DNA from: an uncultured Acetatifactor sp.
GTDB taxonomy: Bacteria > Bacillota > Clostridia > Lachnospirales > Lachnospiraceae
DNA length: 64,000 nt
Assembly: GCA_947624245.1 (NCBI GenBank)
Contig: CANQJL010000008.1
Span: forward strand, 29,204-93,203
Reading direction: 5' to 3'
The notes below the pieces were generated by a model. That model was not told where the DNA came from. It ran no database searches and was given only the letters and a program-made list of their open reading frames with translations. This document shows, piece after piece, positions 1-64,000 of this stretch (within the stretch, counting starts at the first letter, position 1; each line of letters opens with the position of its first letter). Made by a program: the position numbers and the translations under genes.

Positions 1-48
1 GAATTGAAGAAAAAACTGATGCTGTTGGCATGGTCCGGGGAGGAATAA
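1..48 (+). CDS. fliH: FliH C-terminal end (partial)
   Basis: An open frame from the first base encodes 16 residues and ends at TAA 46-48, four bases before the fliI start. The position directly upstream of fliI is where fliH, the regulator of the export ATPase, normally sits. Sixteen residues are too few to recognise the family by sequence, so the name rests on gene order alone. The gene begins outside the window. Confidence 0.5.
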   Translation, partial: ELKKKLMLLAWSGEE

Positions 49-52
49 GGAC

Positions 53-1378
53 TTGCGCAGAGCCGTGATAGATTTTGAAAAGTATAAGACAGTGCTGGAG
101 CAGAGCTTTATCCGCAGAATGGGAAAGGTCGTGAACGTGGTGGGCCTCACCATCGAGTCGGCGGGGCCGGACGCGAAGCTGGGCGACGTCTGCAGGATTT
201 TTCCGGAGGGCGACGACAGACGGCCGGTCATGGCGGAGGTGGTGGGCTTCAAGGATAAGAAGACCCTGCTGATGCCCTATGATTCCGTGGACGGCATCGG
301 TCTGGGGAGCATTGTGGAGAACACCGGCGTTCCCCTGCGCGTGACGGTCTGCGACGGTCTGCTGGGAAAGACCCTGGACGGATTGGGACGGCCCGTGGAC
401 GGGACGGAGCCTGTGGGAGTTCCCTATCCCGTGGAGGCGTCGCCGCCGGACCCCATGAGCAGGGCCATCATCGACACCGTGCTGCCGCTGGGCGTAAAGG
501 CGGTGGACGGCATGATCACCGTGGGAAAGGGGCAGCGTATCGGCATCTTTGCGGGCTCCGGCGTCGGAAAATCGACCCTGATGGGTATGTTTGCAAGGAA
601 TACCAAGGCGGACATCAACGTGATCGCTCTGATTGGAGAGCGGGGACGTGAGGTTCGGGAATTTATAGAGAGAGATCTGGGCGAGGAGGGCATGAAGCGC
701 TCCGTGGTGGTGGTGGCCACCTCGGACCGGCCGGCTCTGGAGCGCAACAAGGCGGCGAAGACCGCCACGGCCATCGCGGAATATTTCAGGGATCAGGGCA
801 AGGACGTGCTGCTGATGATGGATTCCCTGACGAGATTTTCCATGGCACAGAGAGAGATCGGCCTGGCAAGCGGAGAACCTCCCGTGAGCAGGGGCTATCC
901 GCCCAGCGTATACTCCGAGATGCCGAAGCTTCTGGAGCGGGCGGGCTGTGCACAGAAGGGATCCATCACGGGACTGTACACGGTGCTGGTGGACGGCGAC
1001 GATTTCAATGAGCCCATCACCGACACGGCCCGAAGCATACTGGACGGTCACATCATGCTGGACAGAAAGCTGGGGCATAAGAACCATTATCCGGCCATCG
1101 ATATCCTGCAGAGCATTTCCAGGTGCATGAGCCAGATCGCCGCAAAGGAGCACAAGCAGGCCGCGAGCAGGCTAAAGACCGTGCTGGCTACATACAACGA
1201 GGCGGAGGATCTGATCAATATCGGCGCGTACAAGAGCGGGAGCAATCCGGCCATCGACTACGCCATTACCAAGATCGACGCCGTGAACGCTTTCCTGTGT
1301 CAGGAGACCGATGAAAAATTCGATTTTGAGACCAGCGTGGAGATGCTGCAGGCGCTTTTTGCCGGCGACGCGGTCTGA
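53..1378 (+). CDS. fliI: Flagellum-specific export ATPase FliI
   Basis: FliI is the hexameric ATPase at the cytoplasmic base of the flagellar type III export apparatus; it is related to F1-ATPase beta subunits. At 441 residues it has the family length. A beta-barrel N-terminal domain precedes the P-loop GSGVGKS (about residues 168-174), followed by GERGREVREF and a Walker B strand ending VLLMMDS near residue 255. The start is TTG at 53, chosen because GGGAGG lies about 9 bases upstream and the frame matches the family N-terminus. It follows a presumed fliH and precedes fliJ, the usual soluble export trio. Confidence 0.97.
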   Translation: MRRAVIDFEKYKTVLEQSFIRRMGKVVNVVGLTIESAGPDAKLGDVCRIFPEGDDRRPVMAEVVGFKDKKTLLMPYDSVDGIGLGSIVENTGVPLRVTVCDGLLGKTLDGLGRPVDGTEPVGVPYPVEASPPDPMSRAIIDTVLPLGVKAVDGMITVGKGQRIGIFAGSGVGKSTLMGMFARNTKADINVIALIGERGREVREFIERDLGEEGMKRSVVVVATSDRPALERNKAAKTATAIAEYFRDQGKDVLLMMDSLTRFSMAQREIGLASGEPPVSRGYPPSVYSEMPKLLERAGCAQKGSITGLYTVLVDGDDFNEPITDTARSILDGHIMLDRKLGHKNHYPAIDILQSISRCMSQIAAKEHKQAASRLKTVLATYNEAEDLINIGAYKSGSNPAIDYAITKIDAVNAFLCQETDEKFDFETSVEMLQALFAGDAV

Positions 1379-1439
1379 GCGGGCCGGCTGAGAGGCATAT
1401 TCGGGCGCAGAGTGATCTTACGGGCAGGAGGTAGGCTTT

Positions 1440-1913
1440 ATGGCGCGATTCCGCTATTCCATGCAGAGTATTCTGGATATAAAATACAAGATGGAAACGC
1501 AGGCGAAGGAGGAGTTCTCCGCCGCCAGAGCGGCTTTGGACCGCGAGGAGGAGAAGCTTGCGCTTTTGATCGAACGGAAAAAAAGCTATGAGAGGAAAGC
1601 CGCCGAGCTCTTGTCCGGCGTCCTGAACGTGCGGGAAATAGAGGAGAACGAGACGGCCATCATGAGTATGGACGGCTTTATCGAGGAACAGCGCCGGCAG
1701 GTGGCCGCGGCCGCACAGAAGCTGGAGCGCGCGCGGGAGAAGCTCACAGAGGTGATGAAGGAGCGCAAGACCCACGAGAATCTGAAGGAGAAGGCCTTCG
1801 GTCAGTTCCTGCAGGAGGAGAACCGGCGGGAGAGCAAGGAGGTCGACGAGCTGACCAGCTATGTGTACGGACAGCGCAGGAGCAGGGAGCGCAGGGACGG
1901 TATGCCTGTGTAG
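1440..1913 (+). CDS. fliJ: Flagellar export protein FliJ
   Basis: FliJ is the coiled-coil stalk protein of the FliI ATPase ring and a chaperone-escort factor for export. The 157-residue product is almost entirely charged helix (long runs of E, K, R, A with heptad spacing), begins MARFRYSMQSILDIK like other Firmicute FliJ proteins, and lies directly after fliI. AGGAGG sits 7 bases before the ATG. FliJ sequences diverge widely, so position and coiled-coil character carry much of the call. Confidence 0.9.
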   Translation: MARFRYSMQSILDIKYKMETQAKEEFSAARAALDREEEKLALLIERKKSYERKAAELLSGVLNVREIEENETAIMSMDGFIEEQRRQVAAAAQKLERAREKLTEVMKERKTHENLKEKAFGQFLQEENRRESKEVDELTSYVYGQRRSRERRDGMPV

Positions 1914-1973
1914 ACGGCGGAGAACGGAAGGCGTAAAGGCCCGTGAGGTGCAAAGCGGCGGGAGAGGAATGTT

Positions 1974-2849
1974 ATGGCGAAAGAATTGACTGCACAGGAG
2001 CAGGCGGCAAAGGCCGAAAAGGCCAGAATAGAAAATGAGAAAAAGCAGCTGAAAAAGGAGCAGAAGGACCAGCGCAAGGAGGCGAAGCGCCGCGCCAAGG
2101 AGATCGCGAAGCAGGAGGCGGAGCTGGATACGGACGAGGAGGGGAACGGTTTTGTGACCTTTATCGCCACCGTCTTTATCGTGATCCTGTGGCTTGCGGT
2201 GATCTGCGTGATCGTCAAGCTGGACATCGGCGGGTTCGGAAGCTCCGTGCTGACGCCCATACTGAAGGACGTTCCTGTCCTGAACAAGATACTTCCCGGC
2301 GTCTCGCTGACGGAGACGAACGATCCCGCCGGCTACGGCGGATATTCCAGCCTGCAGGAGGCCGTGGATTATATCAAGGAGCTGGAGAGAGAGGTGGAGA
2401 GCCTGCAGATCGAATCCGGCTCAAAGGACACGGAGCTGGAAAGCCTTCGGGCGGAGGTGAACCGGCTGAAGGAATTCGAGAGCGCCCAGGTGGAGTTCCA
2501 GCGGATTCAGCAGGAGTTCTACGAGGAGGTCGTGTACGCCGAAAAGGGCCCCGGCGCGGAGGAGTACAGGAAGTGGTACGAGGAGATGAACCCCGCCACC
2601 GCGGAGTCCATCTACAGGCAGGTGGTGGTCCAGCTGGAGGAGAGCGCGGAGTTTCAGACGTACGCGCAGACCTTCGCGGAGATGAAGCCCAAGGAGGCTG
2701 CCGGAGTGCTGGAACAGATGGGGGATAACATGGATCTGGCGGCGAGGATCATGAACACGCTGAATCCGGAGGACCGCGCAAAGATCATGGACCAGATGGA
2801 CGACGCCTTTGCGGCACGACTTTCAAAAATTATGGATCCCGAGTCTTAA
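1974..2849 (+). CDS. MotE-like flagellar protein (MgtE_N-type C-terminus)
   Basis: The 291-residue product has a highly charged cytoplasmic N-terminus (about 1-55), one hydrophobic segment (about 58-80), a coiled coil (about 125-165) and a C-terminal helical domain with repeated 'M.P..AA.ILEQM' and 'ILNTLNPEDRAKIM' patterns. That pattern is typical of the MgtE intracellular N-domain superfamily found in MotE and in clostridial proteins encoded between fliJ and fliK. MotE-type proteins are thought to act at the stator or export site as periplasmic chaperones. The family is inferred from pattern and position; no catalytic motif is expected. Confidence 0.75.
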   Translation: MAKELTAQEQAAKAEKARIENEKKQLKKEQKDQRKEAKRRAKEIAKQEAELDTDEEGNGFVTFIATVFIVILWLAVICVIVKLDIGGFGSSVLTPILKDVPVLNKILPGVSLTETNDPAGYGGYSSLQEAVDYIKELEREVESLQIESGSKDTELESLRAEVNRLKEFESAQVEFQRIQQEFYEEVVYAEKGPGAEEYRKWYEEMNPATAESIYRQVVVQLEESAEFQTYAQTFAEMKPKEAAGVLEQMGDNMDLAARIMNTLNPEDRAKIMDQMDDAFAARLSKIMDPES

Positions 2850-2912
2850 GTATTGAACGGAATCGGCCGAAATAAAACATGTACCTTGATAAATTAAGAA
2901 AGGAGGTCAGAC

Positions 2913-4286
2913 ATGACAAGTACACCTGTAAAGGATGTAGGTTCTGTCCTGAACAGTCTGGCGGCGGGAAGCGGTTCGAGAACCCAGGCCGGCGAAGGCT
3001 TTCAGAAGGTCCTGAACGGCCAGTCGGGAAAAGAGACGGCGGGCAGCGCCACAGAGGGTTCCAAGACGGCCGTGAAGAAGGCGCCCGGCGAATCGCTGAA
3101 GGCGAAGGACGACCATCTGGCAAGGATGGAAAGACAGAGCGCCGCAGATGCGGGAAAGACCGATGCGGATCGGCCGGAGGAGATACCGGAGGAAAAGCTG
3201 GAGCAGGTCATGGAGGTGCTCGGCACGGCAGCGGCGGAGATGATGCAGCAGATCGCGGACGTCTTCGGAGTGAGCGTGGAGGAAGTTCAGAGCACCATGC
3301 AGGAGCTGGGTATGAATCCCTCGGATGTGCTGGACCAGAGCAAGCTGGGAGAGCTTCTTCTGCAGCTGGGAGGCGCCGAGAATTCTTACGCACTGGTCAC
3401 TGACGGAGAGCTCTACGGACAGTATCGGGAGCTGATGACACAGCTTGAGGAGGTGCTGAACGAGGCCGGCGAGGAGCTGGAGATGGCACCGGAGCAGCTT
3501 GCGGAAGCGGTACAAAAGATGCCGGAGATATCCGTTCGGGAAATACCGGAGGAGATTTCGGACGAGACCGCGGATCACATGCAGATGCAGACGGACGCCC
3601 CCGAGGAGCCCGCAGCGGCGAACGCGGCGGATGGGCCCGCGGTACAGACCGCCGAGACCAAGGCTTTCGACGGGAATACCGAAGGCGGAGCGGAGAGCGG
3701 ACAGAAGCAGGACGGCGCGGACAGAGGAGAGCATTCTCATCTTACGGCGCAGGATATCCGGCTGGATCAGTTCCAGGGAAGGTTCACCCCCGAGATACAG
3801 CAGGCGCCGGAGCCGGAGGTCTGGAGCACGGATACTCAGGATATCATGAGACAGATCATGGACTACATGAGGATCCAGGTAAAGCCCGAAATGTCCAACC
3901 TTGAGATGCAGCTTCACCCCGAGAGCTTGGGAACGCTGCAGATCCACATAGCTTCCAAGGGCGGCGTGGTGACGGCGAATTTTATCGCACAGAACGATGC
4001 GGTCAAGGCGGCGCTTGAGAGCCAGATGGTCCAGCTGAGAGAGAATTTTGAACAGCAGGGCGTGAAGGTGGAGGCGATTGAGGTCACCGTTCAGGCACAT
4101 GCCTTTGAGAGAAATCTCGATCAGGGCAGAGGACAGAGCGGCGGACAGGAAGGACCTGCGAGAAGAACCAGGACCAGAAGAATCAATCTGAACGAGCCCC
4201 TTGAGCCGGAGAGCATGGAGGAGGAAGACACGCTGGCAGCCGAAATGATGGCAGCAAACGGCGGTCAGGTGGATTACATGGCATAG
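2913..4286 (+). CDS. fliK: Flagellar hook-length control protein FliK
   Basis: FliK is secreted during hook growth, measures hook length, and switches export specificity by contacting FlhB. The 457-residue product has a low-complexity, Glu/Ala/Gln-rich N-terminal two-thirds, as expected for an extended ruler. It also has the conserved C-terminal switching domain (about 320-420) containing LEMQLHPESLGTLQI and a long amphipathic helix. An AAGGAGG ribosome-binding site precedes the ATG. It lies upstream of flgD and flgE, its functional partners. Confidence 0.92.
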   Translation: MTSTPVKDVGSVLNSLAAGSGSRTQAGEGFQKVLNGQSGKETAGSATEGSKTAVKKAPGESLKAKDDHLARMERQSAADAGKTDADRPEEIPEEKLEQVMEVLGTAAAEMMQQIADVFGVSVEEVQSTMQELGMNPSDVLDQSKLGELLLQLGGAENSYALVTDGELYGQYRELMTQLEEVLNEAGEELEMAPEQLAEAVQKMPEISVREIPEEISDETADHMQMQTDAPEEPAAANAADGPAVQTAETKAFDGNTEGGAESGQKQDGADRGEHSHLTAQDIRLDQFQGRFTPEIQQAPEPEVWSTDTQDIMRQIMDYMRIQVKPEMSNLEMQLHPESLGTLQIHIASKGGVVTANFIAQNDAVKAALESQMVQLRENFEQQGVKVEAIEVTVQAHAFERNLDQGRGQSGGQEGPARRTRTRRINLNEPLEPESMEEEDTLAAEMMAANGGQVDYMA

Positions 4287-4321
4287 ACCGGCAAAGCAGG
4301 GAGAGAGAAAGGAGAATGTGA

Positions 4322-5122
4322 ATGGCATTAATGCAGCCCGTTGAGAACGGGAAAATCGTAGAGACAGAGTCTCAGAATTCTTTGAAGAACAAATCCGGCG
4401 CCAGCAATGACATGGACAGAGATACGTTCCTGCAGCTTCTGGTGGCGCAGATGAAGTATCAGGATCCGCTGGAGCCCACCTCCAACACCGAGTATATCTC
4501 ACAGTACGCACAGTTCTCACAGGTAGAACAGATGCAGAATATGGCGGCAAGCTCGGATCTGGCAAGAGCTACGTCTCTGGTAGGTCAGGAGGTCTACATC
4601 AAGACGACCACCTCTACCGGCGATACCAAATATGTACAGGGTCGTGTGGACTATGTGGTATATGAGAACGGCAAAGCTTATCTCTCCATCGACGAGCAGC
4701 TCTACTCTCTGGACGACCTTGACACCGTAGTCGACAAGACGTACAAGGACGCTTACGACAAGGCGTACGATCTCACGGTGAAGATGAACACCAAGCTGCC
4801 TGCTCTGGGCGGTGTGGACCTGACAGATGCGTCCGTCATCGATGAGCTGGAGGAGACCTACAACGGCATGAACGATTACGAGAAGAGCTTTCTTACGCAG
4901 GATACCGTGGATAGGCTGAAGAAGTACATCGAGAGGCTGAAGGAGGTACGTCTGGCCGCAGAGGAGAGCGAGAAGAATCAGGACACCGGCAATGTGGAGG
5001 AACCCGATGAAGATGGCGAAGGTACGGAAGAGACCGGCGGCGTAGAGGAAAGCGGCAATACCGGAAGCGGCGAGGACGGAGACGGAAGCGGCGGCAGCAC
5101 GGAGGGTGCCGGAGAATCTTAA
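4322..5122 (+). CDS. flgD: Hook capping protein FlgD
   Basis: FlgD caps the growing hook and guides assembly of FlgE. The N-terminal FlgD signature is clear (about residues 35-85: DTFLQLLVAQMKYQDPLEP and QYAQFSQVEQM). The rest is unusual. After a short beta segment (about 95-135) there is a charged helical stretch and a roughly 50-residue acidic, Gly/Ser/Glu-rich tail, rather than an obvious Ig-like and Tudor-like FlgD C-terminus. AAAGGAG precedes the start. The stop lies inside the spacer of the next gene. Confidence 0.92.
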   Translation: MALMQPVENGKIVETESQNSLKNKSGASNDMDRDTFLQLLVAQMKYQDPLEPTSNTEYISQYAQFSQVEQMQNMAASSDLARATSLVGQEVYIKTTTSTGDTKYVQGRVDYVVYENGKAYLSIDEQLYSLDDLDTVVDKTYKDAYDKAYDLTVKMNTKLPALGGVDLTDASVIDELEETYNGMNDYEKSFLTQDTVDRLKKYIERLKEVRLAAEESEKNQDTGNVEEPDEDGEGTEETGGVEESGNTGSGEDGDGSGGSTEGAGES

Positions 5123-5138
5123 CGGAGGCTTGAGGAAA

Positions 5139-5540
5139 ATGGATGTTCAAAAAAACGCATACCTTTCCATAGAGCAGCTGACGGACCGATATCTGAGCGG
5201 AACCGGCAGGACGGAAGCCAAAAAGCCTGCGGACGGCATCTCCTTTCGGGAGATACTGGAGCAGAAGAGCGCACAGGAGACAGGAAAGGAACTTAAGTTT
5301 TCCAAACATGCGCTGGGGCGTCTGAGCGACCGCGACATCGAGCTGGACGAGGGACAGCTGAAACGGTTGAGCGAGGGAGCGAGAAAGGCGGACCAGAAGG
5401 GCATCAGAGAATCTCTTGTGATCGTAGATCAACTGGCATTTATCGTCAACGTGCCGAGCCGGACGGTAGTCACTGCAATGGACAGCACGCAGACAACGGA
5501 AAACATATTCACCAATATCAACGGAGCGGTTATCGTATGA
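5139..5540 (+). CDS. Flagellar operon protein (TIGR02530-type)
   Basis: This is a small protein encoded between flgD and flgE in many Firmicutes; its function is not established. The product has a disordered N-terminus and a conserved core, with 'LKFSKHALGRLSDRDIEL' followed by 'VVTAMD' and a C-terminal 'ENIFTNINGAVIV', matching the family pattern as I recall it. The ORF track starts at a GTG at 5106 inside flgD. The ATG at 5139 is preferred because AACGGAGG lies about 10 bases upstream. That gives 133 residues. Confidence 0.85.
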   Translation: MDVQKNAYLSIEQLTDRYLSGTGRTEAKKPADGISFREILEQKSAQETGKELKFSKHALGRLSDRDIELDEGQLKRLSEGARKADQKGIRESLVIVDQLAFIVNVPSRTVVTAMDSTQTTENIFTNINGAVIV

Positions 5541-5619
5541 CCGGACCTTACAAGGAGGTCATGGCCTCTCGAATGACAGAGAGAGGCCCGCTCCGTTCCC
5601 TGAAGGAGGAACAAGCACT

Positions 5620-7404
5620 ATGATGAGATCACTTTACTCCGGCGTTGCCGGACTGAAAACCCACCAGACCAAGATGGACGTCATCGGTAATAACATCGCG
5701 AACGTGAACACCACGGCCTACAAGGCAAGCTCCATCGTGTTCAACGAGCTGATGAGCCAGACCACACAGAGGGCCAGCGGCCCCAACGCCGCTACGGGCC
5801 TCGGCGGCGTCAACGCGAGACAGATCGGTCTGGGCGTAAAATCCGGCGCCATCAATATCAATATCTCGGGACAGGGCTCCGCACAGTCTACGGGCAATCC
5901 CTTTGATATCATGATCACCGGCGACAATTTCTTTGTGGTGAGCAACGGTCTGGAGAATTTCTTTACCAGAGACGGTTCATTCTACGTTGACGGCGCAGGC
6001 AACCTGGCGATGACCAGCACCGGTTACAACGTCATGGGCTGGCAGGTGGATCCCGAGACGGGCTTCATCAAGCAGGATAACGTGACCGCGCTGCGCATCA
6101 TGAGCACCGCCAACATGACGTATCCTCCCGAGGCCACCACGATGGCCAACATGTCGGGCATCATAGACAAGAATGACACCGATGTGACCAACCCCAACGG
6201 AAAGGCCGTGAACCTGAACTTCTTCGATGCCCTGGGATATCAGTACACCGCAAAGTTCGTGTTCAAGCAGTCCGGCGATGTGAACGAGTACAGCTTGGAG
6301 CTGGATAAGATCCTTGACTCCACCGGCAAGGAAGTGGAGATGGATCAGGCGACGCTGGATTCCCTGCTGGGCGACGCCACCAAACAGTACAAGAACGGCA
6401 AGATCGCATTTGACGACAAGACCTACGCATGGGACAACGGAAAGCTGATCAATTCCGCCACAAAGGAAGTGATGGCGGATCTGAAAGAGATGTACGATGG
6501 CGCTGCGCTCAAGAACAGAGGCACAGAGAGCTCACTGAACTACACGGATGCAGACGGGAAAGCGGTGCAAAAGACCGCCACGGTTCAGGAGCAGCTGGAC
6601 GCCATTGCAAAGGCCTACGGGTACGAGGGCTCTACGGAGGAATTCCTGAACCAGCTGGTACAGGCCCCGGCAGGTGCAGATGCGGTCGCTACGCCGGCAA
6701 AAGAGCTTCCTGTCTCTCAGATGTTGGCAAATCTGGCACAGTCACCTGCAGCCGCCGTGACGGAGGGCGAAAAGATGACGCTTCCCACCACGGGCAGCTT
6801 TGACACCGTGGGCCGCAATTATCACGGCATCAAGGTAATGTTCGACGGCGACAGCGGTAAGTTCGCAGGAATCAACGGCCAGCCCACCGTGACCAACGCA
6901 AAGCTGAATCTGTCCGCACTGGGCGGCAATTTCCAGGACATCGACATCGACTTCTCCGAGACGTCCATGTTCGACAACAAGGGTACCTCCACCATCGGCG
7001 CGATCAGCGGCGATCTGGACGGACTGGGAACCGGCCGCCGTCTGGGCGATATGATCGGCGTGTCCATTCAGCGTGACGGCATGATCTACGCAAGCTACGA
7101 CAACGGCATGACAAGACTTCTGGGGCAGATCGCCACCGCGGCGTTCGCGAACGCTTCCGGTCTTGAGAAATCCGGCGACAACCTGTACTCCGCGACGATG
7201 AACTCCGGCGAGTTCGACGGAATCGGCGTGGACATCACCGCAAACGGCGGCTACATGTCCACCGGACAGCTGGAGATGAGTAATGTGGACCTGTCGGCGG
7301 AGTTCACCGATATGATCACCACGCAGCGAGGCTTCCAGGCCAACAGCCGTATCATCACGGTCTCCGACACGCTGCTGGAGGAGCTGACCAATCTGAAACG
7401 TTAA
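5620..7404 (+). CDS. flgE: Flagellar hook protein FlgE
   Basis: FlgE is the main subunit of the hook, the universal joint outside the cell. At 594 residues it is longer than many FlgE proteins but usual for Clostridia. It has the N-terminal rod/hook signature (MMRSLYSGVAGLKTHQ then NNIANVNTTAYK) and the C-terminal DLSAEFTDMITTQRGFQANSR helix; these two ends form the coiled-coil core. The variable middle (about 150-450) forms the surface domains. A GAAGGAGGAAC ribosome-binding site precedes the start. The gene is followed by about 155 non-coding bases holding a candidate promoter and a hairpin. Confidence 0.97.
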   Translation: MMRSLYSGVAGLKTHQTKMDVIGNNIANVNTTAYKASSIVFNELMSQTTQRASGPNAATGLGGVNARQIGLGVKSGAININISGQGSAQSTGNPFDIMITGDNFFVVSNGLENFFTRDGSFYVDGAGNLAMTSTGYNVMGWQVDPETGFIKQDNVTALRIMSTANMTYPPEATTMANMSGIIDKNDTDVTNPNGKAVNLNFFDALGYQYTAKFVFKQSGDVNEYSLELDKILDSTGKEVEMDQATLDSLLGDATKQYKNGKIAFDDKTYAWDNGKLINSATKEVMADLKEMYDGAALKNRGTESSLNYTDADGKAVQKTATVQEQLDAIAKAYGYEGSTEEFLNQLVQAPAGADAVATPAKELPVSQMLANLAQSPAAAVTEGEKMTLPTTGSFDTVGRNYHGIKVMFDGDSGKFAGINGQPTVTNAKLNLSALGGNFQDIDIDFSETSMFDNKGTSTIGAISGDLDGLGTGRRLGDMIGVSIQRDGMIYASYDNGMTRLLGQIATAAFANASGLEKSGDNLYSATMNSGEFDGIGVDITANGGYMSTGQLEMSNVDLSAEFTDMITTQRGFQANSRIITVSDTLLEELTNLKR

Positions 7405-7472
7405 ATGTGCGGTTCTCCCGCATAGGACGGACAGAGAGGCAGGATTTGACAGCTCCAAAATACAGTTTTATC

Positions 7473-7501
7473 TTGTAATAAGGTTGTATCTATGGTATAA
7501 C
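7473..7501 (+). promoter_or_regulatory. Candidate sigma-A promoter before flbD
   Basis: TTGTAA (7473-7478) and TATAAC (7496-7501) are separated by 17 bases in the only sizeable gap inside the operon. A second possible -35, a perfect TTGACA at 7446-7451, has a poorer partner (TATCTT 17 bases downstream). Either would give an internal transcript starting with flbD-motA-motB. Confidence 0.45.
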
Positions 7502-7502
7502 A

Positions 7503-7532
7503 TAGGGGACGGATCTGTTTTTCCGTCCCCTA
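7503..7532 (+). promoter_or_regulatory. Perfect inverted repeat (RNA hairpin) in flgE-flbD gap
   Basis: TAGGGGACGGA (7503-7513) and TCCGTCCCCTA (7522-7532) are exact reverse complements with an 8-base T-rich loop. No U-run follows, so it is not a standard terminator. It falls at the expected 5' end of a transcript from the candidate promoter just upstream, and could act as an mRNA stabiliser or processing site. Confidence 0.6.
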
Positions 7533-7559
7533 ATTCGTGTCAGGAGTCAGAGGTGCGGT

Positions 7560-7745
7560 ATGATCGAAGTGACAAAGCTGAGCGGAGTCAAAATCCTTGT
7601 CAATCCCTTATTGTTCGAGGTCGTGGAGGAAACGCCGGACACGGTGATCACGCTGACCACGGGGAAAAAAATAATTGTAAAAGAAAGTAGACAAGAGATA
7701 AAAAATCTTGTAAAATTGTTTAGAAAGGATAGTTTTGCGGAATAG
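7560..7745 (+). CDS. flbD: FlbD family flagellar protein
   Basis: This is a 61-residue protein of the small FlbD family found next to motA and motB in Firmicutes and spirochaetes. The sequence MIEVTKLSG..ILVNP.LFE.VEETPDTVITLTTGKK follows the family pattern throughout. Its role in motility is poorly understood and it has no catalytic motif. It starts at ATG 7560 after AGAGGTG. Base composition is more AT-rich than in flgE, as is common for the flbD-motA junction. Confidence 0.9.
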   Translation: MIEVTKLSGVKILVNPLLFEVVEETPDTVITLTTGKKIIVKESRQEIKNLVKLFRKDSFAE

Positions 7746-7775
7746 TTCACTAATGCAGAATGTTGGGTGATTTTT

Positions 7776-8567
7776 GTGGATATAGCATCTTTAGCCGGCG
7801 TGATACTGTGTTTTGTCATGCTTGTATTTGGAATCATCAGCAGTGCCAGCCTTTCCGGAGTGCATGAGTATCTCGATTATGCCTCCGCCATCATTACGTT
7901 CGGCGGTGCCTTTTTTTCTACTCTGGCATCTGTCAGCCTTGCGGATTTTATCGGCGGGCTCAAGAGCTTTATGCTGATCTTCAAGGCGCCTGCGCTGAAT
8001 ACGGCCGAGATGATTCAGAAGATCATAGATCTCTCAAATATAGCTCGAAAAGAAGGTCTGCTGTCTCTGGAGGAGGCGGCTGCCGATATGGAAGAGCCTT
8101 TTCTGAAAAAAGGGATTCTGCTGATCGTAGACGGTACGGATCCTGATTTAGTGCGTGCTATTATGGAAACGGAGCTGGTGAGCATAGAGGGCAGACATAA
8201 GACCCGCATCGGCTTCTGGGAGACACTCGGTTCCATGGGACCTGCCTGGGGTATGATCGGTACCCTGATCGGTCTGGTACATATGCTCTATCAGATGCAG
8301 GATGTGGCCGCTCTGGGCCCGGCTATGGCCGTGGCTCTGATCACCACGCTGTACGGTTCCGTATTGGCGAACTGGATATGCGGTCCCGTTGCCGCGAAGC
8401 TGAAGGCGGACAACGAGGGCGAGATGATGATGAAGGAAGTCATGATAGAGGGCCTTCTGTCCATTCAGGCGGGGGAGAACCCCAGAGTCATCGAAGAAAA
8501 GCTGAAATCATTCCTGGCGCCCAGCGACAGAGAGAATCGGGCGGACGAAGCAGGGGGTGAAGAGTAA
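7776..8567 (+). CDS. motA: Flagellar motor stator protein MotA
   Basis: MotA forms, with MotB, the ion channel that drives flagellar rotation. It has four transmembrane segments, a large cytoplasmic loop after the second, and the conserved PAWGMIGTLIGLV segment that carries the functional proline of TM3. The ORF track opens at GTG 7767. GTG 7776 gives the usual MDIASLAG-type N-terminus and has GGTGA about 5 bases upstream, so it is preferred (263 residues). The stop codon overlaps the motB start by one base (TAATG), implying coupled translation. Confidence 0.95.
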   Translation: MDIASLAGVILCFVMLVFGIISSASLSGVHEYLDYASAIITFGGAFFSTLASVSLADFIGGLKSFMLIFKAPALNTAEMIQKIIDLSNIARKEGLLSLEEAAADMEEPFLKKGILLIVDGTDPDLVRAIMETELVSIEGRHKTRIGFWETLGSMGPAWGMIGTLIGLVHMLYQMQDVAALGPAMAVALITTLYGSVLANWICGPVAAKLKADNEGEMMMKEVMIEGLLSIQAGENPRVIEEKLKSFLAPSDRENRADEAGGEE

Positions 8568-9406
8568 TGGCAAAGCGCAAGCCGGATGAACCGAAAAAGG
8601 GCGCACCGGAATGGCAGACAACATTCAGTGACCTGATGAATCTGCTGCTTTGCTTCTTCGTGATGCTTTTCGCCATGTCCACCATGGAAGAGAGCAAGTG
8701 GCAGGAACTCGTTGCCGCAATGAACAACAGTACCATCAGTATTTTTGAGAAGGGCGCCACGGCCATCGGGGACGGCATTCTCATCAGCAACGGTATGAGC
8801 CAGCTCAATGAGCTGGATCAATATATCAACAGCACCGGAAAGCCCGCCGACAGCAGCCAGGAGAGCGAGGACATGAAGGAATACGAAAAGCTTCCCGAGA
8901 ATGTCACCGCCGAGCAGCTGCAGGAGGCGCTGGAAGCCATGCAGACGCAGGAAAACGAGGAGCTTGCCGAAACGGTGGAGGCGGCTCTGGCGGAGAGCAG
9001 CATTGCCGATCAGGTGGAGGTGTCCTTTACGGCACAGTATGTTCAGCTCACCATGAACGGCGCACTGCTTTTCGACTCCGGAAGCGCACAGCTCAAGGAC
9101 GACGCCAAGAGGGTGCTGGACAGGGTCGGGGTGATTCTGGAGCGGTACAGCAAGGGGACCGTGGAGATCGAGGGACACACGGACAACGTACCCATAAACA
9201 GCGCCCAGTACCCCAGCAACGAGGAGCTGAGCAGCGCCAGAGCGCTCTCCGTGTTCTATTACTTAAAGGATAATACGTTTCTGGACCCGTCCAATCTGCA
9301 GCATGCGGGCATGGGGGAGAGGTGCCCCATAGCCGGCAACGACACTGCGGAGGGCAGAAGGAGCAACCGTCGGGTGGAGATCAGAATATACAATCCGGCA
9401 CAGTGA
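8567..9406 (+). CDS. motB: Flagellar motor stator protein MotB
   Basis: MotB anchors the stator to peptidoglycan and carries the ion-binding aspartate. The single N-terminal helix contains the expected Asp (residue 22, TFSDLMNLLLCFFVM). A Gln/Glu-rich linker (about 90-150) leads to an OmpA-like peptidoglycan-binding domain with GHTDNVP and SSARALSVFYYL. At 279 residues it has the usual length. Proton versus sodium coupling cannot be decided from sequence by eye. Confidence 0.96.
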   Translation: MAKRKPDEPKKGAPEWQTTFSDLMNLLLCFFVMLFAMSTMEESKWQELVAAMNNSTISIFEKGATAIGDGILISNGMSQLNELDQYINSTGKPADSSQESEDMKEYEKLPENVTAEQLQEALEAMQTQENEELAETVEAALAESSIADQVEVSFTAQYVQLTMNGALLFDSGSAQLKDDAKRVLDRVGVILERYSKGTVEIEGHTDNVPINSAQYPSNEELSSARALSVFYYLKDNTFLDPSNLQHAGMGERCPIAGNDTAEGRRSNRRVEIRIYNPAQ

Positions 9407-9436
9407 CGGAAGATTTGGGGGATAAGAGGAAATAAC

Positions 9437-9973
9437 ATGAAAAAGAATCTGTTGAGCGTGCTGATCCTGGCACTGTTGATCGTGAATATCATACTGTCCA
9501 CCGTCATGATGGTGAGCGTGGTGAGCACCAATTCCAAGACGGCGAAGCTGGTCACCAGCATTGCCACGGTGCTGAATCTGGAGTACAATGAGCCCGGCGA
9601 AGAGGCCGTGGCGGACGTGCCCCTGTCCCAGACGGACACCTATGACATGCCGGAGCTGACCGTGCTTCTTGCGCCAAGCGCGGACGGGGAGGCGGAAGGC
9701 GAGACCGGCGGCGAGCATTATATCGTATTCGATATGACCCTTGCCATGGACACAAAGCATAAGGATTACAAGAAGCTGGGCAACAGCGAGACAATGGCGG
9801 AGTACGATATGATGATCAGAAGCACCGCCGAAAATGTGATCGCGTCCTATACCAGAGAGGAATGCCGCAGCAATTTAGACGAGATAAAGGAGGAGATCCT
9901 GAAGGAGATACAGGATCTGTTCCAGTCTGATTTTATTTACAAGGTGGCCATCAGCAACGTGAAGTACGGCTGA
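9437..9973 (+). CDS. fliL: Flagellar basal body-associated protein FliL
   Basis: FliL is a single-pass membrane protein that rings the stator and modulates its activity. The 178-residue product has one N-terminal helix (about 5-30, LLSVLILALLIVNIILSTVMM) and an extracytoplasmic domain ending in the family pattern 'EILKEIQDLFQSDFIYKVAISNVKYG'. It lies between motB and fliM, the conserved clostridial order. FliL domains are weakly conserved, so the call combines fold pattern and location. Confidence 0.9.
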   Translation: MKKNLLSVLILALLIVNIILSTVMMVSVVSTNSKTAKLVTSIATVLNLEYNEPGEEAVADVPLSQTDTYDMPELTVLLAPSADGEAEGETGGEHYIVFDMTLAMDTKHKDYKKLGNSETMAEYDMMIRSTAENVIASYTREECRSNLDEIKEEILKEIQDLFQSDFIYKVAISNVKYG

Positions 9974-10006
9974 CGGACAGAATCGGGTCGAAGGAGGTGG
10001 ACGTCT

Positions 10007-10987
10007 GTGGGCGAGGTTCTATCCCAAAACGAAATAGACAGTTTGCTGCAGGCGTTGTCCACGGGTGAGCTGGATGTCGACCAGATGCAGGAGAGCGAGG
10101 AAAAGCAGGTCAAGGACTATGATTTCAGCCGCCCTACAAAGTTCTCCAAGGAGCACCTGCGTACCCTGGAAATGATCTTCGAGCACTACGGCAGACTGAT
10201 TTCCACGAACCTGCCCGTGTATCTGCGCAAGAATGTACAGGTCACGGTGGCGAGCTCCGAGACGGTCACCTTCAGCGAGTTTACCAACGCGCTGTCCAAC
10301 CCTGTTATTCTGGGAATCATAAATTTCGCTCCGCTGAACGGCACCATTATTCTGGACCTGGCGACCAATCTCGGGTATGCCATGCTGGACCGTATGCTGG
10401 GCGGAAGCGGGCTCCCTCTGGAAAAGAGCAGGGAGTTCTCCGATATCGAGATGACGATCATTCAGAAGATCCTCATCATGTTCACGCAGCTCCTTCGGGA
10501 TCCCTGGAGGAACGTGATCGATATTTCACCCGTTCTGCAGCGGCTTGAGACGAACCCGCAGTTCGCGCAGGTCATTGCTCCCAACGATATGATAGCCATT
10601 GTGACGCTGAATATGAAGATCGGCGACGTAGAGGGCTTCATGAATATATGTCTTCCTTTCTTTACTCTGGAGGACGTGATGGATAAGCTGAATACCCGCT
10701 ACTGGTTCTCCACCATGCAGGAGAGCCATGACGAAAATTACGAGATGTACATCGAAACGCTGATCAGGAAAGTGGATATCCCTATCAGGGCCGTGCTGGG
10801 AAAGAGCACCATCTCAGTCAGCGATTTTGTGAATCTTCAGGTGGGCGATTGTATTCGGCTGGATTCCAAAGTAGATGACGATATGAATGTTTTCGTTGGC
10901 AATATTAAAAAATTTACCGCATTGCCCGGCGCCGAAAAAGATTCTTACGCTGTTCGGATCACTTCGGTCATCAGAGAGGAGGAGTAG
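10007..10987 (+). CDS. fliM: Flagellar motor switch protein FliM
   Basis: FliM is the CheY-P-binding component of the switch complex at the cytoplasmic face of the motor. The N-terminal CheY-binding peptide is present (LSQNEIDSLLQAL), followed by the CheC-like middle domain and a C-terminal SpoA domain (about 245-320). The GTG start at 10007 is supported by AAGGAGGT. Length 326 is typical. Three bases separate its stop from the fliY start. Confidence 0.97.
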   Translation: MGEVLSQNEIDSLLQALSTGELDVDQMQESEEKQVKDYDFSRPTKFSKEHLRTLEMIFEHYGRLISTNLPVYLRKNVQVTVASSETVTFSEFTNALSNPVILGIINFAPLNGTIILDLATNLGYAMLDRMLGGSGLPLEKSREFSDIEMTIIQKILIMFTQLLRDPWRNVIDISPVLQRLETNPQFAQVIAPNDMIAIVTLNMKIGDVEGFMNICLPFFTLEDVMDKLNTRYWFSTMQESHDENYEMYIETLIRKVDIPIRAVLGKSTISVSDFVNLQVGDCIRLDSKVDDDMNVFVGNIKKFTALPGAEKDSYAVRITSVIREEE

Positions 10988-10990
10988 ACA

Positions 10991-12373
10991 ATGGATGGAG
11001 GAATGCTGTCCCAGGACGAGATCAATGCGCTGCTTAGCGGCATGGACCTCTCCGAAGACTTGGATTCCGGTTCGGACGGAGAAGAAAATGCCTCCGGTGC
11101 ATCCGGCAGTCAGACGGAAAGCGACCCCCCGGAAAATATAGATACCGAAGGGATTCTCTCGGATGTGGAGAAGGACGCCATCGGTGAAGTCGCTAATATC
11201 AGCATGGGCTCATCGGCCACAACGCTGTATTCTCTTGTAAACAGAAAGGTGAACATCACCACACCGAAGGTGGATCTGGTGACCTGGCAGAACCTGCTCA
11301 CGGATTATCAGAGGCCCTGTGTGTTCATACAGATCAAATATACTCACGGACTGGACGGCACGAATATTCTGGTGCTGAGAGAAAACGACGTGAAGGTCAT
11401 CACCGACCTGATGATGGGCGGCGACGGCACCAATACCGGAGATGAATTGGGGGAGCTGCACCTGAGTGCGATCTCCGAGGCCATGAACCAGATGATGGGT
11501 TCTGCGGCCACATCGCTCTCCACCATGCTGAAGGAGACAATAGATATCAGCCCGCCGGATTCTTCGCTCCTCGATCTGACAAAGTTCAAGAGCGGAAGCG
11601 AGATAGCGCCGTTCCTTGGCGGTGTTTTCGTCAGAGTGGCGTTCAGAATGCAGATAGGCGATCTGGTGGACAGCACGATCATGCAGCTGTATCCGGTGGA
11701 ATTTGCGCGTCATCTTGTGAATACGTTCCTGAACAACCAGATGGCCGATACCGCGGCCGCACCGCAGGCGGCAGAAGCACCGGCACCTGCACCTGCACCG
11801 GCTCCCGCGCCTGCACCGGCACCCGCACCGGCGGAACAGGCGGCAGCGCCTCAGGCAGACATGAGCGGTATGCAGGGAGGAATACCTCCTCAGGCGGCAA
11901 TGCCCCAGGCAGGCATGGCGCCGCAGATGGGAATGCCTCAGGCGGGCATGGCGCCCCAGATGGGAATGCCCCAGGCAGGTATGGCGCCCCAGATGGGAAT
12001 GCCGCAGATGGGTATGAATCCCATGGCGATGGGAATGATGCCGCAGATGGGAATGGCCATGGGCCAGCAGCCCCAGAACGTAAACGTTCAGCCGGCACAG
12101 TTCCAGAATTTTTCGGGAGACGGACGGAACATACAGGGTCAGGAAAATATAGGCCTGATCATGGATGTGCCCTTGGAGGTCACCGTGGAGCTTGGAAGAG
12201 CCACCAAGTCAATTTCGGAAATTCTTAATTTTGCCCCCGGCACGATCATCGAACTGGATCGTATCGCCGGTGAACCGATAGATGTTCTGGTGAACGGAAA
12301 GTTCGTCGCCAAGGGCGAAGTAGTAGTGATAGAAGAAAGCTTCGGCATAAGAGTAACAGAAATCATTAAGTAG
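10991..12373 (+). CDS. fliY: Switch protein and CheY-P phosphatase FliY (FliN-type C-terminus)
   Basis: FliY is the Gram-positive version of FliN, joined to a CheC-like CheY-P phosphatase. The 460-residue product has an N-terminal CheY-binding peptide (MLSQDEINALLSGM), a CheC-like domain with both phosphatase signatures (GEVANISMG and SEAMNQMMG; about 50-230), a linker, and a C-terminal SpoA/FliN domain (about 385-460). Both Glu-Asn pairs are intact, so phosphatase activity is expected. The linker is striking: Ala-Pro repeats, then tandem MPQAGMAPQMG units. Confidence 0.95.
   Translation: MDGGMLSQDEINALLSGMDLSEDLDSGSDGEENASGASGSQTESDPPENIDTEGILSDVEKDAIGEVANISMGSSATTLYSLVNRKVNITTPKVDLVTWQNLLTDYQRPCVFIQIKYTHGLDGTNILVLRENDVKVITDLMMGGDGTNTGDELGELHLSAISEAMNQMMGSAATSLSTMLKETIDISPPDSSLLDLTKFKSGSEIAPFLGGVFVRVAFRMQIGDLVDSTIMQLYPVEFARHLVNTFLNNQMADTAAAPQAAEAPAPAPAPAPAPAPAPAPAEQAAAPQADMSGMQGGIPPQAAMPQAGMAPQMGMPQAGMAPQMGMPQAGMAPQMGMPQMGMNPMAMGMMPQMGMAMGQQPQNVNVQPAQFQNFSGDGRNIQGQENIGLIMDVPLEVTVELGRATKSISEILNFAPGTIIELDRIAGEPIDVLVNGKFVAKGEVVVIEESFGIRVTEIIK
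11900..11998 (+). repeat. fliY: Three tandem 33-base units in the fliY linker
   Basis: Three near-identical 33-base units (11900-11932, 11933-11965, 11966-11998) each encode MPQAGMAPQMG; they differ only at synonymous positions (cag/cct, ggc/ggt). A degenerate Met/Gln/Gly-rich stretch follows to about 12070. Just upstream is an Ala-Pro dipeptide run. The unit lies in frame, so copy-number changes would only lengthen or shorten the linker. Confidence 0.95.
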
Positions 12374-12385
12374 GAGGAAGGTTAA

Positions 12386-12748
12386 ATGGCAAAGAATATC
12401 TTGATTTGCGATGACGCGGCGTTCATGCGTATGATGATTAAGGACATCTTGACCAAGAACGGCTACAATGTTGCAGGCGAGGCGGAGAACGGCGTGAAGG
12501 CTCTGGAAAAGTACAAGGAGGTCACTCCCGATCTTGTCCTCATGGACATCACCATGCCGGAGATGGACGGAATCCAGGCTCTGAAGGAGATCAAAAAGGC
12601 TGATGCCGGCGCCAAGGTAATTATGTGTTCCGCAATGGGACAGCAGGCCATGGTGATCGAATCCATTCAGGCAGGCGCCAAGGACTTTATCGTAAAACCC
12701 TTTCAGGCAGAGCGTGTTCTGGAGGCTGTAAAGAAGGTCGTAGGCTGA
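12386..12748 (+). CDS. cheY: Chemotaxis response regulator CheY
   Basis: A single receiver domain of 120 residues transmits the kinase signal from CheA to the flagellar switch. The acidic pocket (CDD, residues 8-10), phospho-acceptor Asp54 (VLMDITMPEMDG), Ser/Thr region (MCSAMG) and Lys (VKPF) are all present. AGGAGG lies before the ATG. The stop TGA overlaps the next start (ATGA), coupling it to fliO. Confidence 0.97.
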   Translation: MAKNILICDDAAFMRMMIKDILTKNGYNVAGEAENGVKALEKYKEVTPDLVLMDITMPEMDGIQALKEIKKADAGAKVIMCSAMGQQAMVIESIQAGAKDFIVKPFQAERVLEAVKKVVG

Positions 12749-13134
12749 TGATTTTTCTGGGGGCTGTGGGCATGGGAGGCTATGCTCAGCTAATAACGGT
12801 CCTGCTTGTGTTCGTTGCGGTGCTGGGCATTACTGCGGCCACTACCAGGTGGATCGCAAATTACCAGAAGCAGCAGGGCGCAGGCGGAAATATACAGGTG
12901 ATCGAGACCGCTCGCATCTCAGGGAACAAATATGTTCAGATCGTGCGGGTGGGCGAGACCTACAAGGTGATCGCGGTGTGCAAGGACTCGGTCACTCTGC
13001 TGGGAGAGGTGCCGTCGGAGCAGCTGCATCTGGATCCTGCGGGTCGAAATCCCAGCTTTAAGGAGCTTCTTGACAAGGCGGTCGGAAAGCGTACCGGCGC
13101 CGCAGAGGAAAGTCGGGAACATGATGAACAATGA
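12748..13134 (+). CDS. fliO: Flagellar biosynthesis protein FliO/FliZ
   Basis: FliO is a small membrane protein needed for stable assembly of FliP in the export gate. The product has one N-terminal transmembrane helix (about 10-33) and a cytoplasmic domain with the FliO/FliZ pattern 'IQVIETARISGNKYVQIVRVGETYKVIAV'. The ORF track starts at 12625 inside cheY. The true start is ATG 12748, overlapping the cheY stop, giving 128 residues. Its end overlaps the fliP start by 14 bases. Confidence 0.9.
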   Translation: MIFLGAVGMGGYAQLITVLLVFVAVLGITAATTRWIANYQKQQGAGGNIQVIETARISGNKYVQIVRVGETYKVIAVCKDSVTLLGEVPSEQLHLDPAGRNPSFKELLDKAVGKRTGAAEESREHDEQ

Positions 13135-13981
13135 GCTTAAGCATAAGCGAATAATAATGATAATATGCCTGCTGGTCACGGTAGGCATATTGTGTATTCA
13201 AAACTCAATACCAGTATTTGCCACAGAGCTTCAGACCGGCGACACCGAGGATTCCACCTTTGAAGATGCGCCGGGCACGGCTCAGACCCAGGAGGATCTG
13301 GAGGATCCCAACATCAACAATATGTTTACCGTCACCGTGGAGGGTGACAACGGGAATCTGAACGGCGCCCTGCGGATACTGCTGACGCTGACGCTGCTGG
13401 CGATTCTGCCGATACTCCTTATCATGATGACCTCGTTCACCAGAGTCATCATTGTGCTGCACTTCACGAGAGCGGCGCTCAACACGCAGACGGCGCCGCC
13501 CAACCAGATCCTGATCGGGCTGGCATTGATCCTGACCTTCTTTATCATGCAGCCCACGCTGGAGAGAATCAACACGGAGGCGATACAGCCCTTTGAGGCC
13601 GGAGAGATAGATCAGGAGGAAGCCTTTGAGCGGGGGATTCAGCCCCTCAGAGAATTTATGTATCCTCAGACGCAGACGAAGGACGTGCAGCTGTTCATGG
13701 ACATTGCGGACAGAGAGTGGAGCGGGGAGAACGACGATATCCCGCTGTCCGTTCTTCTGCCGAGCTTCATGGTCAGCGAGCTGCGGATCGCTTTCTGGAT
13801 CGGTTTCATGATATACATACCGTTCATTGTCATAGACATGGTAGTGGCGTCTACCCTGATGAGCATGGGTATGATGATGCTGCCGCCCACTACGATCTCC
13901 ATGCCCTTCAAGATACTGCTGTTCGTGCTTGCGGACGGCTGGGCGCTGGTGATCGGCAATCTGGTGCAGACGTTCTACTGA
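13121..13981 (+). CDS. fliP: Flagellar export gate protein FliP
   Basis: FliP forms the helical core of the export gate with FliQ and FliR. The start is ATG 13121 (GAGGAAAG about 10 bases upstream), not the 13070 of the ORF track. The product has a cleavable signal peptide (about 1-32, ending PVFA-TE) and then an acidic, probably exported segment of about 40 residues. Four membrane segments follow, with the family motifs MMTSFTRVIIVLHFTR, TAPPNQILIGLALILTF and FVLADGWALVIGNLVQTF. The acidic insertion after the signal peptide makes it longer than enterobacterial FliP. Confidence 0.95.
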   Translation: MMNNELKHKRIIMIICLLVTVGILCIQNSIPVFATELQTGDTEDSTFEDAPGTAQTQEDLEDPNINNMFTVTVEGDNGNLNGALRILLTLTLLAILPILLIMMTSFTRVIIVLHFTRAALNTQTAPPNQILIGLALILTFFIMQPTLERINTEAIQPFEAGEIDQEEAFERGIQPLREFMYPQTQTKDVQLFMDIADREWSGENDDIPLSVLLPSFMVSELRIAFWIGFMIYIPFIVIDMVVASTLMSMGMMMLPPTTISMPFKILLFVLADGWALVIGNLVQTFY

Positions 13982-14007
13982 TGCAGGAGAGAAAGGGAGG
14001 ATAACAA

Positions 14008-14280
14008 ATGACAATAGATGCCGTATCCGAGATGACGCGCGACGCGCTGTTTTTGATCATCATGGTGTCGCTGCCCGTACTGCTCGTATCGCTGGTCATC
14101 GGTCTGATCATCAGTATTTTCCAGACGGTCACGTCCATTCAGGAGCAGACGCTGACCTTCGTTCCGAAGATCGTCGGCGTGTTTTTGGCGCTGGTGCTTC
14201 TGGGGCCGTGGATGATGGATTCCATGGTGGAGTATACAATCAACCTGTGGTCCCAGTTCAGTCTCTACATACACAGATAG
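14008..14280 (+). CDS. fliQ: Flagellar export gate protein FliQ
   Basis: A 90-residue protein with two membrane helices, part of the FliPQR gate. The family pattern is clear: ALFLIIMVSLPVLLVSLVIGLIISIFQTVTSIQEQTLTFVPKI. AGGGAGGATAAC precedes the ATG. It lies between fliP and fliR as in nearly all flagellated bacteria. Confidence 0.96.
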   Translation: MTIDAVSEMTRDALFLIIMVSLPVLLVSLVIGLIISIFQTVTSIQEQTLTFVPKIVGVFLALVLLGPWMMDSMVEYTINLWSQFSLYIHR

Positions 14281-14302
14281 AGAAGGCGAAAGCGGAGCGC
14301 GT

Positions 14303-15085
14303 ATGATAAATTATTCTTTTTCGATTTATGATCTGGAATATTTTCTGCTGATCCTGACAAGAGTTTCCTGCTTCGTCTTTGTCGCGCCCTTTTTCAGTAT
14401 GCAGAACACTCCGCGCATGGTGAGGATAGCTCTCAGCTTTTTTACCTCGGTCCTGCTCTACGGGACGCTTACCCCGGCTCCTGCGGTGGAATTTGACACG
14501 GTGCTGGAGTACGCCATAATTATCATCAAGGAAGCCTGTGCCGGACTTCTGCTCGGCTTCGGAGCCACGATCTGTACCTCCATCGTGAGCTTTGCAGGCT
14601 CCATAGCGGACATGGAGACGGGCCTTTCCATGATGACGCTCATGGACCCCGCTACGAGGGACAGTTCCAGCATCACAGGCGTTCTGTATCAGTATGCCAT
14701 GATGATGATGCTGGTGGCGACGGGAATGTACCGCTATCTGTTCGGGGCGCTGGCGGACAGCTTTACTCTGATCCCCGTGAACGGGGCAGTGTTCGACGGC
14801 ACCTCGCTCATGAATTCCATGATAGAGTTTTTGACGGATTATGTGGTAATCGGCTTCCGCATTGTCCTGCCGATCTTCTGTGTGATGCTGCTGTTGAATG
14901 CCGTTTTAGGCATTCTGGCGAAGGTCTCGCCGCAGATGAACATGTTCGCGGTGGGTATCCAGCTCAAGATACTGGTGGGGCTTTCCGTGCTGTTTCTCAC
15001 CGCCATCATGCTTTCCTCCACGGCGGACTTTATTTTCCGGGAGATGAAGCAGATGATGCTGTCCTTTGTGGAGGGCATGTCATGA
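14303..15085 (+). CDS. fliR: Flagellar export gate protein FliR
   Basis: A 260-residue integral membrane protein with about six hydrophobic segments, the third part of the export gate. Family features include the N-terminal 'FLLILTRVSCFVFVAPFF' and the 'GFGATICTSIVSFAGSIADMETGLSM' segment. The stop overlaps the flhB start (ATGA at 15082), consistent with the close FliR-FlhB partnership; some Clostridia fuse the two. Confidence 0.95.
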   Translation: MINYSFSIYDLEYFLLILTRVSCFVFVAPFFSMQNTPRMVRIALSFFTSVLLYGTLTPAPAVEFDTVLEYAIIIIKEACAGLLLGFGATICTSIVSFAGSIADMETGLSMMTLMDPATRDSSSITGVLYQYAMMMMLVATGMYRYLFGALADSFTLIPVNGAVFDGTSLMNSMIEFLTDYVVIGFRIVLPIFCVMLLLNAVLGILAKVSPQMNMFAVGIQLKILVGLSVLFLTAIMLSSTADFIFREMKQMMLSFVEGMS

Positions 15086-16191
15086 TAGAGTATAATCTGC
15101 AATTTTTTGCAAAGGAAGGTCAGGGCGGCGAGAAGACAGAGCCCGCCACCCAGAAAAAACTGGAAGATGCCCGCAAGGAAGGTCAGGTCGCCAAGAGCCG
15201 TGAGATCGCCAACGGTCTGGGGCTTTTGGCGCTGTTCCTTGTCCTGCGCTTCTGGGTAGGCAACATGGGAAGCCAGATGATGGCGCTCTTTCCCGAAGTC
15301 TACAATATGATTCCGGAAGCGACCACGTTCTGGCGGGGCATGATGCCCGAGATCGACATTGTGCTGGTGTACCGTCAGATGATGCTGCAGCTTGTAATCA
15401 TCATTGCGCCCGTGCTGCTGGTGGGACTTTTGGTGGCGTTCGTGTGCGACGTGGCGCAGGTCAAGTGGCAGCCCACCCTAAAGCCGCTGATGCCGAAGTT
15501 CAACAAGCTCAATCCCATCAGCGGTATGAAGAAGGTCATATCCCTGAACTCGATCGTGGAGCTGATCAAATCTCTGGCGAAGATCGGGCTGATCATATAC
15601 ATCTGTTACAATTATCTGAAGGACAAATGGGTACTGCTGTTCAATCTCTATGATATGTCGCTGATGCAGGGACTGCAGCTGGCGGCCCGCACGGTGACGG
15701 ATCTGGGGATTCGGGTGTCGGCCGTGTACATGATCATAGCGCTGGCGGATCTGATCTATCAGCGCGTCAAGTTCAGCAATGACATGAAGATGACCAAGCA
15801 GGAGATCAAAGAGGAGTACAAGCAACAGGAAGGCGATCCTCAGATCAAGGGGCAGATCAGACAGCGTATGCGGGAAGCCTCCAGACGGAGAATGATGCAG
15901 GATCTCCCCCAGGCGGACGTGGTCATCACCAACCCCACCCATTATGCGGTGGCGATCAAATACGATCAGCAGGTGGCCGACGCGCCCCTGGTGATCGCGA
16001 AGGGTGAGGATTACCTGGCGCAGAGGATCAAGGAGGTCGCCAGGGAGAACAACGTGGAGATCGTGGAGAACAAGCCGCTGGCCAGAATGCTCTACGCCAA
16101 TGTGGACGTGGGACAGGCCGTGCCGCCGGAGCTGTATCAGGCGGTGGCGGAGGTGCTGGCGTTCGTATATCACCTGCAGGGCAAGATATAG
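15082..16191 (+). CDS. flhB: Flagellar export switch protein FlhB
   Basis: FlhB sets export specificity and cleaves itself at NPTH. The 369-residue product has a charged N-terminus (GGEKTEPATQKKLEDARKEGQ), four membrane helices, and a cytoplasmic domain. The cleavage site is ITNPTHYAVAIKY, with Asn at about residue 284. All elements for autocleavage and the switch driven by FliK are present. Confidence 0.97.
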   Translation: MIEYNLQFFAKEGQGGEKTEPATQKKLEDARKEGQVAKSREIANGLGLLALFLVLRFWVGNMGSQMMALFPEVYNMIPEATTFWRGMMPEIDIVLVYRQMMLQLVIIIAPVLLVGLLVAFVCDVAQVKWQPTLKPLMPKFNKLNPISGMKKVISLNSIVELIKSLAKIGLIIYICYNYLKDKWVLLFNLYDMSLMQGLQLAARTVTDLGIRVSAVYMIIALADLIYQRVKFSNDMKMTKQEIKEEYKQQEGDPQIKGQIRQRMREASRRRMMQDLPQADVVITNPTHYAVAIKYDQQVADAPLVIAKGEDYLAQRIKEVARENNVEIVENKPLARMLYANVDVGQAVPPELYQAVAEVLAFVYHLQGKI

Positions 16192-16237
16192 AGGGCGTGC
16201 GGGACCATAAAAACACGGGAAAGGAGGGCAGGGAAAT

Positions 16238-18286
16238 ATGAATATTGCAAGGCTTCAGAAGACCGATGCCATAGTAGCGATCTATATTCTGATAGCTTTT
16301 ATCATGTTTATCGTCCCCCTGCCCGGAGCAGTGCTGGACGTATTCATGGCATTCAACATTGCCATCGGATTTACGATCCTGTTTGTCTGCATGTTCTCCA
16401 AGGAGGTGCTGGACCTTTCCTATTTCCCTACCATACTGCTCTTTACCACGATTTTCCGTATTGCCATGAACGTGTCCTCCACAAGGCTGATCCTGACCAC
16501 GGGCACCAGCGGCAACGTGGTGCGTACCTTCGGTGAGTTCGTGGGAGGCGGCGACCTCATTGTGGGCGCCATCATTTTCATCATTCTGATATTGATTCAG
16601 TTCCTTGTGATCAACAAGGGTTCCGAGCGTGTGGCTGAGGTGACCGCAAGATTTACTCTGGACGCGATGCCCGGTAAGCAGATGGCCATCGACGCGGACT
16701 TAAATACGGGTGCCATCGACGACAAGGAAGCGAAGGCCAGACGGGAGAAGATACAGCTGGAATCCAGCTTTTTCGGCTCCATGGACGGTGCCGTGAAGTA
16801 TGTAAAGGGAGACGCCATCGCGGGCCTTCTGCTGACGGTGATCAACCTGGTGGGCGGTATTGCCATGGGCGTGCTGCGCAGCGGCATGAACATAACGGAA
16901 GCGCTGGACAATTACGGTATTCTCACCATCGGTGACGGACTGGTGAGCCAGATTCCCTCCCTGCTGATCTCCCTGTCCACAGGTATTCTGGTGACCAAGG
17001 GAAGCAAGGAGGCCGATTTCGGACCGGCTATCATTAAGCAGATGTTCGGGGTGCCTAAGGTGATGTACCTGGTGGGCGGGACTCTGTGCTTTCTCGGCAT
17101 AACGACCGAACTGAACACCATTCTCTTTCTGGGAATGGGCCTTTTGTTCGTGATCGGCGGAAGAATGATCGCCGGAAATCTGGAGACCGCCAAGATCGAG
17201 GCGGAGGTGGACACCGAGGAGGCGGCGGCCGAGGAGATCAGGCAGCCGGAGAATGTGAACAGTCTGCTGCAGGTGGACCCCATCGAGCTGGAGTTCGGCT
17301 ACGGCATTATCCCGCTGGCAGACGTGAATCAGGGCGGCGACCTTTTGGACCGCGTGGTCATGATACGAAGGCAGATCGCGCTGGAATTAGGTACTGTGGT
17401 GCCGATCATTCGTCTGCGGGACAATATCCAGCTGAACCCGAACCAGTATATCATCAAGATCAAGGGGATTCAGGTCAGCGAGGGCGAGATCCTCTTCGAC
17501 CATTATATGGCGATGAACCCCGGATATGTGGAGGAGGAGATCACGGGTATTCCCACCTTCGAGCCCTCCTTTCACCTGCCGGCCATATGGATCACGGAGG
17601 GGCAGAGAGAGCGGGCGGAGAGCCTGGGCTACACCGTGGTGGACCCGCCCTCGATCATTGCCACGCACCTGACGGAGATCATCAGACAGTACATCTCCGA
17701 GCTGCTTACCCGTCAGGACGTTCAGAATCTGGTGAACAATATCAAGGAGACCAATCCGTCTCTGGTGGAGGAGCTGGTTCCCAAGCTGCTGGGAATCGGC
17801 GAGATCCAGAAGGTACTGCAGAACCTTTTGAAGGAGGGCATCTCCATCAGGGATCTGCTGACGATACTGGAGACTTTGGCGGATTATGCGCAGACCACGA
17901 GGGATTCGGATATTCTCACGGAGTATGTGCGGCAGAGCTTAAAGCGCGCCATCTCCACAAAGTATTTTCCGCCCCATGAGACCACCAGCGTGGTGACGCT
18001 GGATCCCAAGGTGGAGCAGGAGATCATGGGAAGCATCAAGCAGACGGAGGGCGGAGCGTTCCTGAATCTGGATCCCAGCCGTTCCAAGGCGATCATCGAC
18101 GCGGTGGGAGCAGAGATCCAGAAGCTGGTCAACCTCGGAAAAAATCCTATCATCATCACCTCTCCCATCGTGCGGATGTACTTCAAACGTCTGACCGAGG
18201 ATTATTACAAGGATCTGGTGGTGGTGTCCTATAATGAAGTGGAATCAAACGTTGAGTTACAGTCAGTTGGGATGGTGACGGCATAA
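16238..18286 (+). CDS. flhA: Flagellar export gate protein FlhA
   Basis: FlhA is the nonameric export gate that binds chaperone-substrate complexes. At 682 residues it has the family length. Eight membrane segments occupy about residues 1-310, with the FHIPEP-like loop after TM4 (TLDAMPGKQMAIDADLN). A soluble C-terminal domain (about 340-682) contains 'GYTVVDPPSIIATHLTEIIR'. AAAGGAGG precedes the ATG. The TAATG junction couples it to flhF. Confidence 0.97.
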   Translation: MNIARLQKTDAIVAIYILIAFIMFIVPLPGAVLDVFMAFNIAIGFTILFVCMFSKEVLDLSYFPTILLFTTIFRIAMNVSSTRLILTTGTSGNVVRTFGEFVGGGDLIVGAIIFIILILIQFLVINKGSERVAEVTARFTLDAMPGKQMAIDADLNTGAIDDKEAKARREKIQLESSFFGSMDGAVKYVKGDAIAGLLLTVINLVGGIAMGVLRSGMNITEALDNYGILTIGDGLVSQIPSLLISLSTGILVTKGSKEADFGPAIIKQMFGVPKVMYLVGGTLCFLGITTELNTILFLGMGLLFVIGGRMIAGNLETAKIEAEVDTEEAAAEEIRQPENVNSLLQVDPIELEFGYGIIPLADVNQGGDLLDRVVMIRRQIALELGTVVPIIRLRDNIQLNPNQYIIKIKGIQVSEGEILFDHYMAMNPGYVEEEITGIPTFEPSFHLPAIWITEGQRERAESLGYTVVDPPSIIATHLTEIIRQYISELLTRQDVQNLVNNIKETNPSLVEELVPKLLGIGEIQKVLQNLLKEGISIRDLLTILETLADYAQTTRDSDILTEYVRQSLKRAISTKYFPPHETTSVVTLDPKVEQEIMGSIKQTEGGAFLNLDPSRSKAIIDAVGAEIQKLVNLGKNPIIITSPIVRMYFKRLTEDYYKDLVVVSYNEVESNVELQSVGMVTA

Positions 18287-19545
18287 TGATCATTAAGAAA
18301 TTTACGGGCAAAACAGAAGCGGAGGCCCTGGAGGCTGCCAGAAAAGAGCTGGGAAACGGCGTCGTGACAATGAACGTCAGGAGCGTGAAAAAGAAGGGAA
18401 TCGCCGGCTTTTTCGGCGGCCGGCAGGTAGAGGTGACGGTCGCGCTGGAGGAGGATAAGGAGAGCCTGAAAAGCGTCCGCAGGGAGGCGCCTGCGCCGCC
18501 GAAGACGGCTGCGCCTGTCACGAACCGTGCGACAGGCGGACGGGGAGATACCGGTTCGGCGGTCACCTTTATGAGCGAAAGCTCTCAGAACCTTGAGAAG
18601 AAGCTGGACAGTCTGCAGACGTTGTTGGTCAGCCGCCTGCAGCAGGAGGAGAGCGCCAAAGCGCAGCAGCCTGCTCCCGCAAAGGAGGAGACGGCGCCGG
18701 AGCATGAGGAGGACGGGGAGAAGTCCGCAGAGAAGCAAAGTCCCTCCGAGCAGGAAAAGTTCCTGCGTCTCCTTTACAACACCATGCTGGAAAACGAGGT
18801 GGACGAGAAATATGCCAATCAGATCATTAACGATGTGGACACCTCCGGCAAACCGGACCTGCCGATAGACTATATTCTTGCCGACGTGTACCAGAAAATG
18901 ATCCTGAAATTCAGCAAGGCCAAGGGGATCACGCCCGCCGAGAAGAAGCCCAGAGTGTTGTTCTTCATGGGACCTACGGGGGTCGGGAAGACGACGACGA
19001 TCGCAAAAATCGCAAGCGTATATGCCGTGGACCGGAAACAGAAGATCGCGCTTTTGACTGCGGATACCTACCGTATCGCCGCGGCGGAGCAGCTGCGCAC
19101 CTATGCGAATATTCTGGAGGTGCCGTTTCGCGTGATCTATACGCCGGAGGAGGCGGTCGAGGCGATCGGGGAGTATCGGGATCTCGATTATATTCTGGTG
19201 GATACGGCCGGCCACTCCCCCCAGAATGAAGAACAGATGGAAAACATGAAAAAAATGATGGAGGCCATAGAGCAGACTGCGCAGTGGCAGGCATTTCTGG
19301 TGCTGTCCGCCACAACGAAGTACAAGGATCTTCTGAAGATTGCGTCCAGCTATCAGGCGGTGGCGGACTATCAGCTGATCTTCACGAAGCTGGACGAGAC
19401 TCAGGCGCTGGGAAATCTGCTGAATCTCAAGCTGTTCACGGGAACGCCCATCGCTTTCGTGACCTGTGGACAGAATGTACCGGACGATATCGAGCTGTTC
19501 AATCCGCAGAAGACGGTGAAGCAGCTTCTGAGCATGAAACACTGA
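18286..19545 (+). CDS. flhF: SRP-type GTPase FlhF
   Basis: FlhF is a signal-recognition-particle family GTPase that sets flagellar position and number. The 419-residue product has a basic N-terminal B domain (about 1-90), a linker rich in Glu, Gln and Pro, and an NG GTPase domain. That domain has GPTGVGKTTT (about 229-238), DTYRIAAAEQL, DTAGHSPQN and a TKLDE specificity motif. FlhG is encoded next and is its partner. Confidence 0.95.
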   Translation: MIIKKFTGKTEAEALEAARKELGNGVVTMNVRSVKKKGIAGFFGGRQVEVTVALEEDKESLKSVRREAPAPPKTAAPVTNRATGGRGDTGSAVTFMSESSQNLEKKLDSLQTLLVSRLQQEESAKAQQPAPAKEETAPEHEEDGEKSAEKQSPSEQEKFLRLLYNTMLENEVDEKYANQIINDVDTSGKPDLPIDYILADVYQKMILKFSKAKGITPAEKKPRVLFFMGPTGVGKTTTIAKIASVYAVDRKQKIALLTADTYRIAAAEQLRTYANILEVPFRVIYTPEEAVEAIGEYRDLDYILVDTAGHSPQNEEQMENMKKMMEAIEQTAQWQAFLVLSATTKYKDLLKIASSYQAVADYQLIFTKLDETQALGNLLNLKLFTGTPIAFVTCGQNVPDDIELFNPQKTVKQLLSMKH

Positions 19546-19559
19546 CGAGGAGGAGAGAC

Positions 19560-20435
19560 ATGGATCAGGCGGAACAATTACGGATTTTAAAAGCAAGCCA
19601 GCAGTCGAGACCGTTGGCCCGTGTCATCACCGTCACCAGTGGAAAGGGCGGTGTGGGCAAGTCCAATACATCGATCAATCTTGCGATACAGTTCCGGAAG
19701 ATGGGAAAAAAGGTCATTATTCTGGACGCGGATTTCGGTCTGGCGAATATAGAGATCATGTTCGGCGCGGTTCCCAAGCATAATCTCTGCGATCTGATCT
19801 ACCAGAAGAAGAACATCAAGGAAATCATCACCTGGGGGCCCATGGAGGTGGGATTCATCTCGGGCGGAAGCGGCATTGCCGGCATGTCCAATCTGAGCAG
19901 GGAATATCTCAAATACATCGTTCAGAATCTGGTGCAGCTTGACGCGATAGCGGATATCATTATTGTGGATACCGGAGCGGGAATCTCCGACGCGGTGCTG
20001 GAGTTTCTGGTGGCCAGCGGGGAGATCCTGCTGGTGACTACGCCGGAGCCCACGTCCATCACGGATTCGTACTCGCTGTTAAAGGCGCTTTACAGACACC
20101 CAAGATTCGATGAGAACATGACGAAGGTGAAAATGATCGCCAACCGCGTATCGAAGGAGTCGGAGGGACAGGTGCTGTTCAGGAAGCTCAACGCGGTGGT
20201 GGAGCGGTATCTGAAGATTCCCATGGTGTACCTGGGGAGCGTGCCGGAGGATATTCAGCTCTCACGGGCCGTGATGCAGCAGGTGCCCGTGTCGCTGCAG
20301 AATCCAGGCGCCAAGTCCACGGCGGCGTATGAGCGGATCGCAGAAAAGCTTTTGGGGAAAGAGGAGGCGGAGCGCCAGCCCAAGCGCGGAATGGCAGCGT
20401 TCTTTTCCCATATCATATCGGGCAGGAAGAAGTAA
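19560..20435 (+). CDS. flhG: MinD-like ATPase FlhG (YlxH)
   Basis: FlhG is a MinD/ParA-type ATPase that limits flagellar number and stimulates FlhF. The start is ATG 19560 after GAGGAGGAG; the ORF track extends back into flhF. The N-terminal MDQAEQLRIL motif is the FlhF-activating helix. It is followed by the deviant Walker A TSGKGGVGKSNTSINLA (about 24-40) and a C-terminal amphipathic, basic tail suited to membrane binding. Length is 291 residues. Confidence 0.95.
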   Translation: MDQAEQLRILKASQQSRPLARVITVTSGKGGVGKSNTSINLAIQFRKMGKKVIILDADFGLANIEIMFGAVPKHNLCDLIYQKKNIKEIITWGPMEVGFISGGSGIAGMSNLSREYLKYIVQNLVQLDAIADIIIVDTGAGISDAVLEFLVASGEILLVTTPEPTSITDSYSLLKALYRHPRFDENMTKVKMIANRVSKESEGQVLFRKLNAVVERYLKIPMVYLGSVPEDIQLSRAVMQQVPVSLQNPGAKSTAAYERIAEKLLGKEEAERQPKRGMAAFFSHIISGRKK

Positions 20436-20472
20436 TACATTATAGAAAAGTGACAGGAACGGAGTGCCAGAC

Positions 20473-21207
20473 ATGCTTTCAAAATTTGTATCTGTAGGCG
20501 CAAGGATAGAATTGCAGCCGGTGGAACGGAAAATAGACGAACCGACAGACTCTGTGTCCCCGAAGTATTATTACAGTCAGGTGTATGAGATACTTTCCGA
20601 GGATACCATGGAGATCCTGATGCCTATGGAGAAGGGAAAGCTTGTTCTGCTGCCCATCGACGGAGAGGTCGATCTCGTGATCTATGAGGGAAGCGGGCTG
20701 TACCAGTGCGACTGCAGGATCATCGACCGCTATAAGAGCAACAATGTCTATCTGCTCGTCGTGGAGCTGACCAGCAGCCTGCGCAAGTACCAGAGACGGG
20801 AGTACTATCGGTACAGCTGCGCCCTGACCATCTTTATGAGGAATCTTTCGGAGGAGGAGAGCCAGGCGATAGAAAGCGATCAGCCCTACACGCTGACGCC
20901 GGGACTGCCCATGGAGCAGGGGACCATTGTGGACATCAGCGGCGGGGGCCTGAGATTTCTTGCGGACAGAGCTTATGAGCAGGACAGCCTTCTGTACGTC
21001 ACCTATCAGCTCTTTGGCAGTACGGGCGATAAAATGTATGAAATGCTCGGAAAGGTGATCAGCGTGAGAGAACTGGAGAACCGCAGGGGGACGTTTGAAC
21101 ATCGGCTGCAGTATTACGGAGTGGACAGCCGCACACAGGAAGAGATCATCAAATATATCTTTGAAGAAGAAAGAAAAAGCCGCAGAAAGGAGCGCCTTGA
21201 GCAATGA
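20473..21207 (+). CDS. PilZ-domain protein (YcgR-like flagellar brake)
   Basis: The 244-residue product has an N-terminal YcgR-type beta domain and a C-terminal PilZ domain. Both cyclic-di-GMP contact motifs are visible: the RxxxR element (QRREYYRY) and the DISGGGL motif. YcgR-type proteins bind cyclic-di-GMP and slow the motor. ATG 20473 is chosen over GTG 20464 because GGAG lies 8 bases upstream. The stop overlaps cheB (ATGA). The motor target here is inferred from the operon context. Confidence 0.9.
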   Translation: MLSKFVSVGARIELQPVERKIDEPTDSVSPKYYYSQVYEILSEDTMEILMPMEKGKLVLLPIDGEVDLVIYEGSGLYQCDCRIIDRYKSNNVYLLVVELTSSLRKYQRREYYRYSCALTIFMRNLSEEESQAIESDQPYTLTPGLPMEQGTIVDISGGGLRFLADRAYEQDSLLYVTYQLFGSTGDKMYEMLGKVISVRELENRRGTFEHRLQYYGVDSRTQEEIIKYIFEEERKSRRKERLEQ

Positions 21208-22289
21208 TTTCCAAAAATATTCTGCTGGTTGATGACTCTGCACTTATGAGAAGAGTCTTGCGTGATATAATAGAGAGCGACGAGAGGTTCCGAGTTTCGG
21301 ACATGGCGAAGAACGGTCTGGAGGCTTTGGATCTGCTCCGCAGGAATTCCTATGATGCGGTCGTTCTGGATATCAATATGCCGGTGATGAACGGGCTTGA
21401 GCTTTTGAAGGAGCTCCGCAGGGAAAAGATCAGGGCCAAGGTCCTGATCGCCAGCACGGATTCCAGAGAGGGAGCGAAGATCACTCTGGACGCACTGGAG
21501 CTGGGAGCGCTGGATTTCGTACATAAGCCGAGCAATGCAGCGAACTGCAGAACGGATCTGTTCAGGCACGATCTGCTGCGTCTGCTGGAGGTCGTGGCGA
21601 GCAGCCGGCCGCCTGTCATATCTGAGGAGGAAAGCATTTCCAAAAAGCACGCGGATATCCGTGTGGCGATAGAGGCTTCCCAAAAGGTCTCCTCCGGCAG
21701 AAAGGGCAGAAAGGTCGTGGCCATTGCAAGCTCTACGGGAGGACCGAAGGCTCTGCAGTCAGTGATCCCCAGACTGCCGGCCGATCTGGACGCGCCGGTG
21801 CTTCTGGTGCAGCATATGCCGCCGGGCTTTACCGCCTCGCTGGCGGAGCGGCTGGACGGCATGAGCGAGTTGACCGTCAGAGAGGCACAGGAGGGCGACG
21901 TGCTGCAAAACGGCACGGTCTATGTGGCCATGGGAGGAAAGCATATGAATGTTAAGACCTCCTATGACGGCAAATGTGCGATACACTATTCGGACGAGCC
22001 CAACAGGGAGGGCGTCAAGCCATGTGCCAACTATCTGTATGAATCTCTCGCAGGGAGTAATTTCGACCGAATCATCTGTGTCGTGATGACGGGAATGGGT
22101 ATGGACGGCACCGAGGGAATCAGGAATCTGGCGGCGGACAAAGAGGTGTACGTGATCGCTCAGGATAAGGATTCCTGCGTCGTCTACGGTATGCCGAAAA
22201 GCGTTGTCAGCGCGGGAGTTACGGATTTGGTCGTACCGCTGGAGCAGATTGCACAGGAGATCATTCTGAATGCCGGAATCAAAGGATAA
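21204..22289 (+). CDS. cheB: Chemotaxis methylesterase CheB
   Basis: CheB removes methyl groups from, and deamidates, chemoreceptors. The 361-residue product has an N-terminal receiver domain (Asp56, VVLDINMPVMNG), a linker, and a C-terminal esterase domain. The catalytic Ser lies in AIASSTGGPKAL, the His in VQHMPPGFT and the Asp in MTGMGMDG. The partner methyltransferase CheR is not encoded in this operon segment. Confidence 0.96.
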   Translation: MISKNILLVDDSALMRRVLRDIIESDERFRVSDMAKNGLEALDLLRRNSYDAVVLDINMPVMNGLELLKELRREKIRAKVLIASTDSREGAKITLDALELGALDFVHKPSNAANCRTDLFRHDLLRLLEVVASSRPPVISEEESISKKHADIRVAIEASQKVSSGRKGRKVVAIASSTGGPKALQSVIPRLPADLDAPVLLVQHMPPGFTASLAERLDGMSELTVREAQEGDVLQNGTVYVAMGGKHMNVKTSYDGKCAIHYSDEPNREGVKPCANYLYESLAGSNFDRIICVVMTGMGMDGTEGIRNLAADKEVYVIAQDKDSCVVYGMPKSVVSAGVTDLVVPLEQIAQEIILNAGIKG

Positions 22290-22327
22290 AGAAACGGCAG
22301 GAAACGAAGAAAGGGACGGGTAGCAGT

Positions 22328-24457
22328 ATGGATGTAAGTCAATATCTTGAAATCTTCCTTGACGAGACCAAGGAGCATTTACAAAATCTGAACACCAGAA
22401 TTCTGGAGCTGGAGTCCGATCCGGAAAATGCGGATACCATCAATGAGATATTCCGTGCCGCGCACTCTCTCAAGGGTATGGCGGGCACCATGGGTTACAA
22501 GAGGATGCAGTCTCTGACACACAACATGGAGAATGTCTTCTCTGAGGTGCGAAACGGAACCATCAAGGTGCTGCCGGACATGATCGATGTCCTGTTCCAG
22601 TGCCTCGATGCGCTGGAGGAGTATACGAACAACATTCAGTCTTCCGCGGACGAGGGTACCAACGACAATGAACCTCTGATCAAGAGGCTGACCGATATTT
22701 TAAACGGCACCGGAACCGATGCCGGCCAGGCACAGCCCGAAAAGAGCGAAAAGAAGGAGGAGGCGCCTGCGAAGGAAGAGCAGCAGACATCCTCCGAGCC
22801 GAATAAATGGGACGCCATCAAGCTTGACAGCTCCCAGCGCGTGGTCATTCAGGAGGCTGCAAATCAGGGAAAGAACGTGTACGGCATCAATGTGCTGGTG
22901 CACGAGAGCTGTATCCTGAAGGCGGCCAGAGCATTTCTGGTATTCAAGGCGGTGGAGGAGGTCGGTGAGATCATCGTGTCCGACCCCAGCGCCCAGGATG
23001 TGGAAGACGAGAAATTTGACAGAGACTTTACGCTGATCGTGATTGCGGACGGTCCCCTTGAAAAGGTCATCAAGGCGGCGGAAAACGTGTCCGAGATCGA
23101 AAAGGTCACCGGAGCGCCCTTAAAGCTGGATGCGCAGGAGGGCGGTTCCGACGAGGGCGCGGAGAGCAAAAAGCCTGTGTCCGGCGCGGAGAGGACTCCT
23201 TCCCAGACCGCGGCTCCGGCAGCGGCTTCTGCGGCGAAGACCGCGGCTGCAGCAAAGCCTGCGGAGAACAGGAAGCCTGCGGCGAACAAGCCTGTGGTGA
23301 ACCGGACCGTGCGTGTGGACATCGAAAAACTGGACGCGCTGATGAATCTGGTCAGCGAGCTGATCATTGCCAAGAACTCGCTGGTGTCCGCCTCCAGTCA
23401 GGGGCAGGGCAATACCGCGGACAACAGCAGCTTCAACGAGCATATCGAATATCTGGCGAGCGTTACCACCAATCTGCACGAGTCCGTTATGAAAGTGCGA
23501 ATGGTTCCCATCGAGAGCGTTGTGAACAAGTTCCCCAGAATGATCCGCGACCTCTCCAAGAAGCTGAATAAGAAGATGGAACTGTATATGACGGGTGAGG
23601 AGACCGAGCTGGACCGTACCGTGGTGGACGAGATCGGCGATCCTCTGATGCATCTGCTTCGAAATTCCGCCGATCACGGGCTGGAATCCGCCGAGGTGCG
23701 CGCACAGCGCGGCAAGCCGGAGGTGGGCTCCATCTTCCTGGACGCATATCAGGACGGCAACAATGTCGTGATCGAGGTGAGAGATGACGGCAACGGCATC
23801 GATGTGGAGGCAGTCAGGAACAAGGCGATCGAGAGAGGCACCGTTACGCCGGAGCAGGCTGCGAATCTGTCAGACAAGGAGGTCATAGATCTTCTGTTCC
23901 TGCCCAGCTTTTCTACCGCAAAGGAGGTCACGGACGTATCCGGACGCGGCGTAGGGCTGGACGTGGTAAAATCAAAGATAGAGTCCCTCAGCGGCGAGGT
24001 GGAAGTAAAATCCAAGCTGGGAGAGGGAAGCGTGTGGACCATAAGGCTGCCGCTGACGCTTGCCATTATTCAGGCGCTGATGGTGGTCGTGGGCGATGAA
24101 AAGTATGCGATTTCCCTCGGCTCCATACAGACGCTGGAGGATATTCCGCTCAGTGAGATCAAGCTGGTGCAGAACAAGGAAGTGATCAATCTGCGGGGAA
24201 CGGTGATTCCTCTGATCCGGCTGAACGAGGTGCTGGACGTGCCGCCCAGAGAGACCGAGAATGAGAGCCTGATCGTTGTGATCGTGAAGAAGGGCGACAA
24301 GATGGCAGGACTTGTGATCGACGAGCTGATCGGTCAGCAGGAGATCGTGATCAAGTCTCTTGGCAGATACATTAAACGTTGTAAATTCATCAGCGGTGCG
24401 ACCATTCTGGGCGACGGAGAGATTGCTCTGATCCTGGACGCCAACGCATTGATTTAG
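22328..24457 (+). CDS. cheA: Chemotaxis histidine kinase CheA
   Basis: CheA is the central kinase of chemotaxis, phosphorylating CheY and CheB. The 709-residue product has P1 (Hpt) with phospho-accepting His46 (FRAAHSLKGMAGT), a CheY-binding P2 domain (about 175-265), and an Ala/Pro-rich linker. These are followed by P3 dimerisation (about 330-400), P4 kinase with DEIGDPLMHLLRNSADHG and GRGVGLDVVKSKIESL, and a C-terminal P5 CheW-like domain. All boxes are intact. Confidence 0.97.
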   Translation: MDVSQYLEIFLDETKEHLQNLNTRILELESDPENADTINEIFRAAHSLKGMAGTMGYKRMQSLTHNMENVFSEVRNGTIKVLPDMIDVLFQCLDALEEYTNNIQSSADEGTNDNEPLIKRLTDILNGTGTDAGQAQPEKSEKKEEAPAKEEQQTSSEPNKWDAIKLDSSQRVVIQEAANQGKNVYGINVLVHESCILKAARAFLVFKAVEEVGEIIVSDPSAQDVEDEKFDRDFTLIVIADGPLEKVIKAAENVSEIEKVTGAPLKLDAQEGGSDEGAESKKPVSGAERTPSQTAAPAAASAAKTAAAAKPAENRKPAANKPVVNRTVRVDIEKLDALMNLVSELIIAKNSLVSASSQGQGNTADNSSFNEHIEYLASVTTNLHESVMKVRMVPIESVVNKFPRMIRDLSKKLNKKMELYMTGEETELDRTVVDEIGDPLMHLLRNSADHGLESAEVRAQRGKPEVGSIFLDAYQDGNNVVIEVRDDGNGIDVEAVRNKAIERGTVTPEQAANLSDKEVIDLLFLPSFSTAKEVTDVSGRGVGLDVVKSKIESLSGEVEVKSKLGEGSVWTIRLPLTLAIIQALMVVVGDEKYAISLGSIQTLEDIPLSEIKLVQNKEVINLRGTVIPLIRLNEVLDVPPRETENESLIVVIVKKGDKMAGLVIDELIGQQEIVIKSLGRYIKRCKFISGATILGDGEIALILDANALI

Positions 24458-24473
24458 GAAGGAGTAGACGGAT

Positions 24474-24959
24474 ATGGAACTGAGCTTAAATACCGCAGGC
24501 AATCTTCCCGAGGAGGGAGTCAAGCGCTCCAGCGAGACGATCCAGTACATTGTGATTCGTCTGGGTCAGGAGCAGTACGGTATCGATATCAGAAATATCG
24601 ACACCATCATCAGAATGCAGCATATTACCCGCGTACCCAAGATGCCCGCTTATCTGAAGGGCGTTATCAATCTTCGCGGCGTGGTGATTCCCGTGATGAG
24701 TATGCGTCTCAGAATGGATCTGGCGGAGGACGAGGTCACAAAGTCTACCAGAATCATTGTGGTCAAGCTGGATCAGGACGACAATGTGGGCTTTCTTGTG
24801 GACGAGGTGAAGGAAGTAGTGACGCTCAATGTGGACGACATCGAAAAGATTCCGGACGGCAGCAAGGACGGCAAGGCGAGTCTGATCAACGGCGTCGGCA
24901 AGCACAATGGGGAATTGATTTCTCTGTTCGATCTGAACGCTGTCAGTCTGGACGACTGA
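24474..24959 (+). CDS. cheW: Chemotaxis coupling protein CheW
   Basis: CheW links chemoreceptors to CheA. The 161-residue product is a single CheW domain with 'LGQEQYGIDIRNIDTIIRMQHITRVP' style start, 'YLKGVINLRGVVIPVMSMRLRM' and 'VVKLDQDDNVGFLVDEVKEV'. GAAGGAG precedes the start. It lies 16 bases after cheA, the usual partner. Confidence 0.97.
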   Translation: MELSLNTAGNLPEEGVKRSSETIQYIVIRLGQEQYGIDIRNIDTIIRMQHITRVPKMPAYLKGVINLRGVVIPVMSMRLRMDLAEDEVTKSTRIIVVKLDQDDNVGFLVDEVKEVVTLNVDDIEKIPDGSKDGKASLINGVGKHNGELISLFDLNAVSLDD

Positions 24960-25000
24960 GCGCGGGAATTATCCTGTAATTTCGGAAGGAGACGAACCTC

Positions 25001-25624
25001 ATGGGAAATATGTCATTAGAGCAGGTTACGGAAAACTATTATGATGTCCTGAAGGAGCTGGGAAATATCGGCGCAGGCAATGCCATGACCGCCCTTGCTC
25101 AGATGCTTCAGTGCAAGGTGGATATGAAGGTGCCGCAGGTAAGGCTTCTTGAATTTTCGGCGGTAGGCGACATGATGGGCGGCGAAGAGCAGATCATGGT
25201 AGGCGTCTTTCTGGGCGTAGAAGGAGATATCACCGGAAGCATGATGTTTTTGGTGGAGGAGGAGAGCGCCCGTCATCTGATTCGGAAGATCACCATGGGT
25301 ATGCTGCCGGAAGGCTCGGAATTTGAGGAGATGGGCCTGTCTGCCATGAAGGAAGTGGGGAATATCATTACCGGCGCGTATTTGAATTCCCTGTCCACCC
25401 TCACGAATCTGAAGATATTTCCTACCCCGCCGGCGCTGACCGTTGACATGGCGGGAGCGATCCTCAGTGTGCCGGCGATCCAGTTCGGCATTTTCGGAGA
25501 TAAGATTCTTTTGATCCAGTCACAGTTCTACGACGAAGTGGAGCTGGACGGCTATTTTGTTCTGATTCCCGACCTGGAGTCGTATGCTAAGATTCTGCAG
25601 GCGCTCGGACTGCCTGTGGTCTGA
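25001..25624 (+). CDS. cheC: CheY-P phosphatase CheC
   Basis: CheC dephosphorylates CheY-P and, with CheD, tunes receptor adaptation. The 207-residue product carries both phosphatase signatures: ELGNIGAGNAMTALAQ near the N-terminus and KEVGNIITGAYLNSL in the middle. Both Glu and Asn pairs are intact. Together with FliY, the operon supplies two CheY-P phosphatases. GGAAGGAG lies before the ATG. Confidence 0.95.
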   Translation: MGNMSLEQVTENYYDVLKELGNIGAGNAMTALAQMLQCKVDMKVPQVRLLEFSAVGDMMGGEEQIMVGVFLGVEGDITGSMMFLVEEESARHLIRKITMGMLPEGSEFEEMGLSAMKEVGNIITGAYLNSLSTLTNLKIFPTPPALTVDMAGAILSVPAIQFGIFGDKILLIQSQFYDEVELDGYFVLIPDLESYAKILQALGLPVV

Positions 25625-25691
25625 CCGCGCGGGAGAGGGAAAGGATTTGTTCGTGTACAGGATAACGGAATGGAAGATATGGTAGTGACTC

Positions 25692-26183
25692 ATGAGTGAA
25701 ATAATAAAAGTGGGAATGGCGGACCTAAAGACCTGCAAGGCCCCTGACGGCGTGACGACGCTGGGACTCGGTTCCTGTGTCGGAGTCGCCATCAGAGATC
25801 CGATGACCAAGGTGGGCGGTCTGGCGCATATTATGCTTCCCGACAGTACGGCGATCAAAAACGGAAATATGAATGTTGCAAAGTTTGCGGATACCGGCAT
25901 CGCGGAGCTGGTCTCACAGCTGGAGAGGCTGGGGGCGCAGCGGAGCCGTATGGTGGCGAAGATCGCCGGCGGCGCGACAATGTTCTCCTTTCAGGGAAAC
26001 AGCTCTCTCATGGGGCAGGTGGGCCAGCGCAACGTGGAGGCCACCAAGGCAAAGCTGCAGGAGCTGAAGATTCCGCTCTTGGCGGAGGACACCGGCAAGA
26101 ACTACGGAAGGACAGTGATTTTCTATCCCGAGACGGGCGAGTTTCATATTCGCGCCGTGGGTAAGGACGAGTCGGTCATCTGA
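25692..26183 (+). CDS. cheD: Chemoreceptor glutamine deamidase CheD
   Basis: CheD deamidates receptor glutamines and binds CheC. The 163-residue product shows the catalytic Cys29 in GLGSCVGVAI and His46 in GGLAHIMLPDS, followed by 'KIAGGATMF' and 'RTVIFYPETGEFHIRAVG' typical of the family. No strong ribosome-binding site is obvious ahead of ATG 25692, and 67 bases separate it from cheC. The frame and family N-terminus still support this start. Confidence 0.95.
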   Translation: MSEIIKVGMADLKTCKAPDGVTTLGLGSCVGVAIRDPMTKVGGLAHIMLPDSTAIKNGNMNVAKFADTGIAELVSQLERLGAQRSRMVAKIAGGATMFSFQGNSSLMGQVGQRNVEATKAKLQELKIPLLAEDTGKNYGRTVIFYPETGEFHIRAVGKDESVI

Positions 26184-26196
26184 CAAAAGGAGTGCT

Positions 26197-26496
26197 ATGA
26201 ACAGAAAATATTTGCCTCTGATCCTGATGCTGACAGCAGGGTCTGTCACCTGCATCATCACCTTTTTCAAGGACTATACTCTGCTGGAGAAGCTGGTCGC
26301 ACTGTTCGTGGTGATGCTCGTCTTCTTTGTGCTGGGCACTCTGTTGAAGGAGACGCTGGATTATTTTTACGCACAGAACGCAAAGCGGCTGAAGGAAGAG
26401 GGAGAGGTCATCGAAAAAGGTCCCGAGGAGCCGGAGCCTGCCGCTTCCGGGCAGGAAGACGGGACGGAGGAAGCGGAGCCGGACGCCGAACGGTAA
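26197..26496 (+). CDS. Small membrane protein of unknown function (cheD-sigD interval)
   Basis: I do not recognise this 99-residue protein as a named family. It has two hydrophobic segments (about 5-23 and 30-52), a helical stretch, and an acidic Glu/Pro-rich C-terminal tail (about 68-99). AAAGGAG lies 6 bases before the ATG, and it sits 13 bases after cheD and 35 before sigD, so it is very probably translated as part of the motility operon. A motility role is inferred from position only. Confidence 0.75.
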   Translation: MNRKYLPLILMLTAGSVTCIITFFKDYTLLEKLVALFVVMLVFFVLGTLLKETLDYFYAQNAKRLKEEGEVIEKGPEEPEPAASGQEDGTEEAEPDAER

Positions 26497-26531
26497 AGGG
26501 ATAAAAACGACGGGAAAGGAGCGAGGATTTC

Positions 26532-27305
26532 ATGGATGAAGCGGGCAGAAAAAAACTGCTGGAAGAATATGCGAAGACGAAATCACCGGAATCCAGAGAG
26601 AAGATCATCTTGGAGTATGCTCCTCTTGTTAAAGTCGTTGCCGGAAGGCTGAGTATGTATCTGGGCTACAATGTGGAATATGAGGACATGGTCAGCTACG
26701 GCATCTTCGGACTGATAGATGCGATCGATAAGTTTGACTGTCTGAAGGAGGTAAAATTCGAGACATATGCCAGTCTCCGGATCCGCGGCGCCATATTGGA
26801 CCAGATCCGCAGAATGGACTGGATTCCCCGAACCATCAGGCAGAAACAAAAGAAGATAGAGGCGGTGATCCGAGAGGTGGAGCAGACCACCGGAAGGAGC
26901 GCCACGGACGAAGAGATTGCCAGAGGGCTGGGGATCTCGGATGACGAATATCTGGACTGGCAGTCCCAGATGAAGATCACGGGACTCGTTTCGCTGAACG
27001 AATATATGGAACAGGGAAGCGATGTGCCGCGGGATTACAGCAGACAGACGGCTTCCGGCTTTGAGACGCCGGAGGAGAGAGTGGAGAAGGCGGAGCTGAC
27101 GAAGGTGCTGGGGGAGGCGCTGGAGCTGCTCACCGAGAAGGAGCAGAAGGTAATCACGCTCTATTATTATGAGGAGCTTACGTTGAAAGAGATCAGCAAT
27201 ATTCTGGAGGTATCGGAGTCCAGAGTATCGCAGTTACATACAAGGGCGCTTCAGAAAATGAAGACAAAAATGGGAAGTTATATGGGAATCCTGGCGGATA
27301 ATTAA
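26532..27305 (+). CDS. sigD: Flagellar sigma factor SigD/FliA (sigma-28)
   Basis: Sigma-28 directs transcription of late flagellar, chemoreceptor and autolysin genes. The 257-residue product has region 2 (VEYEDMVSYGIFGLIDAIDKFD and FETYASLRIRGAILDQIR), region 3, and region 4 with the helix-turn-helix 'LTLKEISNILEVSESRVSQLHTRALQKM'. A GGAAAGGAG ribosome-binding site precedes the ATG. Its place near the operon end matches Bacillus subtilis, where distance from the promoter limits SigD levels. Confidence 0.97.
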   Translation: MDEAGRKKLLEEYAKTKSPESREKIILEYAPLVKVVAGRLSMYLGYNVEYEDMVSYGIFGLIDAIDKFDCLKEVKFETYASLRIRGAILDQIRRMDWIPRTIRQKQKKIEAVIREVEQTTGRSATDEEIARGLGISDDEYLDWQSQMKITGLVSLNEYMEQGSDVPRDYSRQTASGFETPEERVEKAELTKVLGEALELLTEKEQKVITLYYYEELTLKEISNILEVSESRVSQLHTRALQKMKTKMGSYMGILADN

Positions 27306-27330
27306 TTTGCGCTTCCATGGGGATAATATT

Positions 27331-28920
27331 ATGCAGAATGGATACTTTCGACTGATAAGCGACCCCAAAGGCTACAGTGTGGCCCTGTATCGACCGAAGG
27401 ACGGCGGCGATGATATTCTGCTGACGGAATTGATCGCTTACCTTGACGGTCTGGGGATCAGCTATGACAGAAAGTTAATAGAGATGCGTCTTTTAGATGA
27501 GGGAGACAGCGTGTGCCATCTTGGGAACGGCACATGTCCGTCCTGTCCGGAGTCCTATAATCTGAATGTCTCGGAGGATAAAATGACAGCCTATGTGCGC
27601 TTTATTCCTCCGGCCGGCGAGGGGAACCGGCTGACGATGGACGATTTTCTGAAGGACATGCGTTTCCGCGGCATCAGCTTTGGAATCCGGACGGAAGTGC
27701 TGGAGCGGCATTTCTCCGGCGAGGGCATATACGGCACGGATATCCTGCTGGCGCGGGGGCAGGAGCCCGTTCAGGGAGAAGATGCCAGGATCGAGTACTA
27801 TTTTAATACGGATTCGCGCAGAAGACCGACACAGCGGGAGGACGGCAGTGTCGATTATTTTCATCTGACTACCATCAACCAGTGCAGAAAGGGCGACGTG
27901 CTTGCGAGGATCATTCCCGAGATTCCGGGGCAGGAGGGGCATAATATTTTCAATGAGCCCATCAAGCCAAGAGAGGTGCGCAAGGCGCTTCTGAAGTTCG
28001 GCAGAAATATCGAGCTGTCTGAGGACAAGACGGTCATCACGACCAAGGTGGACGGACATGTATCGCTGGTGGACGACAAGGTATTCGTGGCCGATGTGTA
28101 CGCGGTCAAAGATGTGGATTTCTCCACCGGCAATCTGGACTATGAGGGGAGCATACAGGTCGACGGCAATGTGGCGGAGAATTTTGAGGTCAAGGCCGGC
28201 GGCAATGTGATCGTGAACGGACTGGTGGAAGGCGCCAGGATCGTTGCCGGCGGCGATATCGTCATTGCAAAGGGAATGAACGGTATGCAGAAGGGCTTCC
28301 TGAAGGCCGGCGGCAATGTGATCGTCAAGTTCCTTGAGAATGTGCGGGTCGCGGCCGGCGGCTATGTGGAGGCGGAAGCCATCATGCACAGCAAGGTGTC
28401 CGCCGGAACGGAGGTCCGCGTGGAAGGCCGAAAGGGCGTGATCGTGGGCGGCTATGTTCAGGGCGGTGTCAAGGTGGTCGCCAAGACGATAGGCGCGGGC
28501 ATGGGCTCCGGAACGATCATCGAGGTGGGAGTGAATCCGCTGGTGAAGACACAGTATACTAGTATGGTGAAGGCCCAGGAGGAACTGAATAAGACGGTGA
28601 GGAATGCGGAGACGATCCTCGGCAGCTTCAAGGAAAAGCTTGCAAAGGGCGTGCAGTTCAACGAGGGACAGATCAAGTATATCAAAAGCGTGGCGAAGCT
28701 TGTGGAGGAAAAGGGAGCGGAGTTAAAGTCCATGAATGAGAGAATGGAGCGCTTCCGCACGCTGATGGAGGTTCAGAAGATGGCAGAGGTGGTGGCGAAC
28801 AATGAGATCCACCCGGGGACTACCATTATCATCGGAGACGCCTCGCGGACGCTGCAGTCCAGCTTCCAGTACTGTAAATTTGTGCGGGAAAAAGGCGAGA
28901 TCACGATGAAGCCCCTTTAA
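27331..28920 (+). CDS. FapA (DUF342) family protein
   Basis: The 529-residue product has an N-terminal domain (about 1-170) and a central beta-helical region with repeated glycine-rich turns ('VKAGGNVIVNGLVEGARIVAGGDIVIAKG'). A C-terminal coiled coil follows (about 410-490), the architecture of the DUF342/FapA family. These proteins are common in clostridial motility loci but their role is uncertain. The ORF track opens at TTG 27307; ATG 27331 gives the family N-terminus MQNGYFRLIS and has GGGGAT about 6 bases upstream. Confidence 0.85.
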   Translation: MQNGYFRLISDPKGYSVALYRPKDGGDDILLTELIAYLDGLGISYDRKLIEMRLLDEGDSVCHLGNGTCPSCPESYNLNVSEDKMTAYVRFIPPAGEGNRLTMDDFLKDMRFRGISFGIRTEVLERHFSGEGIYGTDILLARGQEPVQGEDARIEYYFNTDSRRRPTQREDGSVDYFHLTTINQCRKGDVLARIIPEIPGQEGHNIFNEPIKPREVRKALLKFGRNIELSEDKTVITTKVDGHVSLVDDKVFVADVYAVKDVDFSTGNLDYEGSIQVDGNVAENFEVKAGGNVIVNGLVEGARIVAGGDIVIAKGMNGMQKGFLKAGGNVIVKFLENVRVAAGGYVEAEAIMHSKVSAGTEVRVEGRKGVIVGGYVQGGVKVVAKTIGAGMGSGTIIEVGVNPLVKTQYTSMVKAQEELNKTVRNAETILGSFKEKLAKGVQFNEGQIKYIKSVAKLVEEKGAELKSMNERMERFRTLMEVQKMAEVVANNEIHPGTTIIIGDASRTLQSSFQYCKFVREKGEITMKPL

Positions 28921-28947
28921 CGTCTACGGTCAAGGGAGGGCCGGCAT

Positions 28948-29253
28948 ATGGCATTTGGTTCGATAGAACTGACGACAATATCCAGGGCGCAGGATTATTC
29001 TGCGGTCAAGCACAATGAGGATAACAAGGCCTTTGTGGATCAGACGAATATCGGTCAGCAGGCGGCGAAAACGACGGAGCAGCGGATTCGGGAGGTACAC
29101 CAGAGCGACGATGCCGAGTGGCACCAGAACAATCCCGACGCCAAGGAAAAGGGGAACAATGAATACCACGGAGACGGCGGCCGTCAGAGGAAAAAGGCCC
29201 CTCAGGAGAAGATGGTCATAAAGGGGCGCGGCGGCTTCGATATTAAGATTTAG
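28948..29253 (+). CDS. Small soluble protein of unknown function
   Basis: This 101-residue, strongly hydrophilic protein has no signal peptide or membrane segment and is rich in Gln, Asn, Lys, Asp and His, so it is probably largely disordered apart from a short helix (about 25-50). It ends 'KMVIKGRGGFDIKI'. AAGGGAGG lies before the ATG. I do not recognise the family with certainty. It sits between the FapA-type gene and a SwrB-like gene, implying a motility or envelope link. Confidence 0.7.
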   Translation: MAFGSIELTTISRAQDYSAVKHNEDNKAFVDQTNIGQQAAKTTEQRIREVHQSDDAEWHQNNPDAKEKGNNEYHGDGGRQRKKAPQEKMVIKGRGGFDIKI

Positions 29254-29309
29254 CCACAGCACGGCTGCCCGGAGACAGAGGAAAGAGACGGGCAGAGGAA
29301 AGAGGAAAG

Positions 29310-30014
29310 ATGGGAGTTACGGAGATCTTCCTGCTTCTGGCGGGAGGGGTCATTTTTATATTGAGTTTTCTGATTCCGGCGAAGGCCGAGGAGGGCCGGA
29401 TTCTGGAGGCACCCATGTCCAGAGAGGCAATCAAGGCCATGGTGGAACGGGAAATGGAATCGGTAAAGGGACACGTGGACGATGTGGTGGACGAAACCGT
29501 GACCTATGCGATGGAGAAGACGGAGCGGTCTCTGGAGCGCCTGTCCAACGAAAAGATCATGGCGATCAACGAGTATTCCGACACGGTGCTGTCCGAGATA
29601 CACAGAAATCACGAGGAAGCGATGTTTCTCTATGATATGCTGAACAATAAGCATGTCAATCTGAAAAATACGGTCTCCGAGGTGAACCGCACCGTAAAGG
29701 AGGCCGAGGAGACAGTCAATACCTTCCAGAAGCTTACGCCGGAGCCGGTGGAGATTCCCAAAGCGGCCTTCGTCAGAGCGGCCGAGGAGCAGATGGCGTT
29801 AAGCACCGCGCAGGCGGACCGAAAGGAGCCGTCCAAGCCTTCTGAGGCGGACGACGGGGCAAAGGAGCCTGCGGGCAATTCCAACGACCGTATCCTGGAG
29901 CTCTACAGTCAGGGAAAGGATAAGGTGGCCATTGCCAGACAGCTTGGTCTCGGCGTGGGAGAGGTAAAACTTGTGCTCGATCTGTTTGAGCAGGGCGATA
30001 AGAGCGGAGAGTAG
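29310..30014 (+). CDS. SwrB-like membrane protein with C-terminal helix-turn-helix (DUF6115-type)
   Basis: The 234-residue product has one N-terminal membrane helix (about 5-24, IFLLLAGGVIFILSFLIP), a long charged helical region with coiled-coil character (about 40-150), a disordered linker, and a short C-terminal helix-turn-helix-like element 'RILELYSQGKDKVAIARQLGLG'. B. subtilis SwrB (YlxL), which stimulates flagellar export, has the same topology and the same place between sigD and rpsB. The family number DUF6115 is from memory. Orthology to SwrB is an inference. Confidence 0.65.
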   Translation: MGVTEIFLLLAGGVIFILSFLIPAKAEEGRILEAPMSREAIKAMVEREMESVKGHVDDVVDETVTYAMEKTERSLERLSNEKIMAINEYSDTVLSEIHRNHEEAMFLYDMLNNKHVNLKNTVSEVNRTVKEAEETVNTFQKLTPEPVEIPKAAFVRAAEEQMALSTAQADRKEPSKPSEADDGAKEPAGNSNDRILELYSQGKDKVAIARQLGLGVGEVKLVLDLFEQGDKSGE

Positions 30015-30034
30015 AAGAGGATCGGAGGAGTCTT

Positions 30035-30655
30035 GTGAAACTGCGGTATTATCTGAGAGGGCTGGGAATCGGAATCTTTGTCACGGCCCTGATCTTGAGC
30101 ATCACTTCGGAGCCGGCGAAACCGCTGACAGATGCGGAGATACGTGCAAAGGCTCTGACGTTAGGCATGGTGGACGGCGAATCCAGAACGCTGTCCAACT
30201 CCGGAAGCGAACCTGCTTCCGCGCAGAACCAAGCGCAGCCGTCCAAGACGCCGGAAGGAAGCGAAAGCCCCGCACCCTCCGAAAGTCCGTCGTCCTCGGA
30301 GAGCCCCGCGCCTTCCGAAAGTCCGGTGTCCTCGGAGAGCCCTGTGCCCTCTGAAAGTCCGGTGTCCTCGGAGAGCCCTGTGCCCTCTGAAAGTCCGGTA
30401 TCCTCGGAGAATCCTGTGCCTTCCGCAAGCCCGTCGAAAGCGCCCCAGAAGGGGACCGTGACGATTCGGATCGTGCGGGGAGACGGTTCCTACACCGTGA
30501 GCCGCAGGCTGGAGGAGGCGGGTCTGGTGGACAGCGCCCGGGAATTTGACGCCTATTTGGCAGAGCAAGGATATGACAAGAGCGTCAGAACGGGAACGTA
30601 CGAGATACCGGCGGACGCCACGTGGAAGGAGATCGCCGATATGATCGCGGGCTGA
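30035..30655 (+). CDS. Membrane-anchored protein with Ser/Glu/Pro repeats and YceG/LysM-like domain
   Basis: The 206-residue product has one N-terminal membrane helix (about 6-24), a linker of tandem SESPxPSESPxS units (about 77-130), and a C-terminal domain of about 65 residues. That domain follows the LysM-like subdomain of MltG/YceG ('VSRRLEEAGLVDSAREFDAYL', then 'GTYEIPADATWKEIADMI'). The MltG catalytic domain is missing, so it is more likely a wall-binding protein than a transglycosylase. The GTG start at 30035 has GGAGGAG upstream. Confidence 0.75.
   Translation: MKLRYYLRGLGIGIFVTALILSITSEPAKPLTDAEIRAKALTLGMVDGESRTLSNSGSEPASAQNQAQPSKTPEGSESPAPSESPSSSESPAPSESPVSSESPVPSESPVSSESPVPSESPVSSENPVPSASPSKAPQKGTVTIRIVRGDGSYTVSRRLEEAGLVDSAREFDAYLAEQGYDKSVRTGTYEIPADATWKEIADMIAG
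30263..30424 (+). repeat. Tandem 18/36-base repeat encoding Ser-Glu-Pro linker
   Basis: Nine 18-base units alternate between two versions, making a 36-base higher-order period (for example gagagccctgtgccctct then gaaagtccggtgtcctcg). They encode ESPxPS/ESPxSS repeats. The central copies are almost identical, which suggests recent expansion. All units are in frame. Confidence 0.95.
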
Positions 30656-30712
30656 GGCGGCATTGCAAAAAAGCTCCCAATTTGTATGAAAAAGGTATGA
30701 AAAAAGCGAAGA

Positions 30713-30731
30713 CCCCCTTGCAACAGGGGGG
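30713..30731 (+). terminator. Short G/C hairpin just upstream of the rpsB promoter (weak terminator candidate)
   Basis: CCCCC (30713-30717) and GGGGG (30726-30730) flank an 8-base loop and are followed by a T-rich but interrupted stretch. It may end transcription from the motility operon before rpsB. The -35 element of the rpsB promoter candidate lies in its loop. Confidence 0.35.
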
Positions 30732-30746
30732 TTGTTATGTTATAAT
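30718..30746 (+). promoter_or_regulatory. Candidate rpsB-tsf promoter
   Basis: TTGCAA (30718-30723), a 17-base spacer and a perfect TATAAT (30741-30746) preceded by TGT give an extended -10 promoter. It would start a transcript with a leader of about 150 bases ahead of rpsB. Confidence 0.65.
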
Positions 30747-30751
30747 GCAAA

Positions 30752-30905
30752 CGTTGCAAAAAAACACGTACTGCCATTCGACGGTGGTGCCTCTGTCGGA
30801 CAGGGGTAGCCGAAGGAGACAGCCGGACCTTGACGCAGGTTCGGGGCGGGCGAAAGCTGACCCGCGAGGCAGTGCGGAAGAATTCAACCAAACGGAGGTA
30901 GAAAA
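30752..30905 (+). promoter_or_regulatory. Structured 5' leader of rpsB
   Basis: No gene fits here. Three consecutive hairpins can be drawn: CCTCTGT/ACAGGGG (30790-30806), CCGGACCT/AGGTTCGG (30823-30844), and GCGGG/CCCGC (30846-30865) enclosing a GAAA tetraloop. AACGGAGG follows at about 30891. Ribosomal protein operons often carry such leaders for feedback by the encoded protein; binding of S2 here is an inference. Confidence 0.5.
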
Positions 30906-31685
30906 ATGAGCGTTATTTCAATGAAGCAGCTGCTTGAGGCCGGCGTGCATTTCGGGCACCAGACGAGAAGATGGAACCCTAAGATGGCTCCCTATATCTT
31001 CACCGAGAGGAACGGTATCCACATTATCGACCTGCAGAAGTCTGTAGGAAAGGTAGACGAGGCTTACAGAGCCGTTTCCGAGATCGCCGCACAGGGCGGC
31101 ACCATTCTCTTTGTGGGAACCAAGAAGCAGGCGCAGGATGCGGTCAAGACAGAGGCGGAGCGCTGCGGTATGTACTATGTGAACGAGAGATGGCTGGGCG
31201 GAATGCTGACCAACTTCAAGACGATCCGTTCCAGAATCGCAAGACTTCACGCCATTGAGAAGATGTCGGAGGACGGAACCTTTGATGTCCTGCCTAAGAA
31301 GGAAGTGCTGGAGCTGCGCAAGGAGTGGGAGAAGCTTGAGAAGAATCTGGGCGGTATCAAGAACATGACCAGAATCCCCGACGCGATCTTCGTGGTAGAC
31401 CCCAAGAAGGAGCATATCTGCGTGCAGGAGGCTCATGCGCTGGGTATTACGCTGATCGGTATCGGCGACACGAACTGCGATCCCGAGGAGCTGGATTACA
31501 TTATCCCCGGAAACGACGACGCTATCAGAGCGGTAAAGCTGATCGTGTCCAAGATGGCAGACGCAGTCATCGAGGCAAATCAGGGCGAGGCCGTTTATAC
31601 TGAGGCGGAAGCCGCAGCGGAAGACGGCGCAGAGGCGGAAGCCCCTCAGGACATTGAGGAAGTTGCAGAGTCGGAGGAAGCATAA
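30906..31685 (+). CDS. rpsB: 30S ribosomal protein S2
   Basis: S2 is a late-binding protein of the small ribosomal subunit. The 259-residue product begins [27 protein letters not shown] and contains [20 protein letters not shown] and '[24 protein letters not shown]', all diagnostic. The last 30 residues form an acidic tail (Glu/Ala-rich). ACGGAGG precedes the ATG. It is followed by tsf, the near-universal partner. Confidence 0.98.
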
Positions 31686-31721
31686 TATAAGCTGCCAGTA
31701 TGCAGCAGAAGGAGAAGAAAT

Positions 31722-32660
31722 ATGGCAGAGATTACGGCAAGTATGGTGAAGGAGCTGCGCGAGCAGACCGGCGCCGGCATGATGGATTGTAAGAAGGCCC
31801 TGAACGAGACGGGCGGAAATATGGAGGAGGCCATTGAGGTCCTGAGAAAGAACGGTCAGGCCAAGGCCGTCAAGAAGGAAGGCAGGATCGCCGCGGAGGG
31901 CATCTGCCGTATCGCCACAGAGGGCGACAAGGCCGCCGCAGTGGTGGAGGTAAATTCCGAGACGGACTTTGTGGCGAAGAACGAGACGTTCCAGCAGTTC
32001 GTGGAGGCCGTGGCAGAGCAGGCAGTGAAGTCCGATGCGTCTGATATAGAGACCTTCCTGGAGGAGAAGTGGATCGAGGACGGTTCCAAGACCGTAAAGG
32101 AAGCGCTGGTGGATAAGATCGCCGTGATTGGCGAGAAGCTGAGCATCAGAAGATTTGCGAAGCTTGTAGCTTCCGACGGCTGTGTCGTTTCTTATGTGCA
32201 CGGCGGCGGACGTATCGGCGTTATCGTCGAGGCGAAGACGAACGTGGTGAACGACGCCGTAAAGGAGGCGCTCACCAACGTTGCCATGCAGGTGGCCGCT
32301 CTCAGCCCGAAGTATGTGGCTACGGGAGACGTGTCCGAGGAGTTCAAGGCACACGAGAGAGAGATCATCGCCGCACAGATCGCACAGGATCCCAAGATGG
32401 CGGGCAAGCCCGACAAGGTGATCGAGGGTGCCGTTATGGGCCGCCTGAACAAGGAGCTGAAGGAGGTATGCCTTCTTGAGCAGGTATATGTAAAGGCAGA
32501 GGACGGCAAGCAGACCGTCGCACAGTATCTGGCACAGGTGGCGAAGGAGAACGGCGCGGACTTGAGCATCGCGAAGTTCGTGCGTTTCGAGACCGGCGAG
32601 GGCCTGGAGAAGAAGCAGGAGGATTTTGCCGCAGAAGTGGCTGCGCAGATGAACGCTTAA
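31722..32660 (+). CDS. tsf: Elongation factor Ts
   Basis: EF-Ts exchanges GDP for GTP on EF-Tu. The 312-residue product shows the N-terminal UBA-like domain (MVKELREQTGAGMMDCKKALNE), the TDFVAKNE motif that contacts EF-Tu, and the C-terminal coiled-coil segment. AAGGAG precedes the ATG, 36 bases after rpsB. A clear terminator follows. Confidence 0.98.
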   Translation: MAEITASMVKELREQTGAGMMDCKKALNETGGNMEEAIEVLRKNGQAKAVKKEGRIAAEGICRIATEGDKAAAVVEVNSETDFVAKNETFQQFVEAVAEQAVKSDASDIETFLEEKWIEDGSKTVKEALVDKIAVIGEKLSIRRFAKLVASDGCVVSYVHGGGRIGVIVEAKTNVVNDAVKEALTNVAMQVAALSPKYVATGDVSEEFKAHEREIIAAQIAQDPKMAGKPDKVIEGAVMGRLNKELKEVCLLEQVYVKAEDGKQTVAQYLAQVAKENGADLSIAKFVRFETGEGLEKKQEDFAAEVAAQMNA

Positions 32661-32681
32661 TACAGCAAAAGACAAGGATTG

Positions 32682-32716
32682 CCCCGCAGCTGTTCTCAAG
32701 ACGGCCGCGGGGTTTT
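32682..32716 (+). terminator. Rho-independent terminator after tsf
   Basis: CCCCGC (32682-32687) pairs with GCGGGG (32707-32712), and an inner GCTGT/ACGGC stem adds five pairs. TTTTATATTT follows directly. This ends the rpsB-tsf unit. Confidence 0.9.
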
Positions 32717-32850
32717 ATATTTATGGGATTCCTCTGAACTTGTGGTAGACAAAAGTGCGGAAAACTGGTACTATAATACAAGAATGACCGCCCGTCTGAA
32801 GGGTGCGGGTCCGCAGCGGGGATTCTCACCGCACGGCCCGGAGGTGCTGC

Positions 32851-35733
32851 ATGTATAGTGTGATCATAAGCCTGCAGATAGTAGTGATCTGCCTTACGCT
32901 GATAGCTCAGGGACTTTTGCTTGTGGGAGACGGTTCCAGAGAACAAAAATTGATGAGTCTGTTCATGGCCGGAGCTACCGTTCTCAATGTGGGCTACCTT
33001 CTGGAAGTGACTTCCGTGACACAGGAAGCGGCCCTGGTGGCGGTGAAGATGCAGTATCTGGGAGTCGCTTTTATTCCCACTTTTTTCTGTTGGTTCATGT
33101 TCGGGTACTGTAACGAGAAGATTCCCATCAGGACGCTGATCCTGCTGCTGATACTGATCATTCCGATGCTTGGCATGGTCTATACCTGTGAGTACCATAA
33201 GTTCTTCTTTAAGAGCGTGGAATGGGTGGCCAGAGAGGGAGGCGACCGTTCCTACCTGCGCCTGACCTACGGACCCGGCTATACCATTTTCTTTACCGTG
33301 GCATATATGATTCCCTACAGTATGGCGATCTGTGCACTGATACACTCCACCGTCACTCATGCCGGTAAGATACTGGGGAAAAAATACAAAAGATTTATTC
33401 TGATCTCCGTGTTTCCCATGGCGGCGCTGTTCACCTATGTGTGGCATATCTACTTAAGCTACGATTTCACGCCCGCCGCTTTGGGCGGTGCGCTTGCGCT
33501 GGTGGTCATACTGGTGTGGAGCAGGCGCAATTACGAGTTTGACCGGCTGGCCGCAGGCATGGTGCTCAGGAACATGGAAGACGGCGTCATCATGCTGGAC
33601 CAGAAAAAGTGCATTGTCAGCTACAATCCTGCGGCGGCGGATATCTTTACGGAGCTGAGCTTCCAGACTGCGGGGGACAGCATCGACACGCTGGAGGATT
33701 TTCCGCAGGAGATACTGGACCCTGATGTAAAGAAGAATTTCAGCCTGAACGGCCGTTACTATGAGAGCCATGTGCGGCAGATCACCGATGAGAAGGGCAA
33801 GAATCAGGGTTATGCGGTCATTATCTTTGATATGACGGAGACCAATACATACATAGAGGAGATCAAGCAGGTCCGCAAGGAGGCAGAGCAGGCCAGCACG
33901 GCCAAGAGCGAATTCCTGGCCAATATGTCCCATGAGATCAGAACGCCTATGAATGCGGTGATCGGACTGAGCGATATCATCATGGAGGAGAGCCGCGGCC
34001 GAAAGGTGTACGGCTATGCCTGCGACATCAAGGCGGCCTCCCAGAATCTGCTCGCCATCATCAACGATGTCCTGGACCTCTCCAAGGTCGAGGCGGGCAA
34101 GATGGAGCTTGTGCCTACGGAGTACTATATCAAGGGCGTGATGGAAGAAGTGGCCAACATGATCAATGTGGCGGCGACTCAGAAGGGACTGGAGCTGCAG
34201 CGGGAATATGACGACAGCATTCCGTGCAGATATTACGGGGACGATGTCAGGATCAAGCAGATCCTCATCAATATCCTGAACAACGCCGTGAAGTTCACAA
34301 AGGCGGGCTTTGTAAAGATATCCGTCAGCGGCAGCCCCGGCAGTCAGGAGGGGACGGAGGATCTGGTATTCCGTATTCAGGACACGGGCTGCGGTATCAA
34401 GCAGGAAGATATGGAGAAGATCTTTGAAGATTTCCAGCAGATCGACTCCGGAAGAAACAGGGGCGTGGAGGGAACCGGCCTGGGACTGTCCATCACAAAG
34501 CGTTTTGTGCAGCTGATGAACGGACACATTGAGGTGGAGAGCGAATACGGGGAGGGCAGCACCTTTACCGTCACGATACCCCAGAAGATCATAGACAGCC
34601 GCACACTGGCAGAGGTGCCGGATCTTCCGCCCGATAAGGCCGAGCAGATAGAGACCTTTGTGGTGGATAATTACAAGGTGCTGGTGGTGGACGACAATCT
34701 GATCAACCGCAAGGTCGCCATAGGATTTCTGAAGACCTACGGCTTTGAACTGTATGAGGCGGACAGCGGGCCGGAAGCCATCAAGATGGTGCAAAAGACC
34801 AGGTTCAATATTATCTTTATGGATCATATGATGCCGGAGATGGACGGCGTGGAGGCCGTCAGGATCATTCGCGAGGAGTGCGGCATCAACGGCAGGACAC
34901 CTGTGATCATAGCGCTGACCGCCAACGCCATGGCGGGCGTCAGGGAGAAATTCCTGAACAACGGCTTCCAGGATTTTATTCCGAAGCCTCTTGACAGGCG
35001 GCCTTTGAACGAAGTGCTCTCCAGATGGATACCGAATTCCAGCAAGAGAACCGTGAAATTTCACGATAATGCTGCGGTGAGCCGAGAGCCGAAGATATCC
35101 TTTGACGACATACATATCGACGGAATTGATGTGGAACAAGTCAGAGAACATCATTCTGGCGACGCAGATGACTTTTTGGAGCTGCTGCAGCTGTACTGTC
35201 TGGACGAGAAGCGCAAATACGGCTATCTGAAGGAGCTTTTGGAGAAAGAGGACTATACGGACTATGGGATCGAAGTGCACGGCCTAAAGAGCGCTTCCGC
35301 AAATGTGGGAGCCATGGAATTGTCCGCACAGGCGAAGGAGCATGAAGACGCCGCAGTCCGGGGCGATGTCAATTTCATCAAGATGCATTCGCCCGAGCTG
35401 CTTGCGGGATATGAGAGACAGGTGAAGGCCATTAATCAGTTCCTGGATCAGAGGAAGGCCGCGGCCCATGTTCCGGAGGAGGACGGCGAGATCTTAAGTC
35501 TGGACAGAGAGGCGCTGCTGGTACGGCTGGGAGAGGCCTTGAGCAGGCTGGAGGACTTTAAGTCAAAGGAATGCGCCAATATTATCGACGGCCTGTTGAG
35601 ATATCGGCTTGACGCCGGCGACGAGGCCGAACTGAATGAAATACATGACCAGTTAAAGATGTATGAAGACGACAATGCGGAACGGCTTCTGCATAAAATG
35701 ATCGACCGGCTTGAGAAGGAGGAGTCACAGTAA
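32851..35733 (+). CDS. Hybrid sensor histidine kinase with 7TM input, receiver and Hpt domains
   Basis: The 960-residue product has about seven N-terminal membrane segments (about 1-220, the 7TM histidine-kinase input type), a PAS-like domain (about 230-345), HisKA with His361 (NMSHEIRTPMNAVIG) and a HATPase (DTGCGIKQED and GTGLGLSITKRF). A receiver (Asp658, IIFMDHMMPEMDG) and a C-terminal Hpt domain (His810, VHGLKSASANVG) follow, then a helical tail. The full phosphorelay is in one chain. ATG 32851 has GGAGGTG upstream; the ORF track start is too early. A -10 TATAAT lies at 32772 without a clear -35. The ligand is unknown. Confidence 0.93.
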   Translation: MYSVIISLQIVVICLTLIAQGLLLVGDGSREQKLMSLFMAGATVLNVGYLLEVTSVTQEAALVAVKMQYLGVAFIPTFFCWFMFGYCNEKIPIRTLILLLILIIPMLGMVYTCEYHKFFFKSVEWVAREGGDRSYLRLTYGPGYTIFFTVAYMIPYSMAICALIHSTVTHAGKILGKKYKRFILISVFPMAALFTYVWHIYLSYDFTPAALGGALALVVILVWSRRNYEFDRLAAGMVLRNMEDGVIMLDQKKCIVSYNPAAADIFTELSFQTAGDSIDTLEDFPQEILDPDVKKNFSLNGRYYESHVRQITDEKGKNQGYAVIIFDMTETNTYIEEIKQVRKEAEQASTAKSEFLANMSHEIRTPMNAVIGLSDIIMEESRGRKVYGYACDIKAASQNLLAIINDVLDLSKVEAGKMELVPTEYYIKGVMEEVANMINVAATQKGLELQREYDDSIPCRYYGDDVRIKQILINILNNAVKFTKAGFVKISVSGSPGSQEGTEDLVFRIQDTGCGIKQEDMEKIFEDFQQIDSGRNRGVEGTGLGLSITKRFVQLMNGHIEVESEYGEGSTFTVTIPQKIIDSRTLAEVPDLPPDKAEQIETFVVDNYKVLVVDDNLINRKVAIGFLKTYGFELYEADSGPEAIKMVQKTRFNIIFMDHMMPEMDGVEAVRIIREECGINGRTPVIIALTANAMAGVREKFLNNGFQDFIPKPLDRRPLNEVLSRWIPNSSKRTVKFHDNAAVSREPKISFDDIHIDGIDVEQVREHHSGDADDFLELLQLYCLDEKRKYGYLKELLEKEDYTDYGIEVHGLKSASANVGAMELSAQAKEHEDAAVRGDVNFIKMHSPELLAGYERQVKAINQFLDQRKAAAHVPEEDGEILSLDREALLVRLGEALSRLEDFKSKECANIIDGLLRYRLDAGDEAELNEIHDQLKMYEDDNAERLLHKMIDRLEKEESQ

Positions 35734-36597
35734 ATGGACAAGATGAAGATTCTGGCGGTAGATGACAACATTATCAATCTGGCCACGATTGAGCAGGAAT
35801 TGAAGGACAAATACGAGGTGATCACGGTGAACTCCGGAGTCCGTGCGATCCGCTACCTGAATAAGGAGAAGCCGGATCTGATCCTGCTTGATGTGCAGAT
35901 GGCCCTGATGGACGGCATCGAAACGCTGAAGGAGATTCGGACCATGGAGAACGGCACCGCCATACCCGTCATCATGCTGACCGCCAAGAAGGACAGAGAG
36001 ACTGTGATTGAGGGCTCTAAGCTGGGGATTCTTGATTATGTGGTGAAGCCCTTCGACACCCAGGATCTGCACGAGAGAATCGAGCGTGCTCTGAAAAGGG
36101 TGGGAGTGCTTCCCGTGGAGGACAAGGAATTATACGACGGTGTGAAGCAGGTCCAGAATGAGATCCGCGCCAACAATATCCGCGGCTCCATCATGAAGAT
36201 CGAGGAGATATTGAGCTATAAGATCGATGAAGAGATATTCGGGCGTATGCAGAACGCCAAGGCAAGACTGCGGGCCAATGACATCGAGACCGCAGACAGG
36301 CTGGTGAACAGAGTGCTCAAGATACTGGAGAGGACCGTGGGAAGCGAGGAATCTGCAAAGTATCCTATCAGCGCCGGAGAGATGAACGCAAGGCTTTTGT
36401 ATGTGTTGAACGATCTGGAGAACTTCAAGGTCAAGGACGCCTCTCAGAAGCTGGAGGAGCTGATGAAATTCGACATTCCCCCTGTGGTGGCAGAGTCCTG
36501 TATTGCCGCGCAGGAGCGCCTTGACGAGTTTGACGACGGCGCAGCGGAGGAACTGGTCCAGCAGGCCCTGGCCGAGATGAAGAACCTTCTCATTTAA
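35734..36597 (+). CDS. Response regulator with C-terminal helical domain
   Basis: The 287-residue product has an N-terminal receiver (AVDDN, phospho-acceptor Asp53 in LILLDVQMALMDG, Lys in VVKPFD). Its C-terminal part of about 150 residues is helical and charged, without a DNA-binding, GGDEF or EAL motif. The start codon directly follows the stop of the hybrid kinase with no spacer, so the two are surely co-translated and probably a cognate pair. The output may be protein-protein contact. Confidence 0.88.
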   Translation: MDKMKILAVDDNIINLATIEQELKDKYEVITVNSGVRAIRYLNKEKPDLILLDVQMALMDGIETLKEIRTMENGTAIPVIMLTAKKDRETVIEGSKLGILDYVVKPFDTQDLHERIERALKRVGVLPVEDKELYDGVKQVQNEIRANNIRGSIMKIEEILSYKIDEEIFGRMQNAKARLRANDIETADRLVNRVLKILERTVGSEESAKYPISAGEMNARLLYVLNDLENFKVKDASQKLEELMKFDIPPVVAESCIAAQERLDEFDDGAAEELVQQALAEMKNLLI

Positions 36598-36669
36598 GAT
36601 TGCAATGCTTTTCGGCGGACTGTGCCGGCGCTGCTCGTTGCCGGTCCGCGGTTCGTCTGCCGGACGGAT

Positions 36670-39600
36670 TTACTTTCCCGCCAGCACCCAGCTGTCGAAC
36701 CAGCGCAGCCAGCGGTTCACATAGGAGGCATTCACGGGCCGGCCGGAAAGGACAGGATAGAACATCAGAAAGAGGACAAAGGCGGCTGTCCCGTACAGCG
36801 CAAGAAGGATCAGAAAGCGGCGGTTCGTCAGCCGCTTTTTCTGTGTCTCCAGAGCGTGAACGATCATCAGGACGATGAAGATCACGCAGGGGAAATAGTG
36901 ATAGATAAAGGTAATCCGAGAGACGAACACCCAGGGCAGAAGCTGCGCCAGATACCCAACGGTCAGGAAAGCGGCGGTTCTGTCCTTTTTTGCCGCCCAG
37001 AGCCGGAGCATGTAGAGAAAAGCGGGAATCCCCGCCCACCACACCAGAGGATTGCCGAACGCACTGATGCCTTCCCGCAGGTCGCCGCCCGGATAGCCCG
37101 CATAATACCAGATGGGACGCACCATAATCGGCCACTCGTACCAGGGAGAGGAGTAGGGGTGGGTGGCATCGAGCGTGCTGTGGTATCGGAACATGGAGGT
37201 CTGGTTGTGCAGCATACGCAGGAAAAGCCCGTCTTCGGTGTAATCCCTGAAAGGCAGGTAGGACAGCAGATAGATGACTGCGGGAACCAGCACAAAGAAA
37301 CCTACGCAGAAAAGGAGGGTAGTGATCGTGCAGCGCCGAAAACAGCCTGTGATCTTTGCGTGTGAAATGCCGTCGGTGGCGCCCTCGGGGTCGCTCTTTG
37401 CGTAGAGATATTCCCGATATCTGCGAAGCAGCACCGAGAAAAAGATCACCGCGAGACCGACGGCGGCATAGATACCGGTCCATTTAGAGGCAATTCCGAG
37501 CCCCATGCAGACACCGCAGGCGCCCAGAGGAAGCAGCGTCTTTTTCAGAGGGGTATCGTAAAAGCTGACAGTGCTGTAGCGGTACATAAAGTAGTACATT
37601 AAAATGACAAAGAACGTGATGTAGACATCGATCGTGGCGATTCTGGTCTGCGCAAAGTGCATAAAGTCGAAGGCGAACAGCACGCAGGCCAAGGCAGCGC
37701 AGGCAGTGCGGGAGGTCATGCGCTTTGCGAACAGATAGACCACGGGCACCATGGCGATGCCGAACAGCGTACCCATAATGCGCCAGCCGAAGGGATTCAT
37801 GCCGAACAGCGCCACGCCGGCGGCGATGAATATTTTTCCCAGAGGCGGGTGCGTGTTCTCGTAAGCGGGAATTCCCCTGAGAAATTCATAGGCCGTGCGG
37901 CCGTGGTAGATCTCGTCGAAATACATACTGTTCCGGAAGGAGACGTATTCGGGGAAGAGCTCCTGCTCGTCAAAGAGCGCGGGGTACTCCTGTGCGTTCA
38001 CGGGGAGAATCACGTTCCCGTCCGCATCTTCAAACACAAGCTCCAGCAGGGACGCCTGATCGTCCTGCAATGTCAGCCGAAGATGGGGAACGCCCGCTTC
38101 CACCGTGATTTCCTTCCAGGTAAAGACATTCTCCAGAGTGATCTCGCCGAGAGCGGTCCACCCCTCGTCGGCGCTTCGGCGGCCCTCCAGAGCGAAGACT
38201 CTGTCGTGCCAGGGCGCGATATAGTAAGAGAACCGCGCCGGAACCCTGTCGCCGAAGTCAAATTCCAAGCTCTGTCCGCCGGTCATGTCGCAGGCGCTCA
38301 CGGGAGCCTGTCTGTCGCCCAGATCGTGCAGGGCAAAGCAGCCGTACAGGACTGTAATCACGATCATGCAGGCAAAGTCAGCCGCAGTCAGCCGCCCGGG
38401 TCTGACAGATGAGCGCGGCGCGGGAAGGGCTCGGGGAGCGACGGAATCGGCGCCCTGCAATGTCTGATACAAGCAGCAGGTCATGATCAGCATTCCCAGC
38501 GAGGTCAGCAGGATAACGGGATCGTGCCTGTCAAAATCGAAGGCGTCGTAAAAGTACAGCACATGGGCGGTATTGTACAGATGCAGCAGGGAAAAGCCGC
38601 CATAGCAGAAGAACAGCCGGCGGGTGGGCCTATAGATACAGGCAAGGAGCAGCAGGCTCAATGCGGGGAAGAGATACCTTTCGTGCATACGGACCGAGAA
38701 CATAAAGATGTTCACCAGAAGCACCGCGCTTAAGAGCGCATACTGCTCGCTGTCCTTCCGCCGCCGGATACCGAGGTACAAAGTGACGGCCACGGCCGCG
38801 AGCAGGGCCGCGAAGCCGAAAGCATGATAGGGTATCCCAAGGAACGTATTGTCCTGGCTGACCCAGTCCAATCCGGCAAAACTCCAGAAATTATACGCGT
38901 TCACCGATGCGTAGGGGTAAGAGGACACCGTTGAAAAGAGCTGGTTCCACACCTTGTTCAGGCCGAAGGGCGCGCAGAGCAGGACCGTGCCGCACAGCGA
39001 AGCGATTCCGAAGGCCAGACTGCGAAGGAGCCTTCGCACGGAGAAGTCCTTCAGCACCAGTTGGTTCAGCATACCCAGAAAAAGTATGGGCGCAAGGAAC
39101 AGAGCCTGAGGCTTCAGCAAAAGCGCGGCGCAGAAGAACAGATAGGCGGGGACAAGCTTTTCCCGCATGATGCTGAGACACATGCACACAAGGGGCAGGG
39201 TGAGTACGGCGTCCACCTGTCCCCAGACGGAGGAATTCAGGATCACGGCAGGATTCAGAAGATATGCGGCCGCAAAGACAACGGCCTTCTCGTGTCCGTT
39301 TCTTCTGCGGGCTTCCGAATACAGGACGGCCCCCAGCCCCAGATCGCAGAGAATGGCAGGGAGGCGAAGCAGTATGCGGTAGAGGGGAGAATGATAGTCA
39401 AGCCCCAGAAAGCTGCGCAGAGCGCCGATCGGGTAGAGAAGGTACATATAGCCCGGCGGATAGTCCGTAAAGACCTCGGAAGAGTAAAAGCCGGAAGGCC
39501 CCGTCTGAAAAATGCGGTCCGCCCAGGCCGCAAAGCAGGACATATCCGTGCTGTTCCCGGGAGAGAGACGGGCGGCGATCAGACGCACCGCCAGCGCGGC

Positions 39601-39738
39601 CCCGAACAAAAGCAGGACTGCCGCACGTGCGAAAACGGCGCGGCGGGCCGCTTGGTTATGTGCCGGCGCCACGGCCGGAAAATACACCAGCGCAAAGAGG
39701 AGAAATCCCGCAAGCGCGGTCAAATGGATATATAACAT
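36670..39738 (-). CDS. Double-module GT-C glycosyltransferase (GT39/PMT-type C-terminal half)
   Basis: This is a 1022-residue integral membrane protein. The N-terminal half (about 1-430) has many membrane helices and GT-C features ('NSTDMSCFAAWADRIFQTGP', 'DYPPGYMYLLYPIGAL'). A soluble beta-rich segment (about 470-590) follows. The C-terminal half (about 600-1022) resembles protein O-mannosyltransferases: FDEIYHGRTAYEFL, YENTHPPLGKIFIAAG, then IASKWTGIYAA. Such enzymes use polyprenyl-phosphate sugars outside the membrane. Acceptor and sugar are unknown. It is convergent to the response regulator and divergent from the PHP gene. Confidence 0.85.
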   Translation of the reverse strand: MLYIHLTALAGFLLFALVYFPAVAPAHNQAARRAVFARAAVLLLFGAALAVRLIAARLSPGNSTDMSCFAAWADRIFQTGPSGFYSSEVFTDYPPGYMYLLYPIGALRSFLGLDYHSPLYRILLRLPAILCDLGLGAVLYSEARRRNGHEKAVVFAAAYLLNPAVILNSSVWGQVDAVLTLPLVCMCLSIMREKLVPAYLFFCAALLLKPQALFLAPILFLGMLNQLVLKDFSVRRLLRSLAFGIASLCGTVLLCAPFGLNKVWNQLFSTVSSYPYASVNAYNFWSFAGLDWVSQDNTFLGIPYHAFGFAALLAAVAVTLYLGIRRRKDSEQYALLSAVLLVNIFMFSVRMHERYLFPALSLLLLACIYRPTRRLFFCYGGFSLLHLYNTAHVLYFYDAFDFDRHDPVILLTSLGMLIMTCCLYQTLQGADSVAPRALPAPRSSVRPGRLTAADFACMIVITVLYGCFALHDLGDRQAPVSACDMTGGQSLEFDFGDRVPARFSYYIAPWHDRVFALEGRRSADEGWTALGEITLENVFTWKEITVEAGVPHLRLTLQDDQASLLELVFEDADGNVILPVNAQEYPALFDEQELFPEYVSFRNSMYFDEIYHGRTAYEFLRGIPAYENTHPPLGKIFIAAGVALFGMNPFGWRIMGTLFGIAMVPVVYLFAKRMTSRTACAALACVLFAFDFMHFAQTRIATIDVYITFFVILMYYFMYRYSTVSFYDTPLKKTLLPLGACGVCMGLGIASKWTGIYAAVGLAVIFFSVLLRRYREYLYAKSDPEGATDGISHAKITGCFRRCTITTLLFCVGFFVLVPAVIYLLSYLPFRDYTEDGLFLRMLHNQTSMFRYHSTLDATHPYSSPWYEWPIMVRPIWYYAGYPGGDLREGISAFGNPLVWWAGIPAFLYMLRLWAAKKDRTAAFLTVGYLAQLLPWVFVSRITFIYHYFPCVIFIVLMIVHALETQKKRLTNRRFLILLALYGTAAFVLFLMFYPVLSGRPVNASYVNRWLRWFDSWVLAGK

Positions 39739-39801
39739 GAAACGTGACCTCCGGTCCGATTTTCAGAGCGGTTGTTCTCTGCGGACATTATAACAAAAAT
39801 A

Positions 39802-39831
39802 TTGGTTAAAGAAAAGATTTTATGTTATACT
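39802..39831 (+). promoter_or_regulatory. Candidate promoter for the PHP gene
   Basis: TTGGTT (39802-39807) and TATACT (39826-39831) are 18 bases apart. Transcription would begin near 39838, downstream of the ORF-track start at 39822, which supports ATG 39882 as the true start. A minus-strand TATAAT (39787-39792) nearby may serve the divergent glycosyltransferase gene. Confidence 0.5.
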
Positions 39832-39881
39832 GTCTTATAGGTATTTTGGCGGAAACGGTTGAGAAAGAAAAGGATAAGTTT

Positions 39882-40673
39882 ATGAGATTTGACATGCACT
39901 GTCACACTAAGGAGGGGTCACTGGACGGGAAGATACCCATGGAGGAATACATTCTCGGACTGCAGAAGAAGGGGTTCGATGGAATGCTGGTCACCGACCA
40001 CAATTCCTACAACGGGTACCGCTACTGGAAGAATCATCTGAAGGACAGAAAATTTCGGGATTTTGTGGTGCTGAAGGGAATCGAGTACGATACCATCGAC
40101 GCGGGGCATATTCTGGTGATCATGCCCGAGGACGTAAAGCTGAAAATATTGGAGCTGCGCGGGCTGCCGGTCCAGTTCCTCATAGAGATCGTCCACAAGA
40201 ACGGCGGGATCCTGGGTCCGGCTCACCCCTGCGGCGAAAAGCATCTGAGCATTCTGAACACGAAAAAGCACAGGAACCAACTTGCCGTGATGGACAAATT
40301 CGACTTTGTCGAGGGCTTCAATGCGTGCGAGGAGAGAGAGAGCAACGGCAGGGCGGCCGAGATTGCCGAGCAGTTCGATCTTCCGGCGTTCGGAGGAAGC
40401 GATGCGCACAAGCCGGACTGCGTAGGTCTGGGCTTTACGGAGTTTCGGGGGGAGGTCACCTGTGAGTCCGGACTGATCGAGCTGATCCGGAAGGAGGGAC
40501 GGAGCGCCTGTGCCTGCGGCGGGGAATACTATAGGGGGACGACCAAGGAGCGCATCGGGAAGGCCAATGACATTCTGGTCTGGTCCTTTTGGTTCTACAA
40601 TCGCTTTGCCAGTCTCTGGAGACACAGGAAGCGCAAGCTGGAGCTGAAAAAGCTGTATATCCGATTAAAATAA
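39882..40673 (+). CDS. PHP-domain metal-dependent phosphoesterase
   Basis: PHP proteins are TIM-barrel metal-dependent phosphoesterases. The 263-residue product carries the expected ligand motifs in order: HCH (residues 6-8), TDHNSYNGY, an internal Glu (LKGIEYD), GPAHPCGEKH, and the C-terminal GGSDAHKPDCVG. A basic helical tail follows the barrel. The substrate (nucleotide, sugar phosphate or phosphoinositide-like) cannot be told. The start is chosen from the promoter position and the family N-terminus MRFDMHCH. Confidence 0.88.
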   Translation: MRFDMHCHTKEGSLDGKIPMEEYILGLQKKGFDGMLVTDHNSYNGYRYWKNHLKDRKFRDFVVLKGIEYDTIDAGHILVIMPEDVKLKILELRGLPVQFLIEIVHKNGGILGPAHPCGEKHLSILNTKKHRNQLAVMDKFDFVEGFNACEERESNGRAAEIAEQFDLPAFGGSDAHKPDCVGLGFTEFRGEVTCESGLIELIRKEGRSACACGGEYYRGTTKERIGKANDILVWSFWFYNRFASLWRHRKRKLELKKLYIRLK

Positions 40674-40695
40674 ATCAATATATGCCATGGGGAAG

Positions 40696-40733
40696 CTGCA
40701 GCCGATTTTATTACAAATTTGTTGCAGTTTTTT
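40696..40733 (+). terminator. Weak terminator candidate after the PHP gene
   Basis: CTGCA (40696-40700) and TGCAG (40723-40727) flank a long loop that contains the palindrome ACAAATTTGT; six T follow. The short stem and long loop make this uncertain. Confidence 0.35.
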
Positions 40734-40786
40734 CGTTCCGATAAAGAGCAGTTCATAAAATCTTAAGGTGCATTTTGCGCACAGTG

Positions 40787-40795
40787 TGTTATAAT
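40787..40795 (+). promoter_or_regulatory. Extended -10 promoter for the solute-binding operon
   Basis: TGT directly precedes TATAAT (40790-40795), an extended -10 element. No good -35 is seen at 16-18 bases. It lies 58 bases before the start of the first binding-protein gene. Confidence 0.45.
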
Positions 40796-40853
40796 TACTT
40801 TGGCCGGAACAAGAACCGAATCAGAGCAGGCGGCACAGAGAGGAGATCGGAAC

Positions 40854-43121
40854 ATGAAGCGGAAAGGAAATCGTATTTTTGGCAGAATCATTTCCCTGAC
40901 AGTGTGTGCAGCCATGGCGCTTGCGCTCTCCTCCTGCGGCGGCAGGGCGGCGGGGAACGCGGAAAGCGCCTCCGGCAATTCTTCGGACAGCGATGCACAG
41001 CAGTTCGTATATGTGCCGGAGTTCGTCGGGATAGATTCGGAGGACGCCTCTCTCTATGACACCTACATGCTGGGAGAGGATCTCTATTACACCTCCATTC
41101 ACTTTGAGTCGGAGTCGGAGACGCAATCCTATACCCTGCACAAATGGTCCGCCGTGTCGCGGACCGCTCAGGACCGTGCGCTGGAGCTGCCCGAGAATGC
41201 AGGCATAAACGGTTTTGCCGTGGGACCGGACGACTGTGTGTACGCGGTGCTGGATAAGGCGTTCTATGACGAGAACGGCGATTATGCGGACTCCGAGGTG
41301 GACCTTGCGAAATTCGACGGGCAGGGAAAGCTGCTCTCGTCACAGAATGTGACGGAGCTGGTGACCGATGAGGCGGGGGACTACTATCAGGCAAGGATCG
41401 AGACGGACGGTCAGGGCAGGGTGTATCTCCTCACAAATGACGGGATATGTCTCTTTGACGGGGAGCTGCAGCCGGCGGGCACCGTGGAACTGCCGAAGAA
41501 TGCCGGAAGCAGTCAGATCGACTGCTGGGGACACGGGGCGGACGGCAAGGTCTATGCGATGCAGCTCAGTTACGGTGAAAATGAGAGCAAGGGTACGCTG
41601 TATGAGATAGATTTTGAGGCGAAGAAGCTGGGAACGGGCCTCGAGGGCTTCCCCAGCATTTACAGCAATTGTCTTGCGCAGGACGCAGACGGGAATTTCT
41701 GGGTATACGATCAGAATGCCGTGTACAGATACGATCCCAAGGCGCAGGAGAAGGAGAAGGTCTTTTCCTGGCTCGAGAGTGACATCAACGGCGATTACAT
41801 CAACGGATTTGGCATTCTTCCGGACGGACGGATCATGCTGGTGTATGCGGATTGGGAGAGCCATGAGAGCGGCGTGGCGCTGCTGACAAAGACCGATGCC
41901 TCCCAGATCGTACAGAAAAAGCAGATCGTCATCGGCACGATGAGCACGGATCAGCAGCTGCAGGCGGCAGCCGTGAACTTCAACAAATCCAACGACGATT
42001 ACAGAATCGAGATAAGGGCCTATATGGATTCGGACAACTGGTCGGAGAATTCCTACGAGGACGCAGTGGCCAGAATGAATAACGATATCACCTCCGGCAA
42101 CTGTCCGGATATCATCAATCTGGACTCGGTAAATACCGCACAGTATGCGGCCAAGGGCGTGTTCCAGGATCTGACGCCTTATCTGGAGCAGAGCACCGTG
42201 CTGGACAGGGAGGATATGATAGACAGCGTCATGAATGCGTATACCTATGACGGCGTTCTGGTGGCCGTTCCCGACAGCTTCGGACTGGAGACGGTCTTCG
42301 GCAGCAGACAGCAGCTGGGAGATCGGATGGGCTGGACGCTGGAGGAGATGACGGCGTTCGCAGATGCTCATCAGGATCAGGAGCTGTTCGACCTCATGCC
42401 AAAGGACATGATGATGCAATATCTTATGAGATATAATATGGATAACTTTGTGGACTGGAAGACCGGCACCTGCCGGTTCGACACGGAGGAGTTCAAGAGT
42501 CTGCTGGAGTTCGTGTCGCGTTATCCCGATGTAGATGATGTCAATTGGGGCGACAGGCCGTCCACTCCCGAAAGAATACAAGACGGTGAGGTATTGCTGA
42601 TTCCCGACTCAATATATGAGTTGGACAGTATACAGCTGTATGAGGAGATGTTTCAGGGCGACGTGACGCCCATCGGATTCCCGGGCCTCGGCGGCAGCGG
42701 GTGCACCGTTACGGCCGACGGGTGCTACGCCATTGCGGCAAGCTCCGAGGTAAAGGACGGCGCATGGAGGTTTATCGAGCAGTACCTTACCAGAGAGGAT
42801 ACCTGGATGCGATACGGCTTCCCCAACAGCAGGAGCAGTCTGGAGGAGACGGCGGAGGAGCTGCTCCGTGGTGTGGAAGACGGCGGTAAAAGCTACGGCT
42901 GGGGGAACTTCAACTATAATTATCGGAAACCGACCCAGGAGGAAATCGATATGGTCTTTGACATGATCGACTCCGCCATGCCGGCGTCCGGCGGCAGCGA
43001 GCAGCTGTTAAAGATCATCAACGAGGAGGCGGCGCCCTTCTTCCAGGGACAGAAATCGGTGGACGAGGTGACGAAGATCATACAGAGCCGCATACAGATC
43101 TATGTGAGTGAGAACAGCTAG
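40854..43121 (+). CDS. Lipoprotein: beta-propeller-like domain joined to ABC solute-binding domain (first copy)
   Basis: This is a 755-residue surface lipoprotein with a basic signal peptide and lipobox ALSSC (Cys near residue 23). Residues about 45-355 contain repeated blade-like strands (DGQGRVYLLTNDGICLFDGE, GADGKVYAMQ, DADGNFWVYDQNAVYRYDP, LPDGRIMLVY), resembling a beta-propeller. From about 365 (KKQIVIGTMSTDQQLQAAAVNFN) a type 1 sugar-binding fold follows, with 'CPDIINLDSVN', ending 'IIQSRIQIYVSENS'. ATG 40854 follows GAGGAGATC. Two permease genes follow directly. The ligand is unknown, presumably a saccharide. Confidence 0.85.
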   Translation: MKRKGNRIFGRIISLTVCAAMALALSSCGGRAAGNAESASGNSSDSDAQQFVYVPEFVGIDSEDASLYDTYMLGEDLYYTSIHFESESETQSYTLHKWSAVSRTAQDRALELPENAGINGFAVGPDDCVYAVLDKAFYDENGDYADSEVDLAKFDGQGKLLSSQNVTELVTDEAGDYYQARIETDGQGRVYLLTNDGICLFDGELQPAGTVELPKNAGSSQIDCWGHGADGKVYAMQLSYGENESKGTLYEIDFEAKKLGTGLEGFPSIYSNCLAQDADGNFWVYDQNAVYRYDPKAQEKEKVFSWLESDINGDYINGFGILPDGRIMLVYADWESHESGVALLTKTDASQIVQKKQIVIGTMSTDQQLQAAAVNFNKSNDDYRIEIRAYMDSDNWSENSYEDAVARMNNDITSGNCPDIINLDSVNTAQYAAKGVFQDLTPYLEQSTVLDREDMIDSVMNAYTYDGVLVAVPDSFGLETVFGSRQQLGDRMGWTLEEMTAFADAHQDQELFDLMPKDMMMQYLMRYNMDNFVDWKTGTCRFDTEEFKSLLEFVSRYPDVDDVNWGDRPSTPERIQDGEVLLIPDSIYELDSIQLYEEMFQGDVTPIGFPGLGGSGCTVTADGCYAIAASSEVKDGAWRFIEQYLTREDTWMRYGFPNSRSSLEETAEELLRGVEDGGKSYGWGNFNYNYRKPTQEEIDMVFDMIDSAMPASGGSEQLLKIINEEAAPFFQGQKSVDEVTKIIQSRIQIYVSENS

Positions 43122-43142
43122 AAATCAGGCAGGAGAACGGCA

Positions 43143-44090
43143 TTGAGCAGAAGGCACGGCGAGGGGCTGCCGGAGGGGCAGCCCCCCATTGGGAAAAAGA
43201 ACAGAGTGCGGCGCACAAAGGCAAGCCGCAGCACCAGAAAGCGCAGATTGAGCTCGGGAATCTTTATTGCGCCCAGTCTGCTGGGGGTACTTTTGTTCTT
43301 TATTCTGCCCTTTTTTGTGGTTATTTTTTACTCGGTGGTGGATAATCCCATCAGCGGGCAATTTGTATTTTTGGACAATTTCAGGAATATTATCCGGAAT
43401 AATGCGTTTCAAAAGGCAGTCCGCAATACGCTGACCTTTTCGGCCGTGGCTGTGCCTCTGGCGGTGGTGCTCTCCCTGCTTTTAGCCATCGTTCTGGAGG
43501 CAAAGCTGCCGTTTCGGAGCCAGTTTCGGACGTTTTTCTTAAGCCCCATGATGGTGCCGGTGGCCTCCATTGTGCTGATCTGGCAGGTGCTTTTCCACTA
43601 CAACGGCGCGGTGAACGATTTCCTCGGGCTGTTCGGGGTCGACAAGATCGACTGGCTGAAGTCCGAATACGCCCAGGTGGTGGTCATCGTCCTGTTCTTG
43701 TGGAAGAATCTCGGATACAATATGATCCTCTTCATGGCGGCGCTGGCCAGCATTCCAAAGGACATACTCGAGGTGGCCAGACTGGAGAGCGCCACGCCCC
43801 TGCAGACCTTCTTTTACATTAAGATCAGGTATCTGTCCTCGACGCTGCTGTTCGTCACGATCATGTCGCTGATCAATTCCTTTAAGGTGTTCCGCGAGGT
43901 GTATCTGTTGACGGGAGATTATCCTTACGATACGATATATATGCTGCAGCACTTTATGAACAACAAGTTCAAGTCTCTGGATTATCAGATGCTGTCGGCG
44001 GCAGCGATATTGATGAGCCTAGTGATGATCGTCATTATCGGGATACTGTTCATCACGGAGAACCGGTTCGGAAAGGATGTGGAGGGATGA
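43143..44090 (+). CDS. Sugar-type ABC transporter permease (MalF/UgpA-like)
   Basis: The 315-residue product begins with a basic cytoplasmic segment of about 38 residues and then has six membrane helices. It has the MalF/UgpA pattern 'FIAPSLLGVLLFFILPFFVVIFYS' and the ATPase-contact EAA-type loop 'ASIPKDILEVARLESATPLQTFFYIKIRYLS'. The TTG start at 43143 has AGGAG upstream. The stop overlaps the next permease (ATGA). With its partner it forms the importer channel for the binding lipoprotein. Confidence 0.93.
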   Translation: MSRRHGEGLPEGQPPIGKKNRVRRTKASRSTRKRRLSSGIFIAPSLLGVLLFFILPFFVVIFYSVVDNPISGQFVFLDNFRNIIRNNAFQKAVRNTLTFSAVAVPLAVVLSLLLAIVLEAKLPFRSQFRTFFLSPMMVPVASIVLIWQVLFHYNGAVNDFLGLFGVDKIDWLKSEYAQVVVIVLFLWKNLGYNMILFMAALASIPKDILEVARLESATPLQTFFYIKIRYLSSTLLFVTIMSLINSFKVFREVYLLTGDYPYDTIYMLQHFMNNKFKSLDYQMLSAAAILMSLVMIVIIGILFITENRFGKDVEG

Positions 44091-44980
44091 GCAGGAAAAA
44101 GCTGTGGAAGACGGCGAAGATCGCCATGGCGACAATCATAGCGGCGTCCTTTGCCATACTGTTCCTGATGCCGATCGTACTGACAATCACCAATTCTTTC
44201 ATGTCGTCTTCGGAGATATCCGCCAACTACGGAACGGTGTTCGCCACCAATGCGAACGGCGGAAAAGTCTTTATCTCCGAGAAGGTGAACCTGAAGTTCA
44301 TACCGGATATGGTGTCGTTCAGCCAGTACATCACCGTGCTGCTGAAAAGTCCGGATTATCTGCTGAAGTTCTGGAACTCGGTGATACTGGCGGGCCCCAT
44401 CGTGCTGTTCCAGCTGCTGGTGGCTACCCTTGCGTCCTTCGGGTTCGCAAGATATCGGGGCAAGATAAGGGGAATCATCTTTTTCTCTTATATCATTTTG
44501 ATGCTGATGCCCTATCAGGTGACGCTGGTTCCGAACTATCTGGTCAGCGATTGGCTGAACATACTCGACACGAACTGGGCCATTTGGCTGCCGGGTATCT
44601 TTTCGCCGTTCGCGGTCTATCTGTTGACAAAATATATCCGGAGGATTCCCACCTCCGTGATCGAGGCGGCTCAGATTGACGGAGCCGGCGAGTGGCAGAT
44701 CTATCGGAGGATCTGTATGCCGTTGTGCAAGGGCGCGATCTGCTCCGCGGCGATTCTGGTATTTATCGACTACTGGAATATGGTGGAGCAGCCTCTGATT
44801 CTGCTCAGCGATGAGCAGAAGTATCCGCTGTCGGTGTTTTTGAGCAAGATCAACGCCGGCGAGATCGGCCTTGCCTTCGCGGTGGCCACAATCTATATGG
44901 TCCCCAGCCTCCTTATCTTTCTGTACGGGGAGGAGTATCTGATAGACGGAATCACTTATCAGGGAGGCATAAAGGGATAA
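44087..44980 (+). CDS. Sugar-type ABC transporter permease (MalG/UgpE-like)
   Basis: The 297-residue product has six membrane helices and the EAA loop 'IPTSVIEAAQIDGAGEWQIYRRICMPL', characteristic of MalG/UgpE family permeases. It shares a four-base overlap with the upstream permease. No ATP-binding subunit is encoded nearby, so the transporter probably uses a shared MsmK/UgpC-type ATPase encoded elsewhere, as many Firmicute sugar importers do. Confidence 0.93.
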   Translation: MSRKKLWKTAKIAMATIIAASFAILFLMPIVLTITNSFMSSSEISANYGTVFATNANGGKVFISEKVNLKFIPDMVSFSQYITVLLKSPDYLLKFWNSVILAGPIVLFQLLVATLASFGFARYRGKIRGIIFFSYIILMLMPYQVTLVPNYLVSDWLNILDTNWAIWLPGIFSPFAVYLLTKYIRRIPTSVIEAAQIDGAGEWQIYRRICMPLCKGAICSAAILVFIDYWNMVEQPLILLSDEQKYPLSVFLSKINAGEIGLAFAVATIYMVPSLLIFLYGEEYLIDGITYQGGIKG

Positions 44981-45014
44981 GTCATGATGAATTTTTATCG
45001 AGGAGAGAGGAACA

Positions 45015-46649
45015 ATGGACGAGAACGGAAAGAAGAAGCGTGAATGGATTAAGACGGCGGCCATTATCTTTTTGGCGGTGATGCTGGTGCTGACTTTCTT
45101 TTCCAACACCGTTATGAACTACTCGCTGCCGGAAGTGGCTACGGTATATGTGGAGCCCGGCACCATAACGGCAAAGATACGCGGGACCGGTGTGGTGGAG
45201 AGCGGGGACCCCTATGAGGTCAAGGTCACCGAGTCCAGAACGGTGCAGAGCGTGGCCGTCCGCGCCGGCGACCAGGTCCAGAAGGGCGATGTGATCCTCT
45301 ATCTGGAGGAGAAGGAGAGCGAGGAGCTGAAGGCCGCGCTGGCGGCGCTTGATGAGGCGAAGAAGGCGCTGGACGACGCCAAGGGCGCCTACAATGACGC
45401 GCTGCTCACGGGGAACTATACCGATCAGGATATTTCGGCGGCAATCGGGAATACTTCCGTCAGCGCATACCGTCAGCAGCTGACGGCCGCGCAGAATGCC
45501 GTCGTGCCGCTGCAGACTACCGTGGACCAGCTGACACAGCAGATCGGGGATATCGACGCGCAGCTGAAGCTGGAGCAGTCCCTGCTGCAGTCCGCGCAGG
45601 ACAGGGCGGACGCGGCGATGGCAGCGGCGCCGTCGTCGGTGAGCGGCGGCGATTCCTCCGGCCTTGAGGCGGCGGTGCAGGCGGCGCAGACGGAGTATGA
45701 TGCGGCAAAACAGGCGGAAACCGTTACCCCGGGCGATGCGGGCCTGCAGGCCGCTACAGCAGCGGCGAAGAAGAAACTGGATACGGCCAAGGCAAATCTT
45801 TCCAACTATAACAGCGCCGCGTCCGAGGTCACTTCCCGCAGCCAGACCATCACCAACCTGAACAGCCAGAGGGCCCAGAGGGAGGTGGAGCTCTACAACG
45901 CCACCAAGGCGCTTGACGAGGCGAAGGCTAATCTGGAGGCGCTGACCTCTCTGCTGGGAAATAAAGTGGGGCTGGAGGGATTTCTGGACGCCATATCCGA
46001 TGCGCAGGATGTCGTGAATGATGCGCAGGCAGAGGTAGACGAGCTCACGGCGAAGTCCGCAGGCGCCACCGTCACCGCAGGAATTTCCGGAACGGTCACC
46101 TCCGTCAATATCGTGGCGGGCAACACCACCAGTCCGGAGACCCCCGTTGCCGTGCTGCAGCCGGAGGGGAAGGGCTATACGCTGAGCTTTTCCGTCACCA
46201 ACGAACAGGCCAGACGGCTGAGCGTGGGAGACAGGGCAGAGCTCGTGAACGCATGGAGATACGAGGACGTGAGCGCGACGGTGTCCGGCATTAAGCCCGA
46301 TCCCACGGATCCCGGGCAGAGGAAGCAGATCACCTTCGATGTGACGGGGGAGGTCACCGCCGGTCAGACGCTGAATCTGTCGGTGGGGCAGAAGAGCGCG
46401 AACTTTGACTATATTGTACCCAACAGCGCCGTCCGAGAGGACAACAACGGCAAGTTCATACTGATCGTGGAGTCCCGGCCGTCCCCTCTGGGAAACCGCT
46501 ATGTGGCCAGCCGCGTAGACGTGGAGGTATTGGCCAGCGATGACACGCAGTCGGCGGTAAGCGGCGCCCTGTACGGATACGAGTTCGTGATCACGACCTC
46601 CACTCAGCCTGTAGAGGCCGGACAATTGGTGAGACTGGCCAACAACTAG
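45015..46649 (+). CDS. HlyD-like membrane fusion/adaptor protein
   Basis: The 544-residue product has one N-terminal membrane helix (about 14-34), a biotinyl-lipoyl-like segment (about 50-95, 'TITAKIRGTGVVESG'), a very long coiled coil (about 95-345, rich in Ala, Lys, Gln, Asp), the returning lipoyl half and a beta-barrel domain. Such adaptors normally join ABC efflux pumps or envelope proteins. Here it follows two importer-type permeases rather than an exporter, which is unusual. GAGGAGAG precedes the start. Confidence 0.85.
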   Translation: MDENGKKKREWIKTAAIIFLAVMLVLTFFSNTVMNYSLPEVATVYVEPGTITAKIRGTGVVESGDPYEVKVTESRTVQSVAVRAGDQVQKGDVILYLEEKESEELKAALAALDEAKKALDDAKGAYNDALLTGNYTDQDISAAIGNTSVSAYRQQLTAAQNAVVPLQTTVDQLTQQIGDIDAQLKLEQSLLQSAQDRADAAMAAAPSSVSGGDSSGLEAAVQAAQTEYDAAKQAETVTPGDAGLQAATAAAKKKLDTAKANLSNYNSAASEVTSRSQTITNLNSQRAQREVELYNATKALDEAKANLEALTSLLGNKVGLEGFLDAISDAQDVVNDAQAEVDELTAKSAGATVTAGISGTVTSVNIVAGNTTSPETPVAVLQPEGKGYTLSFSVTNEQARRLSVGDRAELVNAWRYEDVSATVSGIKPDPTDPGQRKQITFDVTGEVTAGQTLNLSVGQKSANFDYIVPNSAVREDNNGKFILIVESRPSPLGNRYVASRVDVEVLASDDTQSAVSGALYGYEFVITTSTQPVEAGQLVRLANN

Positions 46650-46659
46650 GAGGCGGGCG

Positions 46660-47736
46660 ATGAAGAAACGAAGATTTGGGATCAGCGCAGCCATATCCTT
46701 TGTGATCTTTCTCATACTGCTTTGGGTCATAGGACGCATAGGGAGCGGCAGACAGGACCAACAGATGGCCGCGCGGTGGAGCGAAGACGGAGGCGTGGCT
46801 CAGGTAAGCTGCTTTTTCTCCGTAGATTCCGACATTACCCGTGACGGCATTGAGGAGTTTGAACATTCCATAGACAACGCGCTGGCGGAGGCGTCCGTGA
46901 TACAGGATTCCGAAAATCCCACAGCCAGACTTTGGGCAGATGCCTACAGCGCGGACGGCACTGTGACGATCACCAGAAACGGCGTTTCTCTGGAGACCGA
47001 CGCCATCGGGATCGGGGGAGACTTTTTCCTGTTTCACCCGCTGAAGCTCGTGGCAGGCTCCTATTTTTCGGGCAACGATCTGATGCAGGACTATTGTGTC
47101 ATAGATGAGGACGCGGCGTGGCAGCTGTTCGGCTCCGACAATGTGGCGGGCATGATCGTCTATATCGGCAATATCCCCCATATTGTCACAGGCGTGGTGG
47201 AAAGGCCCGACGGGCGTCTGGAGAAGGCCGCCGGTCTGGACGGCACGCTCGTGTACGTCTCCTGCCAGACGCTGGAGGAGCTGGGGCAGAGCAACGGCAT
47301 CAATCACTACGAGATCGTTATGCCGAATCCCATATCGCATTTTGCGGAGAATTTTGTCAGGGAGAATCTGGGAAGCGACCCGCAGGAGACGGAGATCGTG
47401 GAAAATACCTCCCGTTTCTCCTTTTTGAAAAGGCTTCGGCTGATCCCGCAGTTCGGGACCCGCTCCATGAACGGGAAGGCGATTATCTATCCCTACTGGG
47501 AAAATATCGCAAGGGGATATGAGGATATTCTGGCCCTGCTCACCTTGTTGGAGCTGCTGTTTTTGCTCTATGCGCTGGGCGTGGCGCTTGTGCTGTTCGT
47601 AATCTGGTGGCGGCACAAGGGCTGGACGGTCAAGGGAAAGCTGCTGATCTTAAAGGATAAGCTGGAACGGCTTGCGGAAAAGCAGCGACAGAAGCGGAAG
47701 GAAAAGAAAGCAAAAGAAGACACCAAAATCATATAA
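46660..47736 (+). CDS. MacB-core-like membrane protein with shortened permease part
   Basis: The 358-residue product has an N-terminal membrane helix (about 8-28) and a large extracytoplasmic domain (about 30-280) with MacB periplasmic-core features ('GGDFFLFHPLKLVAGSYF', 'CVIDEDAAWQLFG', 'VYIGNIPHIVTGVVERPDG'). A hydrophobic stretch (about 290-320) and a basic cytoplasmic coil ('KAKEDTKII' end) follow. A complete FtsX-type permease would have three C-terminal helices; here only one or two are present. Ten bases separate it from the adaptor gene, so the two probably work together. Confidence 0.75.
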   Translation: MKKRRFGISAAISFVIFLILLWVIGRIGSGRQDQQMAARWSEDGGVAQVSCFFSVDSDITRDGIEEFEHSIDNALAEASVIQDSENPTARLWADAYSADGTVTITRNGVSLETDAIGIGGDFFLFHPLKLVAGSYFSGNDLMQDYCVIDEDAAWQLFGSDNVAGMIVYIGNIPHIVTGVVERPDGRLEKAAGLDGTLVYVSCQTLEELGQSNGINHYEIVMPNPISHFAENFVRENLGSDPQETEIVENTSRFSFLKRLRLIPQFGTRSMNGKAIIYPYWENIARGYEDILALLTLLELLFLLYALGVALVLFVIWWRHKGWTVKGKLLILKDKLERLAEKQRQKRKEKKAKEDTKII

Positions 47737-47772
47737 ATTCAGCGCTGAAAAATCAGCGCGAAGGGAGGCTTT

Positions 47773-50364
47773 ATGAAAAAAATCTGGTGGAAAAAACTGA
47801 CGGGGGCGGTGCTGATAGCTGCCCTGACAGCGACAGGGTTCTCGGGGTGCGGCAGGCAGACCAAGGATCCCATGGAGAATGCCGCGCTGGCAAAGGAGAA
47901 TGTTTACCGTATGCAGGAGGTCGAAATGCCGGATGTGGGCGGCAGCGGCATGACGGTACGGCAGAGCGCCTATGAGGACGGCACGTTTTATCTGTTGGTG
48001 GAGGTGTATCCCGAAAACGGAGGCAATGAGACGGATATGCGGCTTTTGTCCCTGCAGGACGGCAGCAGCACGATGCAGGAGGTAAAGCTTCAGATATCTT
48101 CGAATCAGGAACCGGACACAGAAGAATCAAACGACCCGTTCCGGCCCGGGCCGCAGGAGGGCGATGCGGCGGAAGATACCGGCGGTGAGGATCCCGCGGA
48201 AAGCGATGTGCAGGAGAACGCGGATACGGAGTCCGAAGAGCCGGACGCGCAGACGGATACGGACGCAGAGTCCGAAGAGCCGGACGCGCAGGATACGGAG
48301 GAGGCTGTTCCGGATACGGATGACGTTGTCGCAGAGACCTATGAATATATAGGCTTCAACAACTATCTGTTCGCGGACGGACGCCTCTACGGCATCAAAT
48401 ATCATAACTTTGAGGATTACTCCGATCCGGAGAACTATGTCTACAAGAACAATAATTATGTGTGCTGCTGGGATATGTCCGGAGCTCTGCTCTGGGAGAC
48501 CTATCTGGATCTTGAGGCCATGAACACGGAGAGCGAGAGCTTTTGGGTGAGCAATCTGATAAAGGGCTCAGGCGCAGACGTGGATCTGGTGCTGATGGGG
48601 AACAGCGCCTATTACATGACCGTGGACGCCGACGGCAATCTCGGAGAGAGAAAGGAGTTCCCCGAAGAGCTGGGCGAGCTGATGTATCAGTACAATCAGA
48701 TGATTCCCACAAGAGACGGCGGCCAGCTGATCCTGTATAACGACACGGACGACTGGAGCAAGCAGTATATTGCTCATTATGATGCCGCTGCGAAGGAGCT
48801 CGACGATCCTGTACAGGTTCCGAACAGCTTTGTGGTGAACGGAATTTCGGCGCCTGCTGCCGGCTTAAGCAGCGATCTGATCTACTGTAACCGCGAGGGC
48901 GTTTTCTCCTACAATATAGGAGACGAACAGGGCACGCCCATGATGAATTTCATCAACTCCGATCTGGAGATCGATTCTTTTTACAGCATTTGCCAGCTTG
49001 ACGACGATTCCTTCATCGGGGTGTTTGATTCGTTGGACGCGGACAGTGAGTCCATGGGCTGGAACAATTTGTCGGCGGGCATCTTCACCTATGTGAAGCC
49101 GGAGGACATTCCGGACAAAAAGGTCCTGGTGCTGGCAGGCAACGATCCGGATCTCGCGATACGCAGGAGAGTGGTGGAATATAACAGGAACAGCGATGAA
49201 TACAGGATCACGATAAAATCCTACAGCGACTTCAATACCTATGAAAATTTCTATGCAGGGTTTGAAAAGCTGGACGGCGATATCATCACGGGCGACATGC
49301 CGGACATTCTGATCATGTCGGGACAGTCCGTGGATAAATATGTGTCCAAGGGACTGCTTGCGGATATCGGTAAGTTCATTGAAAATGATGAGGAGCTGTC
49401 CTCTGTGGAATTTATGGACAATGTATTCAAGGCGTACTCCGTGGACGGAAAGCTCTATCAGGTGATTCCCAAGTTCTTCGTGCGTACCATGGTGGCCAAA
49501 GAAGCTCTGGTGGGCGACAGGACCTCCTGGACCATGGACGATCTGTATCAGCTCAGGGATTCACAGCCGGAAGACACCAAGATGTTCGGCGACCTGACCA
49601 GAGAAAATTTCTTCAATCTGGTCATGACCTATAACGGGGCGGAGCTGGTGGATATCAACACGGGAAAATGTAATTTTGATTCGCCGGAATTTGTCTCCCT
49701 GATGGAGTTTGCCAAGACGCTGCCGGAGGAGATCGTGTACGATGACAGCTATTGGGAGAGTTATGATTATGAATCCCAGTACAGGGAGAACAGGGCTCTG
49801 CTGTGCGAGACCTATATCAGCAGGGTCGGCAGCCTGAATTACACCATAAACGGTCTCTTCGGCGAAGACATCTCCTATATCGGATTTCCTACGGGAAGCG
49901 GTCAGGGATCGGTGATCGACGTGGGCGACACCTACTGTATCTCCGCAAAATCCGCCAATCAGGACGCGGCATGGGAGTTCCTGCGCTACTATCTGACGGA
50001 CGAATATCAGGAGGACACCAATACCTACGGCCTGTCGATCCAGAAGGACAACTTCGATGCGGAGGCAGCTCAGGCGACGGAGCGTCCCTACTATATCGAC
50101 TATAATACGGGAGAAAAGGTGGAGTATGACGAGACCATCTACATCAACGGCGAGGAGATCGCACTTGCGCCCATGAGCGAGGAGCAGGTGGAGGAAGCGG
50201 TGAATATGATCTGTTCCGTTGAGAAGTCCGCATACAACAATCAGGCGCTCCTTGCTATCATCAATGAGGAGATGGGCGGATTTTACGCCGGTCAGAAGAC
50301 GGCTCAGGAAACGGCGAAGATTATCCAGAGCAGAGTGCAGATATATGTAGATGAGAACAGGTAA
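47773..50364 (+). CDS. Lipoprotein: propeller-like domain joined to ABC solute-binding domain (second copy)
   Basis: The 863-residue product is a paralogue of the protein at the start of this cassette. It has a signal peptide with lipobox GFSGC (Cys near residue 24), an acidic low-complexity insert (about 115-190, repeated 'ESEEPDAQ'), blade-like strands, and a solute-binding fold from about 450 ('KKVLVLAGNDPDLAIRRRVVEYNRN'). It ends 'IIQSRVQIYVDENR', almost identical to the first copy. AGGGAGG precedes the ATG. A second binding protein at the operon end suggests alternative ligands or a sensory role. Confidence 0.85.
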   Translation: MKKIWWKKLTGAVLIAALTATGFSGCGRQTKDPMENAALAKENVYRMQEVEMPDVGGSGMTVRQSAYEDGTFYLLVEVYPENGGNETDMRLLSLQDGSSTMQEVKLQISSNQEPDTEESNDPFRPGPQEGDAAEDTGGEDPAESDVQENADTESEEPDAQTDTDAESEEPDAQDTEEAVPDTDDVVAETYEYIGFNNYLFADGRLYGIKYHNFEDYSDPENYVYKNNNYVCCWDMSGALLWETYLDLEAMNTESESFWVSNLIKGSGADVDLVLMGNSAYYMTVDADGNLGERKEFPEELGELMYQYNQMIPTRDGGQLILYNDTDDWSKQYIAHYDAAAKELDDPVQVPNSFVVNGISAPAAGLSSDLIYCNREGVFSYNIGDEQGTPMMNFINSDLEIDSFYSICQLDDDSFIGVFDSLDADSESMGWNNLSAGIFTYVKPEDIPDKKVLVLAGNDPDLAIRRRVVEYNRNSDEYRITIKSYSDFNTYENFYAGFEKLDGDIITGDMPDILIMSGQSVDKYVSKGLLADIGKFIENDEELSSVEFMDNVFKAYSVDGKLYQVIPKFFVRTMVAKEALVGDRTSWTMDDLYQLRDSQPEDTKMFGDLTRENFFNLVMTYNGAELVDINTGKCNFDSPEFVSLMEFAKTLPEEIVYDDSYWESYDYESQYRENRALLCETYISRVGSLNYTINGLFGEDISYIGFPTGSGQGSVIDVGDTYCISAKSANQDAAWEFLRYYLTDEYQEDTNTYGLSIQKDNFDAEAAQATERPYYIDYNTGEKVEYDETIYINGEEIALAPMSEEQVEEAVNMICSVEKSAYNNQALLAIINEEMGGFYAGQKTAQETAKIIQSRVQIYVDENR

Positions 50365-50372
50365 AAGAGTGT

Positions 50373-50798
50373 TTATTCCAGCTTGAGCCCGATGCCCAGC
50401 TTTTCCATGTGGCGCTCGGGCGAGAGCTCCTGGCCGTGATCCTTCAGCCACTGTCTGTGTACCTTGTACTCGGGCATGACGGAGGCCACCTTGTCCCAGA
50501 ATTCCCTGGAATGATTCATATGGGTCAGGTGGCACAGCTCATGGACCACCACGTAATCCAGTACCGGAAGCGGTGCGAAGATCAGGCGATAATTAAAAGA
50601 AAGCGTACCTCTTGAGGAGCAGCTTCCCCAGCGGCTCTTCTGGTCGCGAATGGTGACGGAAGTATAACGTCCTCCGGTGAGCGGGTGGTAGAAGGCCACC
50701 CGCTCTTCGATTTTTCTGCGCGCTTCCTCTCGGTATCTTATTGTGAAAGCTTTCAGCCGCCTTGCCTCGGCGGGCGTCAGATAGGTGTTCTGCGGCAT
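50373..50798 (-). CDS. YgjP/SprT-like zinc metallopeptidase-domain protein
   Basis: The 141-residue product has the zinc motif HELCHLTHMNHS and, upstream, the family pattern 'TSVTIRDQKSRWGSCSSRGTLSFNYRLIFAP' of YgjP-like (former DUF45) proteins. The domain usually has an N-terminal extension; here it is short, so the protein is a minimal version. The ATG has GAGGTG six bases upstream, and it starts nine bases after the CDF stop, so it is translated with the transporter. The substrate is unknown. Confidence 0.85.
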   Translation of the reverse strand: MPQNTYLTPAEARRLKAFTIRYREEARRKIEERVAFYHPLTGGRYTSVTIRDQKSRWGSCSSRGTLSFNYRLIFAPLPVLDYVVVHELCHLTHMNHSREFWDKVASVMPEYKVHRQWLKDHGQELSPERHMEKLGIGLKLE

Positions 50799-50807
50799 AA
50801 CGGCACC

Positions 50808-51968
50808 TCAATTTCTGTCTACGTCGATCACTGTGAGAAGCTTGGATTCCGCCTGTCTGATCTTAAAGTCGATGACCTCCGCAAGCTCCGTGTCCGACAT
50901 GGGAAAATCGTAGGGGGCGGATACGTCAAAGATCAGGCGGGTATTTTCGGAATCCTCCGCCACACGAAAATCGTGTATGGAGAGCGTGTCGCCGATCTCT
51001 GCCACGCAGCGCTGCGCAAGCCGTTTCAGACGGTCGGTCTGTGTGTCGCCGATGCGGACGGGATCCATATGGATCACGGCATTGCACTGCAGCTCGTTGT
51101 GCAGACGGTGCTCCACGGTGTCGATCAGATCATGAAGGGTCATAAGGTCTCCGTCGGCAGGCACCTCCGCGTGGAGGGAGATCAGAACGTTGCCGGGACC
51201 GTAATTGTGGACGATCAAATCGTGCAGTCCCAGAATGCCCTCGTAGGACAGGACGATCTCGTGGACCTTTTGCACGAACTCCCGATCCGGCGCCTGCCCC
51301 AATAACGGGCTGACTGCATCTCGCGCGGCGTCCAGACCGGCATAGCCGATGAAAAGACATACCACAAGGCCGCACCAGCCGTCCACGGTCAGGTCGGTAT
51401 AGCGGGAGAGAAGAGCGGCCGCCAGCACTACGGTAGTCGCCAGCGCATCGCTCAGGGAGTCCGTTCCGGCGGCCCGCAGCGCTGCGGAATCCAATTTTTT
51501 GGCCAGCCGTCTGTTGTACAGACACATGTAGCATTTGACCAGGACGGAGGCGATCAGAAAGCAGAAGACGAAGGGCGTCAGGGAAAGCCGTTGCGGCGAC
51601 AGAATCTTTTGTACGGAGCTTTTTCCCAGCTCCAGCATGGTGAGCAGCGTCAGGACGGACACCAGAAATCCCGTGACGTACTCGATGCGCCCGTGCCCGA
51701 AGGGGTGGTCGGGATCGGGCTTCTGTCCGGCCAGCTTAAAGCCGATCAGGGTGATGACCGAGGACGCCGCGTCCAGAAGGTTGTTGAACGCATCGGCGGT
51801 GACGGAGATGGACCCGCTGATCACGCCGGCCAGAAATTTTCCTGCGGCCAGACACAGATTCAGCGCAATCCCCACGGCGCCGCACAACATGCCGTAGGCC
51901 CGGCGCACGGCGGGGTCGCCCGTCTCGTCGGAATGCTTGATGAAGATCTTTGCCAGTAATGTTATCAT
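50808..51968 (-). CDS. Cation diffusion facilitator (CDF) metal transporter
   Basis: CDF proteins export divalent metals in exchange for protons. The 386-residue product has six membrane helices (about 25-225) and a cytoplasmic CDF C-terminal domain (about 225-320), then about 60 further residues. The metal-site motifs are FNNLLDAASS in TM2 (NxxxD) and TDSLSDALAT in TM5 (DxxxD). In known CDFs the HxxxD form is typical of zinc and the N/DxxxD-DxxxD form of manganese, so Mn export is the better guess. ATG 51968 (AGGAG upstream) replaces the longer ORF-track start. Confidence 0.9.
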   Translation of the reverse strand: MITLLAKIFIKHSDETGDPAVRRAYGMLCGAVGIALNLCLAAGKFLAGVISGSISVTADAFNNLLDAASSVITLIGFKLAGQKPDPDHPFGHGRIEYVTGFLVSVLTLLTMLELGKSSVQKILSPQRLSLTPFVFCFLIASVLVKCYMCLYNRRLAKKLDSAALRAAGTDSLSDALATTVVLAAALLSRYTDLTVDGWCGLVVCLFIGYAGLDAARDAVSPLLGQAPDREFVQKVHEIVLSYEGILGLHDLIVHNYGPGNVLISLHAEVPADGDLMTLHDLIDTVEHRLHNELQCNAVIHMDPVRIGDTQTDRLKRLAQRCVAEIGDTLSIHDFRVAEDSENTRLIFDVSAPYDFPMSDTELAEVIDFKIRQAESKLLTVIDVDRN

Positions 51969-51986
51969 GGAATACTCCTGCGTGAA

Positions 51987-52005
51987 AATAGTTTTTGTAA
52001 CTATT
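51987..52005. promoter_or_regulatory. Dyad overlapping the CDF promoter start region (operator candidate)
   Basis: AATAGTT (51987-51993) and AACTATT (51999-52005) are exact inverted repeats five bases apart. The dyad overlaps the -10 box and the likely start site of the minus-strand CDF promoter, a place where a metal-responsive repressor could act. Confidence 0.5.
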
Positions 52006-52031
52006 ATAATGCCTTTTGCCCGCCATGGCAA
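52003..52031 (-). promoter_or_regulatory. Promoter of the CDF-YgjP unit
   Basis: On the minus strand TTGCCA (52031-52026), a 17-base spacer and TATAAT (52008-52003) match the sigma-A consensus at 11 of 12 positions. Confidence 0.8.
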
Positions 52032-52080
52032 TAAGACGGCAGCGCCGATGGCAGCGATATGGCAATGTGGAGAAAAGATA

Positions 52081-52109
52081 TTGCACAGGGGAATTTTTCA
52101 GTGTATAAT
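52081..52109 (+). promoter_or_regulatory. Candidate gpmI promoter
   Basis: TTGCAC (52081-52086) and a perfect TATAAT (52104-52109) are 17 bases apart, giving a leader of about 70 bases before gpmI. Confidence 0.6.
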
Positions 52110-52183
52110 TTTGAAAGGTGAGAATGAATATAGGCCTGTGCGGTGCAGCAGACCGACAGAGAAGCCGCAGGCCGAGGAAAGGT

Positions 52184-53758
52184 ATGGTTACGAAGATGAG
52201 CAAGAAACCTGTTGTACTTATGATTTTGGACGGCTACGGCCTGAATGAGAAGACGGAGGGCAATGCGGTGGCGCTGGCAAAGACGCCCGTGATGGACGCC
52301 CTGATGGCGGAGTATCCTTTTGTAAAGGGCAACGCCAGCGGTATGGCGGTGGGACTGCCCGACGGTCAGATGGGCAATTCCGAGGTGGGGCATCTGAACA
52401 TGGGCGCGGGGCGCATCGTGTATCAGGAGCTGACAAGGATCACAAAGGAGATCCAGGACGGCACCTTTTTTGAAAATCCCGCGCTGCTGGCGGCAGTGGA
52501 GAACTGCAAGAAGAACAACAGCTCCCTGCATCTGATGGGACTTTTGTCCGACGGCGGCGTGCACAGCCACAACACGCATCTGTACGGTCTCTTGGAGCTG
52601 GCCAAGAGGAACGGTCTGGACAAGGTGTACGTTCACTGCTTCCTGGACGGCCGCGACACGCCTCCCGCAAGCGGCAAGGAGTTCGCGGAGGCGCTGACCG
52701 AGGAGATGAAGAAGATCGGCGTGGGAAAGATCGCTTCCGTGATGGGCCGCTATTACGCCATGGACAGAGACAACAATTACGACAGGGTAAAGCTGGCATA
52801 CGACGCCATGACAAAGGGCGAGGGTCTGACTGCGGAGTGCGGCATCTGCGGTATTCAGCAGTCCTATGACAGAGGAGAGACCGATGAGTTCGTAAAGCCC
52901 ACCCTGGCGCTGGAGGACGGCAAGCCCGTTGCCACGGTACAGGACGGCGACTCCGTGATCTTCTTTAATTTCCGGCCCGACCGCGCGAGGGAGATTTCCA
53001 GAGCCTTCTGCGACGATGATTTCAAAGGGTTTGACAGAGGGCACAGAAAGAACATTACCTATGTCTGCTTTTCCGACTACGATCCCACCATTCCCAACAA
53101 GCTGGTGGCGTTCCACAAGATTTCCGTCACCAACACCTTCGGCGAGTGGCTGGCGGCAAACGGCATGAGACAGGCCCGCATCGCGGAGACCGAGAAATAC
53201 GCGCACGTGACATTTTTCTTCAACGGCGGCGTAGAGGAGCCCAACGAGGGCGAGGACCGCATTCTGGTCAACTCCCCCAAGTATGTACCCACCTACGACA
53301 AAAAGCCGCGAATGAGCGCGTACACCGTGTGCGATAAGCTGAGCGAAGCCATTACCGCAAAGGACGAAAACGGCGATCCCGTGTACGATGTGATCATCTG
53401 CAACTTTGCGAACCCCGACATGGTAGGCCATACCGGCGTGCTGGAGGCTGCCGTGGAGGCTGTGGAGGTCATCGACAAATGTGTGGGCGAGATCGTGGAG
53501 CTCGTGAAGGAGACGGGCGGTGCGCTGTTCATCTGCGCGGACCACGGAAATGCGGAGCAGCTTCTGGACTATGAGACCGGCGAACCCTTCACCGCGCATA
53601 CCACCAATCCTGTGCCTTTTATTCTGGTAAACTATGACGAGGGCTATACCCTGAGAGAGGGCGGCTGTCTGGCGGATATCGTTCCCACCCTGATCGAGAT
53701 CATGGGGAAGGAACAGCCTGCGGAGATGACGGGAAAGTCGCTGCTGGTGCGGAAATAA
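52184..53758 (+). CDS. gpmI: Cofactor-independent phosphoglycerate mutase
   Basis: GpmI interconverts 3- and 2-phosphoglycerate in glycolysis, using two metal ions and a phosphoserine. The product shows VVLMILDGYG at the N-terminus, the catalytic Ser in GQMGNSEVGHLNMGAGR, and C-terminal metal motifs 'CNFANPDMVGHTG' and 'ICADHGNAE'. ATG 52184 has GAGGAAAGG just upstream. ATG 52196 would give the more familiar MSKKPVV start but is too far from that site. Length is 524 residues from 52184. Confidence 0.96.
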   Translation: MVTKMSKKPVVLMILDGYGLNEKTEGNAVALAKTPVMDALMAEYPFVKGNASGMAVGLPDGQMGNSEVGHLNMGAGRIVYQELTRITKEIQDGTFFENPALLAAVENCKKNNSSLHLMGLLSDGGVHSHNTHLYGLLELAKRNGLDKVYVHCFLDGRDTPPASGKEFAEALTEEMKKIGVGKIASVMGRYYAMDRDNNYDRVKLAYDAMTKGEGLTAECGICGIQQSYDRGETDEFVKPTLALEDGKPVATVQDGDSVIFFNFRPDRAREISRAFCDDDFKGFDRGHRKNITYVCFSDYDPTIPNKLVAFHKISVTNTFGEWLAANGMRQARIAETEKYAHVTFFFNGGVEEPNEGEDRILVNSPKYVPTYDKKPRMSAYTVCDKLSEAITAKDENGDPVYDVIICNFANPDMVGHTGVLEAAVEAVEVIDKCVGEIVELVKETGGALFICADHGNAEQLLDYETGEPFTAHTTNPVPFILVNYDEGYTLREGGCLADIVPTLIEIMGKEQPAEMTGKSLLVRK

Positions 53759-53773
53759 AAATTGTCAAAAAAA

Positions 53774-53805
53774 TGACCGCCCCAGTTCCCCAACTTAAGC
53801 GGTCA
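53774..53805 (+). terminator. Two-tier hairpin after gpmI (possible terminator)
   Basis: TGACCGC (53774-53780) pairs with GCGGTCA (53799-53805); inside, AGTT and AACT form a second stem with a CCCC loop. The sequence after it is AT-rich but has no solid T-run, so its role as terminator is uncertain. Confidence 0.4.
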
Positions 53806-53883
53806 TAATCTTGTATTATAATCAATTGACTTGGGACTAACCGCTTGCTTCACGGGTAGTACCTCTTATATGAGAAAGTATAT

Positions 53884-53909
53884 ACTATTTTTGCATTAAA
53901 TGCAATAGT
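53884..53909. promoter_or_regulatory. Palindromic element before the aldo/keto reductase gene
   Basis: TTGCAT and ATGCAA (53891-53896, 53900-53905) form a palindrome with a TAA centre, and flanking ACTA and TAGT extend it. It lies about 20 bases before the start codon. It may be an operator or a short RNA hairpin. Confidence 0.45.
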
Positions 53910-53930
53910 TTTTATGCAGGGAGTATGAGT

Positions 53931-54953
53931 ATGGCAAAAGTAACACTTGGCAGGACGGGAATCACTGTCGAAAAGAATTCCTTCGGCGCGCTGCCGATAC
54001 AGCGCATCTCCAAAGAGGAGGCCGTAAAACTGCTGCGGAAAGCATATGACAGCGGTGTCACATATTACGACACGGCCCGCTGGTATACGGACAGCGAGGA
54101 AAAGCTGGGCGAAGCCTTCGACGGCATCAGGGAGAAGGTCTACATAGCCACCAAGACCGGAGCGACCACTGCGGAGGGATTTTGGAAGGACCTGCAGACG
54201 TCCCTTCACAATCTGCGCACGGATTACATTGATGTCTATCAGTTCCACAACCCGTCGTTCTGTCCCAGGCCGGACGACGGCACGGGTCTTTACGAGGCTA
54301 TGCTGGAGGCGAAGGACAAGGGCATGATCCGCCATATCGGCATCACCAACCACAGGCTGAAGGTGGCGCATGAGGCGGTGGAGAGCGGTCTGTATGAGAC
54401 CCTGCAGTTTCCCTTCTGTTATCTTGCCACAGACGAGGAGATCGGGCTGGTGGAAAAGTGCAAAGAGGCGGGCGTGGGATTTATTGCCATGAAGGCCATG
54501 TCCGGCGGCCTGATCACAAATTCCGCGGCAGCCTATGCGTTCCTGTCGCAGTATGACAATGTTCTTCCCATCTGGGGCGTGCAGCGGGAGAGCGAGTTGG
54601 ACGAATTTCTCTCCTATATCGATACTCCGCCCGTGATGACGGAGGAGCTGAAGCAGGTCATCAGGCATGACAGGGAAGAGCTGTTGGGAGACTTTTGCAG
54701 AGGCTGCGGCTACTGTATGCCGTGCCCTGTGGGTATCGAGATCAACAACTGTGCCAGAATGAGTCTGATGATACGACGCTCCCCTTCCGAAGCGCAGCTT
54801 ACGCCGGAGGTTCAGCAGAAGATGAAGCTGATTGAAAAATGTCTCCACTGCGGAAGCTGCAAGGCAAAATGTCCTTACGGTCTGGACACGCCCACGCTTC
54901 TTGAAAAAAATTACAAGGACTACTGCGAGATTCTGGCGGGCAAAGCCATTTAA
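53931..54953 (+). CDS. Aldo/keto reductase with C-terminal 4Fe-4S ferredoxin domain
   Basis: The 340-residue product has an aldo/keto reductase barrel (about 1-240) with 'YYDTARWYTDSEEKLGEAF' and the expected Asp-Tyr-Lys-His set. A C-terminal segment carries two cysteine clusters (FCRGCGYCMPCPVGIEI and CLHCGSCKAKCPYGLDTP), each able to hold a 4Fe-4S cluster. This domain layout is common in strict anaerobes and suggests electron transfer with ferredoxin. ATG 53931 has AGGGAG seven bases upstream. The substrate is unknown. It lies between two glycolytic genes. Confidence 0.92.
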   Translation: MAKVTLGRTGITVEKNSFGALPIQRISKEEAVKLLRKAYDSGVTYYDTARWYTDSEEKLGEAFDGIREKVYIATKTGATTAEGFWKDLQTSLHNLRTDYIDVYQFHNPSFCPRPDDGTGLYEAMLEAKDKGMIRHIGITNHRLKVAHEAVESGLYETLQFPFCYLATDEEIGLVEKCKEAGVGFIAMKAMSGGLITNSAAAYAFLSQYDNVLPIWGVQRESELDEFLSYIDTPPVMTEELKQVIRHDREELLGDFCRGCGYCMPCPVGIEINNCARMSLMIRRSPSEAQLTPEVQQKMKLIEKCLHCGSCKAKCPYGLDTPTLLEKNYKDYCEILAGKAI

Positions 54954-54993
54954 GGGAAGTCAGAGCCCGCGAAAACGAGCAGTCAAAGTGCAT

Positions 54994-56427
<1,434 letters not shown>

Positions 56428-56429
56428 TC

Positions 56430-56458
56430 TTGCGTTTTTACGATACTTGTGATAATAT
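56430..56458 (+). promoter_or_regulatory. Candidate secG promoter
   Basis: TTGCGT (56430-56435) and TAATAT (56453-56458) are 17 bases apart. Alternatively TGT-GATAAT (56448-56456) serves as an extended -10. Either would start transcription just before secG. Confidence 0.45.
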
Positions 56459-56491
56459 TGTTCTTGTTTCACATTAGGAGGTAGGACTGTA

Positions 56492-56725
56492 ATGGTAAGA
56501 ACGATTCTCACGGTTATTTTCATATTGGTTTGTCTGGCACTTGTTGTGATCGTACTGATGCAGGAGGGAAAATCCGCAGGGCTCGGTTCTATCGGCGGCG
56601 TTGCCGAGACCTACTGGGGCAAGAACAAGGGACGTTCCATGGAGGGGCGCTTGGTAAAGGGCACTACGGTGCTTGCGGTGCTGTTCATGGTCCTTGCGGC
56701 GGTACTCAACCTGAACGTATTTTAA
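56492..56725 (+). CDS. secG: Preprotein translocase subunit SecG
   Basis: SecG is the small accessory subunit of the SecYEG channel. The 77-residue product has two hydrophobic helices (about 4-24 and 55-76) separated by the conserved loop 'LMQEGKSAGLGSIGGVAETYWGKNKGRSMEGRL'. AGGAGGTAGG lies before the ATG. SecG upstream of rnr and smpB is a common Firmicute arrangement. Confidence 0.96.
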   Translation: MVRTILTVIFILVCLALVVIVLMQEGKSAGLGSIGGVAETYWGKNKGRSMEGRLVKGTTVLAVLFMVLAAVLNLNVF

Positions 56726-56750
56726 ACGGTTCAATTTTTGATGCGTCAAA

Positions 56751-56786
56751 AAACACTCTTGTGCCTGCACAAGGGTGTTTATTTTT
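56751..56786 (+). terminator. Terminator between secG and rnr, abutting the rnr ribosome-binding site
   Basis: AAACACTCTTGTGC (56751-56764) and GCACAAGGGTGTTT (56767-56780) form a 13-14 pair stem with one T-G position, followed by ATTTTT. The rnr ribosome-binding site GGAG begins at 56787. The element therefore stands in the rnr leader and could work as an attenuator. Confidence 0.85.
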
Positions 56787-56797
56787 GGAGAGCGTAT

Positions 56798-58918
56798 ATG
56801 GATACCGAAGAAAAGGAAAATAGTTTTTTGACCGGCACCTTTATCAGCAACGCAAAGGGTTTTGGCTTTGTGGAGATAGAGGGGGAGAAAGAGGATTTCT
56901 TCATTCCGGAGAACTGTACCAACGGGGCATTTCACAGGGACACGGTGCAGGTGTCGATCCTGCAGGGACGGCAGGGAAAGCGCAGAGAGGCGCAGGTGGT
57001 GCGCATCGTTTCCAGAGGCATGACCAGAGTGGTGGGCACATTTGAGCGGGTGGGAAATCGTTACGGCTTTGTGATTCCAGACGACCCAAAGCTTTCTCAG
57101 GACATATATATTCCCAGAGAAAAGGCCGGCGGAGCGGTGAACGGCCACAAGGTCGTGGCGCAGATCACGGATTACGGCACCGACAGGAGAAGCCCCGAGG
57201 GGAAAGTGGTGGAGATCCTGGGACATACGAACGATCCCGGCGTGGACATTCTGTCCATTGTCCGCGGCTGTGAGCTGCCTGTGGAATTTCCCGAAAAAGT
57301 GATGCAGCAGGCGCAGAGGACGGCGCAGGAGGTGTCCGAAGCGGATATGGCGGGCCGACGGGATCTGCGGGACGTGGTCATGGTCACGATCGACGGCGAG
57401 GATTCCAAGGATCTGGACGACGCGGTCAGCGTGTCCTTTGACGGGGAAGCGTACCGATTGGGCGTGCATATTGCCGACGTGACAAACTATGTTCAGGAGA
57501 ATTCCGCTCTGGACAGGGAGGCTCTAAAGAGAGGCACCTCCGTCTATCTGGCGGACAGAGTTATACCGATGCTTCCCCACGCCTTGTCCAACGGGATCTG
57601 CTCCCTGAATGAAGGCGTTGACAGACTGGCGCTCAGCTGTCTGATGACGGTGGACCTTAGGGGAGAAATAACGGACTATGAGATCTGCGAGTCTGTGATT
57701 CGAGTGGACAGGCGCATGACCTACACCGCGGTACAGGCAATGCTGAACGACCCTTCTCTAATAGACCGTGACAAAATGTATATGCAGTACCGCGAGCTGC
57801 TTCCCGTTTTTCAGGAGATGGAGCGGCTGTCGGCTATCCTGAGAAAAAAGAGGAAGAAGCGGGGCTCCGTTGACTTTGATTTTCCGGAGTGCAAGATATT
57901 TCTGGACGAGGACGGCCGTCCCACAGAGATCAAGGCATTTGAGCGAAACGCCGCCACCGACATCATTGAGGATTTCATGCTTGCGGCCAACGAGACGGTA
58001 GCACAGCATTTTTATTGGCTGGATCAGCCGTTCGTGTATCGGGTACACGATGTGCCGGACGGAGAGCGTATTGGGAAGCTGGCCGCCTTTATCGGTAATT
58101 TCGGTTATTCTATGAAGGCGGTGGGACGCAGGGGTTCCAAGGTGAACAGCGAAGAGGTCCACCCCAAGGAAATTCAGAAGCTTTTGGCCAAAACGGCGGG
58201 CACGCCGGAGGAGGCCGTGATCAGCCGTCTGGCGCTCCGCAGCATGAAGCAGGCAAAGTACAGCACGGAATGTACCGGACATTTCGGTCTGGCGTGCGGG
58301 TATTACTGTCATTTTACTTCGCCCATTCGCAGATATCCGGATCTCCAGATCCACAGAATCATCAAGGACTGGCTGCGGGGGCGCCTGAATGGGGAAAGGG
58401 CGGAGCATTACCGCAGCATTCTGCCGGAAGTGGCAAAGCACTCCTCCGAAACGGAGCGGCGGGCCGACGAGGCCGAACGTGAGGCGGATAAGCTGAAGAA
58501 GACGGAATACATGGAGGAGAGAATAGGAGAATGCTTCGACGGCATCATATCCGGCGTTACGGCATGGGGCATATATGTGGAGCTTCCCAATACGGTGGAG
58601 GGAATGATCCATGTGTCTAAGCTGCCGGGTGATTATTTTTACTATAACGAGAATACCTATGAGATGGTGGGAGGGACCACAGGAAGGAGCTTCCGGCTGG
58701 GAATGCCCGTAAGGATACGGGTGGACGGCTGCGACCGGTTCCGCCGGACCATAGATTTTTCCCTGGAGGAAGCAGAGACGCAGGAAGAGGAAGAGACGCG
58801 GGAGAAGCAAGCAGCACGGAAGGAACAGGTGACACGGAAAAGGCAGCCGGCGCGGGAGGAGCAAGTGACACGGAAAAAGCAACCGGCGCAGGAGGAGCAG
58901 GTGACACGAAAAAAGTAG
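56798..58918 (+). CDS. rnr: Ribonuclease R
   Basis: RNase R is a processive 3'-5' exoribonuclease that degrades structured RNA and works with tmRNA in clearing stalled messages. The product (706 residues from ATG 56798) has cold-shock domains at the N-terminus ('FISNAKGFGFVEIEGEKEDFFIP'), the RNB catalytic core with 'IDGEDSKDLDDAVSV', and a C-terminal S1 domain ('GVTAWGIYVELPNTVEGMIHVSKLPGDYF'). A charged tail of 12-residue repeats follows. The ORF-track start at 56738 runs through the terminator and is rejected. Confidence 0.96.
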   Translation: MDTEEKENSFLTGTFISNAKGFGFVEIEGEKEDFFIPENCTNGAFHRDTVQVSILQGRQGKRREAQVVRIVSRGMTRVVGTFERVGNRYGFVIPDDPKLSQDIYIPREKAGGAVNGHKVVAQITDYGTDRRSPEGKVVEILGHTNDPGVDILSIVRGCELPVEFPEKVMQQAQRTAQEVSEADMAGRRDLRDVVMVTIDGEDSKDLDDAVSVSFDGEAYRLGVHIADVTNYVQENSALDREALKRGTSVYLADRVIPMLPHALSNGICSLNEGVDRLALSCLMTVDLRGEITDYEICESVIRVDRRMTYTAVQAMLNDPSLIDRDKMYMQYRELLPVFQEMERLSAILRKKRKKRGSVDFDFPECKIFLDEDGRPTEIKAFERNAATDIIEDFMLAANETVAQHFYWLDQPFVYRVHDVPDGERIGKLAAFIGNFGYSMKAVGRRGSKVNSEEVHPKEIQKLLAKTAGTPEEAVISRLALRSMKQAKYSTECTGHFGLACGYYCHFTSPIRRYPDLQIHRIIKDWLRGRLNGERAEHYRSILPEVAKHSSETERRADEAEREADKLKKTEYMEERIGECFDGIISGVTAWGIYVELPNTVEGMIHVSKLPGDYFYYNENTYEMVGGTTGRSFRLGMPVRIRVDGCDRFRRTIDFSLEEAETQEEEETREKQAARKEQVTRKRQPAREEQVTRKKQPAQEEQVTRKK
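58805..58918 (+). repeat. rnr: 36-base tandem repeats at the rnr 3' end, with the stop codon inside a unit
   Basis: Units at 58805-58840, 58841-58876 and 58877-58912 encode variants of KQPAREEQVTRK. A fourth unit begins at 58913 and its second codon is TAG where the others have CAG or CAA. The sequence after the stop (ccggcacgggg) still matches the unit before it decays. Confidence 0.92.
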
Positions 58919-58987
58919 CCGGCACGGGGAAAAAGATCGGCGCGTAAGCATTGACAAAGATGTCAGATAATTGCGGGAGGTGATGGC

Positions 58988-59458
58988 ATGGCGGAAAAGA
59001 AAGAAGCACAGAAGCTGATCGCCAACAACAAAAAGGCATATCACGATTACTTTATAGACGAGACCTACGAAGCGGGCGTCGCGCTTCACGGGACGGAAGT
59101 GAAGTCCATGCGCATGGGGAAATGCAGTATCAAGGAGAGCTTTATCCGAATCGAGGACGGCGAGGTCTTTGTCTACGGTATGCACGTGAGCCCGTATGAA
59201 AAGGGCAATATTTTCAACAAGGATCCGCTGCGGGTCAAAAAGCTCCTGCTGCATAAGTATGAGATCAACAAGCTGGCGGGAAAAGCGGCGGAGAAGGGCT
59301 ATACGCTGGTGCCTCTGCAGGTCTATCTGAAGAACGGCAAAGTGAAAGTGGAGATCGGTCTGGCGCGGGGCAAGAAGCTTTACGACAAGCGACAGGATAT
59401 CGCCAAGAAGGATATGAGAAGAGAGACGGAGCGGGAATTCAAAGTAAAAAATTTATAA
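58988..59458 (+). CDS. smpB: tmRNA-binding protein SmpB
   Basis: SmpB binds tmRNA and brings it to stalled ribosomes. The 156-residue product has [32 protein letters not shown], '[23 protein letters not shown]' and the basic C-terminal tail '[24 protein letters not shown]' that enters the mRNA channel. GGGAGGTG precedes the ATG. It lies 62 bases before ssrA, the gene for its RNA partner. Confidence 0.98.
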
Positions 59459-59480
59459 AAAATTTATGGGCCGGCATCTC

Positions 59481-59509
59481 TTGACAGCCGCTCTCTCGGT
59501 CGATATACT
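59481..59509 (+). promoter_or_regulatory. Strong ssrA promoter
   Basis: A perfect TTGACA (59481-59486), a 17-base spacer and TATACT (59504-59509) stand just ahead of the mature tmRNA 5' end. Confidence 0.9.
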
Positions 59510-59520
59510 GAATATACTTC

Positions 59521-59903
59521 GGGGTAGTAAAGGTCTCGACAGGGGTCTTGCAGCTGGAGAAGCTATCCGCAGCTATGCGTTAAATGGCAAACCTAAACTA
59601 AACGCTGATAATAATACTCAGTACGCACTTGCAGCCTAACCCGCTGTGAGTGACGCCGCCCAAGGCGGCTTGTCCGCTCCGGAGCACTCACACTCCGGAA
59701 TCCGGGCATCGACTCTGTGAGAAACGACGCGCGGTAAGCTTTGCCCGCGCGGGCGTACCATGAAGCTACCGAACCGGACAGATTGTCCCTTTTCTGACCG
59801 GCAAGGGAACGGGCCGGAGCAAGACCGGCCGAAAAAACGGACTATGATAGTAGAAGGACAGGGAATGGGCTTTTGGACAGGGGTTCGACTCCCCTCTACT
59901 CCA
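59521..59903 (+). ncRNA. ssrA: Transfer-messenger RNA (tmRNA)
   Basis: tmRNA rescues stalled ribosomes with SmpB and tags the nascent chain for proteolysis. The acceptor stem pairs GGGGTAG (59521-59527) with CTACTCC (59896-59902), with one G-T pair. The T-arm is AGGGG-TTCGACT-CCCCT, and the tRNA-like 5' half contains GGTCTCGACAGGGG. The tag frame runs from GGC 59586 to TAA 59637-59639 and reads (A)GKPKLNADNNTQYALAA. The discriminator is A59903; CCA is not encoded. Pseudoknot-rich sequence fills the rest. The downstream copies of its 3' end are listed separately. Confidence 0.96.
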
Positions 59904-59917
59904 TAGGCAAAATTTAA

Positions 59918-59957
59918 GGGAGTCGAACCCCTTGGGTTCAGACTCCCCTCTACTCCA
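59918..59957. repeat. Inverted and direct copies of the ssrA 3' end (attachment-site-like)
   Basis: GGGAGTCGAACCCCT (59918-59932) is an exact reverse complement of the tmRNA T-arm. GACTCCCCTCTACTCCA (59941-59957) exactly repeats 59887-59903, the last 17 bases of tmRNA, and both copies are preceded by GGGTTC, with one extra A in the second copy. GCAAA follows three bases later in both. The ssrA 3' end is a well-known integration target, so this looks like an old attachment-site duplication. Confidence 0.8.
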
Positions 59958-59963
59958 CTCGCA

Positions 59964-60000
59964 AAGGAATCCTTTCTTTGAAAGAGGATTCCTTATTTTT
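59964..60000 (+). terminator. Terminator of the ssrA transcript
   Basis: AAGGAATCC and GGATTCCTT form a nine-pair stem with an inner TTTC/GAAA stem, followed by ATTTTT. It lies beyond the duplicated ssrA end, so the primary transcript would include the extra copies. Confidence 0.9.
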
Positions 60001-60016
60001 GCGCTGTCATTTCTCA

Positions 60017-60045
60017 TTGATGCCGGAGGATGAAAATGGTATAAT
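60017..60045 (+). promoter_or_regulatory. Promoter of the small membrane protein gene
   Basis: TTGATG (60017-60022), a 17-base spacer and a perfect TATAAT (60040-60045) preceded by TGG form a good extended -10 promoter. Confidence 0.75.
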
Positions 60046-60083
60046 ACAGAAAACGTTGCAACGGAGGAAAAGGAGGTCTTCCC

Positions 60084-60650
60084 ATGGAGACAGGCGGATT
60101 CGCGTTTTATACGGAAAAAGACAAAAAACTGGCGGAGGCGGAACAGCGCAAGATCGATTATCTGGAGGCCCGCGTCGATTACACAAGGCCGGAGAGTATT
60201 CTGAACGTCTATAACAAATCCATCAAGGAGCAGATCTTTAAGACGCCGGTAGGGCTTTTGTATCTTAAAAAGCTGCAGGATTTTCTCTTGAGACAGCCCC
60301 AGATAGACAGAGAGCGTATCGCGCCCATTCCGTTGTACGACACCTACGCGGAGGAACGGGAACAGAGACGGCAGGAGACGGGGGAGAGGAACCGAAAGAG
60401 AGAGGCGGAGCGCAGGGAGGCGGCTGCCGTTCGTTTTCGGATATCCGTGATCCTGAACATACTGTTGGTGCTGGCTGTCTGCGCCATGTTCCTGATCTCG
60501 CTGAACAGCGACCAGCCCAATATATTCAACTACGAGCAGGCGCTCTTGAACCGGTATGCGGACTGGGAACAGGAGCTGACGGAGAGGGAACAGGCCGTTC
60601 GGGATAAGGAGAGGGAGCTGGACTTGGATTCTCTGGAAAATATGCAGTAG
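60084..60650 (+). CDS. Single-pass membrane protein of unknown function
   Basis: I do not recognise this 188-residue protein. It is soluble and charged for about 115 residues (including 'PESILNVYNKSIKEQIFKTPVGLLYLKKLQDFLL'), has a highly basic, Arg/Glu-rich stretch (about 90-117), one membrane helix (about 120-143), and an outward helical tail (about 150-188) rich in Glu. AAAGGAGG precedes the ATG and a good promoter lies upstream, so expression is likely. The next operon starts about 90 bases on. Confidence 0.75.
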   Translation: METGGFAFYTEKDKKLAEAEQRKIDYLEARVDYTRPESILNVYNKSIKEQIFKTPVGLLYLKKLQDFLLRQPQIDRERIAPIPLYDTYAEEREQRRQETGERNRKREAERREAAAVRFRISVILNILLVLAVCAMFLISLNSDQPNIFNYEQALLNRYADWEQELTEREQAVRDKERELDLDSLENMQ

Positions 60651-60738
60651 GTCCTCTTTTTTCACAGAAAAGACATAAAAACGGGGTATCATACCTTTGT
60701 GGACTGAGCGTGACACAGGAAGGAAAGGACGTAGAGGT

Positions 60739-61416
60739 ATGGACAGATTGAAGATTTTAGTGGTGGACGACGAGAGCCGGATGCGCAAGCTGGTCAAGGA
60801 CTTTCTGGTCAAGAGCAATTACGATGTCCTTGAGGCGGGCGACGGGGAAGCGGCCCTGGACATTTTTTTCAATCAGAATGACATCGCACTGGTGGTACTG
60901 GATATCATGATGCCGAAAATGGACGGCTGGCAGGTGTGCAGGGAGATACGCGAGTACTCCAAGGTCCCGATTATCATGCTGACGGCAAGGTCCGACGAGA
61001 GGGACGAGCTTCAGGGATTTCAGCTGGGCGTGGATGAGTATATCTCTAAGCCGTTCAGTCCCAAGATCCTTGTGGCGCGCATCGGGGCCATTTTGAGACG
61101 TACCAATCAGCTGAGCGCAAATGAGGTGATAAGCTGCGGGGGCATTCAGCTCGACAAGGCGGCCCATCAGGTCATCATTGAGGGCAGGACCGTCGATTTA
61201 AGCTTTAAGGAGTTTGAGCTGCTGGTCTATTTTATGGAAAACAAGGGAATCGCTCTGTCCAGAGAGAAGATTTTAAATAATGTTTGGAATTATGATTATT
61301 TCGGCGACGCCCGTACCATTGATACGCATGTGAAGAAGCTGCGCAGCAAGCTGGGCGCAAAGGGAGAAATGATCAAGACGATCTGGGGCATGGGGTACAA
61401 GCTGGAGGCAGAATAG
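60739..61416 (+). CDS. OmpR/PhoB-family response regulator
   Basis: The 225-residue product has a receiver domain (acidic pair DDE, phospho-acceptor Asp55 in VVLDIMMPKMDGW, Thr in MLTARSD, Lys in YISKPFSP) and a winged-helix DNA-binding domain ('LSFKEFELLVYFMENKG' to 'TIDTHVKKLRSKLGAKGEMIKTIWGMGYKL'). ATG 60739 is preferred over the ORF-track start at 60697 because it matches the family N-terminus and follows GAGG. Its stop overlaps the kinase start by one base. Confidence 0.95.
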   Translation: MDRLKILVVDDESRMRKLVKDFLVKSNYDVLEAGDGEAALDIFFNQNDIALVVLDIMMPKMDGWQVCREIREYSKVPIIMLTARSDERDELQGFQLGVDEYISKPFSPKILVARIGAILRRTNQLSANEVISCGGIQLDKAAHQVIIEGRTVDLSFKEFELLVYFMENKGIALSREKILNNVWNYDYFGDARTIDTHVKKLRSKLGAKGEMIKTIWGMGYKLEAE

Positions 61417-62897
61417 TGAAGCATTCTATCAGACGACAATTTGCATTGATATTTATCAGTTTGATGGCAGGGACGCTTTTTCTGTGCTGGCTGATCAATT
61501 ATATTTTTCTGGAGCGCTATTATATCAGCAAGAAGACGAAGATCATCTTTAACGCCTATGACACCATTCGCCAGGCGGCCAACAGCGATATGTACAGCAC
61601 GGAGGAATTCCGAAGCGAACTGGACGATGTCTGCAGCAAGTATAATATCACGGTCTGCGTCATGGACGCCAACTCACAGACGAAATACGAGTCCTTCAAC
61701 GGAGGGCGGGAGCTGGAGAATCAGCTCATCGGTTATCTCCTCGGCATTCGTCCGGACGCGGTGGAAGTGCTGGAGCAGGGGAACGACTACCTGATGCAGC
61801 GTCATAAGACACGGGAGGGAGAATACCTGGAAATGTACGGGCAGCTGAGTACGGGTATCTCTTTTATTATGCGCACGCCCTTGGAGAGCATCAGAGCGAG
61901 CGCGGCGATCGCCAATCGGTTCCTTGCCTATGTGGGCGTGCTGGGAACGGTGGCCGGAGGCGTGATCATCTGGGTGGTCTCCCTGGGGATCACGAGACCG
62001 ATCTTGAAGCTGAACCGTATTTCCGAGCAGATGGTGCATCTGAATTTCGAGGCAAAATATGAGGGGCGGGGCGAAAAGGGAAACGAGATTGATCTTCTGG
62101 GCGAAAATATCAACAAGCTCTCCTGGTCTCTGGAGCAAGCCATCTCCGAGCTGAAGACCGCCAATAACGAGCTGCAGAAGGATATCGAACACAAAGAGGC
62201 GATAGATGAGATGCGCAAGGAGTTCCTTAACAATGTATCTCATGAGCTGAAGACCCCCATCGCGCTGATACAGGGATATGCGGAGGGCTTGAATGAAGGG
62301 GTCAACGACGATCCGGAGAGCCGGAGCTTTTATTGCGAAGTCATAATGGACGAAGCGGCCAAGATGAACAATATGGTGAAAAAGCTGTTGACCCTGAATC
62401 AGTTGGAATTCGGAAACGATGTGGTGACGATGGAGCGTTTTGACGTCACGGCGCTGGTCAAGACCTATGTTCAATCGGCGGGGATTCTCACCAGGCAGAA
62501 TGAGATAGAGGTCCGCATAGAAGAAGACGGCCCGATCTATGTGTGGGCGGACGAGTACAAGACGGAGGAGGTCCTTGCCAACTATTTTTCCAACGCGGTC
62601 AACCATTGCGAGGGAGAAAAAAGGATCGTCGTGTCTCTGGAGCGGCGGGAAAATAAGGTGCGGGTGGGAGTATTCAACACGGGAAAGCCTATTCCCAAAG
62701 ACGCTGTCGGGCATGTCTGGGATAAGTTCTACAAGGTGGACAAGGCAAGGACAAGGGAATACGGCGGAAGCGGCATCGGTCTGTCCATTGTCAAAGCGAT
62801 CATGGAATCCATGAACCAGAAATTCGGCGTGGAGAATCATCAGGACGGCGTGCTGTTCTGGTTTGAATTGGAAACGGTGGAAGAACGCGGAGAATAG
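61416..62897 (+). CDS. Membrane sensor histidine kinase
   Basis: The 493-residue product has two membrane helices (about 8-30 and 165-190) around an extracytoplasmic sensor domain, a HAMP segment (about 190-245), HisKA with His276 (NNVSHELKTPIALIQGYAEGL), and a HATPase with 'NYFSNAVNHCEGEKR', 'VFNTGKPIP' and 'GGSGIGLSIVKAIME'. The GTG start at 61416 overlaps the regulator stop and has GGAGG upstream. The signal is unknown; the downstream lipoprotein may be related. Confidence 0.93.
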   Translation: MKHSIRRQFALIFISLMAGTLFLCWLINYIFLERYYISKKTKIIFNAYDTIRQAANSDMYSTEEFRSELDDVCSKYNITVCVMDANSQTKYESFNGGRELENQLIGYLLGIRPDAVEVLEQGNDYLMQRHKTREGEYLEMYGQLSTGISFIMRTPLESIRASAAIANRFLAYVGVLGTVAGGVIIWVVSLGITRPILKLNRISEQMVHLNFEAKYEGRGEKGNEIDLLGENINKLSWSLEQAISELKTANNELQKDIEHKEAIDEMRKEFLNNVSHELKTPIALIQGYAEGLNEGVNDDPESRSFYCEVIMDEAAKMNNMVKKLLTLNQLEFGNDVVTMERFDVTALVKTYVQSAGILTRQNEIEVRIEEDGPIYVWADEYKTEEVLANYFSNAVNHCEGEKRIVVSLERRENKVRVGVFNTGKPIPKDAVGHVWDKFYKVDKARTREYGGSGIGLSIVKAIMESMNQKFGVENHQDGVLFWFELETVEERGE

Positions 62898-62918
62898 CTG
62901 CGGCGTTTATTTCAGCTC

Positions 62919-62947
62919 TTGTCTGTTTGGAGATTGTGTTGTATTAT
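62919..62947 (+). promoter_or_regulatory. Candidate promoter of the lipoprotein gene
   Basis: TTGTCT (62919-62924) and TATTAT (62942-62947) are 17 bases apart, giving a leader of about 45 bases. Confidence 0.55.
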
Positions 62948-62999
62948 TTAAGAGGAATTGTTTGATTCGATGTGCTTGTCAGTCTACAGGAGGCAAGAA

Positions 63000-63737
63000 A
63001 TGCTTAAAAAAGTAACGGCGGTATTGACAGCGGGGCTGTTGGTCATCGGTCTGTCCGGCTGCGGAAAAAACCAGATTCCCGAGATGACGGACGATCAGAT
63101 TCAGCAGATGGGGGAATTTGCCGCAATTAATCTTATGAAGTATGACGCAAACAACAGGAGCCGTCTGGTGGATTATACGGACATGCTTTCCACTCCGGAA
63201 CCGGAACCCACTCCGCAGTCCACACCCAAGGAGCCTGAAGAGCAGGAGCCGGAGGGAATGAAGCCGGTCGACGATACGCCGATCACGGCGGCGCCGGGGA
63301 GCGAAACCGAAAGCGCCTATACGGTGACGGACGTTCTGGAGTTGCCGGAAGGAATGGAAATCGTCTATATGGAACATGGCCTGTATGACCGCTATCCCGA
63401 GGGAGAGGAAGGGGGATTTGCCCTGTCCGCAACGCAGGGGAAAAAGCTTCTGGTCATCGGTTTTTCTATTATAAATGCGACAGGGCAGGATCAGGAAGTT
63501 GACTTTTTGACCTTGGGACCGCAATTCAGGATCACGGTGAACGGAGATTACACGCGCAGGGCCTTGGTGACAATGCTGGAGAACGATATGACTTCCTTTG
63601 TGGGCACCATTCCCAATGCGGCTGCCGCTTCCGTTGTTTTAGCCATCGAGGTGGATGACGCCGAAGCGGGAAATATCTCGGCGATGACGCTCGACATCAA
63701 AAATGATGCAAAGACATGTACCATTCCGCTTTTATAA
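63000..63737 (+). CDS. Lipoprotein of unknown function
   Basis: The 245-residue product has a signal peptide with lipobox GLSGC (Cys near residue 20), a disordered Pro/Glu/Thr-rich linker (about 60-115), and a C-terminal beta-rich domain of about 125 residues that looks Ig-like ('KLLVIGFSIINATGQDQEVDFLTLGPQFRITVNGDYTRRA'). Similar small lipoproteins are common in Lachnospiraceae. ATG 63000 follows AGGAGGCAAG. It lies after a two-component pair and may be under its control. Confidence 0.8.
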   Translation: MLKKVTAVLTAGLLVIGLSGCGKNQIPEMTDDQIQQMGEFAAINLMKYDANNRSRLVDYTDMLSTPEPEPTPQSTPKEPEEQEPEGMKPVDDTPITAAPGSETESAYTVTDVLELPEGMEIVYMEHGLYDRYPEGEEGGFALSATQGKKLLVIGFSIINATGQDQEVDFLTLGPQFRITVNGDYTRRALVTMLENDMTSFVGTIPNAAAASVVLAIEVDDAEAGNISAMTLDIKNDAKTCTIPLL

Positions 63738-63786
63738 TGTGCGGCCGAGGCGCTCTGCAGGAACGCCGCCATATGGAAGTGCTTCC

Positions 63787-63813
63787 AAAACGCCCTGAAA
63801 ACGGGCGTTTTTT
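63787..63813 (+). terminator. Terminator after the lipoprotein gene
   Basis: AAAACGCCC (63787-63795) and GGGCGTTTT (63803-63811) are exact reverse complements around a seven-base loop, with two more T following. This is a strong rho-independent terminator. Confidence 0.92.
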
Positions 63814-63875
63814 GCGCCGTGCAAAAGGGCGCAGGCACAGACAAAAAAATTGTGCGTATAATATGGAAAAAGTTG

Positions 63876-63905
63876 TTGACAAAGCGGGAATGATTGTGGT
63901 ATTCT
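63876..63905 (+). promoter_or_regulatory. Strong promoter at the window end
   Basis: A perfect TTGACA (63876-63881), an 18-base spacer and TATTCT (63900-63905) preceded by TGG make a strong extended -10 promoter facing out of the window. Confidence 0.75.
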
Positions 63906-63909
63906 TATG

Positions 63910-64000
63910 AAGCTGTCCCGAGTGGCAGCAGTCAGCACCTTGACAAATAAACAGTAATGCAACCCTGAAGATTCCAAGAAGGCACGGCCGAGCGGGAGAC
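63910..64000 (+). other. Start of an unrecognised leader or structured RNA (truncated)
   Basis: About 90 bases follow the strong promoter with no credible start codon and ribosome-binding site. The sequence is purine-rich with GC blocks (gtcccgagtggcagcagtc, ggcacggccgagcgggagac). I could not match it to a riboswitch or RNA family; the element continues beyond the window. Confidence 0.4.

Follow-up and report, generated by a model that had tools for sequence, protein, structure and literature searches.

Imperfect hairpins with an extrahelical base, arranged in tandem units, also occur in integron attC sites, whose R boxes are recognised by an integron integrase and to which the repeat described here bears a resemblance only. 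The attL/attR scars of islands in tRNA and tmRNA genes resemble it in that an intact gene is followed by a displaced copy of its 3' end, but our unit differs from them by its near-constant short length, its inverted copy of the T-arm, its retained extra base and the lack of any foreign DNA separating the two copies. Replication template-switch (quasi-palindrome) mutations likewise join a local inverted copy to a direct duplication, whereas the unit has two untemplated bases at fixed places and occurs in one lineage at two genes. Transcription attenuators and three-segment RNA switches also consist of three segments with mutually exclusive pairing, although no terminator is formed by the alternative hairpin here. 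In Dehalococcoides, ssrA-specific genomic islands are inserted in the middle of the T-loop (PMC3146451). Unlike the unit, these islands carry cargo, many of them with a Ccr-like integrase module, and a text search of that paper returned no mention of an inverted copy. A literature search for Acetatifactor together with tmRNA found no papers.

The window, i.e., the whole stretch of 64,000 nucleotides that was analysed, comes from the genome (2.53 Mb) of an uncultured Acetatifactor sp., a gut bacterium of the Lachnospiraceae, and contains a complete ssrA gene at 59521-59903, encoding the tag ADNNTQYALAA (ARAGORN and Rfam RF00023, 120 bits; this gene, its promoter and terminator and the parts of the repeat all lie on the + strand). 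A likely ssrA promoter, TTGACA-17-TATACT, was located at 59481-59509 by consensus scan (11/12), and the ssrA transcription unit ends in an intrinsic terminator at 59964-59999, downstream of the module. This strong promoter-like site and this terminator place the repeat inside the ssrA transcription unit. By direct reading, the true T-arm and the 3' acceptor strand with its CCA (copy 1) occupy 59879-59903. The last 17 bases of the gene, GACTCCCCTCTACTCCA at 59887-59903, are exactly repeated at 59941-59957 with an offset of 54 bases, only 37 nt separating the two direct copies, and the 15 nt at 59918-59932 are a perfect inverted copy of those at 59879-59893. The three copies of the ssrA 3' end, two direct and one inverted, that the first-pass annotation had reported are therefore real, and the arrangement occurs a single time in the genome. 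Neither foreign DNA nor an integrase gene was found between or beside the direct copies of the window, the next gene encoding a 188-aa protein (60084-60650) without a Pfam match. Relatives of this protein (GGFxFYTEKDAxLAxxExxKIxYLEAR) lie 3' of ssrA in many congeneric genomes. In two loci closely related to the window, L042 and L217, both the unit and the terminator are replaced by a tRNA-like gene that starts a few bases past the ssrA CCA.

The feature belongs to a recurring T-arm hairpin repeat, of which it represents one unit; the repeat is matched to its gene and located directly behind the CCA of ssrA or of tRNA-Lys(UUU), and its anatomy was parsed in 32 units from these two genes. The design is about 57 bases long and contains no gene: the CCA end is followed by a spacer, by T-arm positions 49-61 copied in inverse orientation, and then by the 3' end of the gene again. 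The spacer, whose sequence is free, covers 16 nt in the window (59904-59919) and 18-20 nt in 25/32 units, the remaining ones being 16, 22, 22, 22 and 25 nt long, plus two tRNA-Lys units with spacers of 60 and 62 nt, each containing a terminator. The inverted copy common to the species, GAGTCGAACCCCT at 59920-59932, is 13 nt long, the two further matching bases being local to the window, and its last two bases are positions 1-2 of the hairpin loop. This loop, CTT in the window, is made of the complement of position 50, the complement of position 49 and then an untemplated T (59933), retained in 29/32 units. Copy 2 of the 3' end (T', 59934-59957) resumes at position 51 and reads GGGTTC-A-GACTCC, which confirms the extra A (59940) between T-loop positions 56 and 57. 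One extra base is present at exactly this place in 32/32 units (A in 22, T in 8 and C in 2). Neither the loop T nor the extra base is templated by the gene or by the inverted copy, yet both are found at ssrA as well as at tRNA-Lys. Besides, loop base 1 of the inverted copy tracks the T-stem of its own gene (C or G type) in 31/32 units; in L024, the host gene and the inverted copy are of one T-stem type and copy 2 is of the other. Most of the stem variation is dictated by the copied gene, the changes being mostly G-U-compatible or gene-driven, and a few drifted hairpins suggest that pairing may have been kept by compensatory change. Units are often arranged in tandem, at both genes, and then mostly measure 56-60 nt, with a single case of 75 nt.

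When a covariance model was built from the 41-nt hairpin and tail, it matched strongly in the ssrA flank of 29 of the 138 Acetatifactor-group genomes; hence the three-copy arrangement is not a product of chance. Inspection of the ssrA 3' flanks of relatives placed the hairpin 14-25 nt past the CCA in several congeners, while it is absent from others, and in relatives without the unit the terminator comes soon after the CCA. When 84,980 species were scanned with a pattern, 24 loci were returned, all but one of them Lachnospiraceae-type ssrA flanks; the exception, L066 (Roseovarius), was rejected as a chance match. Outside the genus, a family scan (299 genomes, 298 genera) recovered the design only in G205, at tRNA-Lys, and an order-wide scan gave chance matches only. 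The hairpin in its ssrA form was not detected in viral contigs, where a looser pattern gave one chance match, nor was any match obtained in plasmids, and phages provided two weak Streptomyces phage matches. The first-pass annotation had regarded an ancient arrangement, conserved in distant genera with no islands there, as what would speak against its own reading of the locus as an integration scar; such conservation was encountered within the genus, whereas distant genera did not show it. Drifted hairpins were also seen at the same place in L190, L140, L144, L023 and L030, where the stems look partly kept or extended though copy 2 is lost. A related-looking hairpin without the extra base, GAACCCGTAGGTTCGACTCCC, follows ssrA at L116, in another genus of the family.

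The units at tRNA-Lys(UUU) first surfaced as weaker matches of the covariance model. In 7 genomes of the genus and in G205, this gene carries the same design rewritten to match that tRNA (...GGGTTCGAATCCCCCGTGCTTCA, spacer, GATTCGAACCC-CCT-GGGTTC-A-GAATCCCCCGTGCTTCA). G015 possesses two tRNA-Lys genes with different tails, and each unit fits its own gene. At L141, L143 and L147, the unit lies past the tRNA's own terminator, and its tail is still gene-matched in L141 and L143. Generic patterns for the other tRNA T-arms of the genus returned only ssrA, tRNA-Lys and chance matches.

On a tree of 81 tmRNA sequences, at least 15 gains or losses are needed to account for the patchy presence of the unit, a count that is rough given the 356 columns and the many weak branches of this tree. 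In 11 pairs of closely related species, the spacer differs at 62/216 columns and the hairpin-tail block at 14/417 (p about 1e-19), the spacer thus diverging about eight times faster than the hairpin and tail, a contrast somewhat inflated by the search pattern, which fixed part of the block for some loci. The tail, mostly outside the search pattern, shows 9/374 differences from the true gene end, compared with 182/352 between the spacer and the downstream flank. GGGG-type ssrA T-stems in the genus are nearly always accompanied by the unit (7/8) and CGGG-type ones rarely, in counts that are not corrected for descent. With related species carrying the same design behind tmRNA and behind tRNA-Lys, the feature is a recurring, preserved module and not the scar of one lost mobile element. 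The extra A had been read in the first-pass annotation as decay of a displaced end, and the short offset as the loss of nearly a whole element. The former does not agree with an extra base that occupies the same place in every unit of two RNA genes, and the latter is contradicted by short spacers in about 30 species, by the tandems and by the failure to find a full-size hairpin-ended element in the 138 genomes. Since both the extra base and the unit are constant, a scar with a decaying copy 2 does not account for the locus.

In contrast to that reading, the expectation that ssrA serves as an integrase target was borne out: it is one in the genus, and integrase genes do lie near ssrA in relatives. 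At L072, a phage-type tyrosine integrase adjoins an attR-like ssrA end, which is followed by a unit. In G063 (C8:22234-44907; L228/L229/L283), ssrA and two units are separated by an island of 22.6 kb that carries a large serine recombinase. The joined ends of this island form an inverted repeat, GGTGTTCGAC...GTCGAACACC, and its attP arms repeat the T-arm motif, the distance from motif to core being 16/15 nt in attP vs 11 nt in ssrA. This is in line with serine integrases, for which the zinc-ribbon motif is closer to the core in attB than in attP, by 5 bp (PMC3783163). A recombinase 55% identical to that of G063 is carried by the ssrA contig of G091. At L052, the left end of a G063-related element abuts copy 2, and an intact large serine recombinase of that kind was not found in the L052 genome. 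In G015 (C56:162981-217496; L152, L231, L230), ssrA is followed by a bare displaced ssrA end without hairpin unit, and the 54-kb stretch between the two is likely an island. Islands thus land beside the module, and they probably use copy 2 as well as ssrA. A copy-2-only pattern, applied to the 138 genomes, recovered no large element ending in the hairpin: all 24 GTTCNGACTCCCSTCTRSTCC sites fall in short units already known, and the unit as the end of a large element was rejected on this ground. Because every copy 2 found in the genus belongs to a short unit, the unit is not an island end.

Regarding the origin of the unit, our best guess, which we hold tentatively, is that strand exchange at the T-loop gave rise to a minimal repeat at the DNA level. 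Like an island, such a unit would rebuild the 3' end of the gene and displace the old end downstream; its own half-site would include the loop T and the extra base, which would explain why these are shared by units at two unrelated genes, and a lineage-specific recombinase is assumed to act in trans. This origin is favoured by the lineage restriction, the recurrence at two genes with identical boundaries, the tandems, the patchiness, the units past the terminator, the untemplated bases and the Dehalococcoides precedent, and is also supported by the insertion between CCA and terminator and by the use of ssrA and its T-arm as integrase targets. Indeed, the units past the tRNA terminator in L141, L143 and L147 fit a cause at the DNA level, and the confinement to the genus, with one tRNA-Lys case elsewhere in the family, argues for a lineage-specific agent rather than a general replication error. 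However, by the standards of known recombinases a circle of 57 bp is very short, an inverted copy that tracks its own gene is unexpected for the fixed half-site of an element, nothing similar was seen in viral contigs or plasmids beyond the weak Streptomyces phage matches, and no recombinase linked to the units was found. A broader proposal, of which we are rather doubtful, is that the units represent a new class of gene-less integrative repeats of about 57 bp, which would adopt the 3' end of the host RNA, form a hairpin with a fixed unpaired crossover base and lead to two-state folding of the host RNA. Replication template switching at the T-arm hairpin could instead have created a direct duplication with an inverted T-arm at its junction, slippage having then multiplied, deleted and homogenised the units. 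A single four-point switch would yield the inverted copy, the direct copy and the duplicated flank, and the spacer and downstream flank do look like local duplicates in L050 (14/16), L062 (13/16), and L056 and L060 (12/16 each). Such an event is nevertheless an unlikely source, as the loop T (29/32) and the extra base (32/32) are untemplated and recur at two genes, leaving the unit not wholly templated; moreover, a general mutational process should not stay within one genus and two RNA genes, and neutral units should drift like their own spacers. Titles and abstracts of papers on tRNA fragments, or on template switching at tRNA genes of bacteria, contained nothing that matches the design. The large serine recombinase elements at ssrA (G063, G091), with inverted T-arm-like attP arms carrying GTCGAACACC, would be in line with the scar of one ssrA island after near-total deletion or, in a variant, with an inverted copy derived from the attP arm of such an element. 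This is very improbable in view of the constant short units, the tandem copies, the tRNA-Lys units, the exact match to the host T-arm and the absence from relatives (138 genomes) of an intact parent element with the same end. In addition, the inverted motif of window-type modules lies about 19-23 nt from the core, at variance with the attachment sites of large serine recombinases (21 nt vs 15-16 nt), and the inverted copy as an attP arm was rejected because of this spacing.

The tracking of the own gene by the inverted copy is better explained by a switch in the precursor RNA, which on the whole we consider somewhat unlikely. The inverted copy (segment 2) would pair either with the true T-arm (segment 1) or with copy 2 (segment 3). 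In the 2:1 state, the true T-arm would be opened and the acceptor strand of copy 2 would take the 5' acceptor strand; in the 2:3 state, the T-arm would be left free, and the extra base, by weakening 2:3, would set the balance. Nearly all slow-changing bases pair in one of these two states while the spacer is free, and loop bases 1-2 match and track the true T-stem only, even in L024 where copy 2 differs. At ssrA, the unit precedes the terminator, and hairpin-like structures survive in the drifted copies L190, L140 and L023. Folding of the full precursor was predicted at equilibrium, ignoring the tmRNA pseudoknots, tertiary contacts, co-transcriptional folding and kinetics, and such folds therefore neither prove a switch nor exclude protection of the T-arm by fast local folding. 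In these predictions, the inverted copy pairs with the true T-arm and the 5' acceptor strand goes to copy 2. Across 18 species, the T:inverted pairing is predicted to be more stable than the native T-arm plus hairpin, with a median advantage of 7.7 kcal/mol, and is the more probable state in 17/18, the two states being near balance in the window (0.54 for T:inverted vs 0.46). The 5' strand is predicted on the acceptor of copy 2 at a value no lower than 0.78 in 16/18 species, and the extra base is predicted to weaken the hairpin by about 4 kcal/mol. In the predicted folds, one segment can thus pair with either of two partners but not with both. They also run counter to the suggestion of the first-pass annotation that copy 2 acts as a decoy freeing the true T-arm, since the inverted copy is given to the true T-arm in nearly all species, although fast local folding might protect it. 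A patchy presence and tandem copies would be odd for a regulator, as would the units past the terminator in L141, L143 and L147, and the equilibrium nature of the supporting folds also weighs against a switch.

Displaced tRNA and tmRNA ends are usually taken as passive island scars, whereas the one described here forms part of a unit that is constant and matched to its gene, recurs at two RNA genes and remains nearly unchanged while the spacer drifts. Natural variants across the genus, with none, one or two units and with or without an intervening terminator, make the question testable. Should the unit prove to be a minimal mobile repeat, it would rank with the smallest known integrative units and might reveal a recombinase chemistry in the T-loop. 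Should it instead be an RNA switch, the maturation of tmRNA and tRNA-Lys would be under a control that is absent from Rfam 15.
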